A stretch of DNA of 39,893 bases. Source: a virus. The stretch's first letter is position 1; the number at the start of each line of letters is the position of its first letter. Where the stretch lies: positions 1 through 39,893 of IMG/VR virus record IMGVR_UViG_3300044684_000234; one strand, 5' to 3'. This document shows positions 1 through 39,893 of this stretch, piece after piece. Below the pieces are notes generated by a model that did no database searches, was not told the DNA's origin, and saw only the letters and a list, made by a program, of their open reading frames with translations. The translations under genes and the position numbers were made by a program.

Positions 1-81
1 TTCGCTGCCCCCCGAGGGGGCTGGCCTGCCTTGGGGCGGCCCGGCGGCAGGCCCCTCCTTCCCCGCCCTCCAGCGCACGCG
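1..81. other. Host flank upstream of the MutS-like gene
   Basis: No gene is visible. The stretch is GC-rich and holds two inverted repeats, one of C and G runs around 8-20 and one GCCTGCC/GGCAGGC pair at 24-30 and 46-52, of the kind common between Burkholderiales genes. It should contain the promoter and leader of the host gene that starts at 82. Confidence 0.5.
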
Positions 82-144
82 ATGAACGCTCCCGAGGATT
101 TCGGCGCCCATACGCCGGTCATGCAGCGGGGTTTTCTCCTATGA
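82..144 (+). pseudogene. Truncated 5' end of a host gene, MutS-like N-terminus
   Basis: An ATG at 82 opens a frame reading MNAPEDFGAHTPVMQ, then RGFLL and a TGA at 142-144. The HTPVMQ motif close to the N-terminus matches the conserved start of bacterial MutS, where HTPMMQQY is typical. MutS is the DNA mismatch recognition ATPase, normally about 850 residues. Homology ends exactly at the putative phage attachment core, so this is read as the host start codon region severed by integration. The stop overlaps the ATG of the next small frame (ATGA). Naming the target mutS rests on this short motif only, because the rest of the gene lies outside the window. Confidence 0.5.
103..129 (+). other. Attachment core copy 1, host-side half of attL
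   Basis: Core pattern CAYACGCCSGTSATGCAGCGG within a 27-bp match to the other three copies. To its left the sequence is host-like (codons for FGAHTPVMQ); to its right it is the shared att cassette. Confidence 0.6.
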
Positions 145-244
145 GCGAGAACGCTGCTGAGCGCGAAGTTACGCCGCCGCCTACGCTCGCGCCCGACTCA
201 CGAGGGAAGCCGGCGGAATTCGGCGCTCACACGCCCGTGATGCA
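118..244 (+). repeat. Prophage-end direct repeat, left copy (127 bp)
   Basis: This stretch is identical base for base to 39767-39893; the first mismatch to the left is at 117. It contains the stop/start cassette and one full attachment core. The spacing between copies is 39,649 bp, the likely length of the excised phage circle. Confidence 0.9.
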
Positions 245-263
245 GCGGCGGTTGTGCCTCTGA
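141..263 (+). CDS. 40-codon att-region ORF with a replacement MutS-like N-terminus
   Basis: The frame starts at an ATG that overlaps the stop of the truncated host gene (ATGA). It encodes MSENAAEREV, a proline-rich linker, then EFGAHTPVMQ and RRLCL before TGA. The FGAHTPVMQ segment repeats the host gene N-terminus although the DNA before it differs. This suggests a phage- or element-carried substitute start for the target gene, reached by termination-reinitiation coupling. At this left copy the frame runs into phage DNA and stops. The identical right copy begins at 39790 and is cut by the window end. Whether the peptide itself does anything is unknown. Confidence 0.4.
   Translation: MSENAAEREVTPPPTLAPDSRGKPAEFGAHTPVMQRRLCL
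222..248 (+). other. Attachment core copy 2
   Basis: Second copy of the core, 119 bp after copy 1. To its right the sequence becomes phage-specific. It differs from copy 1 at a few third-codon positions of the HTPVMQ frame, including GTG for GTC. Confidence 0.55.
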
Positions 264-282
264 GCGCGGAGCGCTGATTCTC

Positions 283-294
283 GAAACCTACGCT
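283..294 (+). other. Candidate integrase arm-type site, left
   Basis: The 12-mer GAAACCTACGCT occurs here and again at 39561-39572 next to the integrase start, so it is present on both phage arms. A shorter CCTACGCT also lies in each att cassette (180-187 and its right copy). Repeated short sites on both sides of the core are typical of tyrosine integrase arm binding. Confidence 0.35.
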
Positions 295-351
295 GCTCAC
301 CACGCCAGGGCGGGGGTGGCAGGCACAGCGGATGCTGTACGCTTATCCAGT

Positions 352-570
352 ATGAAACTAACCCCGTTCTACTACTGGATGCTGCCGGACCCGCTACGCG
401 GCGGGAAGCTACGCCGCACGAGCTGGCAAATGACCGATCACGAGGCGGCCAAGTACCCGGGGGCCGTGCGGCTCGATCACACCGTGACCTGGCGCGATCT
501 GCCGGAGACGCCCGAGGAGGCCATGCGCTTCTGCACGAGCGGCTACCAGGGCAACGGCAGCGGCCGCTGA
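352..570 (+). CDS. Small conserved phage-type protein, function unknown
   Basis: Encodes a soluble protein of 72 residues starting MKLTPFYYWMLPDPLRGGK. It is rich in Trp, Tyr and Arg, with a TSWQMTDHEAAKYPG segment seen in small proteins of Burkholderiales phages; no catalytic motif is visible. A GTG at 316 would add 12 residues, but those look non-coding, so the ATG at 352 is preferred. It is the only rightward gene left of the late operon. It ends 3 bp from the end of the convergent holin gene and sits beside attL, the usual place for a gene added to a prophage and expressed in the lysogen. Confidence 0.6.
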   Translation: MKLTPFYYWMLPDPLRGGKLRRTSWQMTDHEAAKYPGAVRLDHTVTWRDLPETPEEAMRFCTSGYQGNGSGR

Positions 571-573
571 GTG

Positions 574-1098
574 TCAGCCGCGCGTGTCGATCTGCACGTT
601 GGGGTCGGCCTGGGCCTTGCCTCGGAACCAGCTGGCCACGCCCAGGACACCGCCAAAGGCCAGCCACACCTCGGGCGGGACGCTCGGCGGGGCGATATGC
701 ATCAGCGGCAGTACGAAGTAGCACCCGAAGGCCATCGTGCCGAAGATGAAACCGTTGTAGGGGCGCCAGGCGTAGGTGGGCCAATGGTCGCTCTTGCCTT
801 CGGTCTGCATGGTGGCGTTGACCGATTGCACGACGTTCGACTGTGCCGTGATCTCGGCCTCGGCGTGCCGCTCGATCAGGCTCTGCAGCTGCACCTGGCG
901 GTCGGCCTCGATCTGCTTGATCTTCACGGCCGCCTCGGGGCTCGTGGCCAGTGCCTGCGCCACCTCATCCGGCGTGTTGCCGGTGCCGATTGCCGACGCA
1001 ATCATCGCGCCCACCGCGCCGCCGGCGGGGCCGCCGATCAGCGTGCCCAGGATCGGCGCCACCTTGCCGATGTCGCCCCTCAGGTCTTTCCAATCCAT
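574..1098 (-). CDS. Holin, GTA-type three-TM family
   Basis: Protein of 174 residues. A Gly/Ala-rich hydrophobic N-terminal segment (GGPAGGAVGAMIASAIG) is followed by a charged helical region and two membrane segments near the C-terminus (FIFGTMAFGCYFVLPLM and VWLAFGGVLGVASWF). A WPTYAWRPYNG segment precedes the second membrane helix. This layout is characteristic of the 3TM holin family known from gene transfer agents and many prophages. It lies directly downstream of the M15 endolysin gene, with one base between them, as expected for a lysis cassette. It should form inner-membrane lesions that time lysis. Confidence 0.8.
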   Translation of the reverse strand: MDWKDLRGDIGKVAPILGTLIGGPAGGAVGAMIASAIGTGNTPDEVAQALATSPEAAVKIKQIEADRQVQLQSLIERHAEAEITAQSNVVQSVNATMQTEGKSDHWPTYAWRPYNGFIFGTMAFGCYFVLPLMHIAPPSVPPEVWLAFGGVLGVASWFRGKAQADPNVQIDTRG

Positions 1099-1099
1099 A

Positions 1100-1576
1100 T
1101 CAAACCTCCTGGATGCCCAGCTCGGTGCCGGCGTGGCTGATGGTGATCACGCGGTTGACCGGCTGCTCCGGCACGCGCGTGGACGTGTGAACCCACAAGC
1201 GCCCCGGCATCGGGCACTCGTGGATGAGCTGGCCGATCGCCAGCGCGTTGACGCGCGGGGCCAGCGCCTTGCACACCTGGTAGGGCGTGCCGAAGCTCGG
1301 CGCGCTCCAGTCGGCCGCCATGGCGCGCACGTGGTCGCTGCTGTCCTTGCTGCCGAGGAAGCGGTTGAGCGCCAGGCTGCGATAACCACTGCTCACGACG
1401 ATGGGCACCGGCTCGCCCTTCAGGCCCGAGAGGAAGGCGCGGATGCGTTCGAGCATTTGCGCCGTGGCCTCGATGTTGGCCTGCAGCTCGGGCGGCATCG
1501 TGTTGTCGATGCCGCGGAACGCCGCGATGGCGCTGGCGGTCAGCTCCTCCAGCGTGAAATGGGGTGTCAGTTGCAT
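1100..1576 (-). CDS. Endolysin, M15-family peptidase
   Basis: Protein of 158 residues with the fold signature of zinc D-Ala-D-Ala carboxypeptidases (Peptidase_M15_3). The visible zinc ligands are His82 and Asp89 in SSDHVRAMAADW and His130 in LWVHTS; SSGYRS precedes them and Glu120 is a candidate catalytic acid. There is no signal peptide, so release should depend on the neighbouring holin. It would cut cross-links in host peptidoglycan. It begins like many phage endolysins of this family (HFTLEELTASA). It lies between the membrane protein at 1587-1892 and the holin. Confidence 0.87.
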   Translation of the reverse strand: MQLTPHFTLEELTASAIAAFRGIDNTMPPELQANIEATAQMLERIRAFLSGLKGEPVPIVVSSGYRSLALNRFLGSKDSSDHVRAMAADWSAPSFGTPYQVCKALAPRVNALAIGQLIHECPMPGRLWVHTSTRVPEQPVNRVITISHAGTELGIQEV

Positions 1577-1586
1577 GCGCTTCTCC

Positions 1587-1892
1587 TCACTTGTGGGGTG
1601 TGTTGTGGCCGGGAATGACGCCGTGGTAGAGGCCCAACAGCGCCAGGCCGAGTAGCACCAGGTTCTTGAGCCACACCGCGGCGCGGCCGATCCAGCCGGC
1701 GACCTTGAAACCGCTTTTGAACGTGGTGAGGAGTTCGCGCACCTCGGTGGTGACCTCGGTGTTGCGCGTCAGCTCGGCCTGCATCAGGTCCATGCGGGCA
1801 GAGCCCTTGTCGAGCCGCTCGTGGATGCGCTCCAGGTCCGCGTAGGTCAGCGGCGGAGGTGTCGGCTGGTCCTCGTGATCGGGTGTCCCCAT
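1587..1892 (-). CDS. Small membrane protein of the lysis cassette, possible second holin or antiholin
   Basis: Protein of 101 residues. The N-terminal half is a soluble, probably coiled-coil segment (DLERIHERLDKGSARMDLMQ), followed by FKSGFKVAGWIGRAAVWLK and one membrane helix (NLVLLGLALLGLYHGVI) near the C-terminus. Comparable proteins sit just before the endolysin in many Burkholderiales phages. It is the first gene after the terminator at 1911-1933, so its expression depends on readthrough or a local promoter. It could act as a holin partner or a regulator of lysis timing; the sequence does not decide which. Confidence 0.65.
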   Translation of the reverse strand: MGTPDHEDQPTPPPLTYADLERIHERLDKGSARMDLMQAELTRNTEVTTEVRELLTTFKSGFKVAGWIGRAAVWLKNLVLLGLALLGLYHGVIPGHNTPHK

Positions 1893-1910
1893 GTGTGCCC
1901 TCCGTGCACG

Positions 1911-1933
1911 AAAAAGCCCGCGCGCGGCGGGCT
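1911..1933 (-). terminator. Intrinsic terminator after the tail operon
   Basis: On the minus strand AGCCCGC, a short loop and GCGGGCT are followed by a run of five T residues. It lies between the J-like gene and the lysis cassette, so it would separate tail from lysis expression unless the Q-like antiterminator reads through it. Confidence 0.75.
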
Positions 1934-1940
1934 GGGTGGT

Positions 1941-1956
1941 GTATAGGCGTCTGAAC
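1941..1956. repeat. Dispersed palindrome, site 1
   Basis: GTATAGGCGTCTGAAC, 14 of 16 to the consensus GTACAGRCGYCTGYAC. Intergenic, between the J-like stop and the terminator. Confidence 0.65.
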
Positions 1957-1960
1957 GCGG

Positions 1961-4744
1961 CTAGGTGTGGTTGTTGCGGCGGTTCAGCACGATGGTGAAC
2001 TGCGCCGAGGCCTGCACCGTGTGGGTCGCAACGTCGCGGATCTGCACGTTGAAGATCGAGCCCTCGCTGGCCACGTATTCGGGGTCACCGTCGCCCAGCG
2101 GGCCGAGGCCAAGCGTCTGCGTGGTGCCGAGGTTGAGCGGCGTGTCCATGCCTGGGCTCGTGATCGCCACGCCGCTCACCAGGTGCAACACCAGCTCGAA
2201 GTCCGCAGCGCGCGTCGAGCTGATCGACGGCAGCAGCTGCCACTGGCCCGGCACCGTCTCGTTGTCGGTGTAGGTGATGGTGTCGGTCGAGCCGTTGTTG
2301 TCGGTGAAGCTGAGCGTGCCGTTGTTGTTGAAGTTGATGGTGACGTAGGGGTCGACGTTGGCGGTGTCGACGTAGAAGCTGCGATTGGTCAGGTTCGGGA
2401 AGATCGGCCCGGTGTCCGGCGTGTCGCTGTAATTCCCGCTGATCGGGTCTTGGATCTCGCCAGGCGCGGGCAGCAGATCGTTGTCGACGGTGTGCACGCG
2501 GTCATCCTCCTGCACCGCGGTGATCTGCACTTGGCGCAACCCGCGCGGTACCAGGCTCTTGATGCGGCACTCGATCGCGCCGTTGGAGCTGGTGCCGATC
2601 GCATACTTGGTGCGTTCCTTGGTGGCCACGTCGAATATCGGCGTGAAGTCCGGCGCCGCGGTGAGGAAGGCCTGATCGTTGGCAGGCCCCTGCTCGCACA
2701 TGATGGCCGGGTGGGCGGTGCCGTCAGGCCGCTGCAGGCGGACGTAATACTGCCCCGACTCCGACCAATCCACCGGCTCGCTGAGGCTCAGCGTGAGCGA
2801 GCCCGCATCCCAGTCCACCACGTCGCCGAACTGGCCCCACTCGGGCAGATCGTGGGCCACCAGCACCAGCGCGCCGTAGGCCGGCAGCCGGCCGTCGCTC
2901 GCCGAGAGCCATTGAGCGGTGCAGCGCCGGTAGTAGGTGTCGGCGATCATGTAGCGGCCTTCGCGCTCGGCGTGCTTGGAGCCGCACACACCATAGATGC
3001 GCTCGGTGACAGGGTTGCGCACGTCGCCGGCGGCGACGCCTGGCGCCGGGCAGAGGATGTGCCGCCAGTCCCACACCGCGTTGTTGAAATACTCGACGAT
3101 CACCGCGTCGGGCGTCTGGTCGTTGACCAGGCTGAAGGTCATGCCGAAGCTGCTGCCGCCGTTGTCCGCCACCATGTTGCGCGGGGTGTACATGGCCACG
3201 GGGAGCGTCTGCTGCTGGTCGCGCATCACCGTGTACACGCCACCGCGCGGCATGCACACCGCGCGCCCGGCGCGGGCAATCAAGTCCTTCGCCTGGTCGA
3301 AGGTGTAAGCCGAGTCGAAGACGAAGTCGAAGCGGTCCTGCCGGGCGGCCCACACCTGGTCAAGCTCATACAGCGTCTCCAGGTCGATGCGGCTGTCGGG
3401 CAAGCCGCCGCCATACGCGGTATTCGAGAGCATGTCCGCGAGCGCCCAGGCGATCGAGCGCGTTTCCGACAGGCCCGTCGACCAGCCCGTATCGGGCGAC
3501 CAGGTGCGCAACATGCGCTGCGAGAAGATGGCCACGCGGCGCTGGCTCAAGCCGCCGAGCTGCTCGCTGGCCTTGATCTTCAGCTCGATGTAGGTGGCCG
3601 TGGAGCACAGCGGGGCAGGCTCATCGAGGATGCACCGCATCCCGGCCCACAGCATGTTGTTGAGCGCGCCGAGGGACTCGTCCTTTACGTCGAACCGCAC
3701 GGCAAACACCTCGATGCGCTTGGCGGTGTCGAAGGTGTATGAGAACGTGCGGCGAACGTCGCTGGTGGTGGCGCCGGTGATCGTCTCGTCGATGATCAGC
3801 GTGTTACCGGTCAGCGCCACGCCATAGTCGTCGATCTCGCGGTAGTAGACCTTGATTTGCGGCGACAGCGAGTCGATGCCGCTGCCGTTCTGCTTGCCGA
3901 GGCCATTGAACACCACGTCGACCTGCAGGGTCTTGACGCGCAGGCCGGGCCCGCATGCCGCGAACGCGCCATTGACCACGCCGGTCAGCAGCTCCTGCCC
4001 CACCACCTCGGCCGACGTGATGACATTCGCCGCCACGAGCGACGGCGCTGTGCCGGGCCCGAGGATGTTGTAGGTGACGCCGTCGAAGTGGCTGATGTTC
4101 GTGTCGGCGATCTCGATGCGAGGGATGTCATAGGTGCCCTGGCCCACCTCCAGGATCGCGTAGTAGTACTGATCGCTGGTGTCGTTGTCGTACTGAATGT
4201 ACGGCTGCGCCGCGAACTTGGGGAACGACCGGTTGAACCCGTAGCCCACCGCGATGGGCTCGTTTTGCTGGCCCAGCTCGTTGCCGTCGAGCGCGAAGCT
4301 GTAGGTGGTGCTGCCGGCCAGCGCCTGTTTCTCCTGTGGTGCGGCGGTCGGCACGAGCGTGCTGGCCACCGCGGAGACCGCCTCCGCGGCCGCAAAGGCC
4401 CTCAGCGCGGCCGCGGCCTGCGGGCCCACGTAGAACGAGGCGATGAAGGCGATGGCCGCCAGCGCGGCCTGGGATACCCCGTTGTTGCCGTCGCCGCCCA
4501 GCACCTCGTCGGTGACCACGACGATGTCGCCCTCGCGCACCACGCGCTCACCCATCGAGGGCAGCACATAGTCGCCATTGACCGTCACGGTCATCCGGTG
4601 GCCTGGCTTGCGGGCCAGCTCGGGCTGCACCAGGTCGCGCAGCGGCACGCCGGCAGGCACACGCCGGGCGCTGCGCGCGTCGACGGGGACGAAGGGCTCG
4701 TCGACAACGACCAGCGTGGCCATCGGGGGTTCGCGGGGGATCAC
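1961..4744 (-). CDS. Tail-tip host specificity protein, J-like
   Basis: Protein of about 927 residues, the tail-tip protein that contacts the host receptor and closes the tail tube. Segments such as GLSQRRVAIFSQRMLRTW, the AWALADMLSNTAYGGG region and VIVEYFNNAVWDWRHILCP are typical of J-family hub domains, followed by beta-rich, Thr/Asn-rich C-terminal domains likely to bind the receptor. The N-terminus has a ubiquitin-like stretch (MTVTVNGDYVLPSMGERVVREGDIV) like lambda I, then a hydrophobic Ala-rich segment, suggesting an I-J fusion. GTG 4744 overlaps the upstream stop and has GGAAG before it; ATG 4723 is the alternative. The open frame continues further upstream only by chance. Confidence 0.85.
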   Translation of the reverse strand: MIPREPPMATLVVVDEPFVPVDARSARRVPAGVPLRDLVQPELARKPGHRMTVTVNGDYVLPSMGERVVREGDIVVVTDEVLGGDGNNGVSQAALAAIAFIASFYVGPQAAAALRAFAAAEAVSAVASTLVPTAAPQEKQALAGSTTYSFALDGNELGQQNEPIAVGYGFNRSFPKFAAQPYIQYDNDTSDQYYYAILEVGQGTYDIPRIEIADTNISHFDGVTYNILGPGTAPSLVAANVITSAEVVGQELLTGVVNGAFAACGPGLRVKTLQVDVVFNGLGKQNGSGIDSLSPQIKVYYREIDDYGVALTGNTLIIDETITGATTSDVRRTFSYTFDTAKRIEVFAVRFDVKDESLGALNNMLWAGMRCILDEPAPLCSTATYIELKIKASEQLGGLSQRRVAIFSQRMLRTWSPDTGWSTGLSETRSIAWALADMLSNTAYGGGLPDSRIDLETLYELDQVWAARQDRFDFVFDSAYTFDQAKDLIARAGRAVCMPRGGVYTVMRDQQQTLPVAMYTPRNMVADNGGSSFGMTFSLVNDQTPDAVIVEYFNNAVWDWRHILCPAPGVAAGDVRNPVTERIYGVCGSKHAEREGRYMIADTYYRRCTAQWLSASDGRLPAYGALVLVAHDLPEWGQFGDVVDWDAGSLTLSLSEPVDWSESGQYYVRLQRPDGTAHPAIMCEQGPANDQAFLTAAPDFTPIFDVATKERTKYAIGTSSNGAIECRIKSLVPRGLRQVQITAVQEDDRVHTVDNDLLPAPGEIQDPISGNYSDTPDTGPIFPNLTNRSFYVDTANVDPYVTINFNNNGTLSFTDNNGSTDTITYTDNETVPGQWQLLPSISSTRAADFELVLHLVSGVAITSPGMDTPLNLGTTQTLGLGPLGDGDPEYVASEGSIFNVQIRDVATHTVQASAQFTIVLNRRNNHT

Positions 4745-5178
4745 GAGGTCTTCCTCCAGAGCTTGATGTGGCCGAAGCCGAGCGACGCCAGGTCGCCCAG
4801 GCTGGGCGTGTAGATGACGCTGCCCTCCTCGCGGCCGGTTTCTTCGTCGCGGTGACCGACGGCGTGCAGCACGCCCAGGCGCAGATCCGCGCGCACCATC
4901 ACGCCCACGTGCAGGCCTTGCCGGCTGTTCATGGTCACGATGTCCAGCTCCTGCGCCGCGGCGCGCGGGCCTTGGCCCACGCACTGCCAGCCGCCGGCGT
5001 TGGCGGCGTCCAGCACCTCGGCCGCGCACAGGCCCCGCTGCAGCGCCGGCACCTCGATGCCGCGCTGCGTGAGCCACACGTGCCGCACCAGGCCGCGGCA
5101 GTCAAAGCCGTCCGGGCCGTCCAGCCCTTCGCGCCACGGCTTGCCGATCAGGGCCCAGGCCCAGTGCTGGCGGCTCAT
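4741..5178 (-). CDS. Tail assembly NlpC/P60-family peptidase, K-like
   Basis: Protein of 145 residues. Cys27 in GFDCRGLVRHVW and His90 in GLHVGVMV match the catalytic Cys and His of NlpC/P60 hydrolases, and His105 may be the third residue. Lambda K-type proteins with this domain act during tail-tip assembly or cell-wall penetration. The lambda K JAB domain is absent, so this is the short form. Its ATG overlaps the previous stop (ATGA), and its stop overlaps the GTG of the J-like gene, so the three tail-tip genes look translationally coupled. Confidence 0.82.
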   Translation of the reverse strand: MSRQHWAWALIGKPWREGLDGPDGFDCRGLVRHVWLTQRGIEVPALQRGLCAAEVLDAANAGGWQCVGQGPRAAAQELDIVTMNSRQGLHVGVMVRADLRLGVLHAVGHRDEETGREEGSVIYTPSLGDLASLGFGHIKLWRKTS

Positions 5179-5747
5179 CGCGCGGTCAACCCAGGAAAGC
5201 GCACCACGTCGTGCACGTCGGCGGGGAACCTGGTGTTGTGGATGTCGCCCAGCCCGGCCTTGGCTTCGACGTGGTCGACGAGCACGGACACCTCCTGCAG
5301 CGTGAACTTGGTGACGGGTAACGTGTGCGGGCCGCTCAGGTCGCTGGTGAGGTAAGTGCGGTGCGTGAGCGTGACCTTGTTGAGCGTGCCGTTCAGCTGC
5401 TTCAGCAGGTCGTAGATCTGCCGGCTCACGTTGTCCACCTTGAGCGCGATCTGCGGCACGCCGCCCTCCTGCTCGCTCGGCAGGTCCATGTCGAACGCCA
5501 CCGGTAGGAACGTGACCGGCTGGCCGGCGTGCATCGGCGCATCGGCTTCGAGCGTGGCGGTGAGCGGCGCGAAATCGCGCACCACGTAAGCCTCGGTTGG
5601 GTTGCCGTTCTCGTCCAGGAATGGCTGCGGCGTCATCGCAAAGGTGAGCGTCTCCAGCACGGTGACGGTGGTGTCGGCGAGCACCCAGGCCTGTTTGAGC
5701 GCCTGGCTGTGGCTGACGCCGCTGAGTGGTGTGTCAAAGGTCGGCAT
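5175..5747 (-). CDS. Minor tail protein, DUF1833 type (L-like position)
   Basis: Protein of 190 residues. The MPTFDTPLSGVSHSQALKQAW start, the central LPSEQEGGVPQIALKVDNV segment and the RTYLTSDLSGPH segment are typical of the DUF1833 family found just before the K-like peptidase in siphophages. By position it corresponds to lambda L, a structural part of the tail tip. No enzymatic motif is visible. The lambda L iron-sulfur cysteines are absent, so only the position, not the cofactor, is shared with lambda L. Confidence 0.75.
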   Translation of the reverse strand: MPTFDTPLSGVSHSQALKQAWVLADTTVTVLETLTFAMTPQPFLDENGNPTEAYVVRDFAPLTATLEADAPMHAGQPVTFLPVAFDMDLPSEQEGGVPQIALKVDNVSRQIYDLLKQLNGTLNKVTLTHRTYLTSDLSGPHTLPVTKFTLQEVSVLVDHVEAKAGLGDIHNTRFPADVHDVVRFPGLTAR

Positions 5748-5754
5748 CGGGTTC

Positions 5755-7290
5755 TCAGTTCACGCTGCGGCCGCGCTCCTCCAGCTGCGCGGTGACGCGC
5801 CAGAGGCCCGCGGCGTTGCCGTAGTGGATGTACTGCCACTGCGGTTCGTCCATGAAGCGGAAGGTGCGGTAGATGGGACCGCTGCGGCCTGGCAGCGACG
5901 CGTTGAACCAGCCCGACCACTCGCTGAGCGTCGTCTTGCCGAAGGTCTTGAGGGTCTGCAGCTGGTCGCGCGTCAGCACGGTCCACACCGAAAGCGTGGC
6001 GTGATAGTCCTGCGAGCGCGCGCGGCGCACCTCTGGGCCGCTGGGCAGCGTGCTCTTGGCGCGGCGCTCGGTGGGCTGGCCAGAGTCGAGCTGCAGCTGC
6101 GGCAGGTCGCTTGGGTACACCGGCAGCACGGCGCTCGGGCTGACGGCCGTGAAGCTCTCTACGCCCCAGGCGCCCCAGCCGATGCCGGCCTTCCACACGC
6201 GTGCGCGGCCGGAGGTTTCGGACTCGGCCCACTCGAAGCGGCCATCCTCATAGACGAGGAGGTTGCTCGTGGCCTCGATCTGGTCCGCCGGCGCCAGGTC
6301 GGGCGCGGTGGCCGATAGCCGCATGGTGGCGTCGGGGTACGGCTCCGTCACGTTTTTGTAGGTGTAGCCGGTGGCGGCCTCCATGCTCGTGATCGGCCTG
6401 CGGTTGCTGGCCACGCCGGCGTCGGTGACGACCTTGAACTTGATCGGCGTGCCGTGCGGGTTCTTCCCCAAGCGACACGTCACCGTCACTTGATCGGCTG
6501 CCCAACTCACCACGCTTTGCGTGACGCCCTCGGCATCGACGTAGCCGTTGCTGCCCTGCGTGGCGCCGAAGTAGACGCCGTAGATCGTGAGGGGCGCGCC
6601 GTCCTGCGGCGTGAGCGTGCTGAAGCTCTGCACGGTGGGCGTGACCGGAACGCCGATCAGCGCGAGCGCGCCCATGTAGTACCGGCGCGTGAACGCGTTC
6701 GTGAGCGACTGCCAGCCGGCAGGAAACCCCGCCTCCGAGAGGACGCCGGGGAACTGGTACAGCGACGCGACCTGGATGGTGCCCCCGCCGAAGGTGCCGG
6801 ACACGTCGGCCGACCAGCCGGCGTCGGGCGTGCCGAAGGTGACGGGTGCGAAGCATATGCAATCGCACACCAGCAGGTCGTTGGGCACGCTGTTTTCGCC
6901 GAGCACGAGCTGCGGCGATGCGTCGGCCGCGGTGTAGAACACCGGCACGCCATCGACCAGAGGCGTATCGAGGCCGCTGATCTCGCGCACGATGGCGCCC
7001 ACCCACATGGTGGCGCCCTGCTTGTTGAAGCTGATGGTGAGCGGGCCGGTGGCGGCCGCGGTGGTGGTGTAGTACGCCATGCCCACCGGGTCGGTGTAGC
7101 CGCCGCCGACCAGCGTCCAGGTGTTGCCTTGGTTGTCGGTGAACGGGGCGCTGTAGTAGGCCGAGTTCGAGGTCATCACCGTCATGACGACGGGGTTGCC
7201 GGCGGTGACGCCGGCGCAGACCATGTCCCAGTTGACGTTGTCGTAGGCGCTGCCGTCGATGTAGGTGTTGACGCGGGTGGGGTTGCTCAT
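5755..7290 (-). CDS. Composite tail protein: beta-sandwich, IPT/TIG-like and tail-tip domains
   Basis: Protein of 511 residues in three parts. Residues 1-215 form a predicted beta-sandwich (GNTWTLVGGGYTD, TGPLTISFNKQGATMWVGAIVREISG). Residues about 218-300 resemble an IPT/TIG Ig-like domain (PTVQSFSTLTPQDGAPLTIYGVYF). The last 110 residues (SGPEVRRARSQDYHATLSVW to LWRVTAQLEERGR) form a small tail-tip domain, also seen in shorter form in the protein at 9164-9559. It lies between the tailspike and the L-like gene. It probably forms part of the tail tip with surface-exposed adhesin modules. Function is inferred from architecture only. Confidence 0.6.
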   Translation of the reverse strand: MSNPTRVNTYIDGSAYDNVNWDMVCAGVTAGNPVVMTVMTSNSAYYSAPFTDNQGNTWTLVGGGYTDPVGMAYYTTTAAATGPLTISFNKQGATMWVGAIVREISGLDTPLVDGVPVFYTAADASPQLVLGENSVPNDLLVCDCICFAPVTFGTPDAGWSADVSGTFGGGTIQVASLYQFPGVLSEAGFPAGWQSLTNAFTRRYYMGALALIGVPVTPTVQSFSTLTPQDGAPLTIYGVYFGATQGSNGYVDAEGVTQSVVSWAADQVTVTCRLGKNPHGTPIKFKVVTDAGVASNRRPITSMEAATGYTYKNVTEPYPDATMRLSATAPDLAPADQIEATSNLLVYEDGRFEWAESETSGRARVWKAGIGWGAWGVESFTAVSPSAVLPVYPSDLPQLQLDSGQPTERRAKSTLPSGPEVRRARSQDYHATLSVWTVLTRDQLQTLKTFGKTTLSEWSGWFNASLPGRSGPIYRTFRFMDEPQWQYIHYGNAAGLWRVTAQLEERGRSVN

Positions 7291-7291
7291 G

Positions 7292-9160
7292 TCAGTCCAC
7301 CAGCTGCACGGCGCCGATGTCGTTGCGCGCGCCCGCCGGCACGCCGGTGCCCGCCTCGGGGAAGTCGATGCCGTAGTAGTCGAGATCCACCGCGAAGGGC
7401 TCCGCGGTTGTACAGGCGCCTATACCGGCGCCGCCGGCAAGGCAGTCCAGCAGGCGATTGGCGATGCTGTCGAAGTACGGGTCGCCGTAGATCCCGCTCG
7501 CGTCGATCGCGGGCACCGTGGTGTGCAGGCCGGCCTGGTCCCAATACAGGTTCTGCTCGACCGTGGCGGCGGTGGCCGTGGAGACAGTGCCGATGTCCAG
7601 AAACACCGTGCCGGCCGCAGAGGCGCCATCCGTCAGGGCAATGATGCTGTGCTTGAGCACCACGTCGCCCTTGTCCATCGCGTTGCCTTCCTGCGTGACG
7701 GCGGCCTTGAACGCGCTGGTGGCTGCGTCTGAGAGGATGGTCAGGTGCGTGAGGCGGTGGCGCGTGGTGTCGCGGCTGGCCTCGCCCCATCGCAGCGCGT
7801 TGCGGCTGCCGCTGGCGATGAGCACATTGCTCCAGGCGTCCAGCTCATCGATGCCTTGCGCGATGTTGAGGCAGTACTTGAGCGGTTTCTCCAGCCAGTT
7901 GTGGTGACACAGCATGCCGGTCATGTAGCCGCCGCCGCTGTCGTAATACTGCAGCGCGGAGCCGCCGGGGATGTCGTGAATCCAGTTGTAGGCGATCTCC
8001 ACCGAGTCGCTAGGCGCCACGTGGCCCTGGTCCATGTAGATGCCGTGGTTCTCCTTGTTGGCGGTGTCGGGCGTGAGCGTGTTGCGGTCGCAGTCGATGT
8101 CGTGGATGTGGTTGCCGAGGATCTTTCCGCGGCGGCTGGAGCCGGCGACGCCGCCGGCGCGCGCGTTGTTTGGCGTTGCGAGGATCGACAGCCACGGGCC
8201 CAGCTCGTTGCCGACCACCCACCAGTCGTCGGCATTGGTCTGCAGGTTGATCGGTGCGGCGTCCGCATTGGCCGAGGGGTCGCAGTCGATGCGCAGCTCC
8301 GACACCTCGAACCACTTGCCGTAGCCCTCGGCGCTTCGCTCGTCACTCGGACCTGTGATGCCACCGCCCCACCCGGCGGGCACATGGATGTGCACGTCGT
8401 GCGGCGCGTGCGCGAGGATGTCTCCCGGGTAGCTCGTGATGTGGATCGGCCCGGTGCCGGCCACGCCGGTGGGTGCGCTGCCCGTCTGCGTCTGAGGGCG
8501 CAGGAACTTGCCGTCGAAGCCAACGGTGTCGCTCCAGTCGCCACCCATCATCACGATGTCGTCACCGGCCTGGATGCCGGCGGTGGCGTCCCAAATGCCC
8601 CCGGTGAAGGGGTAGATCTGCGCGTATCGGAACGGGTGGGTGATGTCGTCGACCACGCCGCTGCCGTCGTCGCCGCTCAGTGACGCGAACCAGGTGCGCC
8701 CGGGGTTGACGATGACGGCCGCGGTGCGGATGTTGCTCATCACGCCGTTGACTTCGACGCCGACATCGAGCGGGTGACCCGCCACCATGCCCCCGCCGAG
8801 GCTGCCGACCTGCACGGTGATGCGGACCAGCTGATTGCGGTCATAGGTGCGGCTGCGCGACAGCTCGCGGTAGTTCGCAACCTCGTGCCACGCGTTGTCG
8901 CCCAGTGGGTCGCGCAGGAACACGCGCGCGCCCGCCGGCGTGCCAAGGTCAGATCGACGGCCCAGGCTGTAGCCGTAGATCCGCAGGAAGCTGCCGGCGT
9001 TGTACTGGCCGCCGGTGAGGCTGACGGCACGGCGGTTGAAAAACGCGATCCAAGGCCGCAGCTGGCGGCCGCTGGCCAGCGTGCCGTAGTAGTCCCAACT
9101 GCGTTTCTGGCCGTCCCACCCGGGCAGGTTCGGCCAATACTTGCTGTCGATGTTTGCCAT
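7292..9160 (-). CDS. Tailspike-like parallel beta-helix protein, probable polysaccharide depolymerase
   Basis: Protein of 622 residues. After about 150 N-terminal residues it contains runs typical of right-handed beta-helix proteins of the pectate-lyase type: KILGNHIHDIDCDRN, NHGIYMDQGH, VEIAYNWIHDIPGGSALQYY and MLCHHNWLEKPL, ending in a solenoid-capping DIGAVQLVD typical of such proteins. Asp- and His-rich turns around residues 350-430 could form a catalytic groove. It would degrade capsule or O-antigen at adsorption. No signal peptide is present. Its place inside the tail-tip cluster, between tape measure and J, is less usual than after J. One dispersed palindrome lies inside the gene. Confidence 0.7.
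   Translation of the reverse strand: MANIDSKYWPNLPGWDGQKRSWDYYGTLASGRQLRPWIAFFNRRAVSLTGGQYNAGSFLRIYGYSLGRRSDLGTPAGARVFLRDPLGDNAWHEVANYRELSRSRTYDRNQLVRITVQVGSLGGGMVAGHPLDVGVEVNGVMSNIRTAAVIVNPGRTWFASLSGDDGSGVVDDITHPFRYAQIYPFTGGIWDATAGIQAGDDIVMMGGDWSDTVGFDGKFLRPQTQTGSAPTGVAGTGPIHITSYPGDILAHAPHDVHIHVPAGWGGGITGPSDERSAEGYGKWFEVSELRIDCDPSANADAAPINLQTNADDWWVVGNELGPWLSILATPNNARAGGVAGSSRRGKILGNHIHDIDCDRNTLTPDTANKENHGIYMDQGHVAPSDSVEIAYNWIHDIPGGSALQYYDSGGGYMTGMLCHHNWLEKPLKYCLNIAQGIDELDAWSNVLIASGSRNALRWGEASRDTTRHRLTHLTILSDAATSAFKAAVTQEGNAMDKGDVVLKHSIIALTDGASAAGTVFLDIGTVSTATAATVEQNLYWDQAGLHTTVPAIDASGIYGDPYFDSIANRLLDCLAGGAGIGACTTAEPFAVDLDYYGIDFPEAGTGVPAGARNDIGAVQLVD
7410..7425. repeat. Dispersed palindrome, site 2
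   Basis: GTACAGGCGCCTATAC, 15 of 16 to the consensus, inside the tailspike coding sequence. Confidence 0.7.
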
Positions 9161-9163
9161 GGC

Positions 9164-9559
9164 TCAGGCTGCGGGATTGGTGCTGCTCGGCCCGGTGATC
9201 AGGCGCAGGTTGAGATTCACGAGGTAGGTACCCTCCTCGAAGTGGTGCGGCGGCGGGTCAACGAACGCGGCCTCCCACCACTCCATGCCGGTGCTGTAAG
9301 CGTCGCCCGGCACCTCCACGTAGAAGCTCAGGGTGCCGACCACCGTGGTGCTCTCGAAGAAGTCCCAGAAGATGTCGAAACCGGCTTGGTCCAGGCGCGT
9401 GCTGGCCTGCATGAAGCGGGGCGTGGTAGTGAACTCGCGCTCGACGCGGTCGGGCCCCGTTTCCACGGGCTGCCGGTTCATGGCCGTCATGCCCGAGCGC
9501 CGGCAGTCCTCGGCGCGGAACGCCGGCAGCGTGGCCGGGTAGCTCAGCGTGGTGCTCAT
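9164..9559 (-). CDS. Minor tail protein, small tail-tip domain
   Basis: Protein of 131 residues (LSYPATLPAFRAEDCRRSG at the start, EGTYLVNLNLRLITGP near the end). It resembles in layout the C-terminal domain of the protein at 5755-7290: a Pro/Arg-rich N-terminal strap, a helical DIFWDFFE segment and a closing beta-hairpin that ends in an LxLRLI-type strand. It directly follows the tape measure gene, where lambda M-type minor tail proteins are found, so a role at the distal tail ring is likely. The gene starts one base after a dispersed palindrome, which also spans the tape measure stop codon. Confidence 0.65.
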   Translation of the reverse strand: MSTTLSYPATLPAFRAEDCRRSGMTAMNRQPVETGPDRVEREFTTTPRFMQASTRLDQAGFDIFWDFFESTTVVGTLSFYVEVPGDAYSTGMEWWEAAFVDPPPHHFEEGTYLVNLNLRLITGPSSTNPAA

Positions 9560-9575
9560 GTTCAGGCGCCTGTGA
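9560..9575. repeat. Dispersed palindrome, site 3
   Basis: GTTCAGGCGCCTGTGA, 13 of 16 to the consensus, spanning the tape measure stop codon and abutting the next start codon. Confidence 0.5.
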
Positions 9576-12006
9576 AGCGCGGCCGCAGCGGCGACCCGGC
9601 CACCGGGTTGATGCCCGTGCGCGAATTGAGCGCGCGTCCCAAGCTGCTGCGGCCGCTGGCCACGCGCGCCGCCAGCGCGTCCTCCACCGCCTCCAGCGTC
9701 ACGTCGAAGCCGCCGTCCTGGCGGCGCTGCACGCGCGCATTGGCTTGCGTGCCGGTGTTGTTGATCACATTGATCGACGGCATTTGCACGCTGACCGACT
9801 GCACGGCGCCGCCGCCGTTGTTGCGGTTGCGCGGGTCGTAGGGCGTGAGCACCTCCTCGCCCTTGCGCAGGATGGCCGGCACCTCGTCGGGCGCAAGGCC
9901 GGCGATGCCGCCGGTGTGGTAGCGCCAGGCGCCAGCGAACATCGACGGGTGCACGCCGCGGGTTTCGCCCACCGCGCCCACGATGCCGCCGCTGTGCACC
10001 ACGATGGCCTCCGACGCCGAGCTGGCACCGGCGCCGCTCCCGGCGGCACCACTGCCCGCGCCGACGAAGCCGCTGAACAGCTGGAAGATCTGCGAGAGCA
10101 TGGGCCGGATCACGTTGATCCGCAGCACCTCGCGGATGAAGTCGTTGACGAAGCCGTTGCCCTTGACCAGCATGTTGGCCAACTCGCCATCGAGGTTGCC
10201 GAGCGCGTCGTGCACCGCCTGGGCCGTGGCGTCGCCGGCCTGCTTGGCCTCGTCGATGTACTGCTGCAGGCCGCGGCGCGCGCCGGCGTAGGGATCGTCG
10301 GCAAAGGTGTCCTGCTTGGCGTTGGCCTGGTCGAAGATCTGTTCGCGCTCGCGCAGCAGCTCCAGCTCGCGCTTGCGCAGCTCCAGCTCGTCGGACGTGG
10401 CGCCCATGGCCTCCAGCGCCGCGATCTGCTCCTGCTTGTGGGCGATGGCCTCGTCCATGCGGGCGCGCGTGAGCGCGCGGAGCTGGCTCTGCGTGAGGCC
10501 GATTTCCTCGGCCTGGTCGCGCGCAGCCTTGTTCTCATCGGTCAGGCGCTGCACGCTCTCGGCGACGGCGCGGTTGTCGGCCTCGGTGAGCTGCAGGCCT
10601 TGCTGACGCTGCTTGCCCAGGCGCGCCAGGTATTCCTCGGCCCCGGTGCCGGCCACCTTTGCCAGCTCGGCGTTGTATGCCGCCGTGGCGTCGACGAGTT
10701 CCTTGGTCAGCTCGGCCTTCCGCTTGTCGTCGGCGAGGCCCATCGCCTGCCCGATCGCGGCCTTTTCGCGCTCGAAGTCGGTCTTGAGCTGCTCCAGGTA
10801 GGCGTCACGGATGCGCTGGCTGGCGTCGTAGTAGTCGGCATCGTCCATCAGGCCGGCCGCCTGGTACTGCTTCAACGCGGCGTTGCGCGCGTCATAAAGC
10901 GCCTTCTCCTGCTCGATGACCTTCTTGGTGCGCTCGATCTCAACATCGCCCATCAGGTCCGGCTTGGGCGGCGTGACCGGCGGCTTGACCGTGTCCGGGT
11001 TGACGAAGCCCCGGCCGCCACCGGCAGCGCCGTCGGTGATGCCGAGCAGCTGGGCCCGCGCCTTCTTGTATTCGGCGATGGCCGCGGGCAGCTCGGTGTC
11101 CACGATCTGCTTGAGGCGCGCTGCGCGCCGGCCCGTATCAGCATTCATCGGATCACGATCGAGCATGGCCCGCAGCGTGTCGCGCTCCGACGCCAGGTCG
11201 CGCATCTGCTTGCCGATGTCGGCCATGGCCTTGGTGTCGAAGAACTGCTTGTCGAAGCCGAACAGCGCTAGGAAGCCTTCCTTGTTGCCCTTCTCCAGCA
11301 GCTTGTTGATGGACGGCAGCAGGTCACCAGCAAGCGAGCGGGCAGCGTCAAGGCTGTTCTTCTTCATCGACGCGAGCTGGTTGTTGAACGTCTCCACCTG
11401 CTCGGCCTGCTCGGTGCTGACCTTGCCCACCAGCCGCTCGGTGTCGGCCAGGTCTTTAAGCAGCGGGCCGGCTTCTCCCACCGACTTACCGAACAGCGTG
11501 GCGACGAGGCGCGCCTTGGCTGCGTCGTCCGCATAGCCGCCGAGCGCCTTCGCGACTTCGTGCACGGCTTCCGCCGGGTCTTTGCTGCGCAGCTCGTCGA
11601 CCGACAGGCCGATCGCCTTGAGCGCGAGCTGCACCTCAGCATTCGGCGTGGTTTCCTTCAGCTGCTGATTCAGCTTCAGGACCATCATGCTGAGCGTGTC
11701 GAACGACTTGCCATGGCGCAGCGCCACGTCCTCCAGGCCGCTGAGCGCTTCCACCGTCGAGCCGGAGGCCTCGGCCAGGTCTTTCAGCGCGTCGACGGTC
11801 TCCAGCGCCTGGTGGCCCATCTCGATGAGGTGATCGGCCACCTCCAGCAGGCCGAGGCCCTCCAGCGTGGCCTTCATGAACTCCAGCGCCTCGCCCATTT
11901 GCTTGGCGCCTTCGGTCACCACCGACTTGGCCTCGGCCATGTCGGCACGCAGGCGCGCCACGTTGGCGTACAGGTCGATTTCGAGGGTGCCGATGTTCAT
12001 GCTCAT
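9562..12006 (-). CDS. Tail tape measure protein
   Basis: Protein of 814 residues that sets tail length and is ejected with the DNA. It is dominated by long heptad-rich helices (roughly residues 20-240 and 340-620), with an Ala/Gly-rich hydrophobic stretch near residue 665 (FSGFVGAGSGAAGSGAG). It ends in a lambda H-like tail with HTGGIAGLAPDEVPAILRKG and EEVLTPYDPRN. An internal PPVTPPKP linker separates the two helical halves. The start overlaps the stop of the chaperone T frame (ATGA). The length predicts a tail of roughly 120 nm, using the usual 1.5 angstrom per residue rule. Confidence 0.92.
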   Translation of the reverse strand: MSMNIGTLEIDLYANVARLRADMAEAKSVVTEGAKQMGEALEFMKATLEGLGLLEVADHLIEMGHQALETVDALKDLAEASGSTVEALSGLEDVALRHGKSFDTLSMMVLKLNQQLKETTPNAEVQLALKAIGLSVDELRSKDPAEAVHEVAKALGGYADDAAKARLVATLFGKSVGEAGPLLKDLADTERLVGKVSTEQAEQVETFNNQLASMKKNSLDAARSLAGDLLPSINKLLEKGNKEGFLALFGFDKQFFDTKAMADIGKQMRDLASERDTLRAMLDRDPMNADTGRRAARLKQIVDTELPAAIAEYKKARAQLLGITDGAAGGGRGFVNPDTVKPPVTPPKPDLMGDVEIERTKKVIEQEKALYDARNAALKQYQAAGLMDDADYYDASQRIRDAYLEQLKTDFEREKAAIGQAMGLADDKRKAELTKELVDATAAYNAELAKVAGTGAEEYLARLGKQRQQGLQLTEADNRAVAESVQRLTDENKAARDQAEEIGLTQSQLRALTRARMDEAIAHKQEQIAALEAMGATSDELELRKRELELLREREQIFDQANAKQDTFADDPYAGARRGLQQYIDEAKQAGDATAQAVHDALGNLDGELANMLVKGNGFVNDFIREVLRINVIRPMLSQIFQLFSGFVGAGSGAAGSGAGASSASEAIVVHSGGIVGAVGETRGVHPSMFAGAWRYHTGGIAGLAPDEVPAILRKGEEVLTPYDPRNRNNGGGAVQSVSVQMPSINVINNTGTQANARVQRRQDGGFDVTLEAVEDALAARVASGRSSLGRALNSRTGINPVAGSPLRPRFTGA

Positions 12007-12284
12007 GCTTGCTCCCGGCGCTGCTGCGCCATCACTTCAGCGGCTTTGCGGTCCATGGCCTTGAGGCTGTCCAACTCCCAGCCGGTCAGCTCCACGCCGT
12101 GCAGTTGCTGCCACGCGGCGATCTCGCTCGGCGGGATGGGGTTGAGGGGCGAGAGGTCGACGAACGCGGCCCACACGGTGGAGGCGTGGGCCGGGATCTC
12201 CTGACGCAGCCGCGGGTCCGGGATGCCGGTTTGCCGCGCGGCGCTCTGCAGGTGCTGCCGCAGGGTGCAGCCGTCAGGCTGCAC
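12003..12284 (-). CDS. Tail assembly chaperone, T frame (made as a G-T fusion)
   Basis: The ATG-initiated part gives 93 residues with VWAAFVDLSPLNPIPPSEI and AAWQQLHGVELTGWELDSL, typical of the downstream tail chaperone frame between tail tube and tape measure genes. The frame is open further upstream to the T run at 12344-12348 and there reads YQRLRDELIAAAEREYQLL, which looks like genuine protein. It is therefore most likely expressed as a -1 frameshift extension of the upstream G protein, as in lambda G/GT. It helps load the tape measure into the growing tail. Confidence 0.8.
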   Translation of the reverse strand: MQPDGCTLRQHLQSAARQTGIPDPRLRQEIPAHASTVWAAFVDLSPLNPIPPSEIAAWQQLHGVELTGWELDSLKAMDRKAAEVMAQQRREQA

Positions 12285-12319
12285 GGCGAGCAGCTGGTAT
12301 TCCCGCTCCGCGGCGGCGA

Positions 12320-12754
12320 TCAGTTCGTCGCGGAGGCGCTGATAAAAAGCTCGCGCTTCTGCATAGCCTCGACAACCTGGTCGCGCAGCCAGCGCCGGTC
12401 GGGATCTGCGTACAGCGCGCGGGCCGCCTCGGCGCTGAACGGCAGCGGCTGGCCGCCCATCACCAGCGACCAGTCGCGCGTGGCGGCGACCAGGTCATCG
12501 AGCTGCTCGGCCTCCTGCTCGATCGGATCGATCACGGGCAGCTTGCCGTTGTTGGCCAGCTCGGCGCGCATGCGGCGCTGGCGATCGAAGGAACGGCGCT
12601 TGCGGTCGGGGTCTTCCGGGCCCGCGAGCGTGATGGTGGCCGTGGTGGGCGCGCCAGTGAGCGGATGGCGCAGCTTGAACACGCCGAGGGTTACGTCCTT
12701 GAACGCGGCGATGTCGAACGCGGCGTCGGCCGCTTGGGTGGTGGTGTCGGTCAT
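12320..12754 (-). CDS. Tail assembly chaperone, G frame
   Basis: Protein of 144 residues, acidic and helical, starting MTDTTTQAADAAFDIAAFKD. It carries VFKLRHPLTGAPTTATITLAGPEDPDRKRR, a segment typical of phage tail assembly chaperones. The frame terminates 8 codons after a CTT TTT codon pair; shifting there by -1 yields the G-T fusion. It is needed for tail assembly but is absent from virions in characterised relatives. Confidence 0.8.
   Translation of the reverse strand: MTDTTTQAADAAFDIAAFKDVTLGVFKLRHPLTGAPTTATITLAGPEDPDRKRRSFDRQRRMRAELANNGKLPVIDPIEQEAEQLDDLVAATRDWSLVMGGQPLPFSAEAARALYADPDRRWLRDQVVEAMQKRELFISASATN
12343..12349 (-). promoter_or_regulatory. Programmed -1 frameshift site for G-T
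   Basis: On the minus strand the bases are CTTTTTA, read CTT TTT A in the G frame. A tRNA on TTT can slip back one base within the five-T run. The G frame is codon phase 12754, the T frame is shifted by -1, and the T frame is open from this point. The heptamer is not the classic GGGAAAG of lambda. Confidence 0.7.
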
Positions 12755-12788
12755 GGGGATGTGCGGAGTGGGTGGGTGTAATGCCCGT

Positions 12789-12834
12789 GCCCGGCCTGGT
12801 CGCTGCCAACAACTGCAGCGAGCCAGGACCGGGC
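12789..12834 (-). promoter_or_regulatory. Strong hairpin between tail tube and chaperone genes
   Basis: Arms 12789-12806 and 12815-12834 pair almost perfectly (two single-base bulges) around an 8-base loop. There is no T run on either strand, so it is not a clear terminator. It may act as mRNA processing or stability element that keeps tail tube mRNA abundant relative to chaperone mRNA. Confidence 0.55.
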
Positions 12835-12857
12835 CGGTTGCAAATGCGTTGCCGCGA

Positions 12858-14081
12858 TCAGGCCGCGGAGTCCTGCACGACGAGCGTGGTCTGCTCTGCC
12901 GTGGTGCCGGTGCCCCCGGCGCTGTTGTAGAGCGCAGTGAACGGGCAGGTCATGACGATCCCGCCTTCGCCGTCGTTCATGCTGGCGCCGCTCAGCTTCA
13001 GGCGCGGGAGCACCAGGCTGAGGAAATCGCTGTTGGCGGTGTCGTCGGCCGTGAGCGCGAGATACAGGTCCAGCTCGGTCTCGTTGTCGAAGGCGTCGTA
13101 GAAGGTGGAGTCGGCCAAGTAGACGGTGAGCTGTCCAGACGCCTGGAGTCGGCCGGCGAAGCTGAACGGGAGGACGTTGCTGCCCACCACCGGGTCGCCG
13201 CTGCGGTTGCCGTTGATGGTGGCCTGCGCGCCGGTGACGGTGGCGACACGTGTGCCGCCGGCCACGAGCATGCCGTTGACCGCGGCCATGATGCCGGTGG
13301 TGGTTGCGGCCGCTGCGGCGTCGAAATACTGCGCGCTGCCCTTCTGGCCCAGGTTCTGGCCCACGAACTGGGTTTCGATCGTGGCCATGCCGGTGGGCGG
13401 CAGGTTCAGCGTGATCTGCGTGGGCATGCAGCCGGTGAACACGTGGCTGATGCCCACGTCGGCATACCAGTGCTCGATGGCGTAGTCGATGGCCGTCTGA
13501 CCGCTGGAGGGCATGAAGGTCTTCTTGCCGGCCACCGCGAGCGTGGCCGCGGCAATCGGGCCCTCGGCGGTCAGCGTGCTGCCGTTGAGCACCATGACGG
13601 TGGCCACCAGCGCGGTGAGGTTCACCACCACCAGGTTCTTGTTGAGGTTGGCGGCGTTGAATGCGCCCGCAGTGAGGCGCACCACGTCGCCCTTCTTGAA
13701 GCCGTCAGTGATGAACGAGCCGGCGTCGCGGGTGATCGTGTAGGTGCTGCCAGCGCCGGCCGCGATGGTGAGGTTGAGGCCGGCGTCGACTTCGCCCGCA
13801 GTGAAGTCGCGGCGCAGCGCGGCGGCGAAGAAGTCGGAGTAGGTGCCGGCGGACAGCTCGCCCTGGATGGAACCGCTCACGCGACGCACGCCGTGGCGCA
13901 CGTCCTGGTCCTGCATGTGGGTGTTGATCTCGTTGGACTTGTAGATATCCTTCGTGAGGTTCAACGTGGACTGCGTGCGGCGCAGCAGCTGGCCGCCTGC
14001 GTTGCTGGGCAGTGCACCGTAGGCGCCGGTGTTGCGCTTGAAGGCGACTTGCTTGTAGACGCCTGCTGCGGGATTGGTCAT
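12858..14081 (-). CDS. Major tail tube protein
   Basis: Protein of 407 residues. The start MTNPAAGVYKQVAFKRNTGAYG, the RRTQSTLNLTKDIYKSNEI segment, the RRVSGSIQGELSAGTYSDFF segment and the C-terminal phage tail domain match siphophage major tail subunits. Those proteins polymerise in hexameric rings around the tape measure. It lies between the DUF3168 neck gene and the chaperones. A Gly/Ala/Thr-rich middle (around residues 215-300) suggests an inserted surface domain, as in other long tail tube proteins. It is followed by the hairpin at 12789-12834. Confidence 0.85.
   Translation of the reverse strand: MTNPAAGVYKQVAFKRNTGAYGALPSNAGGQLLRRTQSTLNLTKDIYKSNEINTHMQDQDVRHGVRRVSGSIQGELSAGTYSDFFAAALRRDFTAGEVDAGLNLTIAAGAGSTYTITRDAGSFITDGFKKGDVVRLTAGAFNAANLNKNLVVVNLTALVATVMVLNGSTLTAEGPIAAATLAVAGKKTFMPSSGQTAIDYAIEHWYADVGISHVFTGCMPTQITLNLPPTGMATIETQFVGQNLGQKGSAQYFDAAAAATTTGIMAAVNGMLVAGGTRVATVTGAQATINGNRSGDPVVGSNVLPFSFAGRLQASGQLTVYLADSTFYDAFDNETELDLYLALTADDTANSDFLSLVLPRLKLSGASMNDGEGGIVMTCPFTALYNSAGGTGTTAEQTTLVVQDSAA
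14053..14068. repeat. Weak dispersed palindrome
   Basis: TTGTAGACGCCTGCTG shares the AGACGCCTG core but only 11 of 16 positions with the consensus. It lies at the start of the tail tube gene and is listed as doubtful. Confidence 0.2.
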
Positions 14082-14096
14082 GGTTGGCTCCTGTAA

Positions 14097-14501
14097 TCAG
14101 GTTGCGGGGTCGTAGAAGGTGACGAGCCAATCGACGCTTTGCAGCGTCACACCGCGGTCGTCGTCGCGTTGATCGGGGCCTTCAAGGCTGCGGGTGATGC
14201 TGGTGACGCTCACGCCATCCACCGTGCCGCGCTGGTAGCGCAGCGCCTGCCACACGGCGCGCATGATCTGCTTCTTGGTGGCGTAGTCCGCCGCGAGCAC
14301 GGTGACCTGGATGCGCGCCTTGACCAGGTCGCCGGCGCGCGCGTCGAGCACCGGCGCGTCGGTGCTGCTCACGGCCTCGATCACGATGGCCGGGAGCGCG
14401 CAGTTCTGCGGCAGCTGCTCGGGATAGATGCGATCGGCCACAAAGCCGGTCACGGTGGCATCCGCCTTCAGCAAGGTGTTGATGACCTTCTCTGCACTCA
14501 T
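14097..14501 (-). CDS. Tail completion protein, DUF3168 family
   Basis: Protein of 134 residues. The start (MSAEKVINTLLKADATVTGFV), ADRIYPEQLPQNCALPAIVIE and the closing LQSVDWLVTFYDP match DUF3168, the tail terminator or completion family placed just before the major tail gene in HK97-like phages. It should cap the tail at the head-proximal end. The gene is separated by 4 bp from the HK97 gp10-like gene, so the two are probably co-translated. Confidence 0.82.
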   Translation of the reverse strand: MSAEKVINTLLKADATVTGFVADRIYPEQLPQNCALPAIVIEAVSSTDAPVLDARAGDLVKARIQVTVLAADYATKKQIMRAVWQALRYQRGTVDGVSVTSITRSLEGPDQRDDDRGVTLQSVDWLVTFYDPAT

Positions 14502-14505
14502 CGAG

Positions 14506-14979
14506 TCACTCCGAAGGCGTGTTGATGCCCTGCTTCGTCAGGCGCTTGCGGATGTAGTCGGCCACGGCATTGGCGGCTGCGACCCAGCCGGCGTCGAGTG
14601 CCACGCGCATGAACGGCTTTTTCTGCGCGCCGGGGTGGTTGACCACCTCGCGGAACAGGCCGGCCAGGAACAGGCTCTTGCGGTTCTTTGGCTTGATGAA
14701 GTGAGCCGCGGTGCCGAACTCCACCAGGCGCGCATACCAGGCCTTGGCATTACCGGCCTTGACCGCCGCCTTGACCACGCCGCCCTTCACGCTGGTGCTG
14801 ATGCGCAGGCTGTCGCGCAGGTCGCCGCTCGCGACGGGCACGTGCTGCTTGGCTTCGTCCAGGAAGACCTTGGCGCCGGCGCGCATGGCGCCGCGCATGA
14901 TGTTGCGCTCCAGCTTCTCGGGCAGCTGGTCCAGGGCCTGCTGCAGCTCGCGCAGGCCCTTGATGTCTTCAACCGCCAC
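14506..14979 (-). CDS. Neck protein, HK97 gp10 family
   Basis: Protein of 157 residues. It begins with IKGLRELQQALDQLPEKLERN and has VPVASGDLRDSLRIS and WYARLVEFGTAAHFIKPK, the hallmark segments of HK97 gp10-like neck proteins. The basic C-terminus (YIRKRLTKQGINTPSE) is typical. It joins head and tail together with its two neighbours and overlaps the preceding head closure gene by 11 bp. Confidence 0.87.
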   Translation of the reverse strand: MAVEDIKGLRELQQALDQLPEKLERNIMRGAMRAGAKVFLDEAKQHVPVASGDLRDSLRISTSVKGGVVKAAVKAGNAKAWYARLVEFGTAAHFIKPKNRKSLFLAGLFREVVNHPGAQKKPFMRVALDAGWVAAANAVADYIRKRLTKQGINTPSE

Positions 14980-15322
14980 TGCTGTATTGCTCGCAGGTGA
15001 GGATGTGGCCGTCGCCCACGGCGGTGTCGACGATGGAGACGATCTCCAGCACCTTGCCGTCCCACAGCTTCACGCGCATGGTGCCGTCCAGGCCTGGCAC
15101 GGTGCGCAGCTTGATGCGGTAGGTGCGCGTGGCGATGCGCTCGTTGGCGGTGGCCTTCTCGGCGCCGAGCTGCTGCACGACGTTGGCCCAGCGCTCTGCG
15201 AAGACGTTGCTCCAGTCGGCCACCTCCTCGCCGTAGTCCGGGTCGCGGGTGATGGTCTTGCTGAGGATCTGGATGCGCTTGTCCAGCTCCTCGGCCGCGA
15301 TGAAGGGATAGACCGTGGTCAT
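14969..15322 (-). CDS. Head closure (head-tail joining) protein
   Basis: Protein of 117 residues, start MTTVYPFIAAEELDKRIQI. It contains DYGEEVADWSNVFAERWANV and TYRIKLRTVPGLDGTMRVKL, matching the phage head-tail joining family (gp16/HK97 gp7-like). Its ATG overlaps the stop of the connector gene (ATGA). The frame is open for another 340 bases upstream, but that part is an out-of-phase shadow of the connector gene, so the start at 15322 is preferred. Confidence 0.83.
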   Translation of the reverse strand: MTTVYPFIAAEELDKRIQILSKTITRDPDYGEEVADWSNVFAERWANVVQQLGAEKATANERIATRTYRIKLRTVPGLDGTMRVKLWDGKVLEIVSIVDTAVGDGHILTCEQYSSGG

Positions 15323-15861
15323 GCGAACACCCGGTGCGGGTCGAGCATGCGGTCGTACATGGGCGTCCAGTCCTCGCTCGGGCGGTAGAGCGTGCGCAGG
15401 CGCAGCAGCATCCAGGTCTTGATGGCCTGGGGCACCGAGGCGGCGTCGGCGTAGCCGGTGGTGTAGGTGATGGAGACGGCGTTGGCCACGTCCTCGGTGG
15501 CAGGCCATTCGACGCCGTAGGCCGGCAGCAGGAAGCCCGGCAAGTAGTCGGGATCGAGCGTGTAGGCGGTGGGGTCCAGCGTCTGCTGCACGCCGTCGGT
15601 GTCGATGTAGGTGACCGCGGTCACCGCGACGATCGGCGGGTTGGCGAGCTGGATGGCGTCGCACGGGAACTCATCGAGCAGCAGCTGCCAGGTCTGCGGC
15701 ATGAGCGAGCGGCGCAGCTCGTGCTCCACCTCCTCGCGCACGGCGGTGATGAAGCCGCTGATGCGGTCGTCTTCCAGCGTGTTCTCGACGCGCAGTTCGA
15801 GCTTGGCCTGGTCGAGCGTGATGGGCTCCGCAGTGGGAGCCACGGTGCGGCGAAATGTCAT
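15319..15861 (-). CDS. Head-tail connector, gp6-like adaptor
   Basis: Protein of 180 residues. EPITLDQAKLELRVENTLED, ISGFITAVREEVEHELRRSL and QTWQLLLDEFP are characteristic of gp6-like adaptor proteins that form a ring below the portal. The C-terminal IKTWMLLRLRTLYRPSEDW fits too. In most HK97-like phages this gene directly follows the capsid gene; here three extra virion genes separate them. Confidence 0.88.
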   Translation of the reverse strand: MTFRRTVAPTAEPITLDQAKLELRVENTLEDDRISGFITAVREEVEHELRRSLMPQTWQLLLDEFPCDAIQLANPPIVAVTAVTYIDTDGVQQTLDPTAYTLDPDYLPGFLLPAYGVEWPATEDVANAVSITYTTGYADAASVPQAIKTWMLLRLRTLYRPSEDWTPMYDRMLDPHRVFA

Positions 15862-17396
15862 CGGCGGGTTCCCCGGTTGTGGTTGGCCGGCCGGCCCGTG
15901 GTGCGCATCGCGGGGCGCGCGCCGGCCTGCAGGTTGCGGTGGGTGTGGCGGGCGCCACGCACGTCGGCATTCATGGCCGCGGCACCGCTGGCGCTCGACG
16001 TGGCCGCCGCAATGAGCTGGATCTGCGTGGTGAGCGAGCCGGTGGCCAGCGCCTCGGCCAGCGCGTGCGCGCTGAGCGTGGCGGTGAAGGACGCCGAGGC
16101 TCCAGCCTGCGACACCGCGGTGGCCTGCAGGCTGATGGTGGTGGTGAGGCCTGCAGAGCCCGAGGCCTGCGCCTGGCCGCTGGCCAGCAGGTTGATCACC
16201 GTGGTCAGCGTGCCGTCTGCCGCCGACTGCGCGACGGCGTCGGCGGACATGACGATGCCGGTGGTCAGCAGCGCCGACGAGATCGCCTGCGCGACGGCAT
16301 GCGCGCCCAGGTCGATCGATACGGTGATCGAGGCACTGGCGCCAGCCTGCGCCGCGGCAGCGGCGGCGAGCCGGATGGCTGTGCTCAGGTCGGCCGTTCC
16401 GGAGGCCTGCGCGTGCGCGTCAGCAGCGAGTTGCGAGCCGGCTGACAGGTCGGCTGTGGCGCTCGACTGGTCGACCGCGGCCGCCGCGAGCTGGATGGCC
16501 GTGAGCAGCGCGGCGCTGGCGCTGGACTGCGCCTGGCCGCTGGCCACCAGGCGGATGGCGCTGAGCAACCCCGCGCTTGCGGTTGCCGTGGCCACGGAGC
16601 CAGCGGCGAGCGGGATCTGCGTGGTGAGAGACGCGCTGCCGCTGGCCACCACGAGCGCTGCGGCGGCCAGTTGGATCTGCGTGCTGATCGAGGCACTCGC
16701 CGCCGCGGTGGCTGCCGCAGCAGCCGCGAGCGCCGCGCCACCGCCGCCGCCGGACGCAGCGGGGATGCGAACCATGACGGCGCCCACGCCGGTGCTGCCG
16801 AGACCGCTGGTGCGGGTAACGGTCATCGTGACGTTCCCTGTGGCGCCGGCGGCGACGTTGTCCTTGTAGAGGATGGCCGTTGTGCCCCAATCGCCGGGCG
16901 ACTCCAGCGCGCCCAGCGTCCAGCCGGCCGCACTCACGGTCCATTGCGATGTCTGCGTGGTCTGATCCAGAACGACAAGGATCGCCAGGTCATCGCTGGC
17001 CGAGGCCGTGACGCCGGGGACCGACACGGTTGCGCCCGAGGCGTTGGCCGAGGTATTCAGCAGTGGCGTGCCATGGCCCGGCGTTGCGGTGGTATCGCGG
17101 CCACTCCACGCGCCGAGGCATACCTGCACGTGGCCCGCGGACGATTGCCACGAGCTGGTGCCCGGCGGGCTGGCACCCACAAGCTTCCACCAGGTGCGAC
17201 CCGATTCGGAGTCAGGGCCCGAGAGGTCCAGGGTGGCAATCGCGGTGTAGCCGCTGGGGGCAGTGGACACGTCGCCGAAGCCGTCATCGCTGAGCACCGC
17301 CAGCTCGATGTCGTTCTGGGCGATGCCAGCGGGCTCGTTGACCGCGAACGATTCGTTCCCGGTGTGAGCCCCCTGGTTGCCGGCGCGGAAGGCCAT
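15858..17396 (-). CDS. Capsid-adjacent fibre-like protein with about ten 20-residue repeats
   Basis: Protein of 512 residues. Residues 1-213 form a predicted beta-sandwich (SGRTWWKLVGA, VTMTVTRTSGLGSTGVGAVM) similar in pattern to the N-terminus of the tail protein at 5755-7290. A GGGGG hinge at 216-220 leads to residues 231-470, where a 20-residue unit ([SG]x[AS]xLTTxIxLxAxAxAQA) repeats about ten times without insertions or deletions until residue 440. The last 35 residues are strongly basic. The composition suggests a regular solenoid or trimeric fibre. The position between capsid and connector suggests a head fibre or decoration protein. This is inference from sequence pattern. Confidence 0.65.
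   Translation of the reverse strand: MAFRAGNQGAHTGNESFAVNEPAGIAQNDIELAVLSDDGFGDVSTAPSGYTAIATLDLSGPDSESGRTWWKLVGASPPGTSSWQSSAGHVQVCLGAWSGRDTTATPGHGTPLLNTSANASGATVSVPGVTASASDDLAILVVLDQTTQTSQWTVSAAGWTLGALESPGDWGTTAILYKDNVAAGATGNVTMTVTRTSGLGSTGVGAVMVRIPAASGGGGGAALAAAAAATAAASASISTQIQLAAAALVVASGSASLTTQIPLAAGSVATATASAGLLSAIRLVASGQAQSSASAALLTAIQLAAAAVDQSSATADLSAGSQLAADAHAQASGTADLSTAIRLAAAAAAQAGASASITVSIDLGAHAVAQAISSALLTTGIVMSADAVAQSAADGTLTTVINLLASGQAQASGSAGLTTTISLQATAVSQAGASASFTATLSAHALAEALATGSLTTQIQLIAAATSSASGAAAMNADVRGARHTHRNLQAGARPAMRTTGRPANHNRGTRR
15987..16706 (-). repeat. Array of 60-bp coding repeats
   Basis: Encodes the 20-residue repeats of the protein at 15858-17396. The reading register is exact over ten units (an Ile, Leu or Ser lies at residues 241, 261, 281 and so on to 421). 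Units are diverged at DNA level, indicating age or selection rather than recent expansion. Confidence 0.75.
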
Positions 17397-17417
17397 GGCG
17401 GCGTGTCTCGCGCCCGA

Positions 17418-17942
17418 TCAGTTGTCGATCTGGAAGGTGAGCGTGCCGGCCGAGAAGCTCGGTGCGGCGTCGCCGTTGTTGATGGTCTTGCTCACCGTCA
17501 GCGCCTGCCGCCAAAGCAGATTGCCGGCGGTCGACGCATCGAATGAGCAAACTTCCACCACCGAGCCCCAATTCGCCGTTGGCGCGGGCCACGTGAGCGT
17601 GATGTTGTTGGAAGTGGTGCCGCCGGTGCCGGTGGACGCGGTGGTGCTGCCGGCCGACTGCGTGCCCGCCCAGTTGGCGAGCGAGCTGGTGACGGCCACA
17701 CGCGCATAACTGCCACCGGACACTTCGGTGCCGCATGCCGCGTCGCTGCCGGTGGTGGTAGCCAGCGCGAGGTACTGCGTGGCAGGCATCGTGAAGGTCT
17801 GACCGCGGAAGTAAGCATCGATGAGCTTGTTTTCCGAGTAGTCCGACAGCGCGGTTGCGCTTGCCAAGCTGGGCAGCACCGCCGCGAGCAGCGACGCGGT
17901 GACCAGCAGCGCGGCAGAGAGAAACTTGTTGAATCGCTTCAT
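17418..17942 (-). CDS. Virion-type fibre domain protein with a Sec signal peptide
   Basis: Protein of 174 residues. It starts MKRFNKFLSAALLVTASLLA, followed by more hydrophobic residues and SLASATA, a textbook signal peptide with a probable cut after about residue 33. The rest (SDYSENKLIDAYFRGQTFTM, YLALATTTGSD, GGSYARVAVTSSLANWAGTQ, LTWPAPTANWGSVVEVCSF) matches a domain common in phage tail-fibre or capsid-adjacent proteins that normally have no signal peptide. A GAGGAG ribosome site precedes ATG 17942. A frame extension to 17978 is possible but lacks such a site. Export of a structural protein from inside the head gene block is odd. Confidence 0.75.
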   Translation of the reverse strand: MKRFNKFLSAALLVTASLLAAVLPSLASATALSDYSENKLIDAYFRGQTFTMPATQYLALATTTGSDAACGTEVSGGSYARVAVTSSLANWAGTQSAGSTTASTGTGGTTSNNITLTWPAPTANWGSVVEVCSFDASTAGNLLWRQALTVSKTINNGDAAPSFSAGTLTFQIDN

Positions 17943-17962
17943 TGCGGTAACTCCTCTGGTTC

Positions 17963-17978
17963 GTACAGACGCCTGCAC
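17963..17978. repeat. Dispersed palindrome, site 4 (perfect)
   Basis: GTACAGACGCCTGCAC, 16 of 16 to the consensus, in the intergenic gap just upstream of the signal-peptide protein gene. Confidence 0.75.
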
Positions 17979-18302
17979 TCAGGCCTCGGACGCGGCGGCC
18001 GCGGACGCGGACAGGCCTCCGTCACCGGTGGGCGCCGGCGCCGGAGTCGCGGCCTTGCCGTCATCGCCATCGGCCGGGGCGGCGGCCTTGGGCTTCTTGG
18101 GTGCCGGCGGCGCTTGCTCGGGCAGCGTCTGACGACGCGCCTCGGTGGCCTTGGCGTAGGCCACCGCATCGGGATGCGGGTCGACCTGGCCGGACGAAGC
18201 CAGATCCTTGATGACGCTCTCGGGCCCTTCGACCAGGTCTTCGGCCAGCAGGCCGAGGTGGGCGATGTCGCAGAGCACGCGGGCGAGCAGAGTCTTTGCC
18301 AT
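17979..18302 (-). CDS. Small head-associated protein following the capsid gene
   Basis: Protein of 107 residues. The N-terminal 55 residues (MAKTLLARVLCDIAHLGLLA to SSGQVDPHPDAVAYAKA) resemble the short proteins often found right after the capsid gene in HK97-like phages. The C-terminal half is Ala/Pro/Gly-rich, low complexity and probably disordered. Role unproven; a head decoration or linker function is plausible. It is separated from the capsid gene by a terminator hairpin. Confidence 0.6.
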   Translation of the reverse strand: MAKTLLARVLCDIAHLGLLAEDLVEGPESVIKDLASSGQVDPHPDAVAYAKATEARRQTLPEQAPPAPKKPKAAAPADGDDGKAATPAPAPTGDGGLSASAAAASEA

Positions 18303-18333
18303 GATGGGTTTCCTCTTTCGATCGATGGATGTG

Positions 18334-18363
18334 AAAACGCCGCGCTCTTGCGGGCGCGGCGTT
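18334..18363 (-). terminator. Intrinsic terminator after the major capsid gene
   Basis: On the minus strand AACGCCGCGC, an 8-base loop and GCGCGGCGTT are followed by TTC. It would damp transcription after the capsid gene so that capsid mRNA exceeds that of downstream genes. Confidence 0.75.
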
Positions 18364-18384
18364 GTGGGCTACTGCTGCTCGGGC

Positions 18385-19581
18385 TTAGGTGGCCGAGTTC
18401 TTGTAGAGCTTGACGGCGGCGGTGTCGAGCAGGTTTCCGCCGGCGCGGGCCCAGGCCAGGAAGCCGACCTGGCCCTTGCTCATGTAGGCCGAGTCATCGA
18501 ACCGGAACAGCACCACTTCCATGGCGTCGCGGATCAGGTACTTGGCGTGCTGGCCGAACGAGATGGGCGTGTTGTTGGCGCCCATGGCCGGCATGTCGTT
18601 GTTGATGTTGACCGGGTAGCCCAGCAGCAGGTCCGGCGTGTTCTGCGTGATGCCTTCGTCGTAGCTCGGCGTCCAGATCGGGCGGCCGTTCTGGTCCTTG
18701 AGCTTGCGCACCACACGGCGGGTCGTTTGCGCGAACTGCCAGGTGAACGAGCCTTCGGTGAGGTAGGCCTGGTCGACGGAATCGACCATATCGACCAGGT
18801 CGTCATAGGTGACGGTGCTGGTCTGGCCGGTGGCGCCGGTCTTGCCGACGCTGGCGGCCGTGGTGAGGCCGTAGGGCTCGCCGGTACCGCTGCCGTTCGT
18901 GAACTTGGTGTTCTGGATGCGGCCGATGCGGTCGCGCAGGCGCTTCTGCACCAGCGAGATCACGTCGATCGCCGAGTCCTGCAGCAGTTCGATCGGGATG
19001 GTGATGATCTTGCTGCCGAACTTCACGGTGTTCAGGGGCACCGTGCCGAACGAGGCGTCCGCCGAGCTGGCCTGCGTGTTCTGCGCGACGATCTCGCCGG
19101 TCTCGGCCGTGCCGTCCGTCGTCGGGTAGCTGAGGTCGTTGCCGCTGTCGGTGACGATGCGACCCGACACGCGCCGCATGCCGCCATAGTCCTTCATCGC
19201 GTCGACAAAGGTCTTGGCGACTTCCGTTTGCACGGTGTAGCCGCCCTGGCTGCCCGTCGTCGTGCTCATGGTGTTGCGCACGGCGATGGCCTCCTCGGGG
19301 GTCAAGTCCTTGAAGGACTTGCGCAGGAACAGCTCCAGCCCCCTGGTGCGCTCGTTCTTGGGCGCGTTCGGGTCGTTCTGCGGCGGGTTGTCGTTCGCGC
19401 GCTGATCGAGCATCTTCTGGTGGGCCGCGATCTGGGCGCTCACGCGCTCGGCTTCGTCGGTCAAGTTGTCGAACTCGGCCTGTTGCTCCTTGGTCCAGGT
19501 CTTGTCGCCCAAGTCGGCGATCAGCTTGTTGGCGGCGCGGGCAAGCTCGTTCTTGCGCTCGCGCAGGTTCTGGATGCTCAT
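18385..19581 (-). CDS. Major capsid protein, HK97 fold
   Basis: Protein of 398 residues. Residues 1-100 form the charged coiled-coil delta domain (NLRERKNELARAANKLIADL) that acts as internal scaffold and is normally cleaved by the upstream protease. The HK97-fold body begins near MSTTTGSQGGYTVQTEVAKT. PIELLQDSAIDVISLVQKRL and YLIRDAMEVVLFRFDDSAYM are typical of the family. The ATG at 19581 has AAGGAA upstream. Frame extension to 19605 lies in the terminator region and is rejected. Terminators lie on both sides, so this gene may be a separately dosed transcription unit. Confidence 0.95.
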   Translation of the reverse strand: MSIQNLRERKNELARAANKLIADLGDKTWTKEQQAEFDNLTDEAERVSAQIAAHQKMLDQRANDNPPQNDPNAPKNERTRGLELFLRKSFKDLTPEEAIAVRNTMSTTTGSQGGYTVQTEVAKTFVDAMKDYGGMRRVSGRIVTDSGNDLSYPTTDGTAETGEIVAQNTQASSADASFGTVPLNTVKFGSKIITIPIELLQDSAIDVISLVQKRLRDRIGRIQNTKFTNGSGTGEPYGLTTAASVGKTGATGQTSTVTYDDLVDMVDSVDQAYLTEGSFTWQFAQTTRRVVRKLKDQNGRPIWTPSYDEGITQNTPDLLLGYPVNINNDMPAMGANNTPISFGQHAKYLIRDAMEVVLFRFDDSAYMSKGQVGFLAWARAGGNLLDTAAVKLYKNSAT

Positions 19582-19611
19582 GGTGGGTTCCTTTCGATTG
19601 AGCAAAGAAAA

Positions 19612-19629
19612 GGCCGCCCATGGGCGGCC
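19612..19629 (-). terminator. Intrinsic terminator between protease and capsid genes
   Basis: GGCCGCCCATGGGCGGCC is a perfect 18-bp palindrome, followed on the minus strand by TTTTCTTT. Its position directly upstream of the capsid gene requires readthrough or a local promoter for capsid expression. Confidence 0.8.
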
Positions 19630-19653
19630 GGGATCGCTGCGCAGGTGAGCGCG

Positions 19654-20397
19654 TCAGGCGATTTCGAGCAGGCGCAGGCGCCGCTGGTTGGCGGCGAGGA
19701 TTGCGCTTTGATCCTGCGCGGGCGCCGGCGGCGGCGCTTCGAGCAGGGCAGACGGGGTGCGGGCGAAGGCCTTGAGGTTGAAGCGCTTGGACTGCACGTT
19801 GCTGGCCTTGGCCGGAGGTTCGGCAATGCTGTCGACGAAGCCGGCGTCGAGCGCTTCCTGGGCGGTGAACCAGGTCTCGGCGTCCATCCACTGGGAGACC
19901 TGTTCAGGCGTCTGGCCGGTCTTGGCGACGTAGTCGGCCACGATGCCGGCGTCGACCTTCTGCAGCATCGTGGCCATGTCCTGCATGTCGCCCTTGTCGC
20001 CGATGGCGATCGACCAGGCGTTGTGGATCATGAAGAAGCCCTGCGGGTCCATCACGATCTCGTCGGCCGCCAGCGCGACCGTTGTGGCCGCGCTGGCGGC
20101 GAGCGAGTCGATCTGTGCGATCACCTTGCCGCTGAACTGCCGCAGGTTGGCCGCCATGGCACGGGCCTCGAACACGTCGCCGCCCGGCGAGTTGATGTGC
20201 AGGCGCAGCGTGTCCTCGGGCTTGAGGCTGGCGACGGCGTCGGCCACCATCTTGGCGCTGACGCCCCAGTAGGCGTCGATCACGTCATAGATGTACAGCG
20301 AGGCCTCGGTGGCGCCCTCAGCGCGCACCAGGGCCAGCGGCTTGGGGTTGGCTGCGGCGTTGTCGCGCAGCAGCTGCATCAGTTGCTTCATGCTCAT
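19654..20397 (-). CDS. Head maturation protease, ClpP-like (S14)
   Basis: Protein of 247 residues. LRLHINSPGGDVFEARAMAA is the S14 signature. Ser102 in SLAASAATTVAL is the likely nucleophile and His125 in FFMIHNAW the likely base. It removes the capsid delta domain during prohead maturation. The extra C-terminal 60 residues are Ala/Pro-rich. It overlaps the portal gene stop (ATGA), in the standard portal-protease-capsid order. Confidence 0.92.
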   Translation of the reverse strand: MSMKQLMQLLRDNAAANPKPLALVRAEGATEASLYIYDVIDAYWGVSAKMVADAVASLKPEDTLRLHINSPGGDVFEARAMAANLRQFSGKVIAQIDSLAASAATTVALAADEIVMDPQGFFMIHNAWSIAIGDKGDMQDMATMLQKVDAGIVADYVAKTGQTPEQVSQWMDAETWFTAQEALDAGFVDSIAEPPAKASNVQSKRFNLKAFARTPSALLEAPPPAPAQDQSAILAANQRRLRLLEIA

Positions 20398-21701
20398 GCG
20401 TTGGCTCCTTGCTTGGGCGGGTTGCTGGCCTTGGCCGGCGGCGTGGGGTCGAAGATGGTGTCCTGCCCGTCTTCCGGCGGCAGGTTGTGGCGCTTGCGCA
20501 CTTCGTTGGCCGACATCCAGCCCTTGCCGATGCCGGGGCCGCCCATGGCCGCGCGATAGAACTTGCTCTGCGCGACCAGGTCGCCCTCCATGAGGGATGA
20601 GCGATCGAACTCGACGAAGTAGCGCACGGTGCGGAACAGCTTGCGGTTCAGCTCCTGCTCGATGCGGCCGAGGTGGTGCTCCAGCGTGTACTGCACGAAG
20701 GCTCGGCCCATCGAGTCGATGCCGCTGCCCCAGCTGGTGGAGCCGGAGGTCTCGCCGATCAGGTGCGGAGGCACGCCGAAGGCGCGGGCGATGTCGGTGA
20801 CCTGGAAGCGGCGCGCGTCGAGCAGCTGCGCGTCCACCGCGTTGATGCTGATGCTCTCCGCCTTCATGCCCTCGGTGAGGACCATGGGGAACCGGTGGGC
20901 GTTCTGCAGCCCGCTGTAGCGGGTGCGGAACTGCCGCTGCAGCTGCTCGATCTGGTCATCGTTCATCTTCTTGTCGGTCTCGAGCACGACCGACGAGTGC
21001 GCGCCACCCTGGAAGAACGCGCCGCTGTACTCGTCCATGGCGAGCGCGTTGCCGGCGGCGTTGCGCGCGGCGTGGCTGATGACCGAGCGCGAGCGGATGC
21101 CGTTGAACCCGAAGCCCGGGAAGTGCAGCATGTCGTCCTGGTCGACGCCCTTGATGCTCAGCCCGTCGTTGACCGAGTAGATGAGGCGCGAGCCGATCTC
21201 CAACGGGTTGAGCCGCATGGGCTCGATGGCCTCCCACGGGAACGGCACCAGCTCGACGGGCTGGCCCGCGGCGTTGCGGCGGATCAGCGTGAAGCCATCA
21301 CCCCGCAGCAGCATGTAGGCGACGCGGCTTTCCCAGTGCGCGGCGCCGGAGTAGGAGGCGGTGGGCTGCTCGTTGAGCAGCCACCACAGCGGCGCGTTCT
21401 CCACCTGGCGCTTCTGGTATTCGCGCCGGTCAGCGTCCCAGGTGCGTTCATAGATGTTGAGCGGCAGCGAGCTGATGCCGCCGGCGATGCGGCTGACGCA
21501 GGCGTAGACCGCGGCCACGCGCATGGCGGTCTCGGGCGTGACCATGACGCCCGACGACGACGGCGGCACGCCCAGCCAGTCGAGCAGCTTGGCGTTGCTG
21601 CTGTCCAGGTAGCGCGCGCCGTTGGAGCCGGTGGCGTTCTGCACCGCAGTCGAGCGCAGGGTGTCCCAATACTCGCTGGGTCGATCGTCTTGGAGTTTCA
21701 T
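20394..21701 (-). CDS. Portal protein, HK97 family
   Basis: Protein of 435 residues. VTPETAMRVAAVYACVSRIA, the LLNEQPTASYSGAAHWESRV segment, and RRFQVTDIARAFGVPPHLIG are the diagnostic segments of the HK97-type portal family. It forms the dodecameric DNA entry ring. The C-terminal NEVRKRHNLPPEDGQD is also typical. Start and stop overlap neighbours by 4 bp. Confidence 0.95.
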   Translation of the reverse strand: MKLQDDRPSEYWDTLRSTAVQNATGSNGARYLDSSNAKLLDWLGVPPSSSGVMVTPETAMRVAAVYACVSRIAGGISSLPLNIYERTWDADRREYQKRQVENAPLWWLLNEQPTASYSGAAHWESRVAYMLLRGDGFTLIRRNAAGQPVELVPFPWEAIEPMRLNPLEIGSRLIYSVNDGLSIKGVDQDDMLHFPGFGFNGIRSRSVISHAARNAAGNALAMDEYSGAFFQGGAHSSVVLETDKKMNDDQIEQLQRQFRTRYSGLQNAHRFPMVLTEGMKAESISINAVDAQLLDARRFQVTDIARAFGVPPHLIGETSGSTSWGSGIDSMGRAFVQYTLEHHLGRIEQELNRKLFRTVRYFVEFDRSSLMEGDLVAQSKFYRAAMGGPGIGKGWMSANEVRKRHNLPPEDGQDTIFDPTPPAKASNPPKQGANA

Positions 21702-23416
21702 AGCGCTACGAAGGCCTGTTCGTGGGTGTCGGACTCTTCATCACGCGGCGCCATGGCACGGCCGACGCCCATGATCACGGCGACAGGGCCGTCGATCTTG
21801 TTCTCGTCGCGTTCCTTGCGCGGGTAGATGTTGTCCTTGGCGTCGCGGTGACAGACGACGTTGCTGACCATCCAGGTCATGACGGGGCAGCCGTCGTGCT
21901 GGAATTTGTCGGGGCCCTGCAGCACGAGCGCTTCCAGCAGCTTCATGGGCTCGCTGAAGTTGAGCACCGTGGGCCGCATTTCCACCAGCGGCAGGCCTTC
22001 GGCGAGCAGGTGGCCGCTGAGCTGCGTGGCCTGGAAGGGATCGAACGGGATCTCGCGCAGGTCTTCCAGCGTGCAGGCGTCTGTACGCAGCTGGTCCTCG
22101 ATGAGGTCGTAGTCGGTGACCTCGCCCGGCGTGGCGTTGAGGTGGCCGGCGCGCACCCAGCCGTCATATTGGCTATTGCGGCCGGACTCCACCGCGCGCT
22201 CGGGCAGCCAGAAGCGGCCCTTGCTGATGCAATACCAGCGGTCGGCCGCCTCGTCGTGCGCGATGATCGGCGCGGCCGCCACGTCCACCTTGCTGGCCAG
22301 GTCGAGCGGTACCCAGCACGGCAGGTGCTTGATGTCGTCGAGCGTGAGCTGGTGGTTGGCGCAGCGGTCCCAGGCCTGCATGTCCATCCACGCGTTGTCG
22401 CTGCTGATCCAGACGTTGAGGCGCTTGGTGAGGAAGTTGCCGATGGCTGACGGCAGCGTCATCGCGCGACGGCAACCGGCCTCCATGTCGTCCATCTTCA
22501 CGCTGACGCCGAGGTTGGGATTGGCCTTGCGCCACACCTGCGGGTTGCGCCAGTCGTCGCCGTCGTCGATGGTGAAGATGATGCCGAACCACGTCTCGTC
22601 GACGGCATCGCCGTTGAGCACCTTGGCCGTGTAGGTGCGCAGCTCATAGCAGATCCCGGAGCGGTCGCTGCCGGCGGTGGTGATGGCGCTGATAAGCGGT
22701 TGCGAGCGCGCGCCCGAAGCGGTGTCGATCACGTCCCACACGGCGCGGGTCTTGTGCGCGTGCACCTCGTCGACGGCGGCGCCGTGGATGTTGAGGCCGT
22801 CCAGCGTCGAGCCTTCGGCGTTCAGCGGCTTGTAGCTGCTGGCCGATTCCAGACTCGTGATGTCGTGCTTGCCGACCGTGACACCGAAGTGCTGGCAAAA
22901 CTCGGGCTCACGCATCGCCATGTTGCGCGAGGTGTCGAAGACCTCGCGCGCCTGCTCGCCCGTGGTCGCGGCGCTGTAGCAGTGCGCGCCCGGCTCGTTG
23001 TCGGCGAAGCACAGGTAGAGCAGCCGGCCGGACACGCGCGTGGACTTCGCATTCTTGCGAGCGATCTCTTCGTAGGAACGCCGGAAGCGCCGCAGGCCAG
23101 TGTCGCGGTGCACCCACGCGAACAGCTGGAACTCGATGAAGACCTGCCAGTCCTCCAGCTTGATCTTCGCGTAGCGAAACACGCCGTTGTCATAGACCGG
23201 CTTGGCCCACTCGCCTTTGATGTGCGGCAGCAGCTCGATGAACTTGCACTCGCGGTTGCCGGCTTCCTCGTTGATCACGTAGGGGAAGTCGTCGGTGCCC
23301 TGGCGCTCCAGGTCGCGCAGGTAGCGCTTGCAGGCGAGCAGCTCGAAGCGCCCCGCGACTTCCTCGCCCGCGACGATGCGGCGCGCGTAAGCGGTCGCGC
23401 GCTCGAAGTAGCTCAT
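21698..23416 (-). CDS. Terminase large subunit
   Basis: Protein of 572 residues. The ATPase Walker A-type motif is RKNAKST (residues 120-126) and the Walker B region is IHGAAVDEVHAHK (about 210-222), as in the Terminase_1 family. The nuclease domain occupies the C-terminal half, with PLDLASKVDVAAAPI as the first acidic strand. It packages DNA with the P27-type small subunit. The upstream open frame to 23830 is a shadow of the small subunit gene; the start at 23416 gives the family N-terminus. A dispersed palindrome lies inside it. Confidence 0.93.
   Translation of the reverse strand: MSYFERATAYARRIVAGEEVAGRFELLACKRYLRDLERQGTDDFPYVINEEAGNRECKFIELLPHIKGEWAKPVYDNGVFRYAKIKLEDWQVFIEFQLFAWVHRDTGLRRFRRSYEEIARKNAKSTRVSGRLLYLCFADNEPGAHCYSAATTGEQAREVFDTSRNMAMREPEFCQHFGVTVGKHDITSLESASSYKPLNAEGSTLDGLNIHGAAVDEVHAHKTRAVWDVIDTASGARSQPLISAITTAGSDRSGICYELRTYTAKVLNGDAVDETWFGIIFTIDDGDDWRNPQVWRKANPNLGVSVKMDDMEAGCRRAMTLPSAIGNFLTKRLNVWISSDNAWMDMQAWDRCANHQLTLDDIKHLPCWVPLDLASKVDVAAAPIIAHDEAADRWYCISKGRFWLPERAVESGRNSQYDGWVRAGHLNATPGEVTDYDLIEDQLRTDACTLEDLREIPFDPFQATQLSGHLLAEGLPLVEMRPTVLNFSEPMKLLEALVLQGPDKFQHDGCPVMTWMVSNVVCHRDAKDNIYPRKERDENKIDGPVAVIMGVGRAMAPRDEESDTHEQAFVAL
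22071..22086. repeat. Dispersed palindrome, site 5
   Basis: GTGCAGGCGTCTGTAC, 15 of 16 to the consensus, inside the terminase large subunit gene. Confidence 0.7.
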
Positions 23417-23424
23417 GGACACGG

Positions 23425-23982
23425 CTAGAAGTCGGCGAAGCTCTGCGGCACGCCGCCCGGCTTGGGTGCGTCCGGCTTGGTGGGTTCGGTCGGGTTCTCG
23501 AACAACTTGAGCTGTCCGCGGATGGCCGTCGTGACGTTGGCCCGAGCATCTGGCCGAAGGCCGAAGGATTCGAGCATGCGGTGCAGCTTGCTCTGTTCCT
23601 TGTTGAGCACTTGGTAGAGCGCGCTCTGCACCCGCAGCCCGTTGGGCGTGGTGTCGAGCAGCGCCAGCTCGGGATCGCGGTCCTGCTCGATCAGCAGCGC
23701 CGTCTTGCGCGCGATCGCGGTCTCGATCAGCTCTAGGCGACCGATGGTGGCGCACAGCATGCCGAACGCATCGCGGTCGACCTTGCTGAGCAGGTTGTAG
23801 CGGATCAGCTCGGGCACCAGACGCTTCCACGCCTTGCGCCCTTCCTTGCTGAGATAGCGCGGGATGTCCGGCTCGCCGGTCTCCGGACGGAAGACCTGCG
23901 AGAGGTCCATCGGCCGGTGGCCGCGGTTGCCCTCCAGCAACTTCAGCTCAGCGGGCTTCGCGGCTGGTCCTGGTTTGGCCAT
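23425..23982 (-). CDS. Terminase small subunit, P27 family
   Basis: Protein of 185 residues. It starts MAKPGPAAKPAELKLLEGNR, with GHRP, then PDIPRYLSKEGRKAWKRLVP and LSKVDRDAFGMLCATIGRL. These are typical of the P27 family that recognises the packaging site and activates the large subunit. The frame is open further upstream, but that part covers the likely cos region. It ends 8 bp before the large subunit start. Confidence 0.9.
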   Translation of the reverse strand: MAKPGPAAKPAELKLLEGNRGHRPMDLSQVFRPETGEPDIPRYLSKEGRKAWKRLVPELIRYNLLSKVDRDAFGMLCATIGRLELIETAIARKTALLIEQDRDPELALLDTTPNGLRVQSALYQVLNKEQSKLHRMLESFGLRPDARANVTTAIRGQLKLFENPTEPTKPDAPKPGGVPQSFADF

Positions 23983-24031
23983 CAGAGCACCCCCCCCACC
24001 CCCACAACCTGCGCGCGCAAAAATTTGGCGA

Positions 24032-24045
24032 CCGGACCGGTCCGG
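24032..24045. other. Candidate cos region (palindromic CCGGACCGGTCCGG)
   Basis: A perfect 14-bp palindrome with GCGCGC just downstream lies in the 170-bp gap between the HNH endonuclease and terminase small subunit genes. This is where cohesive-end sites of HK97-like phages with P27 terminases are found. The cut position cannot be read from sequence alone. Confidence 0.4.
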
Positions 24046-24154
24046 CGCGCGAGGGCCGTGGACTTTCGACCCACCCCCCATCGGCAAAACTTGCCGACCC
24101 TGCGAGACCCCGCGCAGGCCGGCCTCGAAGGCGTCGTCGGGCACGCGCGTGCGC

Positions 24155-24514
24155 TCATCGTCGTCCCCGCGCGGCCTCGGCCTGTGTCTTGGCGTCGTGG
24201 CATGGCTTGCAGATCGATTGCAGGTTGGCCTCGTCGTCGCTGCCGCGCTCGGCCTTGGGCTTGATGTGGTCGACGATGGTTGCCATCGTCATGCGGCCTT
24301 CGCGCTTGCATGGCTGGCACAACCCACAGTCACGCTCAAGGATGCGTAGGCGCAGTCGATCCCACTTGCTGCCATAGCCGCGCTCGTGCCTGGAACCGCG
24401 CTTCGGATCGCTGAATCTGCCAATGCGGAACACGTGTGCATCACACCGGCTGCCGCCCTTGACCAGTCGCCCACACCCAGGATGCGTGCAAGGACGTGGC
24501 GCGGCGATGGGCAT
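24155..24514 (-). CDS. HNH endonuclease
   Basis: Protein of 119 residues from ATG 24514 (a GTG at 24523 would add three). CTHPGCGRLVKGGSRC and CGLCQPC are zinc-binding pairs. ATIVDHIKPKAERGSDDEAN, LQSICKPCHDAKT is the HNH core with the DH and the final HxxK elements. Such enzymes next to the terminase genes are needed for specific cos cleavage in HK97-type phages. The gene lies beside the candidate cos. Confidence 0.9.
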   Translation of the reverse strand: MPIAAPRPCTHPGCGRLVKGGSRCDAHVFRIGRFSDPKRGSRHERGYGSKWDRLRLRILERDCGLCQPCKREGRMTMATIVDHIKPKAERGSDDEANLQSICKPCHDAKTQAEAARGRR

Positions 24515-24522
24515 GAGAAGCA

Positions 24523-24557
24523 CAAAGCCCGGCGGCGTCGAAACGCCCCGGGCTTTG
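24523..24557. terminator. Hairpin, probable terminator upstream of the HNH gene
   Basis: CAAAGCCCGG (24523-24532) pairs with CCGGGCTTTG (24548-24557), with a second stem GGCGT/ACGCC inside. T runs are short on both strands, so strength and direction are uncertain. It separates the Q-like gene from the late genes, as expected of a site acted on by antitermination. Confidence 0.6.
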
Positions 24558-24613
24558 AAGACATTGAATCCAGCGTGCCTGAAATGTAGCAGGTTCCTCT
24601 AATTCGTAAAACA

Positions 24614-24964
24614 CTAGCGATTGCCGAGGATCAGCGCGAGCTGCCGGTGCGCGTTGTCGATGCGCGCATGCAAGGTGTTCTCCTGGCATCCCAGCTCGTC
24701 GGCCATCGCATCGATGCTCTTGCGCTTGCAGTAGTACACAACGAGCGTGTTGGCAAGGCGCTGGCTGAGCTGCTCGACGGCAGCGTGCGTCTCGCGCGCT
24801 CGTGATGGCGCTGCTGTCTTCAGCGTTGGCGTGGTGCCAGGCGTAGGTGGTGACCACTCGGGATGCAGCACGTTGAGCGCCGAGTAGCCGCTGCCATCGT
24901 TGCCCGTGGTCAGCCAGTGCGCCCACTCGCGTAGGCGATGCTCGATCAGTTCAATACGTGCCAT
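24614..24964 (-). CDS. Q-like late antiterminator
   Basis: Protein of 116 residues, start MARIELIEHRLREWAHWLTT, ending with VVYYCKRKSIDAMADELGCQ, ENTLHARIDNAHRQL. Helical DNA-binding proteins of this form, placed last in the early operon and just upstream of the HNH/terminase genes, belong to the phage antitermination Q group. It should let RNA polymerase read through the terminators in the head and tail genes. AAAGG lies 8 bases before the chosen ATG; an ATG at 24979 is possible. It overlaps the upstream gene. Confidence 0.7.
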   Translation of the reverse strand: MARIELIEHRLREWAHWLTTGNDGSGYSALNVLHPEWSPPTPGTTPTLKTAAPSRARETHAAVEQLSQRLANTLVVYYCKRKSIDAMADELGCQENTLHARIDNAHRQLALILGNR

Positions 24965-25268
24965 CGGCCGGCCTTTCATTCGGGTGTGGGATCAGCAGGC
25001 AGTAGCCGCATCCGATGAGTTGGCCTGCAACCATCAGTTCGATGGTGGGAGCGTTCCACAGTGTGCCGACCATCAGGGCGCCGTCTTGGGCGAAGAACCA
25101 GCCGCGGTGGCCCAGCACGACCCCGCGATACCAGCATTCGTCAACCCATTCCTTGCCGTACTTCTCGCGCGCCTCCTCGATCAGCTTGACCACGCGCGGC
25201 ATGTGCTCCGGCAGCCAGCGCCAATTGCCTTTACTCGGCTTCGATTCCTGGTTGTCCATGGTGTCCAC
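24951..25268 (-). CDS. Conserved phage protein of unknown function, between primase and Q
   Basis: Protein of 105 residues. It begins with a basic Lys/Trp/Arg-rich segment (KPSKGNWRWLPEHMPRVVKL), continues with REKYGKEWVDECWYRGVVLG and ends with a hydrophobic stretch (IELMVAGQLIGCGYCLLIP). Not recognised. The position is where lambdoid phages carry small nin-type genes. An internal ATG at 25259 is an alternative start. Confidence 0.6.
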   Translation of the reverse strand: MDTMDNQESKPSKGNWRWLPEHMPRVVKLIEEAREKYGKEWVDECWYRGVVLGHRGWFFAQDGALMVGTLWNAPTIELMVAGQLIGCGYCLLIPHPNERPADGTY

Positions 25269-25317
25269 GGTCTATTCAATGAGGCGTGAAGGTGGGTTCG
25301 TGTGCGCGCGGGGGTGT

Positions 25318-25333
25318 GTGTATGCGCCTGTAC
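25318..25333. repeat. Dispersed palindrome, site 6
   Basis: GTGTATGCGCCTGTAC, 13 of 16 to the consensus (right half perfect), in the 274-bp gap upstream of the gene at 24951-25268. The rest of that gap shows no convincing gene. Confidence 0.45.
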
Positions 25334-25542
25334 TCGCCCGGCCGCGCTTTTGAGTGGACGCTTGGACATCCCGGCCACGGCTCCGCTGGCAGCAAGCCGT
25401 CGCTGCTTCGTTGCAGCTCCAGGGCTCAGTGCTCAGACCGTGGACATCGTGGACATCCGGGCGCGCCCGGTCGATCGCGGCGCGCTACATGGCCGTCACC
25501 GCCGGCGCCCTGACCTTTTCCGCGCCCGAACGCGCTCGCTGG

Positions 25543-28206
25543 TCAGAATGGGCACACATCGTCGGCCTCCGTTGTCACATGGCTCTCGGGTGAGCCGTTC
25601 CCATTGCCCGCGCCAGCCGAGGAACGCGCCGTTTCGGCGACCCCTGGCTGCGCAGCTGCGGCGTCCTCGGATGGACGCCTGTACACCCACGGCCGTTTGC
25701 CTCCAAGCACGCGCGTGGACTTGACCAGTGGCCAGCCCATGCGCTTCATCGCCTGCCCGCACTGCTTGCGGATCTGCGCGGTCTGCTTGTCGACGGTGAA
25801 GCCGATGCGCTGCAGCAGCTCCTGGCACTCGATCTCGTTGATCAGTGAGCCGTTGAGGCCGCCATGCGGCACCTTCTGCTGTTCGTCGTAGAGGAACCTG
25901 CGCAGTGCGTCCTCGATCGCGCTGCCAACCTCGCGCTGCTGCTGCTGCGGCTCGAACAGCTCGCGCTGTTCCTTCAGCGTCGGGTGGAACCGGTTGCCGG
26001 CATCGAGGTAGGCCAGGGCCTCGGCGAACAGCTGCTGCCGGTGTTCCCGCAGATAGGCGATGTCCACCGGCTTGGTGACGCGCACAGGCCAGAACCGGCG
26101 GTTGCCTGTCGGGTCGGTCAGGTAGTGGTCTTCGTTCGTGGTGCCGATGAACACCACTTGCCGCGGGTAGTCGCGTGGGCGTCGATCGAACGATGCGCGG
26201 AAGCGGTCCTTTTCCGACGCGATGAACAGCTTCACCTTCTGCACGTCGGCCTTGTTGAGGCTGTCCAGCTCGCCCCACTCATACACCAGCACGCCCTGCA
26301 GGTTCTGGTAGCTGTCCTTCTCGCCCAGCACCAGGCCGGTGTCTGCGAAGTAGTCGCCGCCCAGCACCTTGGCCAGCGTGCTCTTGCCCCAGCCTTGCGG
26401 TCCTTCGAAGATCGGCATGTAGTCGAACTTGCAGCCAGGCCGCAGCACGCGCGCGACGATCGCCATCACCATCCACGTGCCCACGCGCGCCAGGTAGTCC
26501 AGCAGCTGCTGGTCGTGCTCGCCCTCCACGAGGCACACGCGGGCCAGCAGCGTGTTGAGGCGCTTCTCCTGGTCCCACGTGCCGCGGTAGCTCTCGAACT
26601 CCTCGCGTACCGGGTGGAAGCTGTGCCGCGTGGCCACCATCAGCACCGCTTCCTCCAGCGTCGCGCGCGACATGCTCGGCAGGCAGTGTTTCAGCGCCAG
26701 CCACTCGCCCATCAGCAGCTCGTCGGCCTCCAGCCATTCGCCGGCCGGCGTGCCCCAAGGCGTGGGCTTGAGCTTCACCACGTTGTTCGTGAACTCGTTG
26801 AACGCGATCACGCCCTGCGCCTGCTTGATGCCAGGGATGCCCATCTCGGGGTAGCCATCGAGCGCCAGCACGACGTTTTCCCGCACCGGCTTGACGCCGC
26901 CCTTCTCGCTCTCGATCAAGAAGTCGCGCCACCACGGGTCGCGAGGCTTTGACGGTTCACCCGCACCCTTGCCATCACCGCCGCCGCTCGATCCGTTCCC
27001 TGCGGGCGGCGTCGATCCTTCCGCATGCGCGGGCGCCTCGTCCGGCGGCACAAACGCGACCGCGCCGCGTAGGAAGTCGCGCACTTGGTCGGCCGACCAG
27101 CCGGCCGCAATCGCGTCCGCAATGTCCCAGCCATCGGGCACTGCACCGGGCGCGGGGATCTGGCAGAGGCTCACGCTGCACGCCTGCTCGCGCACGAGGT
27201 GCGTGCCGATCTTCACCATGGCCGCCATGCCCGGCTGCTCGTGCGCCGGCAATATCGGCTTGGTGGCCGGCTCGATGCCAGCGTCGCGCTCTGCCTTGCT
27301 CAGCCGCTTGCGCTGGGCGTCGCAATCCGGCCAGAGGATTACCGTGCGGCCCATCAGCCAGCCCCAGTGCGCCAGCTGGTGCGCCTTGCAGCCACCCGGC
27401 CAGCTCACGAAGTCGAATTCGTGGCCCAGCAGCTGGTGGCCAGCCTCCGCGCACTTCTCGCCCTCCACCACGACCACCGGCAGCGACTTGTCGGCGCTCA
27501 GAATCGTGGCGGGCACGTAGAGCGGCCGCGGTGCCGACCACTGCTTCCAGTGCCAGCGGTGGTGCCCGCGCTCGTCAGACGTGTCCACGCACCAGGTCAG
27601 CGGCAGCGTGTCCTTCACCAGCTCGCCTTCGCTGTTCACGCGCTCGAAGCGCGCCACATAGCCGTAGAACTCGCCCTCGAACTCATACGGCCAGACCTTG
27701 ACGGCATCCAGCTCGATGCGCCGGCCGCCCTTCTTGTCGTAGTAGCCCCAGCGGAACGACTGTGGCCGCGGGCATTTCGGCGGCACCGGCGCGATCGGCT
27801 GCCATCGCCCTTCTTTCCCTGCTGGCGCGGGCTCCGCGGCATCAGCGGCCTTCGCCGGCGCCTCGCGTACAGGCGCCTGCACATCGTCGTGCGCCCAGCC
27901 CAGCCAGTCCATCAGCTCGCGCGCCGCCTTGCCGTTGGCCAGGCCGTGGATGCGTGCATACAGGCTGATCAGGTCGCCACCCACGTCTTCCTGCGGCGCG
28001 GCGTTGTCGATCCATTGGCCGGTGTCCAGGTTGACGTTGGCGCTCTCGCCGGCACCGCCGTCGAAATCGCCCACATACCACCGCCGATTGCGCTCGTGGC
28101 CGTAGGGCAACCACCGCTCGCAAAACTCGCGCGAGCGGTTGGCCAGCGCCTTCGCCAGGCCGACGAAGTCGATCGGAGCGCTATCGCGCCCTCGATTGCT
28201 CCTCAT
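25543..28206 (-). CDS. Replicative primase-helicase, Toprim plus VirE-type ATPase
   Basis: Protein of 887 residues. An N-terminal region with WYVGDFDGGAGESANVNLDT resembles zinc-free primase entry domains. VVVVEGEKC (244-252) is the Toprim glutamate motif, with DCD at about 294-296 as its acidic partner. The C-terminal half is a VirE-type (virulence-associated E) SF3-like ATPase with Walker A EGPQGWGKST (601-610) and sensor FIGTTNEDHYLTDPTGNRRF. It should prime and unwind phage DNA at the origin. A Gly/Ser-rich linker near 400-415 joins the domains. It is the main replication gene of the leftward early operon. Confidence 0.92.
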   Translation of the reverse strand: MRSNRGRDSAPIDFVGLAKALANRSREFCERWLPYGHERNRRWYVGDFDGGAGESANVNLDTGQWIDNAAPQEDVGGDLISLYARIHGLANGKAARELMDWLGWAHDDVQAPVREAPAKAADAAEPAPAGKEGRWQPIAPVPPKCPRPQSFRWGYYDKKGGRRIELDAVKVWPYEFEGEFYGYVARFERVNSEGELVKDTLPLTWCVDTSDERGHHRWHWKQWSAPRPLYVPATILSADKSLPVVVVEGEKCAEAGHQLLGHEFDFVSWPGGCKAHQLAHWGWLMGRTVILWPDCDAQRKRLSKAERDAGIEPATKPILPAHEQPGMAAMVKIGTHLVREQACSVSLCQIPAPGAVPDGWDIADAIAAGWSADQVRDFLRGAVAFVPPDEAPAHAEGSTPPAGNGSSGGGDGKGAGEPSKPRDPWWRDFLIESEKGGVKPVRENVVLALDGYPEMGIPGIKQAQGVIAFNEFTNNVVKLKPTPWGTPAGEWLEADELLMGEWLALKHCLPSMSRATLEEAVLMVATRHSFHPVREEFESYRGTWDQEKRLNTLLARVCLVEGEHDQQLLDYLARVGTWMVMAIVARVLRPGCKFDYMPIFEGPQGWGKSTLAKVLGGDYFADTGLVLGEKDSYQNLQGVLVYEWGELDSLNKADVQKVKLFIASEKDRFRASFDRRPRDYPRQVVFIGTTNEDHYLTDPTGNRRFWPVRVTKPVDIAYLREHRQQLFAEALAYLDAGNRFHPTLKEQRELFEPQQQQREVGSAIEDALRRFLYDEQQKVPHGGLNGSLINEIECQELLQRIGFTVDKQTAQIRKQCGQAMKRMGWPLVKSTRVLGGKRPWVYRRPSEDAAAAQPGVAETARSSAGAGNGNGSPESHVTTEADDVCPF
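25669..25684. repeat. Dispersed palindrome, site 7
   Basis: GGATGGACGCCTGTAC, 13 of 16 to the consensus, in the 3' end of the primase gene, 336 bp from site 6. Confidence 0.45.
27867..27882. repeat. Dispersed palindrome, site 8 (perfect)
   Basis: GTACAGGCGCCTGCAC, 16 of 16 to the consensus, inside the primase gene, where it encodes part of VQAPV. Confidence 0.75.
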
Positions 28207-28231
28207 TCTTGTTGTGCTCCTCGTGCGCGCA

Positions 28232-28555
28232 CTAGGTCGCGGTCAGTGAACGGACCTGATGCAACGAAGTCAGCTCGGCGTGAGCACTGATGGCCGGCGG
28301 TGGTGCGTAGAGGTTCTGCGGCCGACCCAAGTCGCCCTGCACTCTGTCGACGACCAGCACAGCGCCGGAGCGCGCCATGTTGTCCAGCGTCTGCCGCGCC
28401 GCCTTGAGGCCCACGCATGCGCGCGCGGCGATCTCGCGACACGTAGCGCCGGGCAACGGCATGCCGACCTTGGCGCGCTCCTCGGTCAGATCCTCCAGCG
28501 CATCGAGCAGCGCCCGGCGAATCTCCCCGACCGGCCGGCCTGATTCCGCCGGCAT
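28232..28555 (-). CDS. Small winged-helix-like protein upstream of the primase
   Basis: Protein of 107 residues. GATCREIAARACVGLKAARQ followed by TLDNMARSGAVLVVDRV has the pattern of a winged helix-turn-helix, with a wing at LVVDRVQGDLGRPQNLY. It may be a replication accessory or transcription factor. Its ATG overlaps the previous stop (TGATG) and it ends 25 bp before the primase start, so all are co-transcribed leftwards. Confidence 0.65.
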   Translation of the reverse strand: MPAESGRPVGEIRRALLDALEDLTEERAKVGMPLPGATCREIAARACVGLKAARQTLDNMARSGAVLVVDRVQGDLGRPQNLYAPPPAISAHAELTSLHQVRSLTAT

Positions 28556-28922
28556 CACGTGGCCGCTCCCTTTTGAGCGGGTGCCTCGCTCGCGGTAGGC
28601 TGTGAACTCTCACCTTCACCACCACCCACGAGGAGGCACCCATGACTTTCCTGAACGCCAACGCACATCGCGTCAACATTCCCTGCCAAGCCTGCACCAA
28701 GAAGTTCTCGGTAACGATCGGTCAGCTCCGCACGAAGCCGCAGCTCACCTGCACCTGCGGCGCCACCACCACCGTCAACCTCTCGAAGTTCGATCAGGGG
28801 ATGGCCGGCGCGGAGAAGGCTATCAAGGACTTCCAAGACAGCCTTCGGAAGCTGGGCAAGTAGCGCCATCTCCCGTTGCACCTGCTCGGTGTCGACCGAC
28901 ACCGTCAGCGTGACGTGACTCA
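28555..28922 (-). CDS. ORF whose 3' part is antisense to a zinc-ribbon gene; probably a disrupted gene
   Basis: The start MSHVTLTVSVDTEQVQREMA overlaps the stop of the CII-like gene (ATGA) and has normal GC-rich third positions. From about 28863 downward, third positions become AT-richer and the frame lies opposite the rightward gene 28642-28863, which codes well. The simplest reading is that the 5' end belongs to a real early gene and the rest is read-through of inserted DNA. The frame nevertheless stays open to a stop that overlaps the next gene (TGATG), so a 121-residue product may be made. No function is recognised. Confidence 0.4.
28573..28601 (+). promoter_or_regulatory. Candidate promoter for the zinc-ribbon gene
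   Basis: TTGAGC (28573-28578), a 17-bp spacer and TAGGCT (28596-28601). It faces right, against the surrounding operon, 40 bp upstream of the gene's ribosome site. Confidence 0.45.
28642..28863 (+). CDS. Small zinc-ribbon protein, counter-oriented (moron candidate)
   Basis: Protein of 73 residues. Cysteines in IPCQACTKKFSV and LTCTCGATTTV form two CxxC/CxC pairs typical of a zinc ribbon, followed by a helical Lys-rich tail (AEKAIKDFQDSLRKLGK). Codon third positions are strongly GC-rich, and a perfect AGGAGG lies 5 bases before the ATG, with a promoter-like sequence further upstream. It is transcribed against the leftward early operon and inside another frame. This is the usual pattern of an added lysogenically expressed gene. 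Function unknown. Confidence 0.8.
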   Translation: MTFLNANAHRVNIPCQACTKKFSVTIGQLRTKPQLTCTCGATTTVNLSKFDQGMAGAEKAIKDFQDSLRKLGK

Positions 28923-29393
28923 TGCGACACCCCGCAGCTGCGCCGGCTTGCCGGCATGGTTCAACGCGCCCAGGTGCACCAGCATCCCGTTGAGCGCACC
29001 GATCAGCTCCAGCGTCTCGCGCCGCACGCGCATCAGGTCGTTGTCGCTCACGCTGCCTTCGCGCGTGGTCTCGCTCACCTCGCGCAGCACGTCGGCGAAC
29101 TCGCGTGCGATGCGCGCGGTATGCGCCACCGTGTCCAGCTCGGCCGGCTCCTCGGCCGATGCGTCCGGCACGAAGGCCCCGCCACAAGCCGCAGCGAAGG
29201 CCGAGGCAATGCGCCCCTGCCCGTGCAACTGGTCGATCTGCACCGCGGTCTCCAGCCCCAGCTTGTGCCCCTCGGCCCGCGGGTTCAGCTCGTGCGACAA
29301 GCTGAAGCGGTTCTTTCCGAGCGCGCGCGCGACCTGGTCGACGCCGCCCAACTCCTGCACGACCGCACGCGCGGCCAGCATCACGCCCTGCAT
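28920..29393 (-). CDS. CII-like regulatory protein, CP76 family
   Basis: Protein of 157 residues. VVQELGGVDQVARALGKNRF, SLSHELNPRAEGHKLGLETA, then VQIDQLHGQGRIASAFAAAC match the phage CP76/CII-type regulators, whose N-terminal HTH activates lysogeny or replication genes. ATG 29393 has GGAGGG 8 bases upstream. The longer open frame to 29597 is not supported. It lies between the Cro-like gene and the replication genes, the position of lambda cII. Confidence 0.83.
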   Translation of the reverse strand: MQGVMLAARAVVQELGGVDQVARALGKNRFSLSHELNPRAEGHKLGLETAVQIDQLHGQGRIASAFAAACGGAFVPDASAEEPAELDTVAHTARIAREFADVLREVSETTREGSVSDNDLMRVRRETLELIGALNGMLVHLGALNHAGKPAQLRGVA

Positions 29394-29725
29394 GGCAAAT
29401 CCCTCCGATCGTTGCCGTGGACTCGCGCTCGCTGGGCGCCTACGCTGAGGCACCATGCAAGCGTCGTGTGAGAAAAGCACCCCGCCGGCAACCGCTGGCA
29501 CCGCCCTGTCAGTCGGAGGAGATGCCGACCCGCTCGCGCCCTGTGCGAGCACGGCACCGGCATGGCACTGCAACGCCGGCGAGGTTGAAAGCTGCATGAC
29601 AGCCGCACGCGTGACGAATTGCCGACGCAGCAGGCCGCCGAGTGAAATCCTTCATGCACCACCACGGGGCTGCCTGTCCCATCATCCGCATCTGCAACAC
29701 CACGTAACCAGAGCGGGCGATTACT
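29394..29725. other. 332-bp stretch without a convincing gene
   Basis: It should hold the leader of the CII-like gene and the promoter of the rightward gene at 29726. A weak promoter-like pair TTGCCG (29619-29624) and TGAAAT (29643-29648) faces right. A 17-codon His/Cys-containing frame (29654-29707, MHHHGAACPIIRICNTT) follows it. Neither is strong. Larger open frames here on both strands show no protein-like composition. Confidence 0.4.
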
Positions 29726-29947
29726 TTGGACAACCACTTCATCGTGGAGCCGGCCGACCCAGGCCGACTTCGCATCAGCCTTCACCTGACCATGGGCGAC
29801 ACGGCCGTGACCATCGTCACGGCAGCGGCGGCGGAAGCTGCGGACACCTCCCTGCGCGAGCTGCAGGAGGACGTGCTGCTGCAGACGCAGGCCAGGCTGA
29901 AGCGCAGGCTGCAGGAGCTGCGCGCGGTGGGAACCGATCTGCTCTGA
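29726..29947 (+). CDS. Small helical protein, counter-oriented, unknown function
   Basis: Protein of 73 residues beginning at a TTG codon: DNHFIVEPADPGRLRISLHL, then LTMGDTAVTIVTAAAAEA and a long amphipathic helix rich in Leu, Arg and Gln (LREL to RRLQELRAVG). Third codon positions are GC-rich throughout, supporting coding. No family is recognised. It lies opposite to the early operon, between the Cro-like and CII-like genes. Confidence 0.6.
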   Translation: MDNHFIVEPADPGRLRISLHLTMGDTAVTIVTAAAAEAADTSLRELQEDVLLQTQARLKRRLQELRAVGTDLL

Positions 29948-29949
29948 CA

Positions 29950-30621
29950 TCACCGCGCGCGACCCTCGCGCCGGCGATCTGCCCCTTCACGCCGCTCGCC
30001 ATGCGGCGCGACGGCCAACCACACCGCCCCCTCGTGCGGCGCGGTCGACAGCTCGCGGCGCTCGCTGCCGCGGCGTTCGCTTGCTGAGTCGCCGTGAGCA
30101 GCAGCAGCGCGACCAGCAACGGCCTCGTCGTGGAGGTGTGCCTGTGCGTCCCCGACCACGACAAGCCCTTCCTGCCCCAGCGCCGGCGCGCGCCGCACCC
30201 CTTGCCCGTGGGCGCTCCCATTCCGCGCGTCGGCGAGGTCGTGTATCTCAGCAGCACCAGCGCCTGGGGCGTGTACATGGTCATCCACGAGTGGCGCGGG
30301 CCCGCTCGGCTGCGCGTCGAGGTGTGGCTGGAGCACGTGGGAAGCGCCCGCGCTCGCCGGCCCAGCGGCTTCGAGCTGACCCAATGAAGGCGCACCAGGC
30401 GACCCCACCAGCTCGGGCCAAATGCGCCACCAGTCGTGTGGACGCTGGTCCCAGCGCGGCACATCGCCATTGGTGGCCCGCTCCAGCTCCGCGCCGCGCT
30501 CGGGCGGTATCGCCTTCTTGCCTGCCGCCCATTGCGACACGAGCGACGGCGACACGCCGAGCAACTCCGCAATGTGCTGCGTTCGGCCGCGCTCAGCCTT
30601 GAGGTAGATGGATAGCCGCAT
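29950..30621 (-). CDS. Cro-like regulator, YdaS type, with run-on C-terminus
   Basis: The first 75 residues (MRLSIYLKAERGRTQHIAEL, LGVSPSLVSQWAAGKKAIPP, ERATNGDVPRWDQRPHDWWR, IWPELVGSPG) are a typical complete YdaS/Cro-like HTH protein. Beyond that the frame has no stop until 29950 and is antisense to the real gene 30094-30387. The extra 150 residues therefore look like a lost stop codon rather than a domain. ATG 30630 is the other start. A promoter with a shared operator precedes it, and its predicted transcription start falls at or next to ATG 30621, so the mRNA may be leaderless. Confidence 0.7.
   Translation of the reverse strand: MRLSIYLKAERGRTQHIAELLGVSPSLVSQWAAGKKAIPPERGAELERATNGDVPRWDQRPHDWWRIWPELVGSPGAPSLGQLEAAGPASAGASHVLQPHLDAQPSGPAPLVDDHVHAPGAGAAEIHDLADARNGSAHGQGVRRAPALGQEGLVVVGDAQAHLHDEAVAGRAAAAHGDSASERRGSERRELSTAPHEGAVWLAVAPHGERREGADRRREGRAR
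30094..30387 (+). CDS. Small beta-rich protein, counter-oriented, unknown function
   Basis: Protein of 97 residues from a GTG start. The core GLVVEVCLCVPDHDKPFLPQ and PRVGEVVYLSSTSAWGVYMV, IHEWRGPARLRVEVWLEHV looks like a compact five-strand beta fold. GC3 is high, so the gene is real even though it lies antisense to the run-on end of the YdaS-like frame. Comparable small proteins appear in Burkholderiales prophages without known function. Confidence 0.7.
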   Translation: MSSSSATSNGLVVEVCLCVPDHDKPFLPQRRRAPHPLPVGAPIPRVGEVVYLSSTSAWGVYMVIHEWRGPARLRVEVWLEHVGSARARRPSGFELTQ

Positions 30622-30628
30622 GCCACCC

Positions 30629-30658
30629 ATTTTGGGACCGAAACTTACCGTCGGTCAA
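30629..30658 (-). promoter_or_regulatory. Leftward early promoter (Cro/replication operon)
   Basis: Minus strand TTGACC (30658-30653), an 18-bp spacer containing GGTAAGTTT, and CAAAAT (30634-30629). The start point would be about 30622, at the YdaS-like ATG. The operator repeats overlap it. Confidence 0.6.
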
Positions 30659-30678
30659 GGAGGAAAACTTACTTACGG
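30641..30678. promoter_or_regulatory. Operator module, left of the repressor gene
   Basis: AAACTTAC is directly repeated 24 bp apart (30641 and 30665), with CGGTCAAG between. The same arrangement occurs in inverse orientation at 31597-31640, which identifies it as the repressor/Cro binding region. Confidence 0.6.
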
Positions 30679-30697
30679 TTCACCTTACGCTCTGCGT

Positions 30698-31147
30698 ATG
30701 GCTGCACCGAGCACCGACGACGCCGAGCTGAAGGCTTTCGCCCAGCGGGTGGACGAGATCTGCACCGATATGCGACTGCCCGAGCGCGGCCGTCAAAGTG
30801 AGCTTGGCCGCCTCATGGGCGTCACGCCCAAGGCTGCGCGGCGGTGGCTCGTCGGTGAAGGCTTCCCTGAGACCACGGTCGCGATCAAGCTGGCGCGCCT
30901 TGCACAGGTCAACTACGAGTGGCTGATGACCGGCCGCGGCCTGAAGTGGAACAAGCCGGTCGACACCAAGGCACTGGTCATCGGCGAGGCGATCGAGCAG
31001 TTGCCGCCCGCAGAGCGCCACGAAGCCGTGGAATACCTGCGGTTCAAGCTGCAGCGCTCAGCCGCAGTGTTCGCTGGTGAGCGCCTGGCCAACTACATGA
31101 AGGCGCTGGACACCTTCGAGGTCGATCCCTCGAAGAAGGCGAACTAG
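30698..31147 (+). CDS. Prophage repressor, CI-like, without peptidase domain
   Basis: Protein of 149 residues. An HTH covers residues about 30-75 (GRQSELGRLMGVTPKAARRW, GFPETTVAIKLARLAQVNYE) with the WLMTGRG segment that ends many phage repressor HTH domains. The C-terminal part (AIEQLPPAERHEAVEYLRFK) is helical and has no S24 Ser-Lys protease, so RecA-driven self-cleavage is not expected. ATG 30698 is chosen. The frame runs upstream to 30608 through the operators, which is unlikely to be translated. It is flanked by two outward promoters with matching operators. Confidence 0.83.
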   Translation: MAAPSTDDAELKAFAQRVDEICTDMRLPERGRQSELGRLMGVTPKAARRWLVGEGFPETTVAIKLARLAQVNYEWLMTGRGLKWNKPVDTKALVIGEAIEQLPPAERHEAVEYLRFKLQRSAAVFAGERLANYMKALDTFEVDPSKKAN

Positions 31148-31554
31148 CGCACCTCGCTGACCGACTCCACGCCCCAGCCGTCCGGCCGGTGGCGCAGGTC
31201 GCACTCCACGACCGTCTTGCGATAGGCGCCAAAGCCATTCTTGGCCCGCAGCAGCACCTGCACCTGGAACAGGTCATTCGCGCGCACCGATAGCGGGTAG
31301 TCGCTCAACGGCTCGAACTCAGCGCTGTCCGGGTCGTGCAGCTGCTTGAGCACCAGGTTCTTGCAGGTGACTTTCGCCGAAAAGGCGCGGTCCTCAAAGG
31401 TCTCGACGTGCGGCATCGGCGCCGCCGGGCGCGATCCGCCGAGCAGCCATCCAGCGTTGACCCCCAGGCCAACGATCACCGCGACACCCCAGGCGATGCC
31501 GCCCCACGGCAAGCCTTTCCAACCCTTCCCCGTCACCTGTGCATTTGCAGTCAT
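31144..31554 (-). CDS. Single-pass membrane protein convergent with the repressor; superinfection-exclusion candidate
   Basis: Protein of 136 residues. After a short cytoplasmic start (MTANAQVTGKGWKGLPWG) comes one membrane helix (GIAWGVAVIVGLGVNAGWLLG) and a soluble domain with two Cys (VTCKNLVLKQLHDPDSAEFE, VLLRAKNGFGAYRKTVVECD). The domain resembles uncharacterised proteins with an AKNxFGxY motif. It lies inside the immunity region and its stop overlaps the repressor stop (shared CTAG at 31144-31147). A role in blocking related phages at the membrane is inferred from location and topology only. Confidence 0.65.
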   Translation of the reverse strand: MTANAQVTGKGWKGLPWGGIAWGVAVIVGLGVNAGWLLGGSRPAAPMPHVETFEDRAFSAKVTCKNLVLKQLHDPDSAEFEPLSDYPLSVRANDLFQVQVLLRAKNGFGAYRKTVVECDLRHRPDGWGVESVSEVR

Positions 31555-31596
31555 CTGATGCCTCCCAGGCTGAAGGATGCACGGCTTCCGTCGCAC

Positions 31597-31645
31597 CTTT
31601 GGTAATTTTCGGTACTTGACCGTTGGTAAGTTTTTGTCCTAGAGT
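31597..31645 (+). promoter_or_regulatory. Rightward early promoter with operator
   Basis: TTGACC (31616-31621), an 18-bp spacer with GGTAAGTTTT, and TAGAGT (31640-31645). TTGGTAA is directly repeated (31599 and 31623). Read on the other strand the block matches the module left of the repressor almost base for base, so one regulator should control both promoters. Confidence 0.65.
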
Positions 31646-31674
31646 CCGCGTCACCACGAGGAGCTAGGACCGAA

Positions 31675-31911
31675 ATGCCCAATTCGCCCGAAAGTTCAGA
31701 CGCCTGCACAACCCCGCCCAGCAGGCTTTCCACGCTGATCACCATCCTGGCCATCCTCTGCACGGCCTGGGTGGTCTACGCGGACGGCCAGCGCAACGAG
31801 GAGCTGCGCCGGCAGTGCGACCGCCAAGGCGGCGCGCTCAAGTTCGACCAGGCGCATCAGCGCCCGGTGTGCGTCAAGCCCGGCACGCCGCTCGATCCGC
31901 CGGTGCGCTGA
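31675..31911 (+). CDS. Small single-pass membrane protein, first gene of the rightward early operon
   Basis: Protein of 78 residues. An N-terminal Ser/Pro-rich tail is followed by one membrane helix (LSTLITILAILCTAWVVYAD) and a short charged domain with two Cys (LRRQCDRQGGALKF, RPVCVKP). GAGGAG and AGGA lie before the ATG. Products made first after derepression often modify the host envelope or early metabolism, but no function can be assigned. A dispersed palindrome covers codons 7-12. Confidence 0.65.
   Translation: MPNSPESSDACTTPPSRLSTLITILAILCTAWVVYADGQRNEELRRQCDRQGGALKFDQAHQRPVCVKPGTPLDPPVR
31694..31709. repeat. Dispersed palindrome, site 9
   Basis: GTTCAGACGCCTGCAC, 15 of 16 to the consensus, within the first codons of the first gene after the rightward early promoter. 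Confidence 0.7.
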
Positions 31912-31912
31912 C

Positions 31913-32173
31913 ATGGCCGCCGCTACTACCCGTGCGCCCCGCAGCCGCAAGCCGCGCCTCACCGCTGACGGTCGCGTCCCTGGCATGCGCCACGGCAACA
32001 CACCGATCTACATCGTCGACGACTGCGCCGAATGCGGCGCCTATTTCTGGTGGCGCTTCTCGCTCGATCGCCGCTTCTGGTGCGCCGGCACGCAATTGCT
32101 CGGCAAGGCCGTCTTCCTCGACGGCGTCACCGACGACTTCGGCGACATCGTGCCAACCGGGTGTCCGCTATGA
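31913..32173 (+). CDS. Small protein with Cys pair, unknown function
   Basis: Protein of 86 residues: a basic Arg/Lys-rich start, then PIYIVDDCAECGAYFWWRFS, LDRRFWCAGTQLLG and a Gly/Asp-rich end. CAEC and a later Cys may bind zinc. It begins one base after the previous stop and ends overlapping the next ATG. No family is recognised. Confidence 0.6.
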   Translation: MAAATTRAPRSRKPRLTADGRVPGMRHGNTPIYIVDDCAECGAYFWWRFSLDRRFWCAGTQLLGKAVFLDGVTDDFGDIVPTGCPL

Positions 32174-32367
32174 GTGCGCTACCCGCTCCCGCACAGCGCG
32201 AGCCCGACCCCATCGCCAACCACCCGGACGGCTGCTCGTGCCCCCGCTGCGTGGGCCTCGAACCCTGCCCCGTCTGCAAGCGCCAGAAGCTCGACGCCGA
32301 CTGGTGCTGGGCCTGCCGTCGCCTCGTTTTCCTTCCCGCTTCCGCTGAGAGGAGGTTTCCGCTGTGA
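32170..32367 (+). CDS. Small Cys-rich zinc-finger-like protein
   Basis: Protein of 65 residues with seven Cys: DGCSCPRCVGLEPCPVC and DWCWACRR. This spacing could bind two zinc ions. The start overlaps the previous stop (CTATGA). Small zinc-ribbon proteins like this are common in phage early operons, with mostly unknown roles, possibly host protein binding. Confidence 0.6.
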   Translation: MSALPAPAQREPDPIANHPDGCSCPRCVGLEPCPVCKRQKLDADWCWACRRLVFLPASAERRFPL

Positions 32368-32633
32368 CCCGCATCGCCTTCACCGCGCTCGCATTCGCCG
32401 CGATCGCCACGCTGCACCTGCAGGCCCCGCGCATCAAGCGCATCGCCTCACGCGCCTTCGTCGCCGCGCGCATCCGCTGGGTGCAGTACCGCATCCAGGC
32501 CGCCACCGACGACGCCGACCGCCTCGCCAACGAAATCCGGTGCGCGCCGCGGCAGCTCGCGCTCTGGCGCGGCTACGTCGCCGACCGGCAATCGGAGCTG
32601 CAGCGCCTGGTCGCGCTGCATCGCCAGCTCTGA
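32364..32633 (+). CDS. Small membrane-anchored basic protein
   Basis: Protein of 89 residues from a GTG that overlaps the previous stop (GTGA). A short hydrophobic N-terminus (IAFTALAFAAIATLHL) leads to a long Arg-rich helix. Possible membrane anchor with a coiled tail. Unknown function. Confidence 0.55.
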   Translation: MTRIAFTALAFAAIATLHLQAPRIKRIASRAFVAARIRWVQYRIQAATDDADRLANEIRCAPRQLALWRGYVADRQSELQRLVALHRQL

Positions 32634-32646
32634 GCAGGCGCCGGCC

Positions 32647-32934
32647 ATGGCCCGCGAGCACACGCCCGAGCAACTGCAGCAGGCGCTCGCCGAGCTGCGC
32701 CGCAAGCACCGCGACTGGCCCGACGACGTGACCGCCGTGCTCGATCACCCCATCCGCAGCCGGCTTCTCCACCTGGCCGCCAGCGTCATCGCCAACGGCG
32801 GCCATGTGCACCCGGTCACGGTCGTGCGCCCCGTCGTTGTCCGCCCCGATCCCCCACCTCTGGCGCACCTGACCCTGCGCCCCCCATCCACCAGTGACCG
32901 CAAACGCGCCGCCGCCGGCGAGCGCGACGACTAG
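32647..32934 (+). CDS. Small early protein, unknown function
   Basis: Protein of 95 residues. The N-terminal half is helical and charged (EQLQQALAELRRKHRDWPDD); the C-terminal half is Pro/Val/Arg-rich and probably disordered. Codon use fits its neighbours. Not recognised. Confidence 0.5.
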   Translation: MAREHTPEQLQQALAELRRKHRDWPDDVTAVLDHPIRSRLLHLAASVIANGGHVHPVTVVRPVVVRPDPPPLAHLTLRPPSTSDRKRAAAGERDD

Positions 32935-32951
32935 ACCCCACGGAGGGAACC

Positions 32952-33302
32952 ATGCTCATCGACCACAAGATCATCGTGCGCGACGGTGCGCGCGAAGTGA
33001 TCTCCCAACAGCACGAACTGCACTGGCCTGACGGCAGCATGCAGGTCATTCACCCGGTGTGGGCGCACGACATGCCCGAGCCGTTCCTGCGCGCGCTGCC
33101 CATCGGCAGCGGCAGCTTCGTCATCTTCGACGTGACCAAGCTCGCGCCCGAGCTGGACGCCGACATGCGCTCGGCCCCGCCGCGCGACCAGGTCGGCCTC
33201 GTGTTCTTCTCGATGCGCCGCCACTTCGCCAGCGCCGACGCCTTCAGGGCCGCGGCGTGCCGCGAGGGCAGGCTGGTCGAGCGCGAACGGGAGGCCGCTT
33301 GA
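32952..33302 (+). CDS. Early protein of unknown function
   Basis: Protein of 116 residues: MLIDHKIIVRDGAREVISQQ, then WPDGSMQVIHPVWAHDMPEP and GSGSFVIFDVTKLAPELD. Mixed alpha/beta composition, no Cys cluster or catalytic motif. GGAGGG stands 4 bases before the ATG. It ends at the dNMP kinase ATG (TGATG overlap), so the two are coupled. Confidence 0.6.
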   Translation: MLIDHKIIVRDGAREVISQQHELHWPDGSMQVIHPVWAHDMPEPFLRALPIGSGSFVIFDVTKLAPELDADMRSAPPRDQVGLVFFSMRRHFASADAFRAAACREGRLVEREREAA

Positions 33303-33940
33303 TGCGCGGCAACCGAATCATCGGCCTCACGGGCCACGCCGGCGCCGGCAAAGACACGTGCGCGACCCTGATGCAGCGCTGCGGGTTCATTTCGGTCGCC
33401 TTCGCCGATGCGCTTCGGCGCGAGATTTGCCAGGCGTGGGGCGTCAACTACGAGCTGCTGACCGACCGCGACGCCAAGGAATTGCCACTCGGCTCGCTCG
33501 CGATCGGCATGTGCCAAAACGCGCAGTTCCTTCGCTTCGCGGTGCACAACGGTCACAGCCTGTATGACCCCCGCTCGCCGCGTTGGCTCATGCAGCACTG
33601 GGGCACGGAGTTCCGCCGCGCTCAAGACCCCGCCTATTGGGTCAACCAGGTGCACGCCTTCGTCAAGTACCAGCTTGGCGCGGGCCGGCATGACATCGTC
33701 ATCACCGACGTGCGCATGCCGAACGAGGCCGCGCTCGTGCGCATGCTCGGTGGCCACGTGGTGCGCGTGCATCGTCCCGGCGTTCCGCGCATGCAGCCCG
33801 GCACAGCCGACCACGCAAGCGAGCGCCACGAAGCGTTGACTTCCGACGCCGAGATCCACAACGACAGCACGCTCGACCACCTGCAGGCGGAAATCAACCG
33901 CGTGCTCGAAGTGCTCGGCCAACGGGGGATCGCGGCATGA
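33302..33940 (+). CDS. Deoxynucleoside monophosphate kinase
   Basis: Protein of 212 residues. Walker A is GLTGHAGAGKDT (residues 8-19), followed by VAFADALRREICQAWGV, the WLMQHWGTEFRRAQDPAYWV segment and DIVITDVRMPNEAALVR, the diagnostic blocks of phage dNMP kinases (T4 gene 1-like). It phosphorylates dNMPs to dNDPs for phage DNA synthesis. The size is normal for the family. Confidence 0.9.
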   Translation: MRGNRIIGLTGHAGAGKDTCATLMQRCGFISVAFADALRREICQAWGVNYELLTDRDAKELPLGSLAIGMCQNAQFLRFAVHNGHSLYDPRSPRWLMQHWGTEFRRAQDPAYWVNQVHAFVKYQLGAGRHDIVITDVRMPNEAALVRMLGGHVVRVHRPGVPRMQPGTADHASERHEALTSDAEIHNDSTLDHLQAEINRVLEVLGQRGIAA

Positions 33941-34278
33941 ACGAGCGCGTCAACCGCACCACCTACCGTATGCGCACGCGGCGCACCTGGCGAGAGCGCC
34001 TGTTCTCGTGGCCGTGGCGCCCGTGGCAGGCGTGGCGCGTCACCGTGCTGCACGTCGTCACGCCCATGGCCGACGCCACCAAGCCCGAGCACTCCGACCG
34101 GCGGTTTTGGGCCGTGCCAACGCGCCCGATGCCGGCGCCTGCGCCCGGCGGCGTCTACGCCCCCAGCACCGCCAGCGACGACTTCGCCGACACCGTGTTC
34201 GCCCCGCGCGAGCACTTCATCCCCGCCCCCATCGACTGGCCGGTCATCGACCCCGACCGCCTGCCTCCCACCCGCTGA
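33937..34278 (+). CDS. Small Trp/Arg- and Pro-rich protein, unknown function
   Basis: Protein of 113 residues. The N-terminal 50 residues are highly basic with six Trp (RTWRERLFSWPWRPWQAWRV), the rest Pro-rich and acidic. The amphipathic start could bind membrane or nucleic acid. It overlaps the dNMP kinase stop (ATGA). No family is recognised. Confidence 0.5.
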   Translation: MNERVNRTTYRMRTRRTWRERLFSWPWRPWQAWRVTVLHVVTPMADATKPEHSDRRFWAVPTRPMPAPAPGGVYAPSTASDDFADTVFAPREHFIPAPIDWPVIDPDRLPPTR

Positions 34279-34291
34279 CCCGGAGCCCGCC

Positions 34292-36112
34292 ATGGAACAG
34301 ATCATCCAGATCCCGCTGACCGCGCTGCGCGAGTCACCGTTCAACCCCCGCAAGGCCTACGACGAAGGCGACCTGCTCGAACTCGCCGAGTCCATCCAGC
34401 TGCAGGGCGTGATGCAGCCCATCGTCGTGCGCCCGCTGCCCGACGCGCAGACCGACGTGATGCTGCAGTACGAGATCGTGTTCGGCCACCGCCGCTATCG
34501 CGCCGCCGGCCTGGCCGGCCTGGAGGCCGTGCCCGCCATCGTGCGCGACATGACCGACCAGCAGGCCGCCATTGCACAGACCCACGAGAACAGCAAGCGC
34601 CGAGACGTGACCGTGGTGGAGGAGGCCGACAGCTTCGCACACCTGCAGCTCGCGCACCACATGAGCGCCGACGATATCGCCGCCGAGGTCGGCAAGAGCC
34701 GCGCCTACGTCTACCAGCGCCTCAAGCTCGCCAAGGGCTGCCCTGAGCTGCGCGAGGCCTGCCTGCAGCACGGCATGCCCGCGGAAACCGCGATCGAGGT
34801 GGCGCGCCTGCCCAAGCCCGAGCTGCAGCGGCTGGCGCTCCAGCGGCTGCGCGTTCGTGACACCGTTGACGGCTTCCCGGCCGAGGAAACGCGCTGGCTC
34901 AGCTCGCGCGAGGCCAAGCGCACGCTGCGCAGCATGTTCGACATCAAGATCAGCGCCGCGCCCTTCGACAGCACCGACAAGAAGCTGCTCAAGACTGTAG
35001 GCGCCTGTACAACCTGCCCCAAGCGCGCAGGCAACGATGCCGACCTGCGCGACGTGCTCGACGAGGACGTGTGCCTCGATGGCGACTGCTACACGCTCAA
35101 GAAGGGCGCATGGGAGCAGCAGCACACGGCCGCAGCACGCAAGGCCGGGCACAAGGTCATCGACGGTGACGCGGCCAAGGAGCTGATGCCCTTCGGCAGC
35201 TACTACATCAAGGACCACACGAAGCTGGCTTCTCGGCAGCTGGACGACCCGAAGGGCGGTGATGACACGATCCCGCTTCGCGAAGTGCTCGCGCAAATGG
35301 GCGATGCGGCGCCCAAGCTCACGATCATCCGCGACCCGCATACGGGCGAGTTCCACGACTGCATCACCGACGAGGAGTTGGAGCAGGTCGAAGCGTGGGT
35401 GATGAAGGCCCGCGGCGAGACGCGGCCCGACTTCAAATTGACCTCCGGCCCCGACGAAGGGGCTGAGCTACCCGACGCTCGCGTCGACCTGCGCGACAAC
35501 TGGCAAGAGATCAGCCTCGCCATCTACCGCAAGGTGATCGCCGGCCCTCGCACGACCGCCGAGTTGAAGCGCCTCATTTCCCGCGAAGCCGAGCTGGGCG
35601 ATGTGCCTTCGGCGCGCGTGCTCATGTTGTTCGGGCTGCCCGGCGACCTGGTTGAGCGCGACGCCTTCATGGACGCCATCGATCAGCTCAACGGCAACCA
35701 GCTCGCCGCGCTGCTCATCATCATGGCCATGGAGGAAGGCAGCGGTTGGCCCGGCGCCACGACCCTCCACGACCGCGAGCTGATGTGCCAGGCCTACGGT
35801 ATCGACCCCGAAGACCCGAACGCCGAACCCGCCCCCACCCCATCCACTGCTGCGCGCGCGCAGAAAGGGGCGGCGGATGGGTCCGGCGACGATGCTTCGG
35901 CTGCGCCGGCGCCGGCCAAGGCGAAGAAGGCCAAGGCGAAGGTCAAGCGCGTGGACCCGGCCCTGGCCGCCGAGATCCAGGCTGCGCTCGATCTGCCGGG
36001 CGAAGACCCGCCGGCTGACGCCGGCAAAGAACAGACCGACGACGCCGGCGTGACCGCCGGCGAGGTGCCGGCCGAACGGTCTGAGCAGTCGCAGGAGGGC
36101 GTAACAGCATGA
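34292..36112 (+). CDS. Large ParB-like protein
   Basis: Protein of 606 residues. Residues 1-90 are a ParB N-terminal domain with ESPFNPRKAY and FGHRRYRAAGL, the CTP/phosphate-binding GHRR box. Residues about 125-150 form a KorB-type HTH (MSADDIAAEVGKSRAYVYQR). A four-Cys cluster follows (CTTCPKR, CLDGDC). The long C-terminal part ends in an Ala/Lys/Pro-rich disordered tail. No ParA is encoded nearby, so this is not a standard partition pair. Phage proteins of this type are known as ParB/nuclease-domain proteins of unclear role, possibly DNA binding or DNA degradation. One dispersed palindrome lies in the gene. Confidence 0.85.
   Translation: MEQIIQIPLTALRESPFNPRKAYDEGDLLELAESIQLQGVMQPIVVRPLPDAQTDVMLQYEIVFGHRRYRAAGLAGLEAVPAIVRDMTDQQAAIAQTHENSKRRDVTVVEEADSFAHLQLAHHMSADDIAAEVGKSRAYVYQRLKLAKGCPELREACLQHGMPAETAIEVARLPKPELQRLALQRLRVRDTVDGFPAEETRWLSSREAKRTLRSMFDIKISAAPFDSTDKKLLKTVGACTTCPKRAGNDADLRDVLDEDVCLDGDCYTLKKGAWEQQHTAAARKAGHKVIDGDAAKELMPFGSYYIKDHTKLASRQLDDPKGGDDTIPLREVLAQMGDAAPKLTIIRDPHTGEFHDCITDEELEQVEAWVMKARGETRPDFKLTSGPDEGAELPDARVDLRDNWQEISLAIYRKVIAGPRTTAELKRLISREAELGDVPSARVLMLFGLPGDLVERDAFMDAIDQLNGNQLAALLIIMAMEEGSGWPGATTLHDRELMCQAYGIDPEDPNAEPAPTPSTAARAQKGAADGSGDDASAAPAPAKAKKAKAKVKRVDPALAAEIQAALDLPGEDPPADAGKEQTDDAGVTAGEVPAERSEQSQEGVTA
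34995..35010. repeat. Dispersed palindrome, site 10
   Basis: CTGTAGGCGCCTGTAC, 13 of 16 to the consensus (right half perfect), inside the ParB-like gene, at the codons for its CTTCP cluster. Confidence 0.5.
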
Positions 36113-36918
36113 GCACGACCACCAAGACAGCCGAGGCGTTGGCGGCCCTACTGGACGAGGTTCGCAAGTGCTTCACCCGCGACGATGACCTGCCGGGGGA
36201 ATTGCTGCCACGCATTGACGAAGCTCTCGCCACCCAGGCGGCGGGAGAACCGATTGCGCCGCACAGGCTCGTACTGACGCCAGCGGACCCGACGACGGAA
36301 ATGCAAATCGCTGGCTTTGAATCGGCCGCGTGGGACGCGCTCATAACTGCAGTTTGCGCGAGGAAGGGTTGGCCATATTCCTGCAGAGAGTCCGCCGAAT
36401 GCGTCGCCGCTCTCTACAAGTCCATGCTCGACGGTCGCCCTTCAGTGGCTTATATACCCTCTGAGGCGGCACACGACGTTCTGGCCGAGCGTCAGCGTCA
36501 GGTAGCCGTCGAAGGCTGGACGCCCAAGCATGACGACAGGCACGCCGACGGTTCATTAGCCCTTGCAGCGGCGTGCTACGCCCGCAATGCGGCGACCTGG
36601 GCTCATCGGCCTGTATCAATTCCGGCATCCGAATACGTGGCGCTCTCTGAGCCCGGCATGCGGTGGCCATGGCACATGAAGTGGTGGAAGCCCAAGAGCC
36701 AGCGCCAAGACCTCGTTCGTGCCGCAGCCCTGATCCTCGCCGAGATCGAGCGACTTGATCGCGCCGCCACCAAGGCCGGCCAAGTCAGCTTCCCCGCGCC
36801 CAGCGCAGACTGGGGAACGATCGTCAACGCTCCACAGGAGGCGTCGCCCAAGGTCACCGACCCCAGCAGCAAGTGGCCCTTCGCCACGCCCGCGAACCCC
36901 GAGGGAGGCGAAGCATGA
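36109..36918 (+). CDS. Conserved phage protein with ERxRQ...HDD motif
   Basis: Protein of 269 residues. The C-terminal part holds DVLAERQRQVAVEGWTPKHD, DRHADGSLALAAACYA and WWKPKSQRQDLVRAAALILA, EIERLDRA, a domain widespread in phages and often next to nucleotide metabolism genes. Its acidic helices resemble all-alpha nucleotide pyrophosphohydrolases, but this identity is uncertain. The N-terminal half carries a separate helical domain. The 36.3-36.7 kb stretch is visibly less GC-rich in third positions than its neighbours, suggesting a different origin. It overlaps the ParB-like stop. Confidence 0.65.
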   Translation: MSTTTKTAEALAALLDEVRKCFTRDDDLPGELLPRIDEALATQAAGEPIAPHRLVLTPADPTTEMQIAGFESAAWDALITAVCARKGWPYSCRESAECVAALYKSMLDGRPSVAYIPSEAAHDVLAERQRQVAVEGWTPKHDDRHADGSLALAAACYARNAATWAHRPVSIPASEYVALSEPGMRWPWHMKWWKPKSQRQDLVRAAALILAEIERLDRAATKAGQVSFPAPSADWGTIVNAPQEASPKVTDPSSKWPFATPANPEGGEA

Positions 36919-37178
36919 ACACGATTCGCCCCGTCGCCCCCGACTTTCCTCCGGCCTACCAGCTCGGCATGGACACGGCTACCGCATGCCTGCCGATCCT
37001 CATCGCCAGCGGCCGCAGCCTGCCGCCGCAAGATTGCGAACTGTTCTGGAACGCAGTGCTCAGCTCACTGAGCGGGATGATGCAGGCCCACATCGGTCAC
37101 CCCGCCGCACTCGCGGTCATCGACGATGTGCGCAAGGCCACCGAGCACCCGGCCGTGCCCGAGGGGAGCCTGCAATGA
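36915..37178 (+). CDS. Small early protein, unknown function
   Basis: Protein of 87 residues, helical: PAYQLGMDTATACLPILIAS, LFWNAVLSSLSGMMQAHIG, LAVIDDVRKATEHP. Start overlaps the previous stop (GCATGA), end overlaps the next ATG. Not recognised. Confidence 0.6.
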   Translation: MNTIRPVAPDFPPAYQLGMDTATACLPILIASGRSLPPQDCELFWNAVLSSLSGMMQAHIGHPAALAVIDDVRKATEHPAVPEGSLQ

Positions 37179-37636
37179 GCCGCAAGCACTGCAAGCGCAA
37201 GGTGGTGCAGCCGCTACCCCCGCGCGGCCTGCGGCCCAAGCTGGCGCCCGAGCAGGTGCGCGACCTCAGCATCGTGCACATCGAGCAGCTCGACGCGATC
37301 TCGCGCGGCCAGGCCGACGCCGGCACGCTCTGGAGCGCCTTCGGCGGCGTGCTCACGTGGCACCGCGTCGCCGTCAAGCTGGGCATCGGCGAGCCGGAAA
37401 TGGCGGCCCAGCTCGACGTGCTCGCGCGGGTCGTCGAGCGCTTCGGCCGCACCGGCAAGGTCGGCTTCAGCGGGCCCGAGTATCAGCTGGCCAAGGAAGG
37501 CGTGGAGGTGATGGACCAGCTGGCCGCGCTCGTCGACCAGCCCACGGCCGCCGAGGCCGCCGAGTGGAGCGAGCGCCGGGTGCAGAAGACGGCCGACGAA
37601 GCCGCGCGCCTGCAGCAGCTGAAGGTGGCCGCATGA
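37175..37636 (+). CDS. Early protein, unknown function, helical
   Basis: Protein of 153 residues. A basic start (MSRKHCKRKVVQPLPPRGLR) is followed by long helices: VRDLSIVHIEQLDAISRGQA, WHRVAVKLGIGEPEMAAQLD and a coiled end. It resembles small phage proteins found beside excisionase genes, function not known. Coupled to both neighbours by 4-bp overlaps. Confidence 0.6.
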   Translation: MSRKHCKRKVVQPLPPRGLRPKLAPEQVRDLSIVHIEQLDAISRGQADAGTLWSAFGGVLTWHRVAVKLGIGEPEMAAQLDVLARVVERFGRTGKVGFSGPEYQLAKEGVEVMDQLAALVDQPTAAEAAEWSERRVQKTADEAARLQQLKVAA

Positions 37637-37905
37637 ACGAGCAGCCCACCCCTCGCACGCGCGCTGCCGCGCCGATCCACGTGGAGCCGATCTACGTCGA
37701 CCTGCAGACGGCGGCCGCCATGCTCTCGCTGAGCACGGCCACCGTGCAGCGCATGGTGGTCACCGGCGAGCTGTCGCCCCCGCGCGAGCTGTCGCCCGGC
37801 CGCGTGGGCTACCTGGTCGACGAGCTGCGCGCCTGGGCCTACAACCGGCCCGTCTCCACCAAGCTGCCCCCCGCCAACACCAGCGGCCGCCGCAAGGCCG
37901 CATAG
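37633..37905 (+). CDS. Excisionase candidate, AlpA/MerR-like HTH
   Basis: Protein of 90 residues. PIYVDLQTAAAMLSLSTATV, QRMVVTGELSPPRELSPGRV, GYLVDELRAWAYNRPV is the compact winged HTH of AlpA-type regulators and excisionases, with a basic C-terminal tail. It lies two genes upstream of the convergent integrase. Expression from the rightward early promoter fits an Xis role at induction; regulation of int is the alternative. Confidence 0.75.
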   Translation: MNEQPTPRTRAAAPIHVEPIYVDLQTAAAMLSLSTATVQRMVVTGELSPPRELSPGRVGYLVDELRAWAYNRPVSTKLPPANTSGRRKAA

Positions 37906-37914
37906 GAGCCCCTC

Positions 37915-38217
37915 ATGGACGATATTGCTCACTGGTTCTCGGTGATCAGCTACCAGCTCGATCCGATCGTCGCGGCGCTGCTCAAGCTGCTGGAGGCCGG
38001 CATTCTCCTGGCGATGGTCCTGACGCTCATCGTGCTGCTCGCGGTCCTCGTCGTCGCCTGCGTCAACGGGATCATCGACCCTAGCCGCGGCCACGTGCGC
38101 GCGACCGTTGCGCCGCCGGCGCCACCGCGGCCATCCCTCGGCCCGGTGGACCGGTTTGCCCGCCCACGGGCGACAAGCGAGCCGAGCGCGCTGGAGCCGC
38201 CCGGGCCACGACCATGA
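37915..38217 (+). CDS. Small membrane protein, last gene of the rightward operon
   Basis: Protein of 100 residues with one or two membrane helices (VAALLKLLEAGILLAMVLTL, IVLLAVLVVACVNGI) and a Pro-rich cytoplasmic or periplasmic tail. Ends 8 bp before the integrase stop. Function unknown. Confidence 0.6.
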   Translation: MDDIAHWFSVISYQLDPIVAALLKLLEAGILLAMVLTLIVLLAVLVVACVNGIIDPSRGHVRATVAPPAPPRPSLGPVDRFARPRATSEPSALEPPGPRP

Positions 38218-38224
38218 TCCCGCC

Positions 38225-39544
38225 TCACTTCGACGGCGCCTGCGGGCGCCGTTTTCGTTGCGCCAGGCGCTCCCAGTGTGCCGAGAGCTTGGCCAGCCAC
38301 TGCCGGCGCTCCTGGTCATAGCGGTGCAGGTTGTAGACGCCCTGGATGCCGGGCGGTATGTGGCCCAGGATCGCCTCGGCCACCGCATCAGGGCAGCCCA
38401 GCGCGGCCAGGCGCGTGCGGCCGGTGCGGCGCAGGTCGTGCGGCGCCCAGCGCGTGACCGGCAGGCGCGGCCGCTCCCACTCAGGCCGGCTCTCTGAATA
38501 CGGCTGGTGCTGATACACCGCCACCTGGATCACCTTCTGCTGCACGTGCGGCACGTCGCCCTTGCGCGAAGGGAACAACCACTGCCCCGGCTCGCTGAGC
38601 AGCCGGCGGCGCACCACGGCCTCGGCGCGGCCCACCAGCGGCACGCGCAGATCCTCGGCGCGCTCGTGGCGCTCCACCTTCTGCTTGGCCTTGGGGATCG
38701 TCCACCACAGGCCGTCGCTCTCTTCGGAGATCTCGCTGCGCTCCATCGCCACGATCTCAGAGCCGCGGCAGCAGGTCCACAGGTACAGCTCCAGCACGTC
38801 CTGGATGAGCGCGGTGAAGTTGGGCAGCCAGGGCAGCAGCTCGGCCACCTCGTCGTCGCTCAGCACGCGCTTGGCGGTGCCCACGTGCTCGCCGGCGATG
38901 CGCTTGCCCTTGCTGCGCAGCTTGCCCCGCAGCACCAGGCGCCACCAGTTGGGCGTGTCGTCCGGCACGCGGCCGGCGTCGATCGCGCGATCCCATACCG
39001 CGCCGAGCAGCTGGCGTAGCTTTCCGGCCTGCACCGGGATGCCGCTGTAGCTCTCGATGAGGCCGAAAGCATCCGCGCGCATCACGCTGGCCAGCGGGCG
39101 CGCGGCCAGGTCGCCAAGCATGGTGGTGAGCATCCGGTTCGCCTCATAGGCGTACTTCTTGGATGCCGCCTTGCGCAGGTAGCCCTCGATGTAGTCCGTA
39201 CAGGCGTCTGCAACGGTGTAGCCGCCCTGGGCGGCAGCGTGGCGAACCTGGGCGCGGCGCGCCTGGTCGACCTGCCGCGCCTCCCGGCGCTTGGCTGCAG
39301 GGTCATCGCCCGCGTCGCGCTCCTGGCGACGCTTCTCCCATTCGACCACCGCCGCAGCCGCGCTCATGGCCGGCCAATGCCCCAGGCGCACCTGGCGCAT
39401 GCGCCCATCGACGGGCGACTTGTAGCGGTAGGTCCACGTGCGCCGGGTGCGCGAGGCCTCCAGGCGCAGGCCTGGGGCTTCCGGGAACGTGAGATGATCG
39501 CCGGCTTTGAGAGCCTTGGCGGTTCTAGCGTCGAACGTGATCAC
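38225..39544 (-). CDS. int: Tyrosine integrase
   Basis: Protein of 439 residues. Residues 1-80 form the arm-binding/DUF4102-like domain (LRLEASRTRRTWTYRYKSPV), residues about 105-200 the core-binding domain, then the catalytic domain with Arg260 (WTCCRGSEIVAM), Lys285 or 287 (IPKAKQK), His369 and Arg372 (HDLRRTGRT), His395 (LGHIPPG) and the nucleophile Tyr404 (GVYNLHRY). All six catalytic residues are present, so it should be active. It inserts and excises the phage at the cores next to its gene. It converges on the xis-containing operon, and its promoter region holds an inverted repeat. Confidence 0.95.
   Translation of the reverse strand: MITFDARTAKALKAGDHLTFPEAPGLRLEASRTRRTWTYRYKSPVDGRMRQVRLGHWPAMSAAAAVVEWEKRRQERDAGDDPAAKRREARQVDQARRAQVRHAAAQGGYTVADACTDYIEGYLRKAASKKYAYEANRMLTTMLGDLAARPLASVMRADAFGLIESYSGIPVQAGKLRQLLGAVWDRAIDAGRVPDDTPNWWRLVLRGKLRSKGKRIAGEHVGTAKRVLSDDEVAELLPWLPNFTALIQDVLELYLWTCCRGSEIVAMERSEISEESDGLWWTIPKAKQKVERHERAEDLRVPLVGRAEAVVRRRLLSEPGQWLFPSRKGDVPHVQQKVIQVAVYQHQPYSESRPEWERPRLPVTRWAPHDLRRTGRTRLAALGCPDAVAEAILGHIPPGIQGVYNLHRYDQERRQWLAKLSAHWERLAQRKRRPQAPSK
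38233..38256 (+). terminator. Intrinsic terminator of the rightward early operon
   Basis: ACGGCGCC, loop TGCG, GGCGCCGT and TTTT on the plus strand. It lies within the last codons of the convergent integrase gene, so coding and terminator functions share the same bases. Confidence 0.8.
39198..39213. repeat. Dispersed palindrome, site 11
   Basis: GTACAGGCGTCTGCAA, 15 of 16 to the consensus, in the N-terminal part of the integrase gene. Confidence 0.65.
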
Positions 39545-39562
39545 GGCGGCCAGTCAGCGGGA

Positions 39563-39583
39563 AACCTACGCTTGGCGTAGGTT
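39563..39583. promoter_or_regulatory. Inverted repeat upstream of int, with arm-type site
   Basis: AACCTACGC and GCGTAGGTT form a perfect 9-bp inverted repeat around TTG, 20 bp upstream of the integrase ATG. The left arm is part of the GAAACCTACGCT 12-mer also present near attL. It could bind integrase, Xis or both and couple int expression to att occupancy. Confidence 0.45.
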
Positions 39584-39709
39584 CCGAAAAAAGGAACGCC
39601 GCGAAGTTACGCTAAATGCTGAAGTTCGGCAATGTGCGGTGATGTGCGCTGACTACGCATCAGCAAGACAGCCGCGCGAAAGAAGCTCAAGCGCGACAAC
39701 GGTTTAGAA

Positions 39710-39793
39710 GTGGAAAGCGTGGAAGAACAAGGGCTAGACGGGGCCGCGAAATCGGCTCACACGCCCGTCATGCAGCGGGGTTTTCTCCTATGA
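39710..39793 (+). CDS. Short frame entering the right attachment core, alternative MutS-like start
   Basis: A GTG at 39710 opens VESVEEQGLDGAAKSAHTPV, MQRGFLL and a stop at 39791-39793. The phage-specific part joins the HTPVMQ core in frame, as on the left. If crossover occurs at this core the phage would supply the first 16 codons of the interrupted host gene. GTG 39719 is a second possible start; no strong ribosome site is seen. Whether it is translated is unknown. Confidence 0.35.
   Translation: MESVEEQGLDGAAKSAHTPVMQRGFLL
39752..39778 (+). other. Attachment core copy 3, phage right arm
   Basis: TCGGCTCACACGCCCGTCATGCAGCGG; phage-specific sequence to the left, shared att cassette to the right. 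Confidence 0.6.
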
Positions 39794-39893
39794 GCGAGAA
39801 CGCTGCTGAGCGCGAAGTTACGCCGCCGCCTACGCTCGCGCCCGACTCACGAGGGAAGCCGGCGGAATTCGGCGCTCACACGCCCGTGATGCA
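39767..39893 (+). repeat. Prophage-end direct repeat, right copy (127 bp)
   Basis: Identical to 118-244. It includes the stop/start cassette, with ATG at 39790 and a partial 40-codon frame cut by the window end, and the start of core copy 4. The true end of identity lies beyond the window. Confidence 0.9.
39871..39893 (+). other. Attachment core copy 4, truncated by the window end
   Basis: Same sequence as core copy 2 up to GTGATGCA. If the host gene resumes here, the next bases should encode the rest of the MutS N-terminus. Confidence 0.45.

Follow-up and report, generated by a model that had tools for sequence, protein, structure and literature searches.

In the structure paper on the Ralstonia podophage GP4, fiber I (gp80; PDB 8JOU, Pfam PF23140) is reportedly composed of five gp80 dimers linked by an elongated rope protein, and the fibre is said to be attached to the 15-fold fibre-tail adaptor at the tail vertex.

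The GP4 protein has also been described as a dimeric fibril linking an adhesin to a collar (PMC13243795). The same 2026 study reported a module in phage LSH1, in which a GP4-like dimeric bead lies beside a low-confidence 'beta helix' that was left unexplained as a possible AlphaFold hallucination (PMC13243795). This 'extra structural module' (gp34-gp36), with its counterparts in Slicko01 and Slickus01, combines the Gp80-like bead with a large protein made up of an N-terminal domain and the 'beta helix'. A further beaded fibre, likened by its description to the module treated here, is the neck fibre of Anabaena phage A-1(L), which is present at the head-tail junction in five copies per virion and whose trimeric gp81 beads were modelled as joined head to tail without a rope (PMC10966104). 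A neck fibre of the A-1(L) type was rejected for the present module, given that a rope has no part in the published description of how its beads join.

The viral contig analyzed here (IMG/VR record IMGVR_UViG_3300044684_000234; its full 39,893 nucleotides are called the window) encodes a homologue of the GP4 bead followed by a repeat protein. Judged from the sequence, this repeat protein is probably the rope of a GP4 'fiber I'-type chain fibre, specified by a two-gene accessory module (Gp80 and rope) that lies in a siphophage head operon. As in the GP4-type Burkholderia phages, the partner gene lies directly downstream of the bead gene and has a 20-residue pitch; the Burkholderia partner is virion-associated. 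The window module differs from that of GP4 by its location in a siphophage head operon instead of a podophage tail cluster, by a rope that is much more regular than the GP4-type ropes, Ala-rich and extended by an N-terminal domain, and by a bead with a putative signal peptide and a cysteine pair.

Gene neighbourhood and insertion site

All window coordinates given below refer to the minus strand. On this strand the genes are arranged in the order terminase, portal and protease (all three assigned from matches), major capsid protein (18385..19605; Pfam, PHROGs), a 107-aa ORF (17979-18302), Gp80 (17418..17978), rope (15858..17396), head-tail connector (Phage_connect_1; 15319..15861), neck genes and tail. 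Gp80 was identified by Pfam (PF23140, 'Podophage GP4 fiber I protein gp80', E=5.5e-41), by PHROG 240 (head protein) and by phmmer, which matched it to chain a of PDB entry 8jou (E=8.8e-14). The rope gene, a real ORF of 512 aa with an ATG start, begins 21 bases past the gp80 stop, and its own stop overlaps the ATG of the connector gene (ATGA). Its location, with the capsid genes on one side and the connector gene on the other, bears out the term 'head-adjacent' used in an earlier, sequence-only reading of this DNA.

In Variovorax phage VarioGold, the nearest relative with a name, the capsid gene is followed by one small gene and the connector, without Gp80 and rope. The major capsid gene marks the upstream limit of the insertion in the window. 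A prophage that shares the window gene order (locus L139) carries the module at the same site. In another relative (locus L128) it is found between portal and head protease, and this different position indicates that the module has entered head operons at different places. In the prophage, bead and rope are separated by two ORFs of 320 and 277 aa that have no Pfam match (L139:6549-8814); the host MAG, which carries the label Verrucomicrobiaceae, may be a case of misbinning. The tail region of the window also encodes two large proteins, one of 511 aa with a weak TIG match and a C-terminus matching PHROG 384, virion protein (5755-7290), and one of 622 aa whose match to a beta-helix is weak (7292-9160).

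Architecture of the repeat protein

The rope is made up of several parts. The N-terminal domain (residues 1-215; 16752..17396) shows no periodicity by BLOSUM autocorrelation and no confident fold. Ten exact 20-residue units (residues 237-436; 16089..16688) are followed by an 18-residue unit in which two residues are missing (residues 437-454; 16035..16088) and by a last unit of 20 residues (residues 455-474; 15975..16034), so that there are about 12 units in all and a single deletion of 2 residues. The sequence ends in a basic C-terminal tail (residues 477-512; 15861..15968), the proposed virion anchor. The earlier reading had described ten 20-residue repeats in register, with no insertion or deletion, over positions 15987-16706, taken as residues 231-440. 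Ten units in register are indeed present at residues 237-436; those positions correspond to residues 231-470, however, and the uninterrupted register does not extend over the whole interval, owing to the 18-residue unit and the full unit that follows it.

Within residues 221-480, identity reaches 0.425 at lag 20 and 0.386 at lag 40, as compared to a maximum of 0.271 in 2000 composition-preserving shuffles (lags 2-44). BLOSUM autocorrelation of the repeat region at lag 20 has a z of 12.1, against a shuffle maximum of 4.1. At the DNA level, identity at lag 60 is 0.54, as opposed to 0.34-0.40 at off-register lags, so the units are diverged; this divergence and the basic tail had both been recognized correctly by the sequence-only reading. 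The repeat consensus combines L-[ST]-T-x-I-x-L with a subsequent 13-residue Ala/Ser/Gly/Thr spacer. In the combined profile, large hydrophobic residues occupy unit positions 1, 5 and 7 and small residues the other positions, which is the pattern expected of a short docking strand plus a spacer.

The rope protein had no match in Pfam, PHROGs, NCBIfam or the PDB sequences, and no profile of a known repeat or solenoid family from Pfam, PHROGs or NCBIfam matched its repeats or those of other ropes. A plain tblastn against phage records returned nothing convincing for the rope, its N-terminal domain or its repeats, and a peptide-pattern scan of viral contigs for the repeat gave no match. With phmmer, the N-terminal domain found only a weak match in locus L048 (E=0.014), which was rejected as a homologue, the L048 protein being terminase-like. 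The N-terminal domains of other ropes are unrelated to that of the window, one example being a Laminin_G_3 domain in locus L024. The window domain is probably a beta-sandwich and would probably serve as fibre tip or receptor-facing part. Arg-rich 'R-x-V' C-terminal tails recur in many rope relatives and are missing from some. Recurring R-x-V or R-x-L motifs were noticed in such Arg-rich C-termini (L097:4022-5311 and others), and they are repeated in L097 and L051.

A common pitch of 20 residues

When 46 non-redundant ropes were scanned over lags 15-25, the significant windows peaked at lag 20 in nearly all of them. The gene directly after gp80 in GP4-type Burkholderia phages shows the period of 20 (z 8.3 in BcepIL02), and five divergent ropes of this type combined give a z of 11.2, a value reached in none of 1000 shuffles. 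These ropes have no obvious sequence in common with that of the window, and the partner protein after gp80 is recorded as virion-associated in BcepIL02 and BcepMigl. In Mycobacterium phage Oline, the minor tail protein gp32, whose gene adjoins that of Gp80, has a period of 20 (z 7.9). Protein WGH49683 of Alishewanella phage Slicko01 keeps this period over roughly 600 residues (z up to 13.0) in a region rich in Asn, Asp, Ser and Phe, quite unlike the Ala-rich window rope; its gene lies two genes away from an ORF with weak similarity to Gp80 (E=8.5e-4, which misses the Pfam cut-off). Genes at 21-25 kb of Slicko01 were also checked and are not the module.

The 20-residue pitch is therefore a trait of the rope family that is kept without detectable sequence similarity. 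Since the identical pitch recurs in unrelated sequences, the earlier proposal that the length of the unit matters is supported. Unit number varies widely among ropes (overlapping windows make the counts upper estimates), and fibre length would vary with it. As exceptions, the rope of locus L103 shows a 23- as well as a 20-residue period, and a 605-aa protein near a Gp80 gene (L050:8350-10167) has a period of 18 (z 12.7) and may be a rope with another pitch. The module of LSH1, Slicko01 and Slickus01 is quite unlike the window rope in sequence and composition, and no period is reported for it (PMC13243795). With the period measured in the Slicko01 relative, the 20-residue rope register becomes a candidate explanation for the LSH1 'beta helix'.

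Co-occurrence of rope and Gp80

A DNA pattern built from the rope repeat alone retrieved 16 viral contigs, and the same kind of repeat is encoded in 15 of them. A search of the whole records with PF23140 found Gp80 in 13 of these 15; the two others are fragments of 5,985 and 4,497 bases, and for the phage of the 5,985-base fragment Gp80 is present in an overlapping contig. In the opposite direction, 80 loci were fetched from IMG/VR by Gp80 homology alone, 54 of which were left after removal of redundancy. An ORF with a significant period of 20 or 40 residues is present in 38 of the 54, and these two periods account for 39 of the 47 significantly periodic ORFs. The periodicity threshold (z 6) and the picking of ORFs were simple choices; the longest ORF was kept to reduce shadow frames, and some minus-strand periodic ORFs listed at Gp80 loci are probably shadow frames. 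Among Gp80 loci in bacterial genomes, about 27 of 37 have a 20/40-periodic ORF.

As a control, loci anchored on TerL or capsid were taken from relatives. No period-20 ORF was found in any of the 27 loci without Gp80, and the sole Gp80-bearing locus of this kind (L128) is also the sole one with such an ORF. Likewise, Gp80 is absent from all 16 whole records of relatives that lack the repeat gene. The rope thus co-occurs with Gp80 almost without exception, which argues for a rope strung with beads. In 16 of the 54 Gp80 loci, however, no rope was detected in the flanks, and this weighs against the bead-rope reading. Unusual Gp80 proteins were also noted: in MW202476.1 (L029:4986-5768) the domain is tandemly duplicated within one protein, a natural covalent dimer, and relatives of 210-219 aa (L128:3668-4306 and L171-L175) match the family profile in two pieces, as if by an insertion.

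Putative signal peptide and cysteine pair of Gp80

Translation of the window Gp80 likely starts at Met13 (17942). The protein then begins with a signal-peptide-like leader (MKRFNKFLSAALLVTASLLAAVLPSLASA; 17856..17942) that ends just ahead of the usual family start, (A)LSDYxENK. By sequence criteria, this stretch (MKRFNKF...SLASA before TALSDY) has the basic n-region, the hydrophobic core and the A-x-A cleavage site of a Sec-type signal peptide. Leaders of similar build, placed exactly before the usual start, occur in many Gp80 relatives, about a third of the family sampled. They are accompanied by a pair of cysteines, which in the window are Cys82 (17733..17735) and Cys144 (17547..17549): in a non-redundant set, the mature domain contains exactly two cysteines in 32 of 33 proteins with a leader, and the 60 leaderless proteins comprise 45 without cysteine, 13 with a single one and two with a pair. 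The pairs fall mainly in three column combinations (19, 8 and 4 proteins), all of them leader-bearing. The Gp80 tree is poorly resolved, with eleven leader changes on the best tree; well-supported branches require only two of them, and common descent therefore accounts for part of the correlation between leader and cysteines.

The cysteine pair in mature Gp80 is what would be expected for a periplasmic disulfide and, together with the leader, suggests that the beads are exported before meeting the rope. No signal peptide was seen on the ropes beside leader-bearing Gp80. If the leader is functional, bead and rope would thus meet only at lysis. It is conceivable, though tentative, that in one branch of these phages, to which the window belongs, Sec exports the beads and disulfides form in them in the periplasm; the rope would remain with the virion in the cytoplasm, and the fibre would be finished only at or after lysis, when the compartments mix. 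In two loci (L140:4793-6504 and L144:4820-6444), leader-bearing Gp80 lies shortly downstream of apparent lysis genes, which were judged by eye from amidase- or endopeptidase-like starts; the LSH1 module is likewise placed after lysis genes (PMC13243795).

Proposed assembly and alternative explanations

In the proposed chain fibre, each 20-residue unit would present a short sticky strand (L-T-T-x-I-x-L) followed by a spacer of small residues. The beads, probably Gp80 dimers, would dock on these strands one after another, so that bead spacing would equal the 20-residue pitch, and the number of units, about 12 here, would set bead number and fibre length at one bead or one dimer per unit. The basic C-terminal tail would probably anchor the rope on head or neck, with the N-terminal domain probably at the far end, touching the host. 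Docking of Gp80 at 20-residue spacing is the best reading of the strand and spacer profile in the light of the GP4 precedent. About 10-11 units were counted by eye in BcepIL02 gp56, compared with ten gp80 chains in 8jou; a sequence search of the PDB did not find the GP4 rope chain.

Alternatively, the repeats could fold on their own into the shaft of a two-sheet beta-solenoid, with two strands per 20-residue rung, and Gp80 would merely cap or anchor it. The hydrophobic positions do alternate in the unit, a beta-helix model of similar kind was obtained for LSH1 gp34 (PMC13243795), and AlphaFold2 places two strands in every unit of the window rope. The single-chain model (pTM 0.40, mean pLDDT 45, about 60 in the repeats) is, however, too weak as evidence for a fold, and the authors of the LSH1 study, whose model has similarly low confidence, suspect a hallucination (PMC13243795). 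The structure prediction of the monomer that the sequence-only reading had called for returned two strands per 20 residues and decided the fold neither way. Moreover, a self-standing shaft needs no Gp80, yet ropes hardly ever occur without it; the pitch stays at 20 despite a complete change of composition from Ala-rich to Asn/Asp/Phe-rich; and about 12 rungs would give a stub of only about 6 nm. Such a solenoid is unlikely. Of the earlier reading, the fibre survives in altered form: the head operon very probably encodes a fibre to which this protein belongs, but a free-standing solenoid or trimer is not supported, and the Gp80 partner had been overlooked. That the repeats are an ordinary low-complexity linker, periodic through recent tandem duplication, would fit the Ala/Ser-rich composition; this is highly improbable given the diverged DNA units and the same pitch in dozens of divergent proteins, including some of quite different composition.

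A further point against the bead-rope reading comes from the bead itself, as a signal peptide on the window Gp80 would keep bead and rope in different compartments before lysis. In phages with such a Gp80, the module might act in the cell envelope instead of forming a virion fibre, for example if the exported beads changed the surface of infected cells or lysogens. The leader and the cysteine pair are in line with this idea, as are the modules adjoining lysis genes in L140 and L144. It is nevertheless quite unlikely, since the partner rope lacks a signal peptide at these loci, the module sits within the head operon in the window, L139 and L128, and the ropes do not differ in type from those that accompany a Gp80 without leader.

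Significance

With the rope register, a region regarded in 2026 as a possible AlphaFold hallucination finds a candidate explanation (PMC13243795). Given the signal-peptide-like leader and the two cysteines of many beads, one may ask whether virion appendages can be assembled after lysis; if this is true, an appendage of a tailed phage would be finished outside the cytoplasm, on a shared 20-residue molecular ruler. More generally, the analysis provides a testable rule, according to which a Gp80 bead is partnered by a rope whose pitch is 20 residues. Such a rule would allow unannotated fibres to be found, and their bead number to be predicted from sequence, in podo-, sipho- and myophages.

Follow-up and report, generated by a model that had tools for sequence, protein, structure and literature searches.

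A conserved signal peptide and a leader-linked cysteine pair in a Gp80-domain protein from a siphophage head block: a candidate exported bead of a virion appendage

Gp80-type appendages and exported phage proteins

The usual view is that tailed-phage particles assemble in the cytoplasm. Virion proteins with cleaved signal peptides are known from the filamentous phages, where pIII and pVIII are assembled at the inner membrane during extrusion, whereas tailed-phage assembly takes place in the cytoplasm and release is by lysis. Exported products are also encoded in the late regions of other phages, as with Lom and Bor of lambda and the spanins; these are membrane proteins or lipoproteins and, although exported late products like the one proposed here, they do not represent virion-appendage domains. 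Among the appendages of tailed phages the closest described system is fiber I of the podophage GP4, in which dimers of gp80 are reportedly strung on a rope protein. A second Gp80-type module has been described in the Alishewanella siphophage LSH1, where a Gp80-like protein, gp35, forms a dimer and is encoded together with gp34, a large protein whose N-terminal domain is followed by a C-terminal part that is poorly predicted and possibly repetitive, and with the Ig-fold protein gp36. According to the available text of that report, all three proteins were found in virions by mass spectrometry and they constitute an optional cassette in this cultured siphophage (PMC13243795).

The locus described here resembles that of LSH1 in that a Gp80-type protein lies beside a large protein, whose C-terminal part is possibly repetitive in LSH1, but differs in having a leader and a cysteine pair, neither of which is mentioned in the available text on LSH1 (the term "signal peptide" occurs 0 times in PMC13243795). 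No report of a signal peptide on a virion protein of a tailed phage was found among the matches listed in the literature searches, nor in the available portions of PMC10966104, PMC13243795 and PMC10925440. The Gp80 family and its appendage were already known; within the reach of these searches, the exported, cysteine-paired form is a variant not described before.

General features of the window and of the Gp80 locus

The window, that is the whole stretch of DNA analysed, is a 39,893-base virus record with the look of a temperate siphophage: it possesses a structural set (terminase, portal, ClpP-type protease, HK97-type capsid, connector and lambda-type tail genes) together with genes for a holin, an endolysin, CII, ParB and an integrase. 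The features of interest are as follows.

18385-19605, minus strand: major capsid protein (PF05065, E 2.5e-59)
17979-18302, minus strand: upstream ORF of 107 aa between the capsid and Gp80 genes, without a family match in Pfam or PHROG
17951-17956, minus strand: Shine-Dalgarno sequence GAGGAG, with AGGAG 8 nt ahead of the ATG
17418-17942, minus strand: leader-bearing Gp80-domain gene (174 aa plus stop), with its ATG start codon at 17942
17856-17942, minus strand: predicted signal peptide, residues 1-29, with a predicted cut between ASA and TALSDY (from the sequence and a register test over 68 relatives)
17430-17852, minus strand: Gp80 domain, residues 31-171 (Pfam profile, AlphaFold2 model and best PDB match)
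17733-17735, minus strand: codon of Cys70, first of the leader-linked cysteine pair (from the relatives' alignment)
17547-17549, minus strand: codon of Cys132, second of the pair (from the same alignment)
15858-17396, minus strand: candidate "rope" of 512 aa (period-20 autocorrelation; recurs near Gp80 in other loci)

The Gp80 gene is the second gene after the capsid gene in the late block and lies between the capsid and connector genes, with no lipoprotein gene directly 3' of it. The first-pass annotation had described a capsid-block ORF with a good ribosome site, encoding a fibre-type domain behind a Sec signal peptide, and each of these points was confirmed. The same annotation had singled out a perfect dispersed palindrome ahead of the gene. 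Perfect palindromes of 8-12 nt do occur at 17995-18044 (e.g., GGCGCCGGCGCC at 18031), inside the 107-aa upstream ORF, and the inverted repeats around this region are short or imperfect. The window holds 26 palindromes of 12 nt compared with 11-24 in five mononucleotide shuffles; these are chance-level features of GC-rich sequence, and a role as a control element was rejected.

The best nucleotide matches to positions 15000-25000 were phages VarioGold and Aval, within the terminase region only. In both, the capsid gene is followed by one hypothetical gene, and the annotation lists neither a Gp80-type gene nor a large repeat gene ahead of the connector or tail-component genes, so the Gp80 gene and the adjoining repeat gene look like an optional insertion. 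Across the Gp80 loci collected, the neighbouring families were mixed (head, terminase, spanin), with no single context.

Domain assignment and predicted fold

The 174-aa protein was found to match PF23140 (Gp80, "Podophage GP4 fiber I protein") over the whole profile, positions 1-128 of 128, with 140.6 bits against a cut-off of 27 (E 4.5e-41), as well as phrog_240, annotated as "head protein" in PHROG (E 2.8e-23). An AlphaFold2 model with 96 sequences in the input had a mean pLDDT of 92, and a fold search with this model returned a sole PDB match below E 0.001, namely 8jou_a, "Fiber I and fiber-tail-adaptor of phage GP4" (E 8.4e-08, probability 1.00, TM-score 0.80 by target, 35% identity). The same entry was recovered by phmmer. 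The domain is shared with GP4 gp80 over its whole length; the latter has 140 aa in 8jou, and as the alignment places its residue 3 opposite residue 31 of the window protein, it has no leader. GP4 is a podophage, whereas the window protein belongs to a siphophage head block and carries both a leader and a cysteine pair.

By homology, the Gp80 domain can be regarded as a virion-appendage domain. In GP4, Gp80 forms part of the virion (8jou), and gp35 is present in LSH1 virions, which supports the reading of the window protein as a virion bead. If the exported form does reach the virion, the case would be a caution for annotation that one gene can be both a "head protein" and a "secreted protein."

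Conservation of the leader and of the cleavage register

The predicted leader begins with MKRFNKF, supplying K and R, continues with a hydrophobic stretch and ends in ASA ahead of T; n-, h- and c-regions typical of a type I Sec substrate are thus present, with AxA at the cut and no lipobox. For comparison, 344 Gp80 frames were collected from 343 loci, of which 333 were full length, 166 distinct and 134 retained under 90% identity. Frames with X were skipped (L032), and start sites were chosen by a script on the basis of a start codon and a Shine-Dalgarno sequence. One frame without a real leader and with two Gp80 copies was dropped (L030, where positions 3604-4420 form a single reading frame with two Gp80 domains), leaving 133 rows, 68 with a leader and 65 without. 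The initial loci came from searches with patterns drawn from the window protein and two relatives, some of these patterns lying within leaders, so that the sample is biased and the share of 68 in 133 is no estimate for the population. A crude in-house leader caller was positive in 68 of 69 leader rows and in 1 of 65 leaderless rows.

Recurrence in 68 of 133 non-redundant relatives argues against an accidental leader and indicates, at the sequence level, that it is a conserved form, beyond what chance would give. The earlier remark that this domain is usually leaderless holds for cultured phages, among which no leader-bearing form was found and where the tblastn matches in 39 phage records (VarioGold and Aval not among them) all start at residue 34 or later, but not for the close relatives of the window protein.

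All 68 leader forms carry K or R within the first 10 residues. A strict signal-peptidase site (A at -1; A, V or S at -3) is located exactly 7 residues before the Glu of a YxEN motif in 56 of them, and a loose site at the same position in 64; an alternative cut 5 residues before this Glu would give 45 strict sites. Leaderless proteins, after removal of Met, begin exactly 7 residues before the same Glu in 64/65 cases. A cut at 7 would make the N-termini of mature leader forms and leaderless forms equal in length, as though the leader were simply placed ahead of an otherwise unchanged protein. A loose lipobox pattern was seen in only two of the 68 leader relatives (L203 and L202).

A second sample was obtained by a Pfam-profile search of 369 and 399 whole genomes (overlapping sets), with a match in 5 and 16 genomes, respectively. 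It contributed 19 new loci, of which 16 matched the in-house profile; 11 of these are leaderless and five bear a leader, one of the five (L373) being a repeat of L025.

On the best tree, built after removal of the cysteine columns, 11 changes are required for the leader and 10 for the cysteine trait. Strong branches force only two of the leader changes, and one single leader clade was not rejected (p-AU 0.345), so the tree is compatible with several origins of the leader as well as with one. An independent-pairs test yielded only two pairs on strongly supported branches, too few for significance.

A cysteine pair tied to the leader

Exactly two cysteines are present in the domain in 67 of the 68 leader rows, at one of four pairs of alignment columns (35, 20, 11, and 1 rows, respectively). 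The window protein, with Cys70 and Cys132, falls in the group of 20. The leaderless rows have a different composition: 60 of the 65 have no cysteine, four have one, and one has two at other columns, and the paired columns hold a cysteine in none of them. The association between leader and cysteines was strong (Fisher's exact p 9e-38), although the rows are related and this kinship weakens the count. The second sample behaved in the same manner, as all four new leader forms carry a known pair (likewise the repeat of L025), while none of the 11 leaderless proteins does, 10 having no cysteine and one a single cysteine. A phage-wide cysteine bias was ruled out by a rope-protein control (Cys 0.41% vs. 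0.51%, p 0.34).

The pair can be read, with good support, as a disulfide, as each of the three main pair types occurs whole and never as a half, a pattern otherwise hard to explain. According to the model, every pair type would link the segment at approximately residues 64-70 with the part of the window protein that contains the predicted strands at 126-134 and 142-154. The single leader row without a pair, L049 (gene at 4001-4531 of its record), contains no cysteine, and the row closest to it in the tree, L082, has no leader. It could represent a recent gain of the leader that preceded the disulfide.

Taken with the conserved leader and the cleavage register, the cysteine pair strongly supports export of the protein, as had been supposed on first inspection.

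The repeat-protein partner and copy number

The 512-aa protein encoded next to Gp80 comprises an N-terminal domain of approximately 215 aa followed by about 12 exact 20-residue repeats with alternating residue character. It has no leader, and no match to it was found in Pfam, PHROG or the PDB chains. It is a candidate for the elongated partner that a GP4-type fiber I would have encoded nearby. As a profile from this protein drifted on the repeats, partners in other loci were detected by a direct periodicity test. A same-strand repeat protein of any period lies near Gp80 in 47/68 leader and 50/65 leaderless loci, and one of period 20 in 46/68 and 48/65, respectively; among loci with at least 2.5 kb of downstream sequence, a repeat protein of any period was present in 44 of 57 and 44 of 55. 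Only 1 of 46 period-20 proteins in leader loci and 4 of 49 in leaderless loci were called leader-bearing, a rough figure, as starts were often picked inside repeats.

Exactly one Gp80 match was found in every one of 50 virus records with the leader form, which range from 5.6 to 117 kb and are in many cases fragments; this indicates that the leader form replaces the plain form. Among whole genomes, 4 of 22 hold two matches. An export leader on the sole copy of an appendage subunit, with a cysteine pair confined to the exported form, points to a structural part folded in another compartment.

Proposed assembly route and alternative explanations

The reading we favor, to which we assign a probability of roughly 0.5, is that the protein serves as the repeating bead of a virion appendage similar to GP4 fiber I, and that it is exported, disulfide-bonded and meets its rope and the particle at lysis. 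It would be synthesized late in the lytic cycle, as the gene order suggests, with the cleavable signal peptide apparent in its sequence. Following Sec export, signal peptidase would cut between ASA and T, so that the mature bead would begin where its cytoplasmic homologues begin after Met removal, as the sequence register predicts. In the oxidizing periplasm Cys70 and Cys132 would form the disulfide suggested by their strict co-occurrence with the leader, while the leaderless 20-residue-repeat partner would remain in the cytoplasm and probably bind the particle there. Lysis would then bring bead and rope together, and beads would load on the exposed appendage. What would be gained from export is a sturdier bead, and bead and rope would be kept separate until release. 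Points against this reading are that no leader-bearing form was found among the cultured phages searched, that the candidate rope has no PDB match, and that an exported gene family 3' of some leader forms, described below, could point to an envelope function.

The main competing explanation, which we consider clearly less probable, is that the leader-bearing form of Gp80 has taken on a new role in the periplasm or envelope of the infected cell, for instance to block the DNA entry of a second phage or to aid lysis, and has ceased to be part of the virion. In its favor are the genuine export signature and the spanin-like neighbors present in some loci (4 of 62 upstream neighbors match phrog_1403). 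Its strongest point is a small exported family encoded directly 3' of Gp80 in 11/68 leader loci and 0/65 leaderless loci, a comparison to be read as a lead and not as a test, since the family profile was seeded from ten leader loci picked by eye. The members are approximately 120-155 aa, are mostly lipoproteins and share a motif like TLA..SFE..AP..T.LAV.RR; no Pfam match above the cut-off was found in the four members checked.

L043, 4514-4924: member of the 3' exported family
L041, 4581-4967: member of the 3' exported family
L020, 4517-4894: member of the 3' exported family
Eight more loci: one member each directly 3' of the leader-bearing Gp80 gene

However, the 20-residue-repeat partner is kept as often in leader loci as in leaderless ones, the mature N-terminus is in register with that of the leaderless beads, and the window gene itself sits between capsid and connector genes with no lipoprotein gene after it. 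Among envelope functions, a superinfection-exclusion or surface lipoprotein moron found no support, as no lipobox and hence no lipid anchor is present; exclusion from the periplasmic side may be considered. In Gram-negative cells, soluble proteins exported by Sec remain in the periplasm and do not reach the surface.

The first-pass annotation had further proposed decoration of the host surface, or a part for the protein as a decoy or exclusion factor. These suggestions found no support, given that the protein lacks an anchor, is the single Gp80 copy and is encoded in a late structural block beside a candidate rope. A version for which T5 Llp provides the model, in which the periplasmic bead is freed at lysis and masks receptors or debris so that progeny avoid re-adsorption, fits the late-block timing, the release at lysis and the conservation of the exported form, but seems improbable: the 50 records with one Gp80 gene each leave no separate, leaderless virion copy beside a decoy paralogue, and there is no evidence for receptor binding by Gp80. 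A neck-fibre carbohydrate module of A-1(L), whose homology to Gp80 is not established, failed to bind the host according to the available text of PMC10966104. Least probable of all is that the hydrophobic leader has no export role, being retained as an anchor or bypassed, and that the protein is an ordinary virion part assembled in the cytoplasm. The leaderless state of GP4 gp80 and of the cultured-phage homologues found would agree with this, as would L049 with its leader but no cysteine pair; it is opposed by the strict cleavage register in 56/68 leader forms, the K or R near every leader start, and the confinement of the cysteine pairs to leader forms.

If the exported bead does reach the virion, an assembly step during or after lysis would be added to the phage cycle, and the signal peptide, the cysteine pair and DsbA would offer a genetic handle on a poorly understood, optional appendage. 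We would put forward the more general proposal only tentatively, as it is somewhat less probable than not, that some tailed phages make a virion part outside the cytoplasm, in the form of a secreted head or neck appendage bead locked by a periplasmic disulfide, with the pair at at least three alternative positions, and joined to the particle at lysis. Such a two-compartment route would amount to lysis-timed assembly.

Both forms of the protein also occur within one bacterial genome, that of Denitromonas halophila SFB-3, in which L025 has a leader and cysteine pair and L026 has neither, providing a natural comparison within a single cultured host.
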